Shown here in pieces: positions 1 to 64,000 of a DNA stretch of 64,000 bases. The notes beneath the pieces were generated by a model. It was not told the origin of the DNA. It did no database searches and saw only the letters and a list, made by a program, of their open reading frames with translations. Source of the DNA: Marchantia polymorpha subsp. ruderalis (taxonomy: Eukaryota; Streptophyta; Marchantiopsida; Marchantiales; Marchantiaceae). Position 1 is the stretch's first letter; each line of letters begins with the position of its first letter. The position numbers and the translations under genes are program-made. The stretch covers positions 22,824,001 through 22,888,000 of the forward strand of contig AP031358.1 of assembly GCA_037833965.1 (NCBI GenBank), given 5' to 3'.

Positions 1-3000
1 AAGTCTCGTCCCTTTTTGTTCGCTACTGTGGTCGGAAAACTTTTGTACGCTAGTATCGATTACAATTCGAGTGCCCATTGCAATCAAGTGATCGAGTTGT
101 GGTTTCATTGCTCTTCAGAGAGGGTGGATCATAATTCGTCCACCCTTTATGAGGCGCGCACGTCTACGTTCGGGCAATCAAGCAGAGATACGCAATCCGA
201 TTGAAGTATCTTCAGAAACGGAGAAGTAATGCCCTGACAACTGTGCTACGAAGGCGAAATTGAACCGAGCAGAATTTACACACAGTCAATTTCCGAGGAC
301 CGAACTGTCCCCTCGATGAGCGCTCCGCAGACGAGGCCTTCTCCAGTCGTGAAAGGTTCGAACTCAGCTTCAGCTATTGGCATTAGAAACTTGGAACGTG
401 GACGAGCATCGAACTCATGGCGTGTTGCAGAATGTCAACGCTTGGGCAATTACTGAGAATGGAAGGTTGGGGGACTAGCGAGAAAGTCTCGGTTTAATGA
501 CCAATGTCAACGGGCCAGTAACTCTGATGAAAGAGGAAGGACCCGGACGAACGAGATTTGGGAGAATACCCAAAATGCGCAAGACTGCGACTCTTGCCTC
601 AAAAAAGGTACGCATAATAATCCAAGCATTCTGTATTTGGCCTTGCGTGAGCTGACCTCGACGCCGCAGAGTTATGAGATTTGTCTCAAGGGGCGTCAGA
701 AACTCAGAAATATGTGGACTCTCGTGACTCTCGCAGTGTATTTGGACTTCCTTGGTGGAGCATAGGAATCTCAACTATGTTGATATTGTTCAGAGGCAAG
801 GATCAGATGCACTACTTCGAGCTACTATTGAATTAGTTCCCATGACTTTGAAAAAAGTACCTCGAACCTCTGAAGTTCTACAGCACTAAGAATAAACGTT
901 ATCCTTCAGAGGAAGATGATACATATGTAAAATAATCTGGCCTAGAACTTCAGACCATATTGAACATGCCAAAATGGAAATTATTTGATTTTAGTATGAT
1001 CCAAGAAAGCCTGAACATCTTTTTTCTTCCTTTGAATCGTAGAGTCTCCTGGGTGCCTACGATGTCTGGACGATTTTCCAAGCATATGGTGGAACGAGAG
1101 GAGAGAGCGAACAGTAGAACTTCAGAATTATCAGGTTTGCAGCACGTGTCTCGTTATACAGTTTTCTTCATGTGTTATCCCCGTCATGGTCTATAGCTCA
1201 CTAGGTTTTTCATTCAATGTATAGAGAGGTCAGTGTAGGATGGGGTGTGTGTGGGTCAGTGGCAAGGTGGAGAAATTAAATCCAGCAAGTTATACATGAT
1301 TGCAATTTGTTTGTCTCGTATCAAAATGGCAGGATTCCCGGTGGATGAGATATATGCGACATCGTGTAGCCAATTCTGTACCGTCTACTTATCCCGGTGC
1401 CATTCAATTGATTGTTTTCTCAGTTCTGTATCTGTTATGTGGCCGGAGCGAGCACGTAAAGGGTGACGGTTTGCTTCCAGTTTACAGTCAAGTGCAACCA
1501 GACAGTAATTTAGAGTTTGCATGGTGAGTGAATATATCCTCTTCAAACTTCTAACAGCATGACTGTTAAAGTGCTTTACCTGTCTTTCAGGCAGAGTATA
1601 GGTAATTGTCTGTGTTGTACATCCGATATATACTTACCCTTTGACAATTTAGAATTCACAGATCAACAAGCTCTTTTTGAAAAAAAACCACGAATGCGGT
1701 CAGAGTTATTTTGAAATCAGATCTATCGTTGTCCCTGAATTTTTCTTGGTCGACGAAACATCTATTACATACATTCACACACATAGACAATCAGCGAAGA
1801 AGACATTCGCAAGTGTGAATTTAGAGAATTCACACCATTCTGACTAGAAGTCATAGATCAGTGCCGAAATTGAGAGTCGATTAAAAAATACTTTCTGTAA
1901 GACAGAGTTCAAAGTTCTAATCTGTACAGTGTAAACTAGAAGTTCTGGGCAGATGCAACGCAAAATGGTGTCTTGTGTGCTCTATTTTACAATCTATGTA
2001 CATGAGAGCACAACGTAGCTGCCAGTGAGTTTTCGTTTTGGGCAAGAGATAATCGTGACCGTCTACTCCATACTCTAGTTCCGTAGTTGAGAGCTAACGA
2101 CAGTTGCAGGAGTTTTCAAAACATAGCTGGATCAAAACGAGAAAGCCGGCTGTGAAAGGAGGAAAATTTCTCCAAACATATTTGTAGAGTGCTAGAATAC
2201 GGAGTTAGAAATGTCTCAAAAGTGGAAAGTGACAGGTGGTGACTCACACACGGTAAAGGAAGACGTGGATAGCTAATATATCGTTTGACTGCTACCATGT
2301 CAAAGACAAGAGATGCCCCTGTTGTTCATGCGTAGGACCGATTTAGTGAAAGTAGCTTATTCACCTGCTCGTTGTAATACAAATCGAGGAAGCCTCACCA
2401 GACGGTGGTTCATCCGCTTGAGTTTTTATTCAGTAGCATCCAGGGCTTCGTAAAATGTATGCGGCCAGTATGTACAACTCGGGGAATTTCTCCTCGTACT
2501 TACCTGGAATTCCTGCATGAGGCAATCCCAGCATAGATTCAACACCAACTCATGTTCATCGAAATAAAACAAAACTATCACGAGAAAAAAAATCCACCGG
2601 GAGTAGGAAATGACGAAGTGATTAATTAGAATTTACCTCGCAAAATAATCCAAGATTACCAAATCTCAGTGTCCTGAGCGATGTGGCCCTGGAAGAAGCG
2701 GCTGCGCTTCATGCCTATCTCGATGAGGGAAGAGGAACGCAAGACAACAACAGCAACTCTCCCACCAGCTGCCACTGAAACAATTGAAGCCAAGTAAACA
2801 GCCCTGAGACTCGCTCGGTGTACTCTTCCCGTGCTGCAAATCTTACAACTACTGCAGTCACTCATCCAGCATCATGTGCCTGTTTCTACTCTAATTCGTG
2901 GACAAATCATCATTACTCAACCGAGCTTATAAATAAAAGCCCACTTTCAGCCTCAAAACCCCTTTCTATTGTGACAATGCAAGGCTAGGGAGATATCAAC

Positions 3001-3442
3001 AAATTACACTCACGAGGCAGTTAATACACGACACTGTTACGAGAGAAAGACAGTATCTGATATCCAGTCGTCTACTTTGATGGTCAAGTGTTAACTTCTT
3101 ATTAATCAATCCTGTTTACATTGATAAGAATGTTACACGTGGGGACCCGCTAGTTCAAACTAAGCATCGAGCAGACTTTTCAAACCTCTAAACCTCTTGT
3201 TACACATCGCCGCATTGTTTATAGCGATTCTCCGCTAGGGGAAAAGCAGAAGATGGCACGAGATGTGCGGCCGACATCGAAATCGTGAACGAGCGTTTCG
3301 TCGAACGAACTCAAGATCGCCTCGTGGACCATCTTCGAGAGTCCACAAGGCTCGGCCACAAGCAAGACCATACATTGCAAAACAGTGAACGGCTTTAGGA
3401 AAAAAAATTGTCCGATTTAATTTTGCCAGTTGCAGGATGAGC
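1..3442. other. Region without a supportable gene; 3' part is probably the 3'UTR of the C2/coiled-coil gene
   Basis: Only short open frames occur here, none with a recognisable domain or a consistent exon structure. The last few hundred bases before 3443 lie directly downstream of the minus-strand coiled-coil gene and probably include its 3'UTR. A good plus-strand TATA-like string (cttataaataaaag, around 2924-2937) is followed by no open frame I can support, so I do not call a promoter. A short minus-strand frame at 2656-2865 has no family resemblance. Confidence 0.5.
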
Positions 3443-6400
3443 TTATTTTTTGCTAGAAAACAAGTAGGCCAAAATCGTAGCACCAGTAAAAGCCAGAATG
3501 CTGGAGACAGGTTTTCCTGACCAGCCATACCTGTCTGTATGATTCGGACCCTGTGGCATCCGAGAAACAGGAGGATTTTCTACGCGTGACGAGACCTGCA
3601 AAAGTCCATGCCCGTGGCCTTGGGCCACCCCCCTGTCACTGGAGCTCGGCCCGGAATGGGCCGCAGACTTTGACTTCTCCATCGCCAAGCTCTGCTCCAG
3701 CTCCTTCGCTCTCTCCTGAACCGCAAGGAGCTGCTGCTCCAACTTCTTGAGAGCTTCATTGGAGCTCGAGGTGACCTTCTCCAGCTCTTTCTCCGTCGAG
3801 GACTTGGTGGACTCCAGCCTCGTCTTCTCGCCCATCAGATCCGCATACTTCGACTCCGTGGCTTTGATGGACCTTTGCAGGTCGCCCGTGCGAGCCTTCA
3901 CCGCCGTCAGCTCTGCCTCGGTCGCAGATTTGGCCTCGGTCAGCCTCTTCTTCTCGCCCAGCAGATCTTCCACCTGGGACTCAGCCCTCTTGATGGATCC
4001 CTCGAGCTCCACCATGCGGGACCTCGCCTTTCCGAGCTCCGCATCGACTTGGGACTTGGTGTCCGTCAGCCTCGCCTTCTCGCTCGTCAGCTCTGCCACT
4101 TGAGCTTGAGTGCTGCTGATGGACTTTTGCAGCTCCAGGACTCGAGTCCTGGCTGCTCCCAGCTCTGCCTCGGTAGCCGATTTCCCCTCAGCCAGCCTCG
4201 TCTTCTCTGTCGTCAGCTCGGCCAGTTGGGACTGCGAGATCTTCAGAGATTTCTGCAGTTCCTGAATGCGAGACTGAGCCTTCTGGAGCTCTTCCTCAGT
4301 CGAGACCTTGGCCTCGGTGAGCCTGCTCTTCTCTCCAGTCAGGTCGGAGATTCTCGTTTCAGCCTTCTGGACTGAAATTTGCAGCTCGACGATGCGAGCC
4401 TTGCCGGTGCCGAGCTCCTTCTCGGTCACAGCCTTGGCCTCGGTCAACTTGGTCTTGTCCTTGTTCAGGGCCTCGATTTGGGCCTGTGAGCTTTTCACCG
4501 ACGACTGCAGCTCGTTGATGCGAGATTTTGCTGCGGCGAGATCTTTCTCGAGGGATGCTCGTTTGGTCTGCAGCTCGGAGACTTCGAGCTTCAGAGAAGC
4601 AGATGTTTCGATCTCCTTCTGGAGCTTGCGAGTGGCGTCCTGTGCCGAGCTTTTCGCTCCTTGCAACTCGAGCTCCAAGCGGGATACTTTGCTTTCGAGA
4701 CCGGCGGCCTTGGCCATCTTTTGCCAATTGAGCCCTGTCTTCAGAGAGGCGGCCTGATTCTTCTCAGATGCGAGCTTCGCACTGAGCTCGGCCTTCTCCT
4801 GGTCCAGCTTGCCCGTGCGCTCAGACTGCACAGACAGAGCATGCTCCAACTTCGCGTCCTCCTTCTTCAGGGTGGCCGTCTCTTTCTCCAAGCTGGATAC
4901 CGAATCCTTGAGCTTAGAGTTCTCGCTCTCGAGATCCTGAACCATGTTACCCAGCGACTCGAGCTTGGTGAACAAATCCGAGTTCTCCTTGTGCAGCTTG
5001 GCCGAGAACTCCGAGGAGCTGGCCACAGATGTCTTCAACTCCTCCTCCAATTCGTTCCTTTCCGCCTGGAGGCTGGCCAACTTGCTTTTGAGCTGAGCGT
5101 TCTCATCCTTGAAGCTGGACAAAGAATTCTCAAGACCTTCGACCTTTGAGCTGAGGTCCGAGTTTTGATCATCCAAAGCCCTGACGCGATCGGCAGCACT
5201 GGCGAGCGATTGCTCCAGTTTGGAGCTCTCCTCCTCCAACTTGTTGCGTGCTTCTTGCAGACTGGCAAGTTTGTCTTGGAGCTGAATGTTCTCGCCCTGG
5301 AGAAGTGTCACTCGTGAGCCATGAGTTTCGAGTTTGGCGCTGAGCTCCGACTTCTCCTTGTCCAGTGACCCTGAGCGCTGAGTGGCCACTGCCAGAGACT
5401 GTTCCAATTCGGTGAACTCCTCCTCCAGCTTGTTCCTGTCCGACTGCAAGCTAGAGATTTTCTCCTTGAGGTGCGTGTTCTCGCCCTCCACAGCAGATAA
5501 CTTGCTCTGGAGAGTTTCAATATCGGATTGCAAATCCGCTTTGTCCTGATCCAATTTCCCTGAGCGCTCGGATGCAGCTGCCAGAGATTCCACCAACTTC
5601 GACTTCTCCCCTTCCAGCTTGTTTCGTTCAGCCTGGAGGCTGGAGAGTTTGTCGTTGAGCTGGACATTCTCCGCGTGCAAAGCCGATCCCCTGGTTCCCA
5701 AAGCTTCAAGCTTCCTCTCCAGCTCCGCCTTCTCCCTATCTAGTTTCTCCGTGCGGTCCGTCCAATCGGCCACCTCTTGCTCTAATTTGGACCCGGCGTC
5801 TTCCAAGTCCTTCTTCTCTGCCTGCAGTCGAGCGAGTTTGTCCTTGAGCTCTGTGTTCTCGCCCTCTAGACTGACGACCCTGCTTCCGATGGTCTTCAAT
5901 TCGGTATGCAGTTCCTCCTTCTCCTGGTCGGATTCCTTGGACCGCGCCAGGGCGATAGCCAGACCTTGCTCCAACTTGAGCCCCTGCTTTTTGAGATGAG
6001 ACTTTTCTGTCTCTACACTCTCGATCTTCTCCTTGAGCTCGATGTTCTCACCGTCCAGATCAGAGTACCTGCTCGCTAGACCATCGAGTTCTGACTGCAG
6101 TTTCGATTTCTCCTCATCCAGTTTCTTGTAGCTCTCAGTTGCAGAAGCTAAATCTGCTTCCAACTTCGTCTTCGCTTCTTCGACACTGGCTTTGTCCGTT
6201 TGCAGGCTCGAGTGCTTGCCTTGGAGGCTTTGGAGTTCTGCCGTCAGTGCAGACTTCTCCTCGTCCAATTTCCTCGAGCTCTCGGAGGCGGCAGCCAGAT
6301 CGGTCTCGAGCTTTGCCCTGGTTTCTTCCAAACGGGCTTTGTCTGTCTCCAGGCCAGCGACTTTGCTCCTGAGCTCGGCAATGTCACTCTCGAGACCCGA

Positions 6401-9400
6401 AGCCTTGCTTGAGACGGTGCGGATTTCCGCCAGCAGGTCTGCCTTCTCCTGCTCCGACTTCTTGGAAAGCTCCGATGCAGAAGCCAGATCCTTCTCCAAT
6501 TTGGCCCCCTTCCCTTCCAGATCGGCCCTGATGCTCTCGAGGGAAGCGAGTTTACTGCCCAGAGTGGCCTTCTCCTCCTGAGCCGTGCTTTTGAACACAT
6601 TGAGCTCCTGGATCGCATTCTTCGCCTCGGACAGTTCCTTCTCGATCTTCTCTTTCGTCTGCTGCAGAGTCGAGTGGGCACTCCTGAGACCGGAATGAGT
6701 TTCTTTCTCCACATGGAAGTCCCGATCTACAATCTGATGCTTGTCCACAGCAGCTGCGAGCTCTTTGCGCAACTCGGCGATGGTTGCCTCAGATGCCAGG
6801 AGCTTGGCGTTCAGGTCGCTCGTTTGGCTATCCAAGCTCGCCACTTTGGCCCTCAGCTCCTGGTTTCGCTTCTCGAGCTCGGCTGTGCCGTTCACGGCAG
6901 CCTGCAACTTGCTCTCGAGCTGGTGCTTCTCCTGCGACGAGACAGCCAGCTGAGACTCCAGTTTTTCGGCTGCGTCTTTGGCTTTCGACAGCAGGTCCTG
7001 TGATCGAGCCTCCGCCTGCTGCTTCTCCTGCTTCGCTCCGTCCAGCTGCGAGCGCAGTGCGTCGGCTGCGCTTTTGGCCTGCGCAGCATCACCTTGTGCC
7101 TTGGTCTCCAATTCCGAGTACGACTTCTTGGCCTCCGCCAGTTGGGAGGCCAGAGAGTCCGCAGACATTTTGGCTTCCCTTGCCATCTGCTGCGCCATGG
7201 CCAGTGAGTGACTCAGATTCGAAACCTCCACCGAGAGGTTCTCGATCTCCTGCGCATCGGGTGTACTTTTGTGTTTCGGCTCGAGCTCATCGTCCTGTTG
7301 AGAAGCAGAGGGTTACGAGAAATAAATCTTCAAAGACCAAATCAGTCTTCGGAAGTTGATACAAATTCTGCATTGAAGGTCTGAAAGATTTAATATCCAG
7401 CCTATATATTTGAAAACTCGAAGGATGTTGCTCTTGTGTAGCGCAAAAATGTCAATGATGCAACGACGCCCATGAATGACAACTGCCAACAGTCGGAAAC
7501 TTCTAATCGTGATTTTTCGGCGTTGGTATATACAAACTTATCGACACACGAATCACTTAGACGAACGGATTTAGTCATTTACTGAGAGATGTTGATCTCC
7601 CTGATGTGGTGCCTTCGGTACCACATTTCTAAAACCTTGATATGACCACCACTGAGTACAGAAAGCAATTGAATTCAAACGAAGTACCCATAAAGACACT
7701 CAATATATGGCTTTGGGCTACGAACATAAGCTCTCTTGTTTTACACTCGTGCCTCAGTCCAGCTGTTTCATGCAGGTTGTCAAATAATGCAAAGGGAGGG
7801 CAAACGATTCAGTATAATGGTTAATTCTAAAGAAGAGCTCGAAGGTGTTAAACAGGGGTACAGAAGAAATTATTGTTCGTTATGACAACATCAGCATCTG
7901 AGATCGCGAAGAGATTGCTGGCAGAAAAACTAAAATCGGATCGAATGTGAGCTAAGGACGAGCAGGAAAACTGATTGCCACTGGAACTGTCTTCTCATAG
8001 TGCAGTTTGCATCTGTGAGCCAGTCCAATCTGATTTCCGAATCTTCTCCCCACAACATTTCTGCATCTCGAGGGAAAGAGAGAATGTGGAACTCACCGTT
8101 GTCATCATCTGGGGGGGAGTTTGTTGGAAAAGAACTGGCGTGTACTCTTGCAGATTGTCGTCCACCGTGGGCTCTGGGAACCATCCCATGGCGAACTCGC
8201 GCTCGTCCATGATTTGAAAAGCGATCGACATCGAAACCAAGCCCCTCTGTTGCAATTCTCCCCCTTTCAGCTCCTCAAAAACTGGAAAGTCCTTCTTCTC
8301 CACCATCCAGTGAGGCGTGCCACTGACAAGTCTCGCCAAGTTGGGAATCCTGTGGAATATCGGACCACGATCATGATCAGACAAAGCCATATCCTCAGCT
8401 TCATTTATACGTAATGATCTTTTCTCGCTTCGTTAGTCCCAGCTGCTAAAAATTTTCTTCGTGAACGATTTAAACCGACGGCTTTTCAATGCTGGGAAAA
8501 AAACAGCACCAGGGAAACAAATTCACTTCTCAAAACCAGCAAAAATTTGCTCTCCAGTATCTATGGGGAGGCACTTCCTCTACTGATCAGTAGAATCGAG
8601 TCATACCTGACTTTTCCCATGTCGAAGTCCTGCCTGAAATTGTTCCTATCGTAGATTTTCACTTCTAGAGTATTGATGGAGTCATAGTCCTTGTTCTTAT
8701 CTGAAGTCTTGCTGCTGAACAACTTCTTGAAGCCCCTGCTGCTATCGGACCTGATGCTGTTCGACTTCTCCAGATGCGGCTGATCTCCAGGTAGTCGTCG
8801 AATGGGAAAGGTGAAATGTTGGTTCCACTCGGGAGAGGACCCGGCATCTGCACGTTCATGGCAGAAGCAATCAGATTTGTCCTTACGACGATCTAAGCTC
8901 AAATTTTCGTAGAAACATCGATTTCGCTCTCTTTAGTGCAAACTTACATCCCATCACGAGTTCAATTTTGAGGCTGAACATCGCAAATTCTGCAATAATC
9001 TGAACCGACGAAGCAATTGCAGGAACAGAATCAAAGCTGCGGAAGTACCTTGCATCGTTCGGCTCCGAGGTGCTTCTCGGCCATCAAAACTGATGATCGC
9101 ATACGGATCAGCCCTTCCTGTGAACACAGGAAACGAAAACTAGTCAGATCCCTCGGCGATCTCGTGCCTCTCATCGCTAACCTGGAATGAGATTCTCGAG
9201 AGCGAATCATTAGAGGATTTCAACACTGTGAAGTGAATCTCGTCACGATACAAAATCAAATAGAAATTCGAGGAAGGAGAGGAATCAGCTCGTCTTGTAC
9301 AAACCTGGTCTGATGGCATCTCGGGGCTTGATATCTCGGGCATAGTACAAGTTCACGTGGAGCAGTCCACTGGGAAAGATGTCCACTGGCTCGCCATGGG

Positions 9401-9407
9401 AAGCCAT
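3443..9407 (-). CDS. C2-domain / long repetitive coiled-coil protein with C-terminal membrane anchor, 5 exons
   Basis: I join five coding exons: 9305-9407, 9049-9117, 8607-8847, 8097-8349 and 3443-7294. All introns are GT-AG, phases agree, and the sum is 4518 nt (1505 aa). The N-terminal ~200 residues form a C2 domain (MASHGEPVDIFPSGLLHVNL, then RADPYAIISF, SPEWNQHFTF, TLEVKIYDRNNF), expected to bind phospholipid, possibly with Ca2+. After a short linker the last exon is almost entirely heptad coiled coil made of two tandem repeat arrays (63 and 42 residues). The C-terminus has a basic/proline linker and one hydrophobic segment (PVSSILAFTGATILAYLF) ending FSSKK, as in tail-anchored proteins. 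I infer a long tether or scaffold between two membranes, or between membrane and cytoskeleton. I do not recognise an orthologue by name. The start is the first ATG in frame with the C2 domain. Confidence 0.85.
3821..4450 (-). repeat. Tandem coding repeat, 42-residue (126-bp) coiled-coil unit, 5 full copies plus partial flanking units
   Basis: Downstream of the 63-residue array in the same exon, units starting (K/R)LTEAKxxTExEL and containing ARxxELQxS and ELTxEK recur every 42 residues (six heptads). A degenerate unit precedes the array and a partial one follows. The unit differs in sequence from the 63-residue one, so two separate expansions built this rod. Confidence 0.85.
4811..6460 (-). 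repeat. Tandem coding repeat, 63-residue (189-bp) coiled-coil unit, about 9 copies
   Basis: Within the last exon of the C2/coiled-coil gene, units beginning KLDxEKxxL recur with a period of exactly 63 residues, which is nine heptads. Each unit has the landmarks GEN(x)2L about residue 26 and LQAERNKLEE about residue 37, and ends near ASER(S/T)G. One unit is 49 residues (seven heptads) and one is about 60. The whole-heptad lengths keep the hydrophobic register of the coil continuous. Confidence 0.85.
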
Positions 9408-9976
9408 GGCTGCTGGTCCCCGATACCGACTCGAGAACACGAGACGGGAGCTTCAAGAAGGTCGAGGGAAATCAGCTCCCAAAGAACACCCCGGGGAAGA
9501 GATCGAATTTGGAACACCTGCACTTGCGCCCCAGCACCACCGTCAGTAGATCATCTCGACAAACAACATGCGGACCAAAAACAGGGCCAGGCCGCCAGCA
9601 AACTGTCCAATTGGACGAGCTAAACGAGCACATGAAAGCTAAACCCACTCGGCCTCCGCCATCACACTGAGGGAAGAGGGAAGAGTCGGGCACGAAGACG
9701 AGACAAGTTGCTCATACAGAGAAGCTCCCAACCGAGACTTACACGAGCCGGCACCGATTGGACTAAGATTTGTCCCGGGTACATGTGGAAGAATTCGACA
9801 CGGAATGCTACAGAGGAGAGATCGTTGTGATGGAGGCCAGGAGTGGGTCACTGAAGCACGACGAAGGGCAGAGGAATGACAAATCTTCCAGAGACGAGCT
9901 CACGGGAGGGAGGGCATGTGAGCAAGAGCAGACGAGCTATCGATGGAACTTCAGAGCTTCGTGTGTCGTGATCGGC

Positions 9977-10094
<118 letters not shown>

Positions 10095-10111
10095 CTTCCC
10101 GATTGATCAGG

Positions 10112-10167
10112 ACACGACGACGCACCTGGAGCTAGTAGAACACGACGACGCACCTGGAGCTAGTAGA
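10112..10167. repeat. Perfect 28-bp tandem duplication
   Basis: Two adjacent identical 28-bp units start at 10112 and 10140 (acacgacgacgcacctggag and following bases). They lie about 20 bp beyond the AG array and are probably a replication-slippage product. Confidence 0.95.
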
Positions 10168-11945
10168 GAGGATTCAAAGTTGGCATGGAGCTCCGGAACC
10201 GCAACGGGGGTGAGAGTGACAGTGAGTCGACAGGCTGCTGTCTTCTGCTGCTGCTGCTGCTGCTCCGATCTCCGAAACTCATCACGGACAGGCGACTGGA
10301 CCGACGAACCTGGGAATGCAGTACCGTGTCGTCGAGAGATTGTCGCACTCGAAAGCGAACCGTGCGATGTCAGCGCTTGCAGAGAGAGAGAAAGAGGGGG
10401 GGGCGGGAAAGGTGGACAGAGATGAAAGACGACGAGAAGGGGGCCACTGTGTTTATCCTGAGAAGTCCAATTTGTACATGCCAGTCGCTGAGCGCAGCGG
10501 CCTTCTTCTTCTTCTGCAGGGTTCTGATTTTGATTCTTGAGTGGTTTGGATCGGGCAAACCTTTTCGTTTTCTCTTAATTACACTCTAATGCCGGCTGCG
10601 ATGAAAACCGATCGATCAATCGGATGTCACGACGAGACGAGGTGCAGGACCGTCACGATCTGGCACCAAACTCAAACCAAATAATAACCGAAGAACTAGC
10701 GAGCTAGTCTCTCAACTCCGGACTGCAAACAATCGACCCCGGCCTTGGCTCCAGATTCTTATACCCCGCGAGCTTCATACATGGACCTCCTGCCCCTCCT
10801 CCTCCACGGCTGCCGGGCTCGGAGCGAGATTCACTCTCTTCTCGTGAAGCGCATACATGCTGCCCCTTCTCCTCAGGGCGGAGACAGGAGATCGGAGGGC
10901 CCTGTTGCCGGGATTTTTAAATGGGGCTCGGAGCCATGGCCAACTGTAACGCGACGTGTGTGGTGGATAGATAGTCCTCTGGCGCATGAATGTCGCACTT
11001 TGCTGTTAATTGCTTGTTAAGAGCTGCGATGCTCGGGCATATGCATGGGGCACCTCGGCAGCTGCAGCAGCAGCAGAGGGAGGAGCTGAAGCTGGGGATT
11101 GGAGTTGCCGATGATGAGGATGATGGTGATGCTGATGGTGATGGCCTGCTTCCAATTTGTCGGTGCTGCGACGACGACTGGCCGAGGAGCCGAAAGCACT
11201 GTGAAGATAAGGAGGCAACGAACGCCATGCGCGACTTTCTCTTGCCATTTCTTCTCTGCAGCGGAACGCCCGTCGCCCAAATTTGCCAAGTGTAATCATT
11301 TCCGCGAATCTGTTCTGTCCGAGGTTCCGCAGCATGATGGAACTCCTGGTGATCCGTCGGGCCCCACCCCAACCAAACTCGGCACCAGACCCCGCTAGCG
11401 ACATCCGCGAGCTACCGAGCTCCATTCCCTCATCATCGATCGCTTCTCCGCAGTCGTCCATAGCTAGCTGGCTGGCTTGCCCGGGGGGCTCGCCAGGGTG
11501 CGTCAGGCACTGGGGTCTACGGAGAGTCAACAGCTCAGTTCAGCGGATAGAGCGTGAGGATTCGACGTGGGGGGGTCGTTCAATTATTGCTAGCAGCTGG
11601 AGTGCTGCTCGGCCCCGACAGTGAACTGATTGGGCACGCCATGGTTGCTGGATTTGGGTGTGCGCGAGCCCTCTCGAGCCGGTCACCGCCATCCCTCGAC
11701 GTCTTCCGTGGGACGAGAGCGAATCATGGCTGCGGGGACGGATTCGTTGACCGAGATTCCGAGCATCGACGGGATGCCCTGCCCTCTTCGAAGATTTATT
11801 TATTCATTCATTCATTCAATTCAGATGGTGATTAAGTGTTAAACCGCAGCCTGAGGATGGGTTTGACAAATCTCCGTTGCTTGAGCTTGCCGAGAAGCGT
11901 CCTGGGATTTCAGAGCAGAGTGCCCGGGAAGAAACCGAGTGATTT

Positions 11946-11977
11946 GAATAGACCATCGATCCATCGATGGTCTATTC
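11946..11977. repeat. Perfect 32-bp inverted repeat (15-bp arms, 2-nt centre)
   Basis: The left arm gaatagaccatcgat and the right arm atcgatggtctattc are exact reverse complements separated by cc. It could extrude as a cruciform or fold as a hairpin in RNA. No adjacent gene explains it. Confidence 0.95.
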
Positions 11978-12980
11978 TCCTTCCCCACGTGAAAGGGCTG
12001 CGACGGCGGACTCGGGTTAAGAATGCCCACCACAATCGAGCCCGCCAACCCTGCGCCGTGATAGGCCTCGGGTCGACCAGATCCATCAATGTTCCGGGGC
12101 CCCACTGCGCAGGAGAATGTCAGAGTTCCGTCATCAAGATCGGCCCAAGCCCGTGGTAAAATCACCCTCGACCGCGCGAGCGAGCCCGAGAACTGCGAAG
12201 CCGTCACAGTCTCCGAGCCTCAGTCCGGTAATTCTCATTTGTACCAGGCTCGCCCGAGCCCGAAGGTCGATCGAGGTCCGAATTATTCTCGCGGGTTGTT
12301 CTATGCGGCCATCAATAGAGAGGGAGGAGGAGGTGGTGGTGGTGGTGGCCGAGGCCTTGACATTGTCCGAGGCCTTCGATTTTTCCTCGGAGCTCGATCA
12401 CGGCCAACTGGGCAATTGTGAGCAAAAGTGCCCCTCTCCCGCGGAGAGCAGGGAGGAATAGACCTCCACCTGATCCACGAGAACCATGTGCTCGACTGTC
12501 GTCTGACGAACGACCCCTCCCGAAATTCCCCATCGCCCCCGCTCCCCCCCAAAAAAAAAATCCTCATGTCGAAGCTGGTGCCTACAGAGGGCAAAGTGTC
12601 AGAGGGGGTGATCCACTGCGCGATACGAGACCGGCTTAATTTGGGACGCAGCGAATGCTGACGTACCCATAGCCTTGGCCCGGGCCGAAAGTGCATCTCG
12701 GGAGGGAGCTCTGTCTCTGTCTCTCGCTCGCTGGGCGGGCATGCAAGCTCATGCATGGCTTTTGCGATGGCAGCCCCTGCGAGACTGGAAGCCTGCTCGT
12801 GTCTGACGCTGATTAGAGTCGACGAAGGACGCCGTACAGGGATGTTGTTTCTTCGGATCAATTCCATGGCTCGGTTCTGTGCATCGCTCTCGTTGCGAGA
12901 GGACAAGATCTGCAGCACAAGGGAAAAATCTGCTGGTGAAAGTGTGGTGTTAACTCCTCCATTACTACGAGCCACCATTA

Positions 12981-15900
12981 CTACATTGTGTCCTTCGTCA
13001 GTTGATTTAGAAATTTATGTTTAATTTTTGCTTTGCTTTTAATTTTTTCTTTTCGGTCAAAGTTGTCTATTTGACGTGAGCTGACTCGGTCCGTGGCCCG
13101 CCATCCCGAATCGTCACCATTTCCTCTGCAGCAATCTGTCAAGCCCGTGCACAGTACGCACCCACTGCTTTCACACGGTGACGAGATTCTCCTGCCCCGA
13201 AAAACAGGATCGACCGGAGGAGACGGAGAAATATTCTCATGGCGGGAGTGTATTCCGACTGGAACGCTGTTGTGACAGTGTACGTGGGCATGCACACTGG
13301 AGAAACTCTTGCCCTGGAGCCTGAACGTGAAATTTCTTGTCTGGCCAGAGAGACAGACAAAGCTCAAATAAACAAAATCCTGATGAACCCCCTTGGGCAT
13401 TTCTGCGTCCACAGAGCTGCTACTGTCTGTCTATGGCTTTGTCGTGTCATGGCAGCCCAAAAATAGACGAAAGCCTCGCAGCACAGTGGCTCTGTGGAAA
13501 CTTGAGGCAAATAGTTGACCTGTAATTCCAGGCATTAGTCGCACCTGTGACTTCTCTGAAGTGCCAATCCTTCGCTGTTGTTTCGCCCCTCGAGCACCTG
13601 GAAGTCCTTGGTGCCGTCGTCATGAACCACAGATGCAGCAGATCCACGGCGTACTCACACGTCTTTGGCTTCTCAAAACAACTGGCTTTGTCCCCTCTTA
13701 TAATAATTCAGGAGGATAAACCTCACATTTCTCTCGACGGAAACCGTGACGCTGGATCCTCTGTATCACTTCCCCTGCATCTTCTTCTTGTGCAAGCTCG
13801 CTTGAGGGGCAGAACAGACCGACCACCTGCATATCCACACATTTACTGCTACTGGATGTGAGAGCTTGCTTCCGTTGAGAGGACTAATGCACTCTCGGCT
13901 TCTTCCTTGCCAACGACGCTGTGCTTCCACTGAGAGAACCCTTGCGATCAGGAAACTTGTCCTCCGGACCTCGGGCCCTTTTTCCTTGAACATCTGGACA
14001 CGATTCGGTGACAGCTTTCATGTTCATTCCTCGATTTATCCTATTTAGTATGCAAAGAAGGGAATGAATCAATTGCAGGTGACTGACGCAACTATCAGTA
14101 TATTGGGATGTCTCGCTCTCTCTGTTGAGCAAGGTTTGACAACTCCAAGGCACTCACCTGAATATTCTTTCCAGAATGAAGGAATTTTTCTTCTCAAAGT
14201 AAGAAGAGGTGTTGAATGAGGCCATCAGATTCCTCCGGTCTAATTCTTCCCTTAGATACCAAATTGGTACCCGGTACTCCCAGATCTCACTGCTGTCTGG
14301 CATGTTTGGTCAATTCTTGTTCCCAGAAGAAACCAGAAGAAAAAGGAGATTCCCGGGTTTAAATTTTAGTTACTCTACATAATGGCTCAAAAACTAATGT
14401 CCGGTGGTCTATTGCATAGGGCCACTGATCTCACCCATATTTAGAAGCTCGAAGGTACCGTAGAACCTGAAAACAGAGTCCTACATACTTCCATCGACCT
14501 TCCACTGAGGCCTGTGTGCTGAATGAGACAACCGTGCACTTTATTGATGTCCTTGTTTCCGATTCTTCCTTCAGAAAGAATCCAGGATCCGTATCATCAC
14601 TTCTAGAAACTAGCCTTCAGTTCTTTACTTACTCCGATGGAGAAACTTAGTTCTTAGATTTATCTCCAAGGCTGACGAATGGATCATCCTGTACGAAGAG
14701 TTTAAAGTTACCCATATCTGTTTCTCTGTAGCTGTAAAATCAGGAGTACAGCTGCAGTCTAGTTTGTACATCAAAATACATTTGCACCATAGCTGATAAT
14801 GCACCCCATACACTTCCTTAATGCCCAAAAAATTCACTCCACTCGTTGATGCCACTCCACAATCATCGCTTAAAGTGCTCCGGCTGGTCGAATGTAGTCC
14901 TCGCTCCTGGCCGTTCCAACCACTCTTAAGATTTTCAAACGCTGTGGTATCGACGCTTTTCGGCTTTTCTGGATCTGAAGTTTAATATTGAAGTCAGCTG
15001 AAATTCCGAGGAGCATTTTTATTAGACGACGTTCCCGTGGCATGTGACGACTTGCGATCTACTATTATGCGAAAAAATTTTTTGGAAAAGTGTAACGAGA
15101 GAACCTCAGTGCGACAGAGCCATTGTACATTAATATACTATCGCCATCGAACGTGGATAAGTTTAAATAATATTGGTCGGTGCATAAGATGCCGGCACTA
15201 ACGAACTTCACCTTCAAGTTTCAATCGTCGAAGCTTTCCTTGTTGGACTGCCAGCTTCAGTAGCATTTGGTCTTTTCACTAAGAGTAGACAGATCTCCTG
15301 CATCACTAGGGTCTGCTGATTGTGGTGTACAAGTTCAAAGCAATGAATCAATTTCAGCACATTTCTGTTCTTTGACTTGATCATACAATCAAAAGTCTCA
15401 TCAATGAGGATGATGGTATCATAATTTTATCACCCATTATCAGCCATGCCATCTCTATATACCCTTCCCTATAGATTACCTTCCCATTGGATTCAATCGT
15501 GGGGAGAATGCCTTCAAGAGTGGCGAGCAATATATTGTTTGGGAAGTCTTCTCCGCACTCACTCACTATCCTTGATGGTGATGGGATTGGATGGTGATCG
15601 AGGGCGAAGTATTCCTTAGGAGGCCGAGCTGTGTCTTCTGTTGGGGTCCAACGCTGATGCAAGACATTACGTAAGACCCCGACATGTGACATTACGATGC
15701 TGATCATCAAAAGGATGATTTCCTCTTTGGATCCTGAGAATGGTAAACGAGCGCTAGCGACGGGATAAAGTTTGTTATGACTTAAAAAATGGATACATTT
15801 ATTTCATTACAGTATTATACTTAAGACATGAATAGTTCCAAATTTTGTTCCATCGTTCTCTATTTTTAATTGAATCGGAATATCTAAAGAAATCTGACTT

Positions 15901-18900
15901 GAACAATTTTGAGATGTTAGGGTTTTGAATAATAAATATCAAATGTTTAATGCCTACAGCTTTCTATTATTCCCAATTTCGTCCTTTCCAGCCTGGATTC
16001 TATTGATATAAGTTTAAACTTCTGAAGATGTAAAATTCTAATGAATTTTGTTTCTGCATCATCATCATTTGATAGTTAGCACTTTCGGCATAAACCTTAT
16101 TTCCAAGTGATGATGATTTGCTTTATGTGGAATTGGATATCTAATGAAGCGTCTCTTTTATATATAATTAATGTGCTGGCTATAGCTTCCTTTCGTTTAA
16201 TGGGGATCACCTAGAGCAAATAATGATACGTTTGATCATCACTTACTTATATTGTAAAGAGACATATTCATGAGAAAGAATGCACAAAGATCATCATTTT
16301 CATTTAAAATAAATACATCACATCAACTTTTGTGATTTCTAAATTTCGAAGACTACTTCCAATTCTTTCTTGTTTTAGTGTGGTAATTTTTTCTTACAGA
16401 ATACTATACATATCTATCAGGCTTTGTGCTCACAATTGTCAGATACTAATTTTATTCAAATCTCCAGTAAACAATTGATGCATTTTATGGGAAATTTAGA
16501 CACCTTTATTTTATTAGCATCCCATGATCATTGGATTATCATCCTTCAAGTAGCGTGGTTTTAATTCCTGTTATTTAAGCAATAATATCTATGTTATATT
16601 TATATGAACATGTTCGACAGAAAGAGATGTTGTGATAGTATTTGCTAGTCTTAATGTAATCATTTGGTCTTAAGGTTGTTGATTTGACTGATTATAACTA
16701 CACTTCTTGTTGCATATTTCATAAATAAATTCAGGAAAATTACTAGGTCTAAGAAAGTTTGATTCGATTTGATAAGTTATTTTCTCGAAAATCTCTCAAC
16801 GGTGTACACAACAATTGCTCTATAAACCACCCAAAAAAAATATAATTTTTGTTAACCTCATGTCAATCAGATTTTTTATATTATTATGTCATTTTCAGCT
16901 CAGAAGAATTATAGATTGCAACAAAACTGCAAAAAAAATTGTCAAAAAGACAATAGCCAAATAACTAAATTAGCTAGAGCTCCAATCTTAGCGTATAAAA
17001 AGCAACTTGTTTAGCATTGACCAATGAAAGATGACGTTGCTACTACATGTTTTTTTTGCTCTACTGAAAATAGTTTTAAAACTTTGAACTCCGGACGCTT
17101 CAAACTATATCCACCACAAAGGGTAAATAAGAGATTCATATTCAATGTAGGATTATCGACTCATCATGTTACTTTATCATTTGATTCCGGATCTGATCGC
17201 TCACAACAATGTGATGTGCTCAGCCATGTCGTATAGCGTCTCCTACAGCTCCTTGGATTGATTTCATGTTGGATTCGTGATAGGTTTGGACATATATCTG
17301 ACTTATGGATGTTGGACTTTGATGGGGGATCTAGAGTTTAAAGTAACCTTGATGAACTCTTTTGTATTAATCAGGTTCTTTACTAAGCATGAATTTGGCA
17401 TAAAAAATGCAATGAAAGGAGGGAAGCGTGTTGGCGTTACTTTGAACTTTTGAACGTGGCGATTGGGAAGTTTTAAACTTTTGAGCAATCAAATGCACCC
17501 CTTATTCAGTAAGAAGACATTCTCCTTATGAATTTCTCACGACGCGCACGAGCTCAATTGTCAATAGACTATCCACGTTTAAGAACTGGTCATGATTTGA
17601 AATAACATAGAAGACAACATATTTCAAAGAAATTTCCGTGAATACTACAAACCCCACTTATTGTTCGCGATGGCTCAACAAGTCCACCTCTTCTTATAAG
17701 GAGGAAAAGCAGGAAATATTTCCTCATCAACACGTGAATTACGCTTTATCTGACGTGTGGAGCGTTAGATAAAGCTGGAGAATGTGACAAAGCAGTAAAA
17801 GTGCTACACCTTTTTACAGTCGACGTGCCCAGCGAGGATTTAAATTGCCTTTGAGCCAATTGTATCCGGAACTCATCGATCGAGTATCACCTCATAATTT
17901 TTAGTTATATCCGGATCACAGCCTGGTCTTACACAGATATCTTTTTCCTTGCTTTTGTCACAAATTCTCCCTTTTTTTTTATTAAAATAAGGGATGTTGG
18001 AACTCTTGTATTGACATTTGAAATCATGCATTATTCGATATTATCAATATTCAGAGTTTCTAAGTTGCTCCAACTAACCAACAACTAGCGGCAGTTATGT
18101 TGTGGCTTGGATGATGACAAGAACAGGGGAGAACTTTGACCTCATATGATTGCAAATACATTTTGCTCTTGTTTGGTTGCACAAGCGTTATATTCATTTT
18201 GTAAGCATCTTCCTATTCATCACTTTGGAGGATTTGGGATTGAAAAGTTTACGTTCATCATTTATAATAAAAACTCATCTTGACTTGCATCTCCAATTTT
18301 TGGTTATTTTAGGGGTCGTTGAATATGTGTATAATGGCATATCACGTTCTATCATGTTCAGAAAACAATAGGACATACGAGGATCACAGACGAGTTTGAA
18401 TCATCCTACATAATGGGATCTATAGTTCTCTCTATTTTAGACTTTGAAAACTATTTCCATATTCAAGAGTCAACCACTACAAAGCTTTAGGGAACTCAAT
18501 GTTTTAGAGGTCAAAGATTAGAAAGCTTTAAGAATAAGTTATTTGCTATTGTGTATTAAAGTGCTCTCTAAGAGATCATCAGCCAAGCCGAGCAAAACAG
18601 TATTTCCCATCTTTGGCATATCACAGAAATGTAGAGCCTCCTAGTGATATTTATTATTGTCTATAGTCACCTTTTTTATCCATAGTCATTCTCGTTGGGC
18701 TTGGGATTAAGGTATCAAAGTATAATTTGTGATTACATGTGAAATTTAATGCAGTAGGATAATTTTTATAGAGATTAATATTCTATTGCCTCCAGTATTC
18801 TAGACAGCGAATACATACTACATGCTCTAACCTCTGTCCTTGAGACAAAAATATATTAGATTATTGATGCCTGTTCTAGACCTCAATATCTCTAAGGTGA

Positions 18901-21900
18901 TCTCATAGTTCTTGGCCTCTGAAGATGCGTTACTAGATGCTTCATTTTTCACATCTATTTTGAACTTCGATATTACTTGTGCTAATCCTCTGCATGTACG
19001 AGACATGAGGGTAGAGAGACATCATGCTTTATCATGAAAAATAATTGCTCTCTCCTATTCCTTTCGGAACCTGGGTTCGTTCTTTTCTTCTGTGCTTTGG
19101 CTTGCTTTGTACCTCAGTCAATGTCTCGCTAATCTTACTGCATTGCACTTTTAGCAAAAAATTATTTTATTCATAGCACAAAAATGGATGTCTCAAACAT
19201 CAGAAGGATATTAGTCCCATGATATCTGCATTAATATAATGCAGCATCTTCGATCTATGTATAGAAGATGAGCACCATACTTCGTTTCTTTAGAAAGTTG
19301 CTGCATAGTGAAGCCTAGAGGTACTTAGAATCATGATAGAATAATTAATTAAAAGACATGTCCCAAACTATCATACCAATTTTAGCCACTCGTGGTAAGC
19401 ATAACTTCAAAACCCCTATTCAAGCTCAATTCAGACCAGCAGTTCAGGTCGACAGACAAACAAACCTGAGAGAATCCATCGCATAACACACAGGATTTAC
19501 GTGAAGTCTCCTATGGAGAATAGAAATTGTGGAATCAAAGTTTTCACACTCGACAACTTCTTATTATATTCGCTCGTTCCCCACGTTTCCGATGCTAAAT
19601 CTGCACCACCCAGAAGCTGTAGCACTACCCCGAAAAGAGATAACGCCCAGCAAGCTTAGCAAAATTGTCTCAGAAATCCTTCTGGCAGTCCGGGTAATTT
19701 ACTTGAACCCTTCTGTATGTCAGCGACATCTCCGATAATGTCCCCACTTGAAGTATATTTCTGAGTTTGCTCAAGCTCAAAGTTTGCAACAAGCTTGTTT
19801 TTATTCACGAGTTTGGAGGCAAATGAATGGAAATTTGCGTTGTCCAGCCATTTTCTGAGATGTGAGATACATTATGCACATCATTTAGGACAGTTAGAGA
19901 TTAAGAAAAGTTATGGAGACTGATCTGTGGAGATGAAAGATTAATACGCTGTCATAAATTGTCTGTTCTCTCTAAATGTCTCTTAATTGCCTGTTTCAAG
20001 CTCGTAGCGAAACTAATGCTCGAACTTATACTTCCCTACTGCATTCGCACGAGTAAGAAATTCCGCCCTGCGATCTAGTCTCTGGTATTTAGCGAAGAAT
20101 TCCTCATCCAGCATGAAAATGGGCAATGGTGACTTGTTGAGAGAGGTTATGTAGTGGAGTTGTTGTATTGCTGCCAGATGAGTTTGTTTCGTCAACTTTC
20201 ATCGAAATCGAGACACTCAACGTTAAGGTTGTTGATGCTTTTGAGATCGGCACTAAACAACCAAATCATGAGAACGCACATTGCGGAACCTAGTTCTTTC
20301 TTTCTCCGAGTTTGTCTTCCAAGCGTCGACCTCCTGCTTTCGGTCAAGGATCAAAGTTGAGTACAATATATGGACTGAATGAACCACGAGAAACTGGCAG
20401 AAAATTAGAAAATCACATTAGCTTTAGTCAAGCCCATCTCCCTTTCATACCACTCCAATGAAAATAGCCAGAGATTTGAAGGCCACGCAGTGAAAAAGTC
20501 ATTGCTTCAGTGTCATGATTGGATATTTATCAGAAGATTCAGTTTTAGATATACGCTATGTTTGCAATGGCTTGAAGTGAGAGTTAGTCCAACATCCCAC
20601 TCAGAAGTTCCATCATTCTGCGCTGTGTTACACAATCGACGCCACGATTAGGTGAGACAAATCTTATCATGCTTCAAATACATCACTGCTTTACTCATCT
20701 GTTCATCTACGCGAAAGGGTAAAACACCAAAACAATCGTTGTGGTCATTCATGAGGAGCATATGAAACACGGATGATCGCAGCTATAGTCGGTTGGTCTG
20801 TCTGTCTGTTGTAGATCAGATGAAGGTGCTAGCACGGAGTCAGAAATGATATCTAGTATCTTCTCTGCCCTCGGAGGTAGCGAGAAGACATCACTCAGAG
20901 GCTTCGTTCATACCAGAGCTGCTTGCATTCGTGACACCAACTGCTTGATATTCCTTTATAATTTGATGCGACAGTGTAGACCTTACTATTTGCAGATTAT
21001 AAGGCACTCACCGTTCTGTCAGTCATGAGGAAACTCGAAGCCAACGCATCCATTCGCTGAAACCCATTATGTCTTTCGAATACATCTCTTCTTCTGGTAG
21101 AGTTGTTCTACATCTTCAAGTCCTCGAAGCCTTGGACCTTTTTTGACTTGAACCATTCCATGCTTGATATGCTGATGTATTTACGATGAAAAAATATTCT
21201 TTGAAGATGAAAGATAGCGGCCTGATGAACAAACCCTCGGCCACCAACGCCTTTTGCATATCTTGACCCAATGTAGTATGGACAGAGCATCTTAAAAATA
21301 CAAGATCACTAACACACCACACTGAGGGCAAACGTGGACAAACTTCACATTCATGACAGAGCTGCTTTGGCTGTGAAGCAAAAATCGGAAAAAATAATAA
21401 CATTTGCCCTTCTTTTCCAGAAGGAAATGCTCATGAGTCACCAAATTGTCCCTTTCAATATCAAAATTAGTTTTCTATAGCTTACACAAAATCTGCTACG
21501 TCCTGGAGATCCCATTGCCAATTTCTGATACTTAACCATCGTACTCGACAATCTGAAAATTGTCGATTATCCTGATTGATTTTACTCAGTCTCCTGATCT
21601 TCAGATTGGCAGGAGATTGAGCAAAATGTCCACGAAATCTTTCCCTTTTAAGTAGAACACCGTACAGCAAGAACCTTTAACTGATCCTCAAGTTCATTTT
21701 CGTGAGAAGAAGCTGTAGATCAGTTGAAGTGTTTGGATTCAGTTTCACAGGATCCAACCTTTGAGGTCCGCGGCTGAAATCAGCTTTTCAGCCAAGTACC
21801 TTACAAAAGTGGATAATGAACGACATGAACAGACTCATATCGTGTCATGAGTCTGAAATCGACACCTGAAAAAATGTCTTCCCCTTGTGATGAACCCCTC

Positions 21901-24092
21901 CTCACTTGTGACTCCCCAGTCTCTCGCTGCTTTTTGGTGGTGATCGGAATACAAACTGTGTGAACATTTAAGCACTTGGCCTCTTGAGGGTAAGATGTGA
22001 ATGTAGTCCTGTGAGTCATCAGATTCACTAATACGACTCCAAGCAGGCCGGACACAGACATGCGGGACCTGTCTCCGAACAAGTCAATGACACGCATACA
22101 TTGGTCGGGAGATGAACCGAGACTCAGTAAAACTGGCCAGAACAATTGATGGGTTGTTCTTATTAAATTGAAAGGCTAAAACTAGTCATGAAATGTGAGC
22201 CCATGGTTATCAATACAAAATGAAATTCGGGGTATGTATAAAAGATGCTATTTATGTGTTCCTAACTTAAGCTGTAAATATATCTTAATCGTATGTATTT
22301 ATAGTTAGTTCTCATTATCTACAGAAATTAATATGATAGTTATTTATGTAATATAGTAGTTCATGGCGTCTATAAATATACATCTATATCTATATCTACG
22401 TGGGTCCCGGATGATGCATGATGAGAACAAATAATATGCAGTTTTTTTAAAAGTCAACTGTTGTTACTTTGAAAGTCATTGATTTGATTCATTGGTGAAG
22501 ACGCAATTCAATTTTTAGGCAAGATTCAGTAGATGCACTAAAGTCAATCGAAATATTGTCCGATTTCTAAAATATTAGACAGTACCATTTGTATCATCCC
22601 ACGCAACCTTTCTCTTCGGCAGTTGTGACCTCTACATGGATTAAACTACAAGAAAATACATACTAGTTTTTTTGGAAAACCAGAGTAAGATTCCAAAGAG
22701 TTTGATTTGATAGGTTAAAAATCACCCCTCGCGTTTTTTATGGTAAAACCGAAGCTTGAGAGTCAAAATTGAGCATTTAGTTAAAGATTTTGACCTTGTT
22801 GGATGAAATTCCTGTACTCAAGGTATTTTTCGTGAGAATCCTGTATGAATATTTTATAATGAAAGATGTCGCAGGAAAATTATGCTCGTGTAGATTTATA
22901 ATGAACGTTCTAGAACTGAATGATGAAACTCTAGAGACATGAGAGTAAGGTCTGAGCGAGAGTTGGAGCTAATATCATAAATCTATTTGTTTTTAACCAT
23001 TTCACTGTTGATAGGTGCCATGTACAGGATACTTATGGTTGTTTACAACGTAAACTGTGAAAGTTGAGATCCAAGAGTTAAGTATAACTTTTTAGAGTTT
23101 CACATTCAACTGTTAAAATTTTAAATATATAACTTATGATGAGCTCATAAGAACAATATGAAATATTGATACGATTAAATTAAAAACTAAAATTAAAATT
23201 AAAGTCGTAAGCTTATCCTTGAATTATGCCAGGACATTGGACTAGATGTTCAAAACTACAAACTTCTATCATGATATGCCTTTCTGTAAATTTTACCTTT
23301 GTTTTCAGAGTAGTGAAAGTTTTAAGAGTGTATACCTCCATATATGAATAATTATAACATATGTAGAAGGAATTTTACCTATAAAATACTATATGTAGAA
23401 GCTATGAAATATTAAAAATCATAATTTCGTTCGCTACATAAACATAAATGAAATAATATATTTTTTTCTAATTTCATTCTATTTTGAGCATATAGATAAA
23501 GAGACTTATAACATATAACAAACTATATAAAATATTCATTAAAAAATCAATATTTCCACCTAATAAATTTTTGGAACCCGAATTTGGTGGTGCAATAAAT
23601 ATTATTATATAAAATTCAACAGCTTAAAATCCTTTCTTATCCATCCTCGATTAAAATATTCCCAAGAGGAAGTACCCAAGAGTCGCGAAGCCAGCACTTC
23701 AGTCAATGAAACGCGCGACAAGAAGATTGCATATATTCGCGATTTCTTGCACAACACATTGCGAACAGCCACTCACTCGTTAAAAATCGTAACGGATTCA
23801 GCACTGAGTTATCTGGTCATTGGCACGCAAGAAAAAGTAAACGTGACAGCGGTCGATGACGACCGGAAGCTTAAATTGGAAGTCAATGCGCAAGAGAAGT
23901 CGCCTCAATGTTTGACTCTGTGATCCTAGCACCTAAAATCGTCCGCGCTCAAAAGGCCGGCCTACTGGACCGTCCTACGGATTCCTGCATTATCCTCCGG
24001 ATCACCTCTGTCAGTCACAATATCCGCATTCTTCTGGGGGAGCACGACGAACTTCGTCGTGCATCGGGGCCAGAAGGGCTCGGGCTGCCTCG
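12981..24092. other. Long gene-poor region, mostly AT-rich from about 15.7 kb
   Basis: I see no exon series, transposase, reverse transcriptase or RNA gene that I can support here. Open frames are short and lack family motifs. Composition moves from mixed GC (13-15 kb) to strongly AT-rich (15.7-23.6 kb). A 13-bp inverted repeat with one mismatch lies at 17743-17755 / 17763-17775. The region is probably decayed intergenic sequence. Confidence 0.5.
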
Positions 24093-24342
24093 AGACGGAC
24101 GTCGAATCGGGCTCTTCGCAGTCTGGTCGCATGCAATTTTCGGTCATTCGATCGATCGCTAGGTGACGAAGTTCTGTACTGGAGAATCTATGGTGGGAAG
24201 GGGAAATCTAATGGTGCTCAAGACGGACGTCGAATCAGGCTCTTCACAGTCTGGTCGCATGCAATTTACGGTCATTCGATCGATCGCTCGGTGACGAAGT
24301 TATGTACAGGAGATTTTATGAGGGGAGTGGAAATCTAAGGAT
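24093..24342. repeat. 128-bp tandem duplication at the 3' end of the germin-like gene
   Basis: Copy 1 starts at 24093 and copy 2 at 24221, both with agacggacgtcgaatc, followed by a shared stretch containing ggtcgcatgcaatt and ggtcattcgatcgatcgct. The copies differ at scattered positions. Copy 2 runs through the gene's TAG stop codon at 24335-24337, so the repeat comprises its 3'UTR and the last coding bases. Confidence 0.9.
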
Positions 24343-25678
24343 GGACCGATCCCGACACGGCGCTGACTCCGTGGAAGAGTGAGCTCAGCACTTTCTGATC
24401 GATGCCAAACGATTTCTCGAGCACATCGCTGGGAATTTTGGGGTCGGAGTCGAGGAGACTGGTGGCGATCTGAGACACTCCGGGGTTTTGGCTGCTGAGG
24501 AAGGCGATGGCGAGGGCGCGGCCGTTCCCGCTCTCCGTCTGGAAGTGCACCAAGCCTCGGGGAAAGACGAAGAGATCGCCGGCCTCCAAAGTGTTCTCGA
24601 AGAGCTTGTTCGTCGTGTCCACGAAGCCGACGTCGATCGTCCCTTCGACGACGAAGAGCAGCTCCGATGCTCGAGGATGAACGTGCGGCGGGTTGACGCC
24701 CCCTTTGCTGAAATCGATCCGAGCCGCCGAGACTCCGAGCGTGTTCAGGGCCGGGAACTGGCCGACGGCGGCGGGAGTCACCACGGAGCCTAGAGCGTTG
24801 TTCACCTTGGGTGAATTCTTCAGCCCGCCGAATGTGAAGTCCTTCGCGTCGACTTTGGCCACATCCTTGCAGGGCAGAGAGCCGTCACTCGTGGAGTTCG
24901 CTGCGCACATGAAGAAACAGTTTCGCAAATCCGGTCACAATTTCAGAAGCAATTTCAGACACGAAGTTAGCTGCTGCTCGAGAAAAGACTCCCTTGAAGT
25001 GGACCCATAATTCCTCACCCCATAACACCTTCCTCACCACTACCTCAGAAATACATCAGAATGAATGATTTCAAGCAGGTACTGTTATCATAATGGCCAC
25101 TGACGACAGCAGAATGTGTTTAAGGTAGAGCTAAGCGGATAATCATTCAACTTGAAGCAATCGGCTGTAACTATTACTACGAGAAGTTCCCAACAGATTG
25201 CAGCTCACAAATCAGGAGGGGAAAGATTCAGAATAACCTCACAGCTGAGGGAGCGCAACGATGAGTTCTACGACTTGTTTCAGACGATTTGTGAGCTTTG
25301 AGATAACGATCAGAGAGAAACCGTATCCTAAACCGAAGTAGCATAACGTCGCAGTTATACTTTCAACATGATTCAGACCGTCCAGTATACGATGAAGGTG
25401 TAGATGACGGCCCAGATGAAAGTCTGTGAGTGAGGCTTCTGTGAGGGTGGCGTACCTGCACTTGCGTTATATGCTCCCATCTTGGAAGGATCGTATCCTT
25501 GTTTTTCCCAGTCGCCGACCTCGGTGCCAGTCTCCCAGACGTGCATGTCATGCGGCAACACACCGACGCAGAAATCTGTCAACCCGTCGGGATCATCGCA
25601 GCTCACGAATTTTTCCTGGCCGATCAAGCACACGGCCGCAATCGCCACCACCACTCTGAACGTCCTCAACGTAGCCAT
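24335..25678 (-). CDS. GLP: Germin-like protein (secreted cupin), 2 exons
   Basis: Exons are 25564-25678 (115 nt) and 24335-24900 (566 nt), with a 663-nt GT-AG intron. The join gives DFCVANSTSDGSLPCKD and a frame of 681 nt (226 aa), the usual germin-like length. An N-terminal signal peptide (about residues 1-27) predicts secretion to the apoplast. The two conserved cysteines (37 and 49) should form the germin disulfide. Germin box 1 carries the metal ligands His111, His113 and Glu118 (NPPHVHPRASE) and box 2 carries His157 (GDLFVFPRGLVHFQTESGN), so the Mn-binding cupin site is complete. Family members act as oxalate oxidase, superoxide dismutase or wall proteins; the activity cannot be read from the sequence. 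Reading through the donor gives a spurious extension of exon 1. All key residues are intact. Confidence 0.93.
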
Positions 25679-25720
25679 GTTGTTGATCTAGGCCTGGCCC
25701 GAAATCACCCAAATTGGATT

Positions 25721-25735
25721 CGTTATATTTATTGT
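25721..25735 (-). promoter_or_regulatory. Candidate TATA box of the germin-like gene
   Basis: On the minus strand the sequence caataaatataacga lies about 45-55 bp upstream of the start codon at 25678. That would place transcription start about 20 bp before the ATG. This rests on position and composition only. Confidence 0.35.
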
Positions 25736-27295
25736 CCTCGACTAAGAGGAGATCAATCGATGAGGAGCGCGGAGGGCACTTCGTCCGCCATAGATCTCCT
25801 CTGTTCTCCACAATAAATGTGCATGGGCACTGCTAATATTCACCGGCAGCGTCTGATGCTGCTCCAGGACGGCCCGGCCCTATCCTTGACCGTCTCCAGT
25901 CGAGCCCGTCCTGATGTGAGCATGTTTTACAAGCTATGCATTACAATGAGGAGTCATCTGCGTTGAAATATCTTCTCGAAATAGTGCTCATTTTCTCGGT
26001 CAATAATCAAGTCTAAACCACAACAAACTATTATTTTTTATGAATAGGAGGGCAGGGCAGAATTTCGACATCACAGTCGTCCATTGGAAAATGTTTCCTG
26101 AAAGCTTGCATTATCATCGAACAATACATACGTCAAGGTTTTAGCAGTGGCAAACATACAAAATTACAAACAATCTGGAGGTACCTCTGAAGCATAAAAT
26201 GCATGCTCTCTAAGTGTAGAGATCCCCTTCTGAACCGAAAAGTATCAAACTTCGTACGAACGACGAGGTGAGTGTGCAATCTCTTCTATTCTCTAACCAA
26301 GCTCCTGCAAGTTACGTGTCACCAGGTTCACTTCGCTGGTGTTCCAGGACCCGGTCGTGGTCAGCAACTATGTCGACCGGTTCCACTGGGCTGTTCTCCG
26401 TCTTACAGTTAATGTTTTAATTTTTATGATTTAATTTTCATACGATGAACTTGTTTATGGAACACAATGAACAAGACATGCTTACTACTGAGTTAGCTTT
26501 AAAAACTGGACTCTGCATAAATAAATAAATAAATATAAAGTCCTTACATGGCTTTGACGTCGGATTTATCACTGTTGGCCATCGTGATGATTCTTCTTTG
26601 ATGAAAATTGGCCATGGCCCTTAGTAAACGGGATCTAACCAGATGGTTCTGGTTGAGCGCTAGCTCGACTTAAAGAAGATCCACCATCCCAACTACAGAC
26701 TGCGAAGAGATTCCGTAACTCGCATAACAACGTTGACTAGTTTTTTCGGACACTTTCGCTACCATTGATACGGGTTACTAAAACCCGTATCGTATAGTAA
26801 CCCCTGGCTACTTTTGATTCGAAAAGCAGGAATATTACGAGATAGTGCTTCCAAGTCCACTTGGCCCGCTTGTCTTGTGCATTCTTAAGGTGGTTAGAGA
26901 AGAAGGAAAGTTGTGTTTCAGTCCTCCAGAACGATGTGAATGGTTGATGTAGATGAGATCAACCCAGATATCCTATACATGATAAGAAAGGAGGACGCCT
27001 GGAATAAAGTCCGACCACATTTGCTGAGGTATAACGTAAAGCCAAAGCCGGCCAGAAGAACCCAACCGGTGGATCAGGGAAAATGGGGAGATTTGATAAT
27101 TCTTGTGACAGCTCAGAGAATTATTGACAGTGCCTTCAATGTTTTCAATCAAAGCTATGGTTCTCCTAATAGGAAAGGCCGAAGGTCGCTCATAATGTAT
27201 TCCGCATGAACCAAAGGTGATTATATTTCATTGAAGTATCGATGTTTCTCAAAATAGCTATTAGACACAAAAAAGTTTGCAGGATGTTCGAGCTT
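25736..27295. other. Intergenic region, no gene seen
   Basis: Between the germin-like gene and the tRNA gene there is no open frame with recognisable content. A compact hairpin (gatacgggtt / aacccgtatc, 26767-26791) overlaps a second possible pairing (gggttacta at 26772-26780 with tagtaaccc at 26795-26803). A short plus-strand frame at 26940-27209 has no family resemblance. Confidence 0.5.
27269..27274 (-). terminator. Pol III T-run terminator of the tRNA-Trp gene
   Basis: Six consecutive T on the minus strand lie about 22 nt after the tRNA 3' end, a normal RNA polymerase III termination signal. Confidence 0.8.
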
Positions 27296-27367
27296 TGAAC
27301 TCGACGTGAATCGAACACGCAACCTTCTGATCTGGAGTCAGACGCGCTACCATTGCGCCACGAATCC
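27296..27367 (-). tRNA. tRNA-Trp(CCA): tRNA-Trp (anticodon CCA)
   Basis: The minus strand folds as a full 72-nt cloverleaf with no intron. The acceptor stem is GGATTCG paired with CGAGTTC and the discriminator base is A. The A box matches TGGCGCAATGG. The anticodon loop CTCCAGA carries CCA, and the B box is GTTCGATTC. Compared with the plant tRNA-Trp I know, acceptor pair 5-68 appears changed from C-G to T-A, which keeps the stem. CCA is not encoded, as expected for a nuclear gene. Confidence 0.95.
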
Positions 27368-29354
27368 TTGTTGCTGTGATAATAAAAATTAAATATCTAA
27401 AGATAAAAATTTTGTTATTGGGACAAGAAAATTTTCAGTCCATGGGCAGGAAGGACTGACTCTAGAGAAGGAAAACGTTCACTGAAGTCTTCTGACCCAC
27501 TCAGACTCGTCGCAAGAAGTTCTGCTTGACTGACATGCTCGTCTTGGGTGGATCCTACTTTCAGTCTTTCGCCCGGTGCCATATTTACTGGCTTTTACCC
27601 GCGGATTCTGGTCTAACCAACAGAATCGCACGAAGTCGGGCCCCTTCTAAAAAATTTATCAGATGCAAACGAGAATCTCCCAAATTATCAATTTTTGTGA
27701 GAGGATCTCGTCATGGGGACGTAGAGGTTTGCTGGTTCACGCCACCAACAGGATTCGGTCACAAGTCTTTTGCGACCCAGCTGAGGGTCTTTCTGGTAGC
27801 ACTGATGGCTTTAACTGGTACACGACCAGGCCTCTATTACGGTCAATGAGCAATGTCTGAAGAGCATGTAAGGCACCCTTGAATGGATCCCACTTGATGG
27901 AAGGGGTCTTCCCGTGCTTTCTGTTATTTTATCTTGTACTCCTTCTTACTCTATTGAAGTCATACTTCTGAAGAAACTTCTAACAAAACCACGTGTACCG
28001 AGGTGAGGGCGAAACATTCTGCTGGTGCTACCTGCCAATGTGTGTGTCCACCGTTTGCTGCTGACAAACAAAACAGGAAATGCCGACAGAGTGTTAAGAC
28101 AAATCGATATAGGTTCTTGCTGCAAGAATTTTTACGATGTGAGTGATGAAGTCAGAGATCAAATCCTTCTCTTGACCGAGACAACGATTTTGTAAAGAAG
28201 GCGGGGAAGGGCAATAATTTGTCCTGTGTTCCCAGAAGAATAATTCCACGCTGTGGGCCTTCCTTGCAGCGCTCTAGTGGTAGAAACTTATTTTTTGAGG
28301 CAAATGAAAATGAAGAACAGATAGGAGGAGAAAGTGTCAAACTTGGCTTCATGTCTCTGGAGTCCCTTGACTCCTCCATCACATATCATAATCAGGGCAC
28401 CATGCGTAGGCATAACGAGATGTCTCTCCAGATACAAATATTCTCGCGAGGCGGTTATCGCCGAGGAGTCGACTAAAGGTGACTAGAATCGTGTTGAAAG
28501 CCGAAGAAGCTTGGCAGATGGATCGCCGTCTTCAATTCAGCGCCCCTGGCAATTGATTCATGTTGTTGGTCCCCTTGACGGGCAGACAGTAATCACTGCT
28601 CATATCATCGTATATTCCACCTAGATTTTAGATCTGAGACCTTTGGGATTGTTTCCCATGTTTCGTGCGATCTGAGTTAGGATCGACTGTACACAAGATC
28701 ACTTAAGCACACGCTAACAAGTCGCCGTTATGGAAATTCTAGTTGCCACTGAAGGATTCGATGGGTGTGGAAACAGAGCATCCCACCATCGTTCTGGGAC
28801 TGACTCGTTCCGTCGGTCGCAATAGTTCTGAAACTGGACGTGATCGGCAATTGACTTCTGCCAAAACTCTGAACATGAGGAGGTGTTTTCTGGTGGACTT
28901 CGTCGGATCCAGTTGTCTGCTGGCAATCGACCTGCAGACATTGCTGATGAAGGTGAAGCAATTATTCAATTACAAAGAGAGATATAATTAGTAAAGCGTT
29001 AAGTTCATCTTGAGAAATCGAATTTCGCGTGAAGCAGGGTCTTTTTAATGTGGAAGAGGCAGTATAAGGATAGGTTTTGGAATTTGCAGCAATTCTGGAG
29101 TGAAAATTTATTTTTGGTCCCTCGTATTGGGAAGAAGTCAATCCAACTATAATTTTGATTTGTTAGAGGGAATTTTGCGCCTATGGCTGACGATTTTTTT
29201 TTAAATACTTGAGTTGTATGGTAGAATTACTAAGTGAGAATGATGGAGGAGTAGATGTCGTTGGGGCTAGTGGTAGTGAGAGCGAGTATGTCACATCAAA
29301 CTCTGCACAAGGCGCGGAGTTTGATGAGGCGGATAGGGAATAATCGCGACGGTA
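27368..29354. other. Intergenic region, no supportable gene
   Basis: Only short frames on both strands. A plus-strand frame at 28219-28476 and overlapping minus-strand frames at 28714-28969 have no recognisable motif. The sequence looks like decayed, formerly repetitive DNA, but I cannot assign a family. Confidence 0.45.
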
Positions 29355-30600
29355 CATCCATTCAAGAGCAATTTCCGTTCCTCTCATACAATTGACAGTC
29401 CTGTGCATATGATTTGAAAAGATTAAAACCTTTTTAAGATTTTGGAGTAGGAAGAATCGAGGTGCGAGCAAATGACATTATATCCATTCACGAGCAATTT
29501 GTGAATATGATTCGAAAAGATGAAAACGTTTTTAAGCTCGTATACTTAGAATTTCTTTTCGAAGACGTACATTCAATCCGTGTCCGTGTCCACCTGCTGT
29601 TGATCTTGCTAGATGTATATGCATGTGCAATATTTTCCAAGAGGATAAGTATTTGATAGTATCAAGTAGTAAGGTCATAGAAGATGCGTATAAGGCTGGT
29701 GATGAGCAGAATGGAATTTCCATAGAGAAAAGTTTAGTAATCTCCGGCAAAAGTCTTTCAATCTGCGTTCGCTACTGCTAACATATTACTTCTAGCTTGT
29801 TTATCTTGCTGGATGTATTTGCATGTGCAATATGTTAACTTTTTTGAGTACCAAGTATTTATTAGTATCAAGCAGTGGATCATAAAGGACGCACCTAAGG
29901 TCGATGATGGGCAGAATGAAATCTCCATAGGAATAAGTTCAATAACCTCTGACAAAAATACTTCAAAAGTGATGGATCCTAACATGTTGAGCATTTATGC
30001 AACATTTTTTCTGGCAGTCACATTACAAGTGGATGACATGATTGAATATGTTCTAACAACTGGTACGGTGGTCAAGCTTTTGGATTATTTAAGAATCGGC
30101 ACTCTTGGTGAAATTAAGATGAAAACCGTGCTTGCTTTAAAAAAATAGATCTCTTATAAGTGATAAAGCAAGTGAAGAAGTACGTGGCAAAGCAAGAATA
30201 CATTTGGATTCATTGTGTACGGAGAAAAAACCGGAGTTCTCAGAGAGTTGAAATCAAGAAGGTTGATACGAAGAAAACCAGCACTTTGAGAGAGTTGAAA
30301 TTAAAAAGTTTGGTGAGAGGAGTAGTGAGCGTGGAGCTGATGTAAACGAGAAATGGAAAGATGAAGAAGGACTTGTGGAGGAAAAAGATGATAGAACCAC
30401 TATTGAAGCTTTCAATCAAAACGGACAGACTTATGACGCCAACAAGTATGTAATGGTAGGTGAAGATAAGACACGGCGCAAAGACAAAGGGGACTTAAAG
30501 GAAAGAGTAATAGTTAGCAGAGAGTGGTTTGGACACATTTGTCCATTAAGAGAAAAAATGGATATAGAGCTCGGTGAAGATAATAGACGTAGTTAAAACA
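29355..30600 (+). pseudogene. DCAF1: Decayed DCAF1 (VprBP)-like gene fragment with internal exon duplications
   Basis: Plus-strand pieces resemble the N-terminal helical-repeat region of plant DCAF1, the substrate receptor of CUL4-DDB1 ubiquitin ligases, in the expected order. HEQFVNMIRKDENVFKLVYL (29489-29548) corresponds to the GNIIR-NDEFFELI segment. FISIKQWIIKD (29855-29890) matches the SIKNWV segment. MLSIYATFFLAVTLQVDD and VLTTGTVVKLLDYL, then LGE (29980-30115), match the YATGLLA / EDVLTSGLxxKLMRYLR-LGE block. A charged stretch follows, as in DCAF1. Frames are broken, no start or complete exon set exists, and two segments are duplicated: 29370-29445 resembles 29478-29545, and 29600-29760 resembles 29800-29960. 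The match is from memory of the plant family and needs a protein search. It is probably a truncated duplicate rather than a working gene. Confidence 0.55.
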
Positions 30601-30795
30601 AAGGGGATTTTAAGCAAATAGTATTAGTTAGCATAGAGTGGTATGGACACATTTGTCCATTGAGAAAAAAAAATAGAATGTAGAGGTAGGTGAAGATAAT
30701 AGACTTTGTAAAAGTGAAGGGGATTTAATACAAAGAGTAATAGTTAGAGTATTGTGGTAGGACACATTTCTCCATTGTAAAAAAAGATGAAGAGG
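30459..30795 (+). repeat. Diverged tandem repeat, about 115-bp unit, 3 copies
   Basis: Copies start at about 30459, 30573 and 30689, each beginning ggtgaagataa. Each contains aaaggggatt/actta, agagtaatagttag, and ggacacattt(g/c)tccatt followed by an A-rich run. The first period (114 bp) is a multiple of three and the first copy is an open frame; later copies carry indels. It lies in the charged tail of the DCAF1-like fragment. Confidence 0.85.
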
Positions 30796-30799
30796 AGAG

Positions 30800-33700
30800 T
30801 TAAAAGCATAAACTTTGAAGCGGAGTAGTGACATTTGTGCTAAGGAGAGTACAGAAAGAAAAGAAAGAAAGCGATGATGATGGAGGTATTAAAACATCAT
30901 CAACAAGTGATATTTGAGGTGGATAATTCTTCCATGGAGGGTGGTTGGTGGATAGAGGTAACAATAATCCCACAAGTACCTCAGAGCACAAGAAAGGAGC
31001 AGAATGAGGTGAAAAAGGAGGTTCAAAGTAGCAAAATTAAGTACAGAAGTAGGTGAAAAAGGAGGTTACAGTATCGTAACAACTACCTCGAAGCTACTCG
31101 GGGCAAGTCTCTCCGCAAATATATGGCGAGTTTTTTATCAAAGAAATTGGATTTTTTTTTTGCATGGAAAAATCATGATAATTATGTCACTTTAATTGAT
31201 GATATATATCATGTGCCATGCCAGTCACTTTGATTCAAGTTCTCAAATTAAAAGTGATAGACAAACTCTGTATCTTAAGATTTCTAATTTAATCCAAGTA
31301 TTTAGAAAATGCTGTTAATAATTACATTCAATTTCAATTTCAAATTTTTTTTCTCATTAGTGTAACTATTGTGTGGCACATTTCTTGGACTCCTCTTCAA
31401 TTAGCCCATTAGTTTGCAGTTGGGTAAGTCCTGAACATAATGTTCTCTCTTGTTAAGTCAACTATGAATAACTTCATTTACACGTAAGCAAATTTTTTAA
31501 CACAAATTTTAACATGGATGGTATATATTTTAACACAAATTTCTATAATGTACAATAAGCATGTGTCATTAAATCGTTTGTACGCTTTACCACAAATGCC
31601 TACCAGATGAAATTGCACTTTGTAAACAAGGACAACTCCTCAAACTACGAACAATTTACACTCCAAAAAAAGTCTGTCTACATACATGATATACACAACA
31701 ATTCAAAAGTTGCTAACATTCAGATTATTTAAGACTAGCTGACGGAGATATAGACAAAATTCAGGGCATTTGTTATATTCATTCTTATCTAAGTACAGGC
31801 CAATGAACTTGTGGAGTAAAAGTGGACTATAGCACGCATTGGATTGATCACATTGTCATTCAAGCAAGGAAAATTCCAACATTCAATAATGCTTCTCAAC
31901 AGGTTCATAAGTTTATGCTGGATGAAGCGACTAGTTTCCACCCCAGGAGTCTCAAATTACTTTAAAGCTCGTTTGATCTTTAAGCGGTTTCTAATGCTAC
32001 TTAATTTCATCTCGCTGATGCTTTTATCTTATACGCTCGTGCGGCAGATTAAAGTGCCTAGATTTTTATACCTCTCCTTCACAAATGAGCTTCCCACGAA
32101 TTTTGTGACAGATGCCAACCTTGAAAGAAGTAGAACTTTATTCCAGCATAAACTCGAAACATAAAAAACTGCAATTGTAGTCTTCAACGAGAAGACTAAA
32201 AATATATTGCGATTCTCTTCATTATCATGTCATATAAACCATAAGTCTTACACAGAATTGTCTCTTGTGTATATAGTCCCCAGAAGTTGGCACTGAAGTC
32301 AACAGCGTACGAGATGATGTTAAACATAGATATCCGTCGATAGAGATCTCGCTTGCGGGATCGGTGACGTAAAACCCTATTGTCGTATGTTAAACCTGAT
32401 CGCGCGCTAACCATTGGAAAACATTTCTGTTTTGTTGAAACTTTTGACCGATTGCATGTAATCTCCTCGATGCGCGTAGGGCAGAAATGCTTCTCCACAG
32501 CGGCAAATGCTGAAAAAAATTGAGCTTTAGACGGCTAAAGTTGCAGCAGTGCGCAGATCAGATCGGATTGGATCAGGAGAGGCACTTTCCTACTGCTGTT
32601 GTGTTTGGATTGTAATGAGAAGTGTGGGCCGGCCTTCTCATTTTCCTTTGTCGGTTTAGACGCTCGAGCGTATTGTTTCTCTCATTCCCCTCCAGCTTGC
32701 CTACAACACTCGAGTACCGGACAGTATTTGGCATCAGAGGACAGGTCGCCATACAATCAAAATCCAAAATGGAGAAGATCCCAACATTTTTTGAGTATTT
32801 GCTGCCGTTCTTTATATTACATCAGAATCCCGTCGATGAAATGGGATGCAGGCAACCAGAATGGATCTACATGAGTGAATGCGAATCGCATGATTCTTCT
32901 GCATCGCATGAGACTGGAATTTCGTGGCGACCATTGGAGATGAATTCTTATTAGTTAATGTTTGTTGCGTCTGGGTAAACGGCCGGTCGTCAGTTGAGTC
33001 CGATAAGATGCAAAAGGCCATCAAAGATCACGGAGAGGCTGCACTGAATATTGTAGAGGTGGTCTGCGTTACGAACTGATCACAACTGAATAGGTTTTTC
33101 CTCAGAACTCTGCACGTCCGATCTTTGAAGTCGTTTTACTTGACCTGGAAATATCGGGTTGCGACTGTGATTTTGCAGCGTTGAAGGTTAGAGTAGCCAT
33201 CTCTCACGTACAGAGGAATTCCAGTGTAGGGAGAAAATCTCGACACCTTATAACTCGAGCTTAGGGACTGCAGTAGGAAATATACGTATCGGATGTAGCA
33301 TGAAATAAATAAGAGACACTACAAACATGCCCAAAGCCCTATTTCGTTGTCGAAGGTGAATGCATAAATGAAAAACTCTCTGCTTTCAGAGGCAAAACAG
33401 TGCGTGCCTGGGGCCCAGGTAAAGGTCTCCGCGTACTGGATGATGTGTACACAAGCAAGACATTAACTACTGAAGCACAAACCACTTGAGGGATTTTGTA
33501 TGCGGCCAAAGTTTTAGATGAAAGACGAGTTACTGTGATCATCCATCTTCGAACATTTACACAACCTTCGATCTTTCGACAAAGCGCGTTTCTCCTGAAT
33601 TTCTGCCCGCGAAAAAGTACGAAGAGGGAGGTGCATGGAAAAACAGAGTAAGTTTGCGGATTACTAGATACTTCAACCTAGAACCGCTCTTCTCTTTTTG

Positions 33701-34291
33701 AGAGAAATCCACAAGAGATATCCCTCACTCAGATTGAACAAAGATTACAACCGTAGTGTTCACTAAGCACGGCATAATAACCAGAATTTGCTACGTCGAT
33801 TGAGCTCACAATGCGAAAACTGAGCTCTTTTGACTAAGCATCTGTTGTGGGGTCTCACAATTCCACCCACCTCTTAAGCTGCTACCCTGATAAATTGCGG
33901 AGCATCAGCTTGCTTCAGATGTCTGTTAAATAGCTAATGGCTCTCGAGGCCACAGATCAGAAATGATATAAAAAAATTGAATCCCGATTTCGAGCAACCC
34001 GACACCACCCCTTGATGATCCATGAACCCACCCTAATCCTCGAGTGAGCACCTTGTGCGCCGACAAAAGAGTCCTCAAGTCGCACAACTTCTGACCAGCT
34101 GTGAGAAGGACCTCTATGCGTGCAATGTTACATGTATTTGAGAAGTCGTGGTTATCTAACTCAGTTTTCATTTCATCCACGAAAGGATGCTTTTTCAACG
34201 TTGCCCAAAGGGTCGGCTTCAGAAGTAAAGCTCATCGGAATGGGTGTTTCTTCTCCAGAGGCGTAAAAGAGACGGCATACGGTTCCCATCC
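30800..34291. other. Intergenic region, no supportable gene
   Basis: Right after the tandem repeat, a 60-residue charged frame (30874-31056, plus) may be a further piece of the decayed gene. Beyond it I see only short frames without family motifs. The last ~100 bp before 34292 is probably the 3'UTR of the neighbouring minus-strand gene. Confidence 0.45.
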
Positions 34292-37200
34292 TCAAGGTGT
34301 GAATGTGCCATAAAAGATCCACACGTCCAACCACATCCCGATCAAATATGGGCCTGCAAGATCCCCAGCTGCGCAGCCTGAACAGATTCGGTGAATAGAA
34401 AAAGGTTGTCAAAACCCATTGTAACTTAGATTACTCCGTACAAACTTTCATCAGATATGGGGATGATGATTTTACTGGTAAAATAGGTCGTCACAGCAGA
34501 TGAATATCCAAAAAAAAACACCGGAGGTATAAACGATGTGCAGAAACACTCATCGCTCAAGACATTACTGCTGGGGAAAGGAATATGCGAGAACAAGCAT
34601 ATGTCAAAAGAAAATGCTTACCTATCCAAGTTCCCGTGGACGGCTTGATAAGTATCGTACCAAGGCCAGCTCCAACAGAAGCTAAAACAAGAGATGCGCC
34701 AATTTTGAGGGTGTTCCCCGCTGTTTTCCTTATCAATCTATTGAAGTCTTTGTTGTTATCCTGCGCTATCTGCTTCCTGCCTTCCTCCTTTTTGGTGGGG
34801 AAAGAAGCACGGATGTACCTATATATGTCCAAAACCAGTTGAACTACCCAGTTTGCAAGAACTCCCAGTGCATGTCCTGCAACACAAATTTGCAACATTG
34901 TACTTAGAAACAGGTCTACATATGACGCATCGCTCAGTCATGAAGTGAGAAAAACTGTACACATCAGTGAGTGCATGTCACAGCCTAAAAGACCATAGTA
35001 AAACAGGCCTAGCGTAGTAGAGCTAACATGAGGAGATTGAGTACAGAGAAAAGACTAGATAGTATTTGATGGTAACCCAGAAAGGACTAATTGATATATA
35101 AACGCAGACAAAGGACTCGCCTGGACGAAAAAAATTCTTTCGTTTAGGCAAATCGTTATTGCAAGCATGAATCTAAAACTTCATATACAACATTCATAAA
35201 ACGTCGCGTGCCAGAAAGCCTCAAAGGACACAGACAGGCGTTCTATTTCAACAAATTGTACAAAACAATTGGTGACCACTCATCTCCTGCATGTCAAGTG
35301 CTTGTATCCAATATTGAGCAAGTCGTTAGCAAGAAAGGTTCAAGTTACAGTCTACGTGACAGTGAATGCTTGGAGATGAAAACATAATGAAAAAAAGCTG
35401 AAACCAAATCTTATTCCCTGCTGTAGTTTGAGAACTATATACCTCGGAACGTTGTCTTGCAGACACCAAAAAATAGCTCGAACCGAGTAATATCTCTTGC
35501 AGCTTTACGAACAGCAGATTTTGGGACATCTGAAAATCAGTGTAACTACATTGGATTAATGCCTTCAGAGTATGTATTGTTACCTTTACGTATCACATAG
35601 GATCTTAAATCTGAAATGCACTAGTAGCTTGACCTACGAAAGATGTCCATTGAGTCATATATAGAACGGACAGTAGATATATAGATACAAAAACATTATA
35701 AGAACAATATCGGGAAACCCATTTTATGATCAAGTAAAGAAAGGGTGTGATCTACCATCAGCCACGGCTCTAGAAGTTAGAGCATTTCACTAATTTTTAA
35801 TTTATCAGTCCGGTCCTGCCTCAGTCACAGACCTTTCAGAAGTTTCCATGCCATGCGACGAGAGGTGTAGTGTACAGCTGCCCTCTCCAAAATCCTCCTC
35901 GTTGTGATCACTGAAACCTGCAACAGACAGCTTCCTCTTTAGTAGGAGGGTGACAAATTTAGGAAGAGCAGATTAGAACTAGGAAATAACTGTTGTAGAG
36001 AAAGCTAATTTCAAAGCTTCCTCCTTTGCATTCAGGTGTGATATACGTATAAGAATCCTACTGTTGTGCGAATTCAATTTATATCTGTAATATGTTAGGT
36101 GTCTGTTTGTCCGGTATTCGTCCTCCTTGGGGTTAAGGTTAGCACCTCCTTTATGTTGTAAAACTTTTCATGGTGAATCCATGAAAGAAGAAGCCTTATT
36201 GATCACCAGTTAGAGTATGATTGAGTCTCCTTCAACAAACACAAGTCTTACCTTTATCATAGAAAAACATATCATGATATTCAAAGTGTCCGAAGGGCAC
36301 GGATAACCACTAGTACTGAATAATTACTTGGAGGTTTGACCTTCCCATCTGAAAGTTCGCAAGATGAGAAAGTTCGGGAATTCAGGAAGTTAGGTTCAGA
36401 GAGATATCTCAGACCTGATACCACATCATCTTCGAGCATAGAAGAGGGAGGTCAGGACAGTCAATTAACTTCGAATAGGTGTGAGAATCAACAAAACTCA
36501 TATAATGGACAGAGTTAAAGGCCAGTTCTCCAGAACTCAAGTGTCATTTTCTTCCCCATGAAGGTTTGGAGTAGGAAATCAGCCCAAAAAACACGAGGTA
36601 GGCTGAATAGCTTCTGAGCAGTCAACGAAAAAACGTTGATATAAAAAAACGTTAATATTCCTCATAGCCCTGATTTAGACAAGACGGAGGTTGGTGCGTG
36701 GATACTACAAAAGATCATACACAAGATTTGAACCTTTGAATCCGTAAAGTTGATCCAAAGACTTCCTATGACGAAAGTACAAAGGCAGGAGATGTTATAT
36801 CTTTCCACTTTCCAGCTTCGTTTTCAGGTTGTGTGAAATGTATGATCACTTACAGAAAGTTCATTATTCATGATGCGTCAGGTGTTGAATGCACGTGCAT
36901 TTCATACATTGATGCCTATCGGTATAGACGCATAAACTGTGCCTACTCCATTCTCTCCACAATAAATTAATGACGGAGTTCACCATATTCTCATTTAGCA
37001 CGACTGACTAAAGTTTGTCAGCAAAGAACAGAAAATTTACCAAAATAAACTCTTGGCAAACTCAAACCTGTAAATATTATACAAAATGTCTGCACAACAT
37101 AGCAAATCCTGGTTTCTCACCTCTCGAAGAATATGTGTTATAGAGCGTTTCATGGGGACAATGGGATCGACTGGCATTTTAGGTGGTCGATCCACATCTT

Positions 37201-38068
37201 CATCGTCATCATCCTCTGGTTGGATGTAAGCCTCCAAGAGTGAGAAGAAATTCACAAGACAAGCCCTGACAGTTGTAGCTCCAAGAGCTCTCGGTTTGAA
37301 GGCGGAGAACAAAGGTTTCAGCTCAACGTTGTATATCTTCCCAGCTCCCTCCTGCTTTAGTTCCCACTGAGGTAACCAGCGAGAATCAGACCATGGCTCC
37401 TCTTCGTCGTCTGCCTCCTCACATAGTACAAATTGTCCTGTCCAATCCCTGTGATACTCACTTTTGTTAGCAAAGGTGACACTACAGTAAGGACGTTCGA
37501 ACTGAAATCTCATGACGATTAGAGCTGCAGAACGAAAGAACACAGTAGGATAAAAATTCACGGTGCAGAAAACCTCGTGCATGCAACCATCGGTAAACAA
37601 AGCACCATCAGGATAAAAAGTAAACAGGTTTCCCCTGGCTACGGACTCCTGTGGTAACAGAACTGATGATGAAAAGGTCTCCGAAAGGGAAACATTCAGC
37701 GATAGGAAGATTTCACTGAGACGATTCACAAAGCATAAATCAATTCCAGATTTGTATAGTCTTTCGTGCGAGGTAATGTGATAGTCTTCTTGATTTAACA
37801 AGTTCTACAGCTCGTGGAAAAACTGTTTATTGACAATGCTCGCATTAACCGCCCGAGCTTGGAGTGAAGCAAAGAAATTTGATGCTCACCTCGACTGAAA
37901 CTGAGAATGGTAGACGGGATACGAAGGCAAAAAGGTCACTGCCGCCGCGGCGGCCAAAGCTGCAGATAGGGAACTGAGCGACGAGAAAGAGTGCAACGAC
38001 TTAGTGGTCGTTGCGCTAGTCCTGAGCAGATCCAATGCCAACGCTAATCCTGAGCCGGAACCTGCCAT
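34292..38068 (-). CDS. Conserved plant-type membrane protein of unknown function (possibly Tim17/22/23-like C-terminus), 6 exons
   Basis: Proposed coding exons are 37890-38068, 37121-37715, 35833-35917, 35443-35529, 34622-34876 and 34292-34368. All junctions are GT-AG, phases agree, and the sum is 1278 nt (425 aa). The N-terminus is Ala/Ser-rich (MAGSGSGLALALDLLRTSAT). The centre includes RGNLFTFYPDGALFTDG and VNFYPTVFFRSAALIVMRFQ, then a very acidic patch. The C-terminal half has RKAARDITRFELFFGVCKTT, GHALGVLANWVVQLVLDIYR and a glycine-rich membrane segment LKIGASLVLASVGAGLGTIL ending in AGDLAGPYLIGMWLD. The glycine-rich pattern recalls Tim17/22/23-type mitochondrial proteins, but this is a weak inference. 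The exon 2 acceptor (CTCAG at 37716-37720) and the last exon acceptor were chosen by phase and are the least certain joins. Confidence 0.72.
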
Positions 38069-40293
38069 CTTGCCTCGCCGGGCTCTTCTCTTGGGATTTC
38101 AAAACTATTCAAGGCCGGGTGGAGATTTCACCAACCCCTACATAGACGGAGCAAATTCCTCACCTCCAGACCTCGTGCTCAGCTAAAGCTTCCCTCCACA
38201 CCGTTCCACAGCACCTACAGAGAAATTCTACTCCGCATTGCTGACCCTCGTCCCCGACATCGAATCAATCCTCGATCAGGCTGGCGCTGCTCCTCCTCCT
38301 GCTGCGACTCTCGACCAGCCCGACCATCAAAACCGGATTGAGGAGGCCAATTGTCATACGATTTTTGAATTCGACAAAAATTGTACTCTGCAACAAACTC
38401 GCCGATGCTTCTGCCGGGGCTCCCCACAGAAATCAATCGGTCGACGATCTGCACGCGGCGATCATCTTTCTTTCCTCCAGCCCCGTCCCAGCGCCATCGG
38501 CCTCCCTCCCTCCCTACAGATCTTGAGATCTCTCTCAAGAACAAACTGCGATCGATCGTTCTTCCTTCTTCGACCACCTGCTCCTGCTTCCCGGGTCGGG
38601 CGGGCCGGACTGGGCGGGCCCGGGGCTACCTGGGCCCTATGTCGTAACCGGAAACTGCATACAGCCGGTACCCAGTCACCGTCCTGCGACCTGCAACTGT
38701 TATCGGCAGCATTTTGCTCACCAATGCTGCCTCCAGCTGTTACTGAGCGTAGGTACAGCGGCTAAATTTACACGAGGATGTGGAAGCCCCGAAGATTCGC
38801 TATCGGGAGCCCATTTTCCCTCGATCTAATCATTTCGCCTCCTATCTGATGAGTATTCACATCCAAAATTTGTAGACTTCCGATTAGGATGATCAATTTA
38901 CTCAAAACATGTACTTCAAGAAATGTTTATATGACTAATACGAAAAAACATAACCTCAAGAAAATCTAATCGTTAGGTATGATTCTGGGAAAAGCAAATA
39001 ATCTCGCAATCAACAGGAAACCATTTCCTTTTTTAATAAAATCACGGTCAATATCAAATTCTTTTATAAATCAACCATGGAATGTATTATCCAGAATTTC
39101 ATATGCAAGACTTTTGAATCGGATAATATTCCCCGTACTTTAAGGAGTGCAATTGATGAAGGATAGTTTACAATCGCTACCGAAGGAGTACGAACGTGGG
39201 GATTAGTTGCCAACCACCAATCACGATACTTGAAATGATGACATTCTTGATACGAGAAGAGGAATTTGCTCTCCTAGACGACGTGACGACGCAGTTTTGG
39301 CTGGTAGTTTCTGAGTACTAACTATCAGAGACTCCTACTGTGTTGTGTACATCTGGAAAAGCCCCGAATTTCGGAGAACTTCTGAGCGAACCACCTGTTC
39401 TGTGAGAGATTAGTTGAAAAGGTCATCTCATGATTTCAGGGATTGCGGCAAGACAATGGATACTGTTAACCCTCCAATACGGCGAGCTTCGGTTACTAGA
39501 TAGCTAGCTCTCTAGAATATTGTACTTCGCTTTTGTTGAGTAAAATTCATCTGCATGGTCGTATTCATGGACATAATCTGTAAAACTTTCAGATTTCCGA
39601 GGCAAAAGAAATATATTCTTCATGCGAAACACAAAGAACCAAGGATAAGATATTTTTCCACTGCAGAAAATTCAAATCACTTACGACAACATATGCAATT
39701 TCCATGATTAAGTCTAGTGCACTGTGCATATGGTACACTGTCAAAAAGTTACTGTGCCAGGACCAAATCAAGGCCAACACAAACAATGCATCTCTGGTGA
39801 AATAGAGGAGTAGCGATAAATTGACCAACGGCTGTTGGAAGCTTGAAGAGACCACATTTGTATGGCGTCTCTATCTCTCTCATTATTGTTCCATGAACTT
39901 TCGTTCTTCTGCCTTGACAATTAATTCATATGACACGCTAAATTGAACTCTGATCGTACAACGTTAAATTACACTGCTCGCTAAACTAGAACATTTTGTT
40001 AGCTACAATTGTATACAACTAGAATTTTCTTCATAATCTCCCTCCCGTACTTCATTCTCCAACTCATGCTTTCATTCCAAATAGGTCCGGTTGCAGTGAT
40101 TTGCCCCATAGGCAAGCAGCCACCGCAATCAGCTACCTTTCTCGGGCTAGCTAGTGGGGCACAGAAAACTCTCATGCAGCGTGAAACGCAATACCCCTGA
40201 GAAACTTGGGCCAAAACTACAGGGTGTTGAAAACTCCAGGCTGGAGACATGGCAAGATGATAGACGGAGCCTGCTATGTTTCACGAAGGGAAC
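38069..40293. other. Upstream region of the membrane-protein gene and 3' flank of the TTM gene
   Basis: The first ~700 bp is GC-richer and likely holds the promoter and 5' leader of the minus-strand gene starting at 38068; open frames on the plus strand there are probably chance. The rest is AT-rich without a recognisable gene, apart from a short hydrophobic minus-strand frame (39589-39855) I cannot support. The bases just below 40294 should be the TTM 3'UTR. Confidence 0.45.
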
Positions 40294-43200
40294 TCACTGT
40301 GCCCTACTCTTAAGAGTGCGGGCGGCTATAACTGCAGTGACAGTACAAAAACCCACGGCTATGACAACTGCTACGGTAGCAAACCCGGTCTCACTAGTCT
40401 TCATATTTCCCAACAACCCATCTAGTCGGCCTCTCCTTTTGGTTTCGTAAGCCTTCTGCTTCTGTTGATTAGGGTGAACCAGATTGTCTCGCACTATGTT
40501 GCTGAGCACATCCAACTGGGTTGTTATGTGGCGCTGGCCTCGAGCTAATATCTTCACCTGCAAGTAAACAAACGCAAGACCTCTCAGACCAAGTCCGAGT
40601 GGATTGTTTACCACCGTTTACAATTCACGGTCACAAGGCTGCGACTGATCACAATAACACAACAAAAGACTGCGTAACAAAGTTCATCAGCCTCTGTCTA
40701 TTAATAAGACTTCAGGCATAAGCGCGGCCTGAACTTACCTCTTCAACCAAAGTGGACTCTAATGGACTTGGAGATATCGAAGTAGTGACAACTCCGTTCG
40801 GTACTCCCCCGTTACAATGCACACCATTGCTTCCAAAAGAACCCACAGCATGAGCATTACTTGTCGATACAAACGAGTTTGTACGTGCGACGTTTCCAGA
40901 AGCAGGAAACTTCGTCTCAAGTTCGCCCAGTCGAGAAAACAACTCATCTAGGCGCTCGTTCAGTCCAGCCAACTGCTCCGCAATTTTCTGATAATTCTGT
41001 CCAAACAATTGGAGTCAAAGTACAAACTCAGTTCAAACTCCGGTTTGTTACTGGATGAAACTGTTCTCAAATCCATCTCCATTGATGGCAGAAACAAAAC
41101 AGGGTCATGGCACTTCACAATGCAATATAATGATCCGTCTCCTACAGGGCATGTCGGGAGTTGGAAAGGTGATGAAGGACACCTGGTCAGCAAATGATGC
41201 AGGAGAATCCGGTCCTCTGTCTTCAAAATTCCGCTGCTTGTTAGAATCAGAGCGAATCGGAGTTGGCTTGACCATCAACCTACTAGGTCGCGGAGGTTCT
41301 GGTTCGGTACTATTCTCAGTAACACTGATGACAAACACAAAACACAGAGAGTGAGTAAATTTATCCCTTTAATTTCACAATAGGGATAAACTTTGGAGTG
41401 AAGACCCTAAACTGCCCCGTTAAGTGAGCATAACACTCCGCACTCCACACTCTGCACCAGAATGTGACAAAAATGTGTGCAAGAGCGAAACTCCATACCT
41501 CTTATTCATATCCTTGAACACATCCCTGGTCCAGCTGAGGCTGTCAAATGAAAACAGAACTAATTAAAGTTCTACCTACTTTTGTAGAAACAATATAGGC
41601 TCCCTCTCATCACCACACTTTGTGGTAGTCAGCATGTTAAGAAAAGCTAGAGTTCTTAATGACAACAAATCCGTACCTTCTGCTGTATAAATTGCGGGCA
41701 CCGGGCTTCACGTCCGAAATCCATGAAAAAGAAGGCATCGGACTTGAAATAGTATTCTCGTTAATCGACAATTTTTCTCTCAGATCATCAGGCAACGCCT
41801 GCACGCATCAAACATGGACCCTAAGTGATGAGTATTAATTCCGACTAATCGGGATATATAATCGAATCGGTCTGATGTAAGTACAGACCGTAAAAGATTA
41901 CTAATAGCAGTATCTTCCTGGTTACCAAAAAACACCAATGACTTTGGTGCAGAAGCTAACTCTTGACACCTTCAAAAACTTACCAACACCCTTCTCCAAT
42001 ATAATGGAGAGCCAACATCTGTGGGATAACCCCTGTCGGCCAACCTAAGGTTCGTGATGGGCAAAGGTCTCCCCTTTGTCACAATGGGCTCAGGAGTTTT
42101 CTCCTCTGCCTGGATATCAAGCACCACCAAAACGAAACATGGGTTGTTGAAGAACCAGGCAGAGGAGGCAACCCATTCATGGAACCGAATAGGTTCGTAA
42201 GGCTATTGCTAAATTAGAAGCAAGAAAGCGAAGAACTCTCTTACAGGATACCCAAAAAAAAAGGACAAATCCAGCAGTATCATGACATGGATGAACAACA
42301 GATAGCTTCATAAACGTCAGCACAATATCAGATAACTTCCACCCCTTGATCTAACAAGGGCTATCACCACTAGGATTGCATACCTTTAAACAACCGGGCA
42401 ACCTCATCTGAACGAACTTGAAGCTTTCATTCAAAGAATTAACAACAATCCATCCAGTCGGACCACTTTCCACTCTAGATCCATCAACTTTTGTAAGTTT
42501 TGTAGTCCATGACAACTTGCTGTAGTGAAGTAGAAAAGAAAGTCTTAGAAACAATACCGTGACTTCAGCGGTAAGCTTTTCGAGTTGAATCTGCTCGATG
42601 TAAGACCGAGGTATATACGTTCCATCCAATCCCAGCTTCTTGGCAACTTCTCCAACCGTTATCCTATCTTTACCTTGAACCTGGTGGAAGATAGTAAATT
42701 CGTAATGGTTTGTGAGATGACAATTTATGTAAGAAAAAAAAAAGGGTGAAATAAATGAGCTACAATTCTTTTCCTCGACCAGTTGAAATACCAGACCGAA
42801 GCCATCAATCGGGGACTTCAACAGCAGCACCCACCCACCTGTATGTACCTCCTCTGCAGCTGTTCGAGCTTATCAATCTTCACTACAACTTTATCATCAG
42901 CAAATACGTGGCTGGTCCGCTTCAAAATTGTAGCCATTTCATAGCCAAGAGCCATCAAACCTCCAAGAAGACGGACACTAACTTCAAAGGTGATGCGTGG
43001 TGATATGATGAAAGGATTGTCGGTGACCCATTCCTGCAAAAATTGGATCATCAAATGTCTCAATCTACCTGGTCATCTCACCGGCAGGAGTCAAAACACT
43101 CTTTACCAAATAAAAATTCAGAAACAATGTACAGCAGAATATCGAGCTCGTTTAAGAGAAAATTTACCTCAAACATGAGACTATATTTGCCATCCCGGTT

Positions 43201-45082
43201 ACGCATCCTTAGGTACGATTGACATGTTTCTGGATCTTCATTAGGTGGCAGAAGATAGATGTCATACGTTTCTTCAGTTGTCATTGTATGGTCTTCCGAG
43301 AGTACAGCCCGAATTTCCTCTTCAGTAACAACTCGAGCGGACTGAAATTATAATTCCAGATATTAGCAACTCTTTCCATCAGTCAAACCACACCATCAGA
43401 CTGAAGGGGAGATTTGGTGAACCACAAAGGCTTCTTCCTTTATTCTCTAAAATTAGCATAGGAATCTACTACTGCATTTCATCCTGTCCTTGGAATTCCT
43501 TTTACAAGCTAGTGATAGAAGAGCTGAAATTGAAATTTCGATCTGTGATAACATCCAATAAGCCGGACTTCAGAAAGTTCGACTGAACAACTTCGATGCG
43601 AAAAAAGGCCACTACCTTCAGGATATAAGTAGCACTCTGAAACCCAGAGAATGGATTGAACTTGTTCACAATTCTTATCTGCGCAGTCTGTAAATCTGGT
43701 TCGATGAAAGCTTTGTACATTGGATACACCTGCAATTCATTGACGGGGACGATGAGAAATCCTAAAATGCTATCGATCTGATCACGGAAACGCTAGATTC
43801 CAAAAAGTTCTTCCAAAAAGCCATTAGAAGTCCCCCATGATTACCTTACTACTCACAACACAAGACATGAATAACCAAACCCGTTACACTAGATCGTTTC
43901 ATTTTGAAGTTGGAAGAGAGCCTCACTGTTTCGGAAATTTGATGAATAATGTCTTGGGGAGCCTGGCCGGACCGATTAATGTCCCGAAGCACCCTCTTGA
44001 CGAGGTCAAAGTGGACACCCCCCGTTACTGAAACTCTTAAATCGAGAAGTGGCCGAAGCCTCTCACTTAGAGCATATATGCCTTCAATAATCACAACCCT
44101 GGATGCAGGCACATCCACCGTCCTGCAAAGGCCATGGCAGAAATTGAAAAGGCTTGAAATAACCATCATAAACTTTTCGAGGACAAGAACACAATTTGCA
44201 ACAAGCAGATCGACATACAGATCTCAGGCAATTTTTGATCATACCATATCCTTCGTGATTACTTGTATATTTCAAGTACTCGTCACATTTTCCGAACAAC
44301 ATTTTGCGGGGCCTTACTTGTAACCAACACGCTTGCTGGTTTTGAAGTCATAAATAGGCACTTCGGCAGGCCTTCCCTCCTTGAGACAGCGGATGTTCTC
44401 CAGGAGCGTGTCGTAATCAGTAAGTCTTGGATCTGCATTGTAACTCCCTTGTTATCAATCGTGACGTGCGAATCTCCTAACTTTGAGCACGGCTGACCTT
44501 GATGAAGACATGTGTGCGAAGGGAAGAATTTTGAAACAACTTTTGCTCGCTGAATAACTAGGTAAGACATCACCACCAGAAACTGGCTAAATAAGAACTG
44601 GTAGTGTACTGCGACTACATAATGTGGTTGGAACATGTCGTATACGGATTCCACATCGTTCTCTTCAATGATTATCATGTATATGGCAGCTAGAACAAAT
44701 CTGAAGTCACGAGTGAGGAGAAACGAGAACACTGACCGTCATAGTTGCCATCCACCAGACGGCTCGCATCATTGTAATTGTCCATTGAAATCATGGCGAT
44801 GCCTGGCATGAAGTTGCTCACCTTCTCTGTAAATACAGTTTTTCCTGCACCGGAGGGACCGGCAAGTCCCACAAAGATAACGCCTTCCGTCTTTTGAGTA
44901 AGGAGTTGCATTGCTCGGATAAAGAGAAAAAATCCTTTCTCGAAAGACAAAGAATCGGGAATCGGAGCAATTTCATAGCGCTCATCCACACAATCCTTCC
45001 TCTTGACAAGTTGCAGTTGATGCTTCAACAATCCAGACCGTTTTGAAATGGACGAGTGTTTCAAAGCCGCCTCCATTTTCAT
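40294..45082 (-). CDS. TTM: TTM1/TTM2-type protein: P-loop uridine-kinase-like domain + CYTH (triphosphate tunnel) domain + C-terminal anchor, 12 exons
   Basis: Exons: 44737-45082, 44318-44432, 43927-44122, 43616-43729, 43168-43341, 42839-43033, 42558-42680, 41677-41798, 41499-41540, 41183-41324, 40739-40996 and 40294-40557. They are all GT-AG with agreeing phases, total 2091 nt (696 aa). The ATG is directly preceded by an in-frame TGA. Residues 75-82 form Walker A (GPSGAGKT), followed by MISMDNYND, VVIIEGIYALSERLRPLLDL and GGVHFDLVKRVLRDI of the kinase-like domain. From about residue 258 comes the CYTH part (TYDIYLLPPNEDPE, CQSYLRMRNRDGKYSLMFEE, TFEVSVRLLGGLMALGY). A coiled coil (LNERLDELFSRLGELETKF) and a C-terminal membrane segment at about residues 667-689 complete the Arabidopsis TTM1/TTM2 architecture. 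Those proteins are tail-anchored at the mitochondrial outer membrane, hydrolyse pyrophosphate and affect senescence and immunity. Length and motifs appear complete. Confidence 0.94.
41984..42515 (-). other. Two extra in-phase exon-like segments in the TTM gene between exons 7 and 8
   Basis: Segment X (42384-42515, 132 nt) reads LSWTTKLTKVDGSR ... FVQMRLPGCLK. Segment Y (41984-42103, 120 nt) reads EKTPEPIVTKGRPLPITNLR ... GSPLYWRRVL. Each is open, a multiple of three, preceded by AG and followed by a strong donor (GTATGC and GTAAGT), and fits phase 0 between exon 7 and exon 8. Arabidopsis TTM1/2 have nothing at this point. They could be alternative cassette exons adding 84 residues (780 aa in total). 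The acceptor for X is CAAG, weaker than the CAG four bases upstream, which would break the phase. Confidence 0.45.
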
Positions 45083-48000
45083 TCAGATAGACCGGGCCAC
45101 AGAGCAACTTGAAGATACTCCGACTCCCAGAAATTTCTCTTTGCAGCCGCAAATGCCACAAATGGAGTCCTAAAGATTTTCCTTCCAAGCATTCAACGCC
45201 CTAATTCTCGAAGGAAGGGTATTAAATGACGAAAACATATTGAAAATCAGTTGGAGAAAATGAACGTCCCAACTGATCACCAGCTTCTGCCCCCAACGCC
45301 CCTGCCGAACTTAGACAGGAAATAGCAGGCGAAACTCCGCTATATACTTTTCGGCATCTGCCTCTGCATCAACAAAATTCTCCCAAAAGGCGAGACCACG
45401 CCTTGGCAGAAACTCTAGTTCGTAGATGGCGACCAGCGCTAGCACTTGCCACGACAAGACCAGGGCGTGTTGACTTGTCGAACAAATTATAACAGGATGG
45501 TCGATGCTTTCTTCCAAGCGGAAATGACTGTCCGTCAATTGTTCAAGCGGCAGACGAGTCGCTCGATATATTCCGTGTCTGCTGCAGTCGAATCCACGGG
45601 GAATTTAAGAAGATCAGCAATATTTTGTGCCGGCCAGCCAAGTGTTCAGGATCCACTTGCCCTCGTTCAGCCGAAACAGAGTAGTGGAGGCCACTTTCAG
45701 GTGGACCTAGCGTAAGGCTTCGACAGTCTCTGAAGGGACAACGCAGCTGTCTTACTTATGCTCCTCATGAGGAGTGCTAGTTCACTCTACCTAGCTAGCG
45801 ATAAAAGCTCGCCAACCCAGAAGTAAATCTCACCAATCTCGCTTTCTCCAGGAGAAACCAACGCCGTCTTTCCAAGAGTGGGCCAAGAGGATCTACTTCA
45901 CAGAATTTTCCAATCCTGACCACAGCACCGGATTTCCAAATAAAAATAAAAAAAAGTGCAGAACTGGTTCGTCAGAAGGAAAAAGAAAGGCCCGATAGCT
46001 AATCGATGTACTTCCTCTAGGCTCCAAGAATCACCAGCCGCACACAGCGAACCCACCCGGCCAGTCGCTGCTAGTCCAATCAGTCCGCCTCAATTCCTCC
46101 CACCACCACCACGCCCACGACGACGACTCCGACTCACTCGAATCTCATGAGCCTTTCCAAAAGCTCCGAATGAGAATTCAATCACATGTGCCTACAGTAA
46201 GTACCGCCTACGTCCCAATTCTCCTTTGCCTCGGCACGCGCACTGTGTTATCTCCACAATTCTCACCGCCGCATAATGCTTCTCCTCGTCCTCCACCTCC
46301 TCGTCCTCCTCTTCTTCTCGCACCAGCCTTTGCCTCCAAGCAGCTCCACTCCCTCCCCTCCCCTTCCACTCCCCCCACTCCCTCCCTCCCTCTCCCTCGC
46401 TCTCTCGGCGTCCGTGTGTCCCTGTCTCGCCTCGCCCACCGCTCTGCTCTGTCCGCTTCGGCTGATTCCGAATCGTCCACCATTAACAGCAGCAGCACCA
46501 CCACCCGCGAGTGCGCCTGCCTCCTTCCTCGCCTTCCGCCTCACAACCGCAACGCAACAGATTCCACCATTCTGACCCACAGCCGCGGTGCTAGTCATGA
46601 CTCCGGCCCAAAAGCGCTCCCGGTTCTCGGATCCCGAGAAGCCGAACCAGCGCTCCACGCCACCCGACAACCGCAGCTTGCCCTCACCGGCGCTCCCGGT
46701 TCGGCCGCGCCGGGATCCCTTCTGCCGACGGGACGCGGGCGGGGCAACGGTAACCCCGCCTCAGGGATCCGTTACTTTCCGAGCGTCCGGAACAGTTAGG
46801 CCCCAGCGTCTCGGCCCGCCTTCCGCGCACCGGCGATCGCTCCTGAAGCTGAAGCTGGACCTGGAGCCCTCTGGCCTCTGGCCGTTGGATCGTCGGCTGG
46901 CGCGGCTCTATTTTCGTCCCTTTCGCTCCTACGGTGGAGCACCGTACATCGCGCGCGCCTAGCCTGCAACGTAGGGCGAGAAAAGATTGTGACACGTAAA
47001 ACAGACGGTGATTTCCATGCGCCGTCGATCTCCATCGGGTGACAGACGGCGTGTACGTGGCGGATTTTTTACACGTAGGGCTCGCACCCGTGCGCGCGAG
47101 AGCTGTCGGATGATGGAATCTGACGGCATGAGCCGAGCACATTTCTGGGCGAAAACGGTGAGAAAATTCTTGCTAAATTCTTTGTGCCGTTCGATTCAAG
47201 CCATCGAGCGGACGAGCGTCGAGGACTAGTGTATTCGACGCATGGTAGTGTATACCGAGACTCTCTGACGCGACCTGGAAGATCCATGATTGGTCCGGCG
47301 GACGGATCGTGTGCATCCAACGGCCTTTCACGGCAGAGAAAGCAGGGCCTTCAGCCGACTGGACCGCTCCTGCTCCTGCCCCGCCCTGACTCGAGAATCT
47401 GGTCTGAGACTAAAGGGAAGAAAGGACTTTTTGCCAGATGTAGTGCTCAAAGAGAATGTTCCTTTTCTTCGGTATGCTGCTGGTACTTTTTAGTCATGGG
47501 TGGCCCACTTGCGTTCCCACTCACTCTTTCGCCCGTCATTTCTCTCTGCCCACTTTTCTTCCCCGACTTGGATGTAGCTAAATATTGGGGACGCTGGAAC
47601 CTGCTCCTGTGCATACCAATTTAATCCAACCAATTAGCTGATGTTCGTCTGCGACAACCAAAACTGTGCACTGTATACACTATGTATAGCCTCACGTACT
47701 GTATCCTGCTTCAATATAAACGAAACAAAGGTTCGAAAAAACAGAAACCCCATTACACAATTTTCTCCAAGATACACCGGAAATATGTCTCAAGTCGAAG
47801 AACAGCAATGGGCTGCTTTTTAGAGGATAGCTCACAAAAGATTAGAAGGTTACTACATTTTACAGTGAGCAAAAAGTTGGAACAGGAAGCTGACTAAAGA
47901 TAGCGTATAGAAAAGAGCAAGTTTTAACCTTTGTAAATCGCATTAATCACTTGGATACTCATAGTGGGGGAAACTGACTTACATTCTTGATTCTCCAAAA

Positions 48001-48969
48001 CACGATGTTCCAAATCGAGATGAACAAACGGATTATGTGGAAAAAGTCAAGGTGATGGGGTCTTCCCATCCTTCCTTTGTTGTTATCTGCTTGGACCCCC
48101 CACCCCCCACAGAAAGTCAAGCAACGATGTAGTCGTTGCAACTGTGTTGAAAAAGAGTACCACTTTGTTCAAGGACAACCAAGGACATATGGAAATTGTT
48201 CAGTACAGGTTTCGTACTGATATTCTAGCATGAGACCCATTTAATGCTCCGGGCGAGAAATAAAGTAATTGTCCATGGTTGGCGCCTCACTATGTAGTTA
48301 CATTAAGAAACATCATGATGTCTTTCTGCTCGGAATGGAATATTTGACAAAGCACTCTTTTGACATGTTCATATCCAAAAGATAAATGTCACCATGATGT
48401 AATTATGAGAAGCACGAGGCACGATCAGGTGGTATACGCCTCCTCCTGTTGTCCTAACTTGTCCATCTTTGCGACAGCATCTGTAGTCTCGAATGTCAAA
48501 GAGAGAACATCAACGAAGTATACGCAGACAATTTTGACCTATTCGTCAGCTGTTCTATACATATTTACCATCGAGTTTTCCTATGCGAGTAGAATATAGC
48601 ATTAGAAAAAGATCGTTCCTACTATGTGGAATTGCTTTTTTTTTCTTCATGAGTAAGGTAATTCTGACTAACATTTGACCAGATGATCCAAATCTTATTC
48701 CATAAACAATTCTGCCTACCCTATTTGACTTTCTTCCCATGCATATAGCAAGAAAGTTAATTTGTACAATTGAGACATTGGCATAAAATATCGATTTGTA
48801 TATGTAATTGTCTAAGAGCAAAATGATACTTATTTCCATCTCCATAAGTAGTGGAGGAATAAAATGATTAACTATCTATAATGATAATCTATCTAGTGTT
48901 GCACTTTTTATGTGGTCGCATTTTTTAATGTATTTTATAATGTTTTTAAAAAAAATTAATTGTTTTTCC
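45083..48969. other. Upstream region of the TTM gene; GC-rich block 46.0-47.4 kb, no recognised gene
   Basis: The part next to 45082 should hold the TTM promoter and 5' leader. From about 46.0 to 47.4 kb the DNA is GC-rich with many CpG and a CT-rich tract (46264-46440). Overlapping frames on both strands (for example 46170-46799 plus and 46684-47142 minus) are mostly Pro/Ser/Arg-rich and fit no known family. A chloroplast-transit-like stretch in the 46170 frame is not followed by a recognisable mature domain. From 47.6 to 48.9 kb I see nothing. Confidence 0.4.
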
Positions 48970-49201
48970 AAAATCAGGTGAGAACGTTTCATTCATCGAG
49001 TATCATCTTTTCGAACTCCTCGCCGCCCAAATACTGGTCCACAATGATGCATGGATCGGCCACGCGCCGGATTTCATCTTGCTCAACTTCCTCATCATCG
49101 ACAATATCTTCTTTCTTCTCAATTTCCAGTCCCGTAACCTCGTCTGCCAGTCCAGTCGATGCCAACATCGCATTGTATCGATCGTTGCTAGGGTTCGAAA
49201 G

Positions 49202-49261
49202 TATACATGTATAATCCATTTCATTATATAAATTATACATGTATAGTATACGTATACTATA
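49202..49261. repeat. 44-bp hairpin unit, copy 1, plus adjoining 20-bp palindrome
   Basis: Perfect 14-bp inverted repeats (tatacatgtataat / attatacatgtata) enclose a 16-bp spacer at 49202-49245. A perfect 20-bp palindrome (tatagtatacgtatactata) follows at 49242-49261. It sits inside the broken hAT gene, between its dimerisation domain and tail. Confidence 0.92.
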
Positions 49262-49754
49262 CACTGTCCAAAAAAGCTTTATTCCTATTCATTTTCTTCT
49301 CCATAAGCATCTACATCATGGTCACTCTCGTCTCCCGTCATGAGTGCCATCATATTCCCCTCCTTTTCACGCAGTCTTGCATTTGCATATAGTACAAGAC
49401 CTTCTGCCTTTTTTGATCCCAACCCATTTCTCTGTTTTGTATGAATGAAGTCATAAATGCTCTAGATACGCTCACTCACCGCCTGTGAGAGAGAGATAGC
49501 AAACAATCTTTTCGCAACTTTTGCCAACTTTAGAATATGGGCACCTCCTACAACATTTCACCAAGTATCTTCATCCATACTGCTAATTACGAAGTTCCTC
49601 ACTTGGAGTTGGGTTTGAGACCAAAGCTTGAAACAGTTGCATTTCTGCTTTCGCATCATCCTTGCTGTCAGCAATCTTCAATCTAGTCACTATGTAGTAT
49701 TGAATGAGCTCGAAAACTTTAGCTAAATCACTTCCTCAGTCTTGGTCCAGTCAG

Positions 49755-49785
49755 ATGCCTAGAGCATGATTCATGCTCTAGGCAT
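49755..49785. repeat. Perfect 31-bp inverted repeat (15-bp arms, 1-nt centre)
   Basis: Arms atgcctagagcatga and tcatgctctaggcat are exact reverse complements around a single t. It lies in the hAT remnant between the two 44-bp hairpins and is unrelated to them in sequence. Confidence 0.95.
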
Positions 49786-49828
49786 TTGGCTGTCTGGCTA
49801 GGAAAACCAACCTTCCCTATTCGGAAGT

Positions 49829-49872
49829 ATACATGTATAATGCATTTCATTATACAAATTATACATGTATAA
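49829..49872. repeat. 44-bp hairpin unit, copy 2
   Basis: The same 14-bp arms as the copy at 49202-49245, with a spacer differing at two positions (gcatttcattatacaa against ccatttcattatataa). The copies are in direct orientation, with starts 627 bp apart. Confidence 0.92.
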
Positions 49873-51930
49873 AGTGTATAATTTGTTATACATATATAGC
49901 TATAGGGCAAACCCTAATCGTTGCGCTTTGTGGTCAGCACTCGCTTGAGGTGCGCCGAGTTGTACATGATAGCGACCTACTTCTCGCATTTGTTTTGTCC
50001 GAGGCACATGCGCTGCTTCAAGCGAACTCAATTGTTGGTTTTGTGGTTCCTTTCACCACCAATAGCACTTGCTAGGTTGCCATGCACCTGGACGAGTACT
50101 TTTGCCAGCTCGCAAAAAACATCGTCGTCTACTTGAGCTCATAGCAACGCGGGCTTTATATTGCACGCCTGCATCAAGAATAATCCGTTCATAAGCATCG
50201 CCATAAAAAGTGCAAACTGCTCTTGCAAGATGTCACAGACCTCATAGTCATTGCTAGCAATATGCTTCAATGCCATGCGACACTCCTTCATTAAAAAATC
50301 CTGCCCTAGCTCCACAAACGACGATCCGTGCAAACGGCCGACTCACAAACGCATGTTATAATACAATGGGTCAGTGACAAAGACTAGTGCGTGTGCGGGC
50401 AAGTAGATACTTTCAAAACGGTGATGCACAAATCCTAGCAACCTTTGTCAATCAACCTCAAGTGTATCCAGATGCTCTAATCGATGCTTTGCACGTGGCA
50501 CGAGACGTTGAGTAATTACGCCCACATGATCAAGAACGTCCTTTCATCACCTTCCAAATGTGCAAGTGCAGCACAGAGCGGTCGCAACAACAACAAAACC
50601 GCAGCCCTCCTTTTCCAATTGGGCACATCCAAGATGGCGTCGAACAAATACTGGTCCATCGTTACGTTTTTGTACTTGTCATTGTGATCAATGGCATTGG
50701 GCATGCCAATCAGGATCGGTTTCATCAAAAAGTTGTGTTTGAGCATGCTGTTGACTTTGTCCCACTAGAACTTTGTGAACAGGATGAGAGAGTTCGTTTT
50801 TTGGAACTTCTTAGTGCACTAGACGTCAAACATGGTCATCAGCAAGTGCACGTTGTTGAATTTATTTACAATGAAAACATTCAAAGACATGAACCTCTTC
50901 ATGCTGGACTCCAAGATCAAATCCAAACAAAGGTAATGCAAGTTGTGTGTAGCGCAACCAAAAGCAAATGTGAAGAGTTCAGATTGCAATGCTTGCTTGC
51001 GCTGACACTAAATGACTAACGGCAAATCTGTTTCAAGACACCACATTGGCTCCTGAATCGCTGCCGGCGCTCGCCTAGCATTGGTGGTTGTGACGATCAC
51101 GTCGTCATAGACATCAATGTCATGGCCCAATTCCAATGACACTCGCAAGTGACGCTCGAAACTCTTCAGCTTGTTGAGGAGATTAATAGCGATCTGCACC
51201 TATCATGCAAATCCATGTTGAAATGCTCATAAAAAAACTCCTTGGGACCACAAGCCATCATGTTCAAAACCTGCTTGTCTGACTTGTTTGTTGCACCGTC
51301 AAGCGTTATGCAAATGATCATAAACTTATCAATTTCTTGAGCCGCATCTGAGAGCACCACGACGTACTCGTCGTCGAGCAGATGTCCGCCGAGCGCTATG
51401 TGTTTGGGCCACTTGTATGATGGGTGCACCTTGACAATGAAGGCGTACTAATCATCGCCCTTGAACATCAAGAAAGCAACCCATTGCAGTGCATTTCCTG
51501 CGTTAGTAACCTATTTGCTTTCTTTCGGTCTCCCTCGAACATGGAGTCGCACCAGCGAGGCGCCAAAGACGAGGTGGTCGATTGCGCAGTTTGTTTGGTA
51601 AGCATGAGCAAGATCTTAACATCATCATTGTTGTCCATGAAACAAGTAGCCAGCGGGACATGTACAGCGGGCAGCAATTCAATTCCTTTCGGGAGGTGGA
51701 AGCACTCCTTCAACTATGCGTGTCGAGTAAATCCCTGCACTGATCATACCCAAACATTTGCCGCAATGTTTGCACTTGGCTTGATCACATTTGAGGTCGC
51801 CAGATTTGGCAATCCAATTAAATTTCTTGGCCAAAGGATGCAATGGGCAACCGCGCTTCAAATACATTGTGAAAGTAGCAGAGCAAATTGACAACACAGA
51901 GTTTGTGATTGCGCTCACTTGCTCATACGG

Positions 51931-54900
51931 CGTGCAACCTTGCCGGCCTGCGGTGTTTAAAAAATAATAAGAATAAAGAATAAAAAATCTAAAAATGCCT
52001 CAAAATTGGCAGCCTATTTTAAAAATGCATTATAAAATGCCTATTTTAAAATAATTTAATATCTATGCACCACTAAATCTATCATTGCATATGTATCTAT
52101 TTCAATCAACATGTTACACATTTATTGCCATATCATATGTGTATTCCACACACAAAATTTACCTACATAATTATTTGTCTTTATTGTATAATAAAATCAT
52201 ATTCAACACATTGATTGACTGCAAATTTTGAATAATTTTGAATGGAAATGGGAAAAATTATATGAGAAACAAATCTTTGAAGTATTTTCATCCATCATGA
52301 AACAGAGAAAGTTATTCTTGAAAAATAATTTCAAATATTTATTCAGGTAAACAAGTAACAATGCTTAAGAAATTTCAAGGTTTTAGAATTTTTCTTAATA
52401 TTATATTTTTCTATAATTTAGAATTGAGAAAATTTTCAACAAATGATTCACTGTTTATTATATAAGATAAAAGAACAAAGTTATTTAGTTTGAAATAATC
52501 AAGAAATAAAAATTCAAAATCAAGACAACAAAAAAATTACTTGATGATATGTCATTGTAAAAAAAATTTGTTACTGGATCCATCAAGTTTTGTTTTATCC
52601 GATGCGATCCCAACGACAATCACAGTCATCGGTGTTCTTCTATCGACCCAATGATGACAATATGTATGATTGAGCAGCAACATGCAAAGGAGTAACAAAC
52701 TAGAGTGTGCACGAGTTGGAGCAGAGACCTCATATCAAAAAAACTTTTGTTTCAGTAAGAACTTATGAAAATTGAAGAAAAACTTTGAGTGCTCACGCAC
52801 AAATCAATTATGAAGCTTTTTTGTATTGGGCTTATGCAAGATGAAGCATGCATCATTGTTGGAACAAAATTTAAGAGCAGCAAACTGATCGAATTGTACA
52901 AGAGCAGTGGCCCTATCCATCATATGGTCCTAAAGAAGAAGGTGCAATCAATATATGGCTAGCCTATATAGATACTACTAATTTGAACAAGGCCAAAATT
53001 ACTTCGTATGACCGTCGGCCCTATAATACGCATGATTTTTTGTTAGCATTCTACTTTGTCAGCTTGTATTCCTGTAGCTAAACTTGTGAATTAATTTTAG
53101 TATAACACTTACCACTCTCACTTCTCTCATTGAAGCTTTTCTTATGAAATGTTTGGTAATCTAATGATATCATTTTCATGATGTCATTTTGTCCAAAACT
53201 TCATGCACTAATTTTTTTGAACTTCACTTCATAGCATTTATTTGTGCCAGATTCCATTCACTACATGCTTATCTCATCATTTAAACATTTTGCAACCTAA
53301 AACTATTATGACTTCAATTTTTCAATATGCTTACATGTAACTATATGTTTATACTTTCATGCTTCAAAATCCTTGAGCTGTGGAAATTAGAACTATATTT
53401 AGTTCTTCTTGTTTTCATTCCATGAAGAATGTATTTCATTTGTTTGTTCATCATCTATTACTCTTTTCAACATATTTTGGTATTTTCACAATCGACTTAT
53501 AGTCTCTACTTTTGGATTGGAACAAAGGTTTTAGTGCTAGTTCACATTACAGGTGAATTTACTATCTTACTCGTTACGTATTGATCAAAATTCTTGTTTA
53601 ATAATCAAGAGTACTTGCTAAAAAACAACAAAAACAAGATTATTGAGTCCTTTGAATCTTGCAAGGTTGGTTGTGTATCTAATCTTCCAACGTCTAGATA
53701 AATTATAATAATAATTTTTTTTTATTATAATTGAAGAGAATCTACAGGACTAGGTTTAAATTGGTCATGTGAATCTGGCAGATGAAACATAATAATTGAC
53801 ATTCCAAAAATTCTAATGTTTTGGATAAATTTTCCATATACCAATGTCATGAGTTGCCATAATGCTTGAATAGTAATCTAGACAACTTGATTTTTTTGGT
53901 GTAGTTAAAGAGCTGCTTTCAAAACTGATAATTAGATGACCTGCGTTCATGGGTTTGACACCCCATAGTACGTCGCTTGGAAATTTTCATTCTTCTTTGA
54001 ACAAGACAAGCACGGTTTTTAATCTTACTTATCAATTTGATACATGGTTCTCTAGTATACATCTTCTGTGCATCTTTCGTGACTTCTTTTTATCACACCC
54101 TCAACGTCTTGATGTTTCTTTTGACTTTTCAGACTTCAGGTTTTTTTAGGGTTTTGAGTATCAAAATCGGCAACCTTACAACAGTAATTGTATGATATTC
54201 ACTTGTACGCAAAGCTCAAAGTGAAACGATACTTGTATTCTGCTTCCTTTGAAATAAATGACAAATGTTTCAACACAAGCATGAAAATTGACCCAGAGAG
54301 ATCTTTTACAAAAAATTATCTAAAGGCAACTATTTTTTGTTGGCAAATCATCTCCACAATGTAGGTGCATGGAAGTTGAGACAATATTGATTTATTAGAC
54401 ACGAGCTTTGTTGTCCTGTAGTTGCGAGTCGGCTCACGAAGTTTAGACACTTACTATATTTAGACGTGAAGTTAGGGTTCGGGTCATGAGGGGTATACAG
54501 TCGGGGACGGCTCGAAAAACGTTAGTTCTTCGAGTTGAGCCTAGAAGCGTTGGGAGCGTAGAGCGATTTTCCCCTTTGCGTCGACCTGGATTCTCCGAGT
54601 GTGGAGTGGGTTGGGCTCGACTCATGTTTGTGACGGTGACGGTTTGGTTCCAGTAGGGTAATCGACCGACGGGAATTCCAGTGGGGAATCTCCTGTTTGT
54701 TTCACTCGAAGAACTCGTTTACATACATCGAATCCGTCGGTGTGACGTTGTCAAGTCAGTTTGTCTAATGTAGAAGATCATCACGTTTCACGATCAAGGT
54801 TTAGAACTTCACATCGATGAGTTTCAAGAGTTCGTACAGTCTCAGTCAATCTCGAGAGTTCTTACAGTCTGCGTCCATCGTTGGTTCAATCATCATTGTC

Positions 54901-55760
54901 GGAAGAGCAAAGTGGGTGTGTTTGATTTAGGGTTCGAGCGCGCTACGTGTAAGGTGCAGTCCAAAAGATTTTGAGGTCCTTCGAAGGTAGCGGAAGTGGA
55001 GCTTAGATGAAGAGTTCATCGGTTAAGCTTGTGTTGGAAGTGCAAAGGAAACTGAAAGCGAAGGATTAGAGTTCTGCGAAGAGAACTTTGTCTCTTGAGT
55101 GGTATTGACGTGGTGGTGGTCGAGGAGCGTTGTAGAGGCCCTGCAGCAGAAGAAACATCTTTCGGAAGGCACTCTTCCGCTTTGCTTGCTGCGCCTTTCC
55201 ACCAAGTTACTGTGGTTCGAACGAGGAAAGAAGCGATCGAGCGATCGATCGATCGTTGGCCCGACGAGCTCTGTGCATGTGCCAGTTTCTGTTTTTCCTG
55301 TAGGTCGACGACGAAAGCCCGAGCCGATCGATTGGTGTCGTGTAGTCTTTGGCTTTCTCCGCACAATTTCCGGACACGAGACATATTGGCATTGTCGAGT
55401 GAGTGAGTGAGAAAGAGAGAGTGAGCTCTTGTGAGGAAGTGCGGGTCGCATCGAAGTCTACGCACGAGGATTCGGTTGTGCGGGTTTGTTACGCTTTTTC
55501 ATATGAATGAGAGTGATCGTGGATCGTGAGGGGCTGGCCGTCTTTTCGTAATTTGCCGGTCGGTTGGCGCTACGCGGACTAGAACAGTTCGGTGGGCAGA
55601 AGAGCCAGAGCCGAGGCCACTGTCGCTCAGGGAGAGGAGAGTGGGCGATTTACGGGCTGCTTCGGCGACCGGTTAATTCTTCTTCTCATCGGGGAGGTTG
55701 GGTCAGAAAAGCAAACGGCGTATCGGTGGAACGCAAGAGAGATGAACGAGAGAAGAAGTG
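51931..55760. other. Gene-poor region: AT-rich to about 54.4 kb, then mixed-composition sequence
   Basis: The AT-rich part holds only short frames. From 54.4 to 55.76 kb composition rises towards that of the retroelement, and several overlapping frames occur on both strands (around 55.0-55.5 kb) without family motifs. This could be flanking DNA, an older insertion, or part of the retrotransposon if its LTR begins further left than I propose. Confidence 0.4.
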
Positions 55761-57545
55761 TGTGATGCCCTAAGTAGGTTTGGTGGCTTCTGTGGTCCTT
55801 GCAGTGAGTGTTCTCTCTGGACTTGAGTTCTTTTTCAATCGTCCCTCGTTAGTCGAAGGTGGAACAGAGACCTAAATCGGAACCTCGATTGATGAAATGA
55901 GGGACCAAGGAATCGAGTATGTAGGCTAGATTCTCAGTCGAATTCTCAGTCTGTTTCTTTACGCGGGAAAGCTGCGCTATTTCTCCCATTCGTAGTAAAG
56001 CCAGCGAAATTTTGAAAACTGGAGGTTTAACCCAGCCCGGAGTACTCGAGTGTTGCGCCTACGGACTGCATGCCTCATGCAATATAGTAGGACAAAGGAG
56101 TAAGCATTTTGACTAGCTGGCTGGGCACAAGTTGACTTGTCGGAGGGATAGATACGTTGTTACGTGCACTGTTTTGCATGTTTCCTATCTCCCCTTCCTC
56201 CTGTCACACGTGCAGAACTTTATTGTTTCTACAAGCCCTTCGTTTCTCTTCCCGGATGGCAGTTTCTGGTTCTAAAAGAGTGGCCTAGTGTCTCGTTCTG
56301 TTTCCCTCGGGGTTTGTCTAGTTGCATCAAGTGGCGACTGAGGTTTTCCTCATCGCCCACCGTCCAACCCGTTCCTCAATCTGTTCCAGGAACCAGTATA
56401 TACTTTGTATAGTAGGTTTCTTCGAGATGAGCACGGTATCTGATATGGGAGACAATAGATTCAGCGCAATTGTGTGAATATGTGCGGTAACACAACGACC
56501 AATTTTGAGACCCCGTTTTAATAGTTGACATCTATGGCGCAAGGGACATACAGAGATTGGCGATCATTTTCTTCTGTACAGAGGAGAATTAAAGTTGGAG
56601 GTCAACCTACGGGAACGGCAGGTTGTTAGTAACTTTTTGCCCCAGACTTACTTCTGAAGTACAAAGTTTATCACGGAGCTAAGGGCAGACGGACGGAGGT
56701 CGAGACAAACACCGGCGCCTTAGTGACGTGAGACCATTTTGGGTTTATTTCACCTGTTTATTTAGACACAAAATATTTCACCTCCTCACACTCTGCCTCA
56801 GATTTACAGAAATTGGTGCAGTACCGGCAACAGACGTTTTTTTGGTTGTATAGGTAGTCCGTGTGTGATCGTCGTGTAGAAGCTATCTACAGAGGCAAGA
56901 TCCTTAGTAGAGAACAGGAAAAATGCACACATGGACTTTGATGATGCTTCTGACGAGGTGAACAGAGTGAATAAAGACTAACAGAAGGTACTGTCAGAGG
57001 ATAATTCGAAGGAGGGAAAAAGACCAGAATCTTCTGTTTTTTTAAATCTGCTATTGGTACCATAGGCACCAAGATTGGGTACCTCCCACCAGCGGGTGAA
57101 CACCACGGTAGAGTTGTCAGATCACTGGAACCGAATGCATAGATCTTTGAGGTGTAAATGGAGGTAACTTACCTTGGTTATGTCGAAGTTGGTTACTATA
57201 AATCTCTCTCTTTCCTAAAATATTTCATGGGATAGGAATGTTTAGTGCCGTTGCTCTCGAATGACTACCTAGATGTTTAGTATATCCATACCTATATCCA
57301 CACGAACTTAGTTCCATAGCGTTTTATAGCTGATCCAGAGAAAATTACGTGTGACTTAGTTTGGCATAGTAGCATGGTGGAATAGTCCAATAGCAGCAAC
57401 CTCCGGTTTGAAGATCTGTTAGGCGAAGATAGCCTATGCAGGTATTTTGATTACGTTCAGTTTTGATAAATACAGTAGTGCTGAGTTTGCAGTAGAAAGT
57501 TTCAAAATCACTAGTTAATGTGAATTTGTTTATACATAGTTCTTT

Positions 57546-57573
57546 AAAACTATTAAAATCTTTTAATAGTTTT
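57546..57573. repeat. Perfect 28-bp hairpin in the retroelement leader
   Basis: Arms aaaactattaaaa and ttttaatagtttt flank a 2-nt centre (tc). It lies about 100 bp upstream of the acidic open frame. A role in transcription or RNA structure is possible but unproven. Confidence 0.9.
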
Positions 57574-57670
57574 TATAGTTGAATTGTTTCTAGTTTTCCC
57601 TACAGATTTAGTTTACAAATATTTGTGAACAATCCTTGCACACAGCGGAGTTTTGACGTGTGAAGAGAAA

Positions 57671-58027
57671 ATGCCGCTTGGTGAGAAAGTGGGAGACAGT
57701 TTACCAGAAATTCAGACAGTGGAGGTCGTCAGTCGCCAGGAACGTGGTCAGGAGCAGGAGGTGACGGTGCAGCCTCAAGTAGAAGAGAATCTGGTAAACC
57801 CTGTTGTGGTAGAAGAAAAAAATTATGGATTAGATTGGGACGAGACACTAGCCGTAGAAAAACTTCTAGAGGAATCCGACCTAGAGTACAGGGTATGTGA
57901 GGATGAGTTACTAGACCTTCCGCAGGATATTGCTGACCATTTGAGAGATGTTCAGTATGTTCAAGACTGTCTTTCAGAAGAAATTCTTGTACTAGAGAAA
58001 TTTCTTGATAGTCTCCCAAAGGATTGA
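57671..58027 (+). CDS. Small acidic open frame upstream of gag, unknown function
   Basis: The first ATG at 57671 opens 118 codons (MPLGEKVGDSLPEIQTVEVV ...) ending LEKFLDSLPKD with TGA. The product is strongly acidic, with repeated Glu/Asp and Leu in a helical pattern (ETLAVEKLLEESDLEYRVCE), and has no motif I recognise. It is in a different frame from gag and ends about 550 bp before the first gag ATG. It lies within the probable 5' LTR or leader. It could be an extra element-encoded protein, a captured host exon, or a chance frame. Confidence 0.4.
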   Translation: MPLGEKVGDSLPEIQTVEVVSRQERGQEQEVTVQPQVEENLVNPVVVEEKNYGLDWDETLAVEKLLEESDLEYRVCEDELLDLPQDIADHLRDVQYVQDCLSEEILVLEKFLDSLPKD

Positions 58028-58078
58028 TAGCAAATACTTGTAGCGTTTAGACAGGAGGTACTGAAGGGATCGGTAGTT

Positions 58079-58114
58079 TGCACCCGGTCTCACTATTGCA
58101 CCCGGTCTCACTAT
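58079..58114. repeat. Perfect 18-bp tandem duplication in the retroelement leader
   Basis: tgcacccggtctcactat occurs twice back to back (58079-58096 and 58097-58114). The two copies are identical. Confidence 0.95.
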
Positions 58115-58217
58115 GTGCGCGCCCGTGTAGGGGTGACGCTGATTTCCGGAGTAGTTGTACTCCTGTGTGCTGGCGATATGGGGCTGGACTTGATCACCGG
58201 CCGGTCTATCTATGTTT

Positions 58218-58260
58218 CTCTCACGGTGAGACTAGAGTGATGACCAGTAGACCGTGAGAG
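58218..58260. repeat. 10-bp inverted repeat upstream of gag
   Basis: ctctcacggt (58218-58227) and accgtgagag (58251-58260) are exact reverse complements with a 23-nt loop. In an LTR-element leader such stems can serve in dimerisation or packaging; that is inference. Confidence 0.8.
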
Positions 58261-58575
58261 TCTTCTTGCTGTGATGACAGGTTAGATTGCCCATACCCCT
58301 TAGCTAGTAGGGCTAGAGTGGCTCAGTGCAGCACGACCTCAGGGGCGGATTGGGTTATTGGGTGGAGATCTGGCAGTGGTGCCAGTTGAGGTCTCGTCAT
58401 CACGGAGCAGTCTGGTGGTCCTGTTGAGGACCGCGGGGGATTTACGCGGAGTGGGTTGAGGTATCGGCTGCCTTCACCTATTTCGCCAATTGTTGCGGAG
58501 CAGGACCAGAGAGTTGCAGACACAGAGTCTTTGGTGGTGATATCGTCTAGTGTTCCCAGCCCATTGATTTGGGAC

Positions 58576-60264
58576 ATGGACGGGATGTACGGGGCTGCGA
58601 AGGGCCCTCGACGTTACTCTGGTGCAGTGGGCACCATTGAGCTTGATGATTTTATTCAGGAGTTCGACACGTGGTGTGATATGTAGTTTCTGCGCAACCC
58701 CACGTTGTTTACACCCTTCTTTGCATGGAAGGGGTTATTCCAGCATTTGGAGGGGCCTCTCATGGACGATTATCATGAGTTTGGGAGAGAGTATGCTGCA
58801 GAGATTGATGCATGGAGACGGCATTGGTCTCCGAACTACTCATCCATTACCCAGGGTGGTGTGGGTACCAGTGGAGCTGCAAGTATCGGCATCAGTGGAG
58901 GTGCGATTAGTAGCATCAGCGAGGGTACCAGTGGAGCAGTTGGCGCAACTGGTACTAGTACCAGTAGCGGTTCGGTTAGCATTGCCGGTGGCAGCACGAG
59001 GGGAGATGCTAGTGGCGTACCTTCGTTTAGCCCCATTCCTGAGTTCTTTCAGAGATTGAGGAAGAATTATCAGGGGGTGAAAACGGAGAAGTTGAGGAGC
59101 CTCCAGGAGTTTGAGCGGAAGACTGGTGAGAGTCTTCGTGAGGCATACACTCGTATGCGACGGCTCATCTCAATTACTCACGGTGTGACTGAGGCACAGG
59201 TTGTCCAGTACTGGTATCGGAGCCTGGACAGAGAGTTGCGGAGGAGAGTGTGTGATGCTACTCTCATGAGCGACTCATCACCCACATTAGCCCATGTGTT
59301 TGCTCTTTCTGAGAAGATTGAGCTTAACATGGTGGAGGAGAGGGTGGTGACGTCTACATTTGCGAGGGACACGACCACTACCTCGCGTATCCCACATAGC
59401 CCAGCACAGTCTCGCCCCATAAGTGGGAGTCGTGGAGGTCATACACGACATCCTTCAGGTCACAGAGAGCATAGTGCGCGGCCATCACTGCCTTCATTTT
59501 CGGGCCAGCCACAGGGACCATCATGTTGGACATGCGGAGGAAGTCATATGAGGAAGGATTGTCCCCAGGAGCGAGAAAGACAAACTCCACATGCTAGGCC
59601 ACAGCCGGCACAGGTGACCTGTGATCATTGTCATCGACCGGGTCATCCTCGAGAGCGTTGCTTTGACCTTCATCCTGAGTTGAGATCTGGAGGTAGAGGT
59701 CGTGGAGGTGATGCTCCGCGAGGCCGAGGTGGTCGAGGTGGCAAAGGTGGTAGAGGTACCGGGGCCATTGAGCGTACCGCAGCGAGTGCTACTTCCGCCA
59801 CAGAGAGCGCTATGGCTGCTCGGATTGAGCAGTTGGAGCAGAGGCTTGCTGCTATGGCTGGTCTGGGGACGAGCACTTCCACATCTTACGAGGGAGAGGA
59901 TTTCTCCTTTTTGGCCAGTGCAGCACAGGTTGAGGCATCAGTTGCAGTGACCAGAGGTGGTGCTCGCACTTCAGAGCCACGTGGTGCGACTGTGGAGTTG
60001 GACCCTCAGAGGGGTGAGGGTGGACGTCAGTCTAAACTTCCCCAGTCCTTTTTGTTGTCAGAGGTGGGTAGCAGTTCATCTATGAGACCTGCACCGCCTA
60101 ATGACACTAGAGTGAGAACTGAGGTTCTTACATCATCTGTTGTGGACACAGACGTGCCATCTAGTGCAGTGATGCAGATGGCCGGTTCAGTCTTGCGATC
60201 TCCATTGTTTTCAGCCACGGAGTTGATAGACTCTGGTATTGATTTGGCCGAGTATTTCGGATAG
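58576..60264 (+). pseudogene. gag: Retrotransposon gag with two zinc knuckles, interrupted by one stop
   Basis: The frame is open from about 58390, with its first ATG at 58576 (MDGMYGAAKGPRRYSGAVGT), a TAG at 58684-58686 and continuation to 60264. The N-terminal part, IELDDFIQEFDTWCDM then the TAG stop and FLRNPTLFTPFFAWKGL, has the Ty3 gag capsid pattern. FERKTGESLREAYTRMRRLI and VVQYWYRSLDRELRRRV follow. A Ser/Gly/Thr-rich insertion (about 58857-59020) separates two capsid-like parts. Two knuckles follow: CWTCGGSHMRKDC (59524-59562, CX2CX3HX4C) and CDHCHRPGHPRERC (59620-59661, CX2CX4HX4C), then an RG-rich nucleic-acid-binding stretch. The gag product should form the particle and bind element RNA. 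The stop fits a CAG-to-TAG change. The next gene lies in the -1 frame. Confidence 0.85.
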
Positions 60265-61238
60265 CAGCCACGTCGTGTGAGCATGGGAGAGTCGCTGCTA
60301 CGAGTGCCGAGATACGTGAGGATACAGTTGAGGACCCATCCTCAACGTCTACATTGTTCGAGGAGACGACTTGGCAGGCCGCAGCGGCAAGGATGGAGTC
60401 CTTACCAGCTCGCCCAGCCATTGATCGCAAGAGTATTGTTCTTGGTGTATGTATGATGGACAACCGAAGTGGTCTATTTCGGTTAGTGAGTTCTACAAGA
60501 CAGGTGTATGTCCCAGCCAGAGTTTTGTTGGATTCTGGTGCACAGCCCTTGATGTTGGGCAAGGCTCCATGCATTAGTTTGGGCATTCGGAGGTCAGAGT
60601 TGGAACCTTGCCCATTCCAGATCCAGACATCCCTCCGTGGCGCTAGCAACAGGTCTTACTTTATGACGAGGGAGAGCATAGCGGTGCAGTTGAGGCATGA
60701 TCACCCTCATGATAGCTCGCAGTTTGGAGTTCGTGCTGTGGTTACATCAGCAGAGCCATATGATGTGCTTGTTGATGGAGTGGTGTTATACCCGATGGGC
60801 TTTCGGATGGACTATTGGACGGAGACTGCCGCATATCGTCCTGGTTGGCAGTCCGGAGATGGACGTCTGAGCGAGCTGCCAGTGAGATTTATTTCTCGGG
60901 ATCGACCTCTTGGATCTTCATCAGCGGTCTTGGCATCTGTTGCGGGTTTTAGCGGAGTGCTTACTTGGCCCGATGACTTGTTGGAGGGGAACATGACTGC
61001 CGACGATACCTCACTCTACGAGGATGTGGAGGAGGTTGTGAGTTTCACAGTAGCGGTGACTTCACCCTTAGATGTTCCACTGTGGAGTTCGTGCCAGGCG
61101 CTACAGTTGGAGGCTGATAGGTTGGTGAAAAAGGCTTGGAGTGAAGCCTCTTTACCAACAGAGCCAGACAGGGCTTCAGCTGATCGGCTAGTTGGTGGTT
61201 CTAGCGCATTGTCTTCATTGGTTACTACACCTATTGCA
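60243..61238 (+). pseudogene. pro: Retrotransposon aspartic protease and linker (N-terminal part of pol)
   Basis: The pol frame is open from 60243 and overlaps the end of gag (60264) by 22 nt in the -1 register, so expression would need -1 frameshifting unless the shift is a mutation. I see no canonical slippery heptamer in the overlap. The protease signature VLLDSGAQPLMLGK has the catalytic Asp at codon 60531, in the pattern of retroviral-type aspartic proteases that work as homodimers. FGVRAVVTSAEPYDVLVDGV and the downstream region match the rest of the fold loosely. About 150 residues of unassigned linker lead into the methyltransferase. This part has no stop codons. Confidence 0.8.
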
Positions 61239-62240
61239 TGGGAGTATTCCTCAGAGGGCGTTTGTTTGCTAGATCTTTTTGGTGGGATCAGCACAGATTT
61301 GGCTGAAGTGTTGCAGTCAGGTATTCTCGTACGGAGATACTTGTATGTGGAGAAGGACGAGACTGCACGTCGAGTCTCTTCACGACATGTTGCACAGTTG
61401 ATGCGGCGTTTTCCTTCGTTGTTGCCGCGATCAGCTGTCCGAGGATTCCAGAAGGCGTTGCCTTCAGACATTTTGTTGCTGGGGGCGTGAGACCTTGACC
61501 GCGTTGGCCATATTGATATGGTGATTGCGGGCTGGCCATGTCAGGGACACACACGTGCTGGACATGGGACAGGGTTGCATGATCCCAAATCTCGGATGTT
61601 TTGGGAGATGATGTGAGTGTTACGTCATCTCCAAGTGCAGCAGACACGTTCTCCAGCATACATTCTGGAGAACGTTCCATTGTTGAGTGACACTCGGGCC
61701 CAGTTGATGGCGAGTGTCCATCAAATCCGAGCATGGATTGGATCAGCAATACTCTTGGATGCTGTGAAGGTTGGATCACGGGCTCATCGTGCACGTTTGT
61801 GGTGGACCAACCTTTTGCCACGTGAGATATTGCGTCATGCCTATGATTCGGTGCAGCGTGATCCTACACTCACCGTTGACAGTATCTTGAATGTTTCCCG
61901 ACACTCTCAGGTAGTGAGAGTTGCTGACAGGTCACATATGGCGTTGATGAACCGCGTAGGTCAGCCTCGGATGGCTTTACCTACATTTGTCAGTTATCCG
62001 GCATCACATGCATATCGTGATGGAGGACCTGGACTACTATGGGACAGTACCCTACATCAGTTTGTGGAGCCCAACGCTGATGAGAGAGAGCGTGCGATGG
62101 AGTTTCTTACTGGTGTGACCGCGGCTTCTTCAGTTTCAGAGGCATCGCGTCATCAAGTTTTGGTCAGGCTATGAACTTGAACTGCTTGACGTGGATTGTG
62201 AGCTTGGGTTTGGCCGAGCAACGCCATTTGCGCGCAGATT
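61239..62240 (+). pseudogene. DNMT3-like C5-cytosine DNA methyltransferase domain inside the retrotransposon pol
   Basis: In the same frame as the protease, the C5-methyltransferase motifs occur in canonical order. Motif I (SAM binding) is VCLLDLFGGISTDL (about 61260). The acidic ribose-binding position fits YVEKDE. Motif IV with the catalytic Cys is VIAGWPCQGHTRAG (Cys codon 61539-61541). Motif VI is YILENVPLL (61659 on). Motif VIII is SRAHRARLWWTNLLP (about 61780), which has the DNMT3-type HRARxxWxN form rather than the DNMT1/CMT QxRxR form. Motif IX is RMALPTFVSYPASHAYR (about 61970). A motif X-like segment (RHQVL, then QAMNLN in another frame) is split by a 1-nt frameshift near 62163. TGA stops at 61488 and 61614 interrupt the domain. 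All visible catalytic residues are otherwise intact. The enzyme would transfer methyl from S-adenosylmethionine to cytosine, perhaps in the element's own cDNA or at its insertion site. Confidence 0.9.
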
Positions 62241-62480
62241 TGAGTGCCTACCGGGACGGTAGTGGCAATGGCTGGGGGCGACAGGCGAGATATTTGTCAT
62301 CCTTGGAGTTTATGGGACGTGACGAAAGGACTTGCCAGAGTTGCAGCCCATGATGTTGGAGAGGATTCTCAGGTGGAGGTGGCTACGAAGGAGGGTACGG
62401 AGAACCCTTCTTTGCAGTGTGTAGCGTAGCAACCATTGACAGTGTCGCCTCCCTCTAGTGTGCCTATGGAGGAGGAATGA

Positions 62481-64000
62481 CAGCCATTGATTGGTTCCCA
62501 GATCACAAGAGGAGAGAGGCGACGATTGACACAATTCCTACGAGACTATAGAAGTTGTTTTGCCTTCAGTATGAAGGAGTTGGGTGCGTTGATTGGACCC
62601 GGTATACGGATAGAATTGGCTAGTGATACGCCAATCTTCCGTCGTCCTTATCGATACAGTGAGATGGAGAGAGATTTGATTCGGAGTAGGACGTTGGACC
62701 TACTGGAGGCTGGACTAGTGGAGTTATCGCATGGTGAGTATGCGTCAGCCACTGTCATGCCGGTGAAGAAGGATGTACATGGCAACTACACGGATATGCG
62801 CATGTGTGGATACTACCGTCCTATCAATCAGCAGACGAAGTCCGATTAGTATGCCATGCCTACACCTGAGGAGATCTTCGATGTGGTGGGACATGCGAGG
62901 ATTTTTAGTACTTTAAATCTTCGGGTTGGATACCATCAGTTGCCAATTCGGGAGGAGGACAAAACCAAGACAGCGTTTTGGGGCGTCAACTCCCACGGCA
63001 AGGATTGTTTGTATCAGTGGCGATTCTTACCCTTTGGGTTGAAGAATGCACCTGCCGAGTTTCAGAGGGTTATGGACAGAATCCTAGCGGGGCTGGATTT
63101 TGTCAGATGTTACATTGATGATATCTTGGTGTTTAGTGACACTGTGGAGCAACACCAGATACACTTGCAGATTGTGTTTGAGCGATTGAGGGCTCATGGT
63201 TTGAGGTTACATCTTGGGAAGTGTAAGTTCTTCCAGGAGAAGGTTGAGTACTTGGGTCATGTGATATACCCAGGTGGTTTAGGAGTTCAGCAAGCAAAGG
63301 TGGAGGCTATTGCACGCATCTCTCGTCCCACGGATGTGAGTAGAGTTCGTGCATTTATGGGTTTAGCGAACTACTACCGGAGGTATGTGAAGGAGTTCAG
63401 TGCTATAGCCAAGCCTTTGAACCAGTTGCTGAAGTCAGATCAGGAGTGGCAATGGGGAGATGAGCAGGAGAGAGCTTTTGTTGAGCTCAAGGCCAGGTTG
63501 GTGGCCGCTCCCATCTTGAGGAGACCTATCAGAGGTCGTCCATACCAATTGCACACTGATTGGAGTATGTTGGGACTTGGAGCGGTGTTGACGCAGCGTG
63601 ATGATGAGGGCAAGGAGTGTGTGGTTGCGCACGCTAGTCGTTCGAACAATGCAGCGGAGTCGCGGTATAGTTCGTACGAGGGAGAGTGCTTGGCAGCGGT
63701 GTGGGCTGTGGCGCACTTCAGGTGTTACTTGTTTGGTACGCAGTTCACCCTTGTTACTGATCATCAACCGCTCAAGTGGTTGATGGAGTCCGACAAGCTT
63801 ACAGGGAAGCTTGCACGGTGGGCTCTCATCTTACAGGAGTACGACTTTCAGGTGGTGCATAGACCCGAAGTTGCGAACCTAGATGCCGATGGTTTGAGTC
63901 GAAACCCATGCACTAGCCAGAGGATGACACTGGAACTAGATGGCATGGTGAGGTTGACGAGGAGATGGTGCCTGGTTGGCATGCATCTGCCTTCATGTGT
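62481..64000 (+). pseudogene. pol: Ty3/gypsy reverse transcriptase and RNase H, running off the window
   Basis: The RT begins after the TGA at 62478 and shares the protease/methyltransferase frame. It contains IFRRPYRYSEMERDLIR, then a TAG at 62847 in the position of TKSDxYAMPTPEEIF, followed by an open frame to the end of the window. The motif A segment reads STLNLRVGYHQLPI, with Asn (AAT, 62916-62918) where Ty3 RTs have the first catalytic Asp. Motif B area is FLPFGLKNAPAEFQRVMDRI, and the catalytic YIDDILVFSD starts at 63111. RNase H shows QLHTDWSMLGLGAVLTQ, SSYEGECLAAVWAVAHFRCY and LVTDHQPLKWLMESD, then RWALILQEYDFQVVHRP, typical of the end of Ty3 RNase H. The integrase is not in the window. 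Confidence 0.9.

What the first reader, a model, noticed from the sequence alone, without database searches (positions are those of the whole stretch)
61239..62240. A DNMT3-like DNA methyltransferase captured inside a Ty3/gypsy retrotransposon polyprotein
Between the aspartic protease (DSG at 60531) and the reverse transcriptase (YIDD at 63111), in the same frame, lie ordered C5-methyltransferase motifs: DLFGG (I), PCQ (IV), ENV (VI), HRARLWWTN (VIII), SHAYR (IX) and a motif X remnant. Motif VIII points to the DNMT3 branch. Established knowledge: methyltransferase-bearing retrotransposons have been reported, as I recall, from dinoflagellates and charophyte algae as independent captures. A gag-PR-DNMT-RT-RH order in a plant-type Ty3 element would be a further or related case. 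Inference: the element could methylate its own DNA, either to hide from or to tune host silencing.
Basis: partly seen in the sequence, partly recalled or inferred. Interest (0 to 1): 0.95.

Follow-up and report, generated by a model that had tools for sequence, protein, structure and literature searches.

The report
Liverwort retrotransposon carrying a DNA methyltransferase
The window holds a decayed copy of a jumping-gene family, abundant in what looks like a liverwort genome, that carries its own DNA-methylating enzyme of the DNMT3 type; intact copies show that the enzyme is a maintained part of the element, which makes the family a good test case for why a mobile element would carry the host's silencing machinery.

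Summary
The window holds one broken copy (54412 to past the window end) of a Ty3/gypsy-type element with gag, protease and a DNMT3 methyltransferase, then RT, RNase H and integrase. It is no chance insertion: 113 DNMT matches were scored in the same genome, 26 of them in stop-free frames of 1348-1365 aa, and the domain is under purifying selection. The closest published case is KnitGypsy-Dnmt3 of the charophyte Klebsormidium (2018), so this is a new variant of a known kind; my searches found no report in land plants. New here: (1) DNMT sits in the gag frame, ahead of an in-frame UAG in a TMV-type readthrough context; (2) the integrase ends in a PHD finger; (3) repeats are split (A-coding-B-A-B) yet flanked by 4-bp target duplications; (4) an exact self-complement after the 5' repeat suggests self-primed reverse transcription; (5) leaders hold host cDNA, antisense in the four cases I could orient; (6) relatives occur in other bryophytes, Klebsormidium, volvocine algae and metagenomes, some with DNMT between RNase H and integrase. 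Catalytic residues are kept; activity is untested.

The parts
54408..54411 (.). 4-bp target-site duplication TTGT, repeated after the last repeat outside the window (C9:22890258-22890261, L022)
   Evidence: 7 of 7 copies whose flanks I printed show a 4-bp duplication, read by eye
54412..54704 (+). terminal repeat A1 (293 bp, begins TGTC); its partner A2 lies in L022:2847-3139 at 98.6% identity
54524..54534 (+). AGTTCTTCGAG inside A1, exact reverse complement of the putative primer site; TATA-like GTATACA about 30 nt upstream
   Evidence: 8 of 8 A1 repeats have a 10-12 nt match; TATA-like by eye in 7 of 8
54705..54715 (+). putative primer-binding site CTCGAAGAACT (self-priming)
54716..57600 (+). 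variable leader with matches at several places in the genome; differs from most of the other 14 leaders compared
55218..55741 (.). leader piece, 96.6% identical to C4:5158039-5158569 (L038)
55756..56159 (.). leader piece, 98.3% identical to the minus strand of C3:28443683-28444086 (L039)
55863..56454 (.). leader piece, 97.6% identical to C6:23356914-23357504 (L040); overlaps the piece before it
57671..58027 (+). small open frame in the leader (118 aa from its ATG), recurring in several copies; no Pfam match
58576..60264 (+). gag with two zinc knuckles (59524, 59620); broken by TAG at 58684
60243..61253 (+). aspartic protease (DSG at 60531) and linker, in a shifted frame
61254..62210 (+). DNMT3-type cytosine methyltransferase domain, broken (TGA at 61488, 61614, 62172; end in another frame)
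62427..62429 (+). in-frame TAG between DNMT and RT, followed by CAACCA (UAG-CAR-YYA type context)
   Evidence: 89 of 91 exact-flank sites have TAG
62430..64000 (+). RT and RNase H frame (YIDD 63111; RNase H to about 63905), broken here by TGA 62478 and TAG 62847; by comparison with other copies integrase, PHD finger and B1-A2-B2 lie beyond the window (B1-A2-B2 found in L022, ending C9:22890257)

Best explanation
The window copy is a decayed member of an abundant, recently active Ty3/gypsy-type family with its own DNMT3 methyltransferase. Shown by sequence: ORF1 is gag-protease-DNMT and ends at UAG; ORF2 (RT, RNase H, DDE integrase, PHD finger) follows directly in the same frame; repeats are A...B-A-B and the whole is flanked by 4-bp duplications. 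Inferred: most ribosomes stop at the UAG, so DNMT is made at gag level and packed into the particle, while a minority read through to make RT-integrase. RNA is reverse transcribed from its own folded-back 5' end. The packed DNMT3 methylates the new double-stranded cDNA in the particle or nucleus, so that the incoming copy arrives already carrying cytosine methylation and resembles native DNA. The PHD finger steers the integrase to chromatin by the histone H3 tail. During plus-strand synthesis the RT can jump onto packed host mRNA, which leaves antisense, intron-free host fragments between primer site and gag.
For: Copies: 113 scored DNMT matches of 672 first-look candidates, each at least 88% identical, 67 without a stop, 26 in stop-free frames of 1348-1365 aa (my counts from its table). 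ORF1-TAG-ORF2: 9 of 9 full copies have TAG; 8 of 9 have ORF2 open; 89 of 91 exact-flank sites have TAG. Selection: DNMT dN/dS 0.11 between two subfamilies (dS 0.30) against RT 0.07, IN 0.06, gag 0.16. DNMT3 identity. Catalytic Cys in 86 of 90 relatives and 9 of 9 copies of this genome. PHD. Repeats, duplications, self-priming match. Youth: A1/A2 pairs about 99-100% identical in 4 of 6 pairs compared, window 98.6%. Host cDNA.
Against: No methylation, readthrough, histone-binding or priming assay exists here. de Mendoza et al. saw no activity for the Klebsormidium domain in yeast, which they call inconclusive (PMC5890265, passages). One of ten copies read (c5_12) has UAG CAA CAA, off the full motif. 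Within the larger subfamily the DNMT ratio is 0.23 on little divergence and other parts scatter (pre-RT 1.2, RT 0.70, PHD 0.59); the tail after DNMT is 0.70 even between subfamilies. CpG depletion is weak (observed/expected 0.68-0.77 in element pieces against 0.82 for the whole window, which includes the element). Elements without DNMT transpose well in general, so the benefit is not obvious.
Confidence: 0.62

Rival explanations
1. The DNMT acts on RNA or host chromatin rather than on the element's cDNA: for example it modifies the packed genomic RNA, or methylates the insertion site and host genes in trans.
For: Gag-level expression (inferred) would make more enzyme than one cDNA needs; the PHD finger could bring the complex to chromatin. 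de Mendoza et al. discuss RNA methylation for their LINE elements (PMC5890265, discussion read).
Confidence: 0.18
2. The DNMT is a self-restraining device: methylated new copies are silenced early, which limits damage to the host and prolongs the family's life.
For: Excess of C-to-T (G-to-A) changes in the window copy: 17 at 451 CpG sites and 46 at 2345 other C/G sites, against 11 T-to-C (A-to-G) changes at 2545 A/T sites, as expected if copies are methylated in all contexts.
Against: Host methylation would give the same pattern; a self-limiting trait is hard to keep by selection among copies.
Confidence: 0.15
3. A passenger: a host methyltransferase carried along without use, or a chance nested insertion.
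For: The window copy taken alone is broken.
Against: 26 stop-free full ORF1 frames among 113 scored, dN/dS 0.11 between subfamilies, catalytic residues kept in 9 of 9 copies, gag-PR-DNMT or PR-DNMT proteins in other bryophytes.
Confidence: 0.03
4. Independent captures: the Klebsormidium-type, bryophyte-type and chlorophyte-type DNMTs were taken from host DNMT3 genes separately.
For: Holding any one of the three groups with the host DNMT3 rows is not rejected (AU p 0.09 for K, 0.21 for S, 0.14 for C); only three host DNMT3 rows were available and the tool warned of long branches meeting; the DNMT sits at different places in the polyprotein.
Against: In the best tree the 48 element DNMTs lie on one side of a branch from host DNMT3 (96/94); shared ending of the EP-ADERERAMGF kind; the A-B-A-B repeats match the published description of the Klebsormidium element.
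Confidence: 0.25

Closest known systems
KnitGypsy-Dnmt3 of Klebsormidium nitens (de Mendoza et al. 2018, PMC5890265; outline, passages and discussion seen)
   Same: DNMT3 domain in a Gypsy element, DNMT directly before RT (P0058), purifying selection reported, repeats described as the same as those of a DIRS element, A-coding region-B-A-B (legends of Figs 4c and 1e).
   Different: Here the host is a land plant, the family is abundant, DNMT lies in the gag frame before an in-frame UAG, the integrase carries a PHD finger, and leaders hold host cDNA. Whether the Klebsormidium element has these could not be checked: only partial proteins were found.
SymbioDIRS-Dnmt3 of dinoflagellates (same paper)
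   Same: DNMT3 in a retrotransposon polyprotein, split repeats.
   Different: Tyrosine recombinase instead of DDE integrase; the paper treats it as an independent capture. No sequence of it was compared here.
PAT/DIRS split-direct-repeat elements
   Same: A-coding-B-A-B repeats.
   Different: A DDE integrase (rve) and 4-bp target duplications here.
Tf1-type self-primed LTR retrotransposons (recalled)
   Same: About 11 nt after the 5' repeat are the exact complement of a stretch at the likely RNA 5' end.
   Different: Split repeats, DNMT, PHD; priming not tested.
Host-gene-capturing LTR elements such as maize Bs1 (review PMC13317346, passages)
   Same: Fragments of several host genes inside an LTR element; template switching proposed in that review for chimeric LTR elements.
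   Different: Here the capture zone lies between primer site and gag, fragments lack introns where that could be checked, are antisense in the cases that could be oriented, and element sublineages carry their own sets.

Membership tests
DNMT3 methyltransferases | catalytic-domain sequence closest to DNMT3 | tested here: met
   solved-structure matches DNMT3A 8e-9, DNMT3B 1e-7, against HaeIII 4e-4, DNMT2 1e-3, DRM 3e-3, HhaI 0.04; tree
DNMT3 methyltransferases | DNMT3-like fold | tested here: met
DNMT3 methyltransferases | catalytic residues (motif IV Cys, VI Glu-Asn, VIII Arg-x-Arg) | tested here: met
   86, 87, 88, 84 and 83 of 90 relatives; 9 of 9 copies of this genome
DNMT3 methyltransferases | ADD or PWWP companion domain of animal enzymes | tested here: not met
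   no such Pfam match in the ORF1 pieces scanned; a PHD finger is in ORF2 instead. [quoted passage not shown]
Ty3/gypsy (Metaviridae) | order gag-PR...RT-RNase H-DDE integrase | tested here: met
   gag match below Pfam's cut-off (15-16 bits of 24.1), protease by its DSG motif
Ty3/gypsy (Metaviridae) | two identical LTRs at the ends | tested here: not met
   A at the 5' end, B-A-B at the 3' end in 9 of 10 ends read; c6_30 has B alone
Ty3/gypsy (Metaviridae) | 4-6 bp target-site duplication | tested here: met
   4 bp in 7 of 7 copies
DIRS/PAT elements | tyrosine recombinase | tested here: not met
   rve integrase found, no PF00589, in 3 of 3 ORF2 proteins scanned
KnitGypsy-Dnmt3 lineage | DNMT3 adjoining RT in a Gypsy element with A-B-A-B repeats | tested here: met
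   K. nitens repeats from the paper's legend only
KnitGypsy-Dnmt3 lineage | common origin of the DNMT domain | tested here: inconclusive
   tree favours it (96/94), AU tests do not reject alternatives
TMV-type stop-codon readthrough | UAG CAR YYA context | tested here: met
   9 of 10 copies read; the motif itself is recalled
TMV-type stop-codon readthrough | measured readthrough | not testable with these tools
   needs a reporter assay
active cytosine methyltransferase | methylation activity | not testable with these tools
   needs an enzyme assay

The most novel reading that the evidence does not exclude
A green-plant-wide lineage of retrotransposons combines an epigenetic writer (DNMT3), a reader (PHD on the integrase) and a leader that collects antisense pieces of host mRNAs. 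The antisense leader could pair with the donor mRNAs and feed small-RNA production, so that each sublineage trans-silences its own set of host genes with its own methyltransferase.
Probability: 0.06. Interest if true: 0.97.

Novelty: new variant of a known kind. Interest (0 to 1): 0.8.

Why it matters
Why a mobile element should carry the enzyme that silences mobile elements has been open since 2018, with algae that are hard to manipulate. The best named matches here are Marchantia polymorpha proteins, a tractable model plant, and copies are numerous, many intact and several young. [quoted passage not shown] the bryophyte cases limit that to vascular plants at most. The element also offers a rare hybrid (split repeats with a DDE integrase) and a natural record of host mRNA capture during reverse transcription.

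Tried and rejected
Chance motif matches and chance nested insertion: rejected by copy number and shared arrangement. A normal two-LTR element: rejected by the B-A-B ends and the placement of the 4-bp duplications; my first reading took A alone for the LTR. tRNA-primed reverse transcription: not supported, the bases after A are self-complementary; I did not compare them with a tRNA set. Template switching as the cause of the c4_2/c6_25 leader difference: withdrawn, one search shows the C4 leader in two parts about 18 kb apart, as after an insertion. IMG/VR search gave one locus, L029, a phage-like contig with a different C5 methyltransferase. One intron join in c1_1 (of 5) did not resolve to CT-AC by script, nor did the single join in L036. 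Two rows I had put in group K (P0091, P0093) fell with group C, and P0179 outside S; I left these three and the long rows P0249 and P0059 out of the second tree. The S+K single-clade test did not finish. Literature: ten searches listed no report of DNMT-bearing elements in liverworts or mosses, of PHD-tipped Gypsy integrases, or of a UAG before RT in such elements; only openly licensed papers are held and I opened six, so this is weak evidence of absence.

Full report
WHAT IS THERE. The window is C9:22824001-22888000 of an unnamed 241 Mb genome in 9 contigs. The best named protein matches are Marchantia polymorpha, up to 94-96% identity, so I take the host for a Marchantia or close kin; this is inference. 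The flagged motifs are present. The copy is broken by stops and frame changes, and Pfam finds RT and RNase H but not the DNMT in its pieces.

COPIES. A PF00145 search of the genome gave 123 scored matches, 24 of them in open frames of 1351-1365 aa (my count). A protein search with one intact DNMT domain scored 113 of 672 first-look candidates: each at least 88% identical, 67 without stops, 26 in stop-free frames of 1348-1365 aa (my counts). Both searches state that counts are lower bounds. I read nine full copies as adjacent pieces.

ANATOMY. In 9 of 9 copies ORF1 (1355-1365 aa, stop to stop) ends at TAG and ORF2 starts at the next codon of the same frame; ORF2 is open (1042-1045 aa) in 8 of 9, broken in c6_30. 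Pfam gives DNMT in the two ORF1 pieces scanned that cover motif IV, and RT, RNase H, H2C2, rve and PHD in 3 of 3 ORF2 proteins. The PHD finger matches CHD4, MLL3/4 and DPF3 fingers; which histone state it reads is unknown. TAG is followed by CAACCA in 9 of 10 copies including the window, CAACAA in c5_12. Of 91 genomic sites with exact flanks, 89 have TAG, one CAG, one TAT. The flanks were required to be intact, so this shows the state of little-changed copies and not selection.

ENDS. The 293-bp repeat A lies at the 5' end, and B-A-B (B about 118 bp) at the 3' end, in 9 of 10 three-prime ends read; c3_23 has an extra A-B, c8_12 a shortened last B, c1_1 a further B downstream, c6_30 only one B. 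The B-GC-A joint GACAGCTGTC occurs in context 110 times exactly, 0 in the reversed control. A1 to the last B is flanked by 4-bp duplications in 7 of 7 copies (read by eye). Termini are TGTC...GACA. A pairs: 100, 99.7, 100, 98.6 (window), 99.0, and 93.4% with 17 gap positions. In 8 of 8 A1 repeats the next 10-12 nt are the exact reverse complement of a stretch inside A, with a TATA-like box upstream in 7 by eye; this is the arrangement recalled for self-primed Tf1.

RELATIVES. DNMT searches gave 61 and 347 proteins (120 of the 347 listed), with names from Marchantia polymorpha, M. paleacea, Riccia sorocarpa, Calypogeia fissa, Sphagnum and Klebsormidium nitens, the rest of those listed mostly metagenomic. 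An integrase-PHD search gave 168 (120 listed), among them Volvox reticuliferus, Tetrabaena socialis and Haematococcus lacustris. Among the 286 proteins held, 25 are gag-PR-DNMT, 14 RT-RH-DNMT-IN-PHD, 4 RH-DNMT-IN-PHD, 26 DNMT-IN-PHD, 3 DNMT-RT-RH-IN-PHD, 19 RT-RH-IN-PHD. Of the 119 new integrase-PHD proteins, 42 hold a DNMT. So DNMT sits before RT in the bryophyte type and between RNase H and integrase in a second type. The Volvox and Tetrabaena proteins show DNMT-IN-PHD without RT in the model and group with the second type in the tree. Some annotated proteins are gene models, so their ends prove nothing.

TREES. With 54 rows, the 48 element DNMTs lie apart from three host DNMT3 rows (96/94). 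Without five rows (P0249, P0059, P0179, P0091, P0093), groups S, K and C each form one side of a branch (89/97, 99/97, 100/99), with a warning that long host branches meet. AU tests holding S, K or C with host DNMT3 give p 0.21, 0.09, 0.14: independent captures are not rejected. The RT-RH-IN tree puts the 12 RT-RH-DNMT-IN rows together with one row lacking DNMT, P0278 (99/100). A single old capture with one relocation is the simplest reading, not a proof.

HOST cDNA IN THE LEADER. Between primer site and gag the leaders differ widely among the 15 copies compared, with some sublineages sharing one. I searched the genome with seven of the fifteen. c1_1 carries six blocks of one gene at C7:8.67 Mb, with an AAA-ATPase domain (PF00004 9e-10). 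c6_30 carries four blocks of a gene at C6:26.13 Mb. c6_25 carries six blocks of a gene at C8:0.42 Mb (Sec63 domain, PF02889 6e-35) and two-block matches to two more places. c8_12 carries two blocks of one place, c9_14 three more diverged ones (78-86%). I checked the joins only for the genes in c1_1 and c6_30: 7 of 8 fall on CT...AC, that is GT-AG introns of the opposite strand; the eighth did not resolve. These fragments are therefore spliced host mRNA in antisense. Adding c6_25 (Pfam on the minus strand) and c6_8 (nucleoside transporter, PF01733 8e-5, below that family's cut-off; one contiguous 1.3-kb block, no intron evidence), the four cases that could be oriented are antisense. Only ten leader frames were scanned with Pfam. 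Antisense is what a jump to mRNA during plus-strand synthesis would leave; selection against sense fragments with poly(A) signals is an alternative. The window leader has three pieces with matches at other places but no intron evidence.

PRINT. de Mendoza 2018 (outline, passages, discussion read) reports the Klebsormidium case. PMC12344493 (passages) repeats it, calling the LTR elements Copia. Term searches in PMC6453930 and PMC9985172 (passages) showed nothing on it. The searches named under Tried and rejected listed no liverwort report.

Noticed in passing
window 54716-57600 and leaders in L009, L015, L017, L019, L023, L025: Leaders of the element family hold host cDNA fragments, spliced and antisense where that could be told; sublineages carry their own sets.
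   Followed up: partly
P0187, P0225, P0232, P0251, P0259, P0260, P0274, P0276; P0208 and P0240 as DNMT-IN-PHD: A second architecture, DNMT between RNase H and integrase with a PHD finger, in metagenomes and EukProt sets; Volvox and Tetrabaena proteins group with it.
   Followed up: partly
L001 (C6:12459429-12459752): Intron-bearing host DNMT3 gene, distinct from the element DNMTs.
   Followed up: partly
P0032: A public bacterial MAG protein named DNA cytosine methyltransferase of Candidatus Obscuribacterales is 48% identical to the element DNMT and probably comes from a eukaryotic retroelement binned by mistake.
   Followed up: no
window 57671-58027: Small frame of 118 aa from its ATG recurs in the leader of several copies; no Pfam match, function unknown.
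   Followed up: partly
window 3446-7312 (-): Open frame of 1289 aa with coiled-coil-like composition.
   Followed up: no
window 24338-24934 (-): Open frame that looks by eye like a germin-like (cupin) protein.
   Followed up: no
window 27296-27367 (-): tRNA-Trp gene.
   Followed up: no
window 9981-10091 and 30457-30791: A perfect AG dinucleotide run and a 114-bp tandem repeat of 2.9 copies.
   Followed up: no
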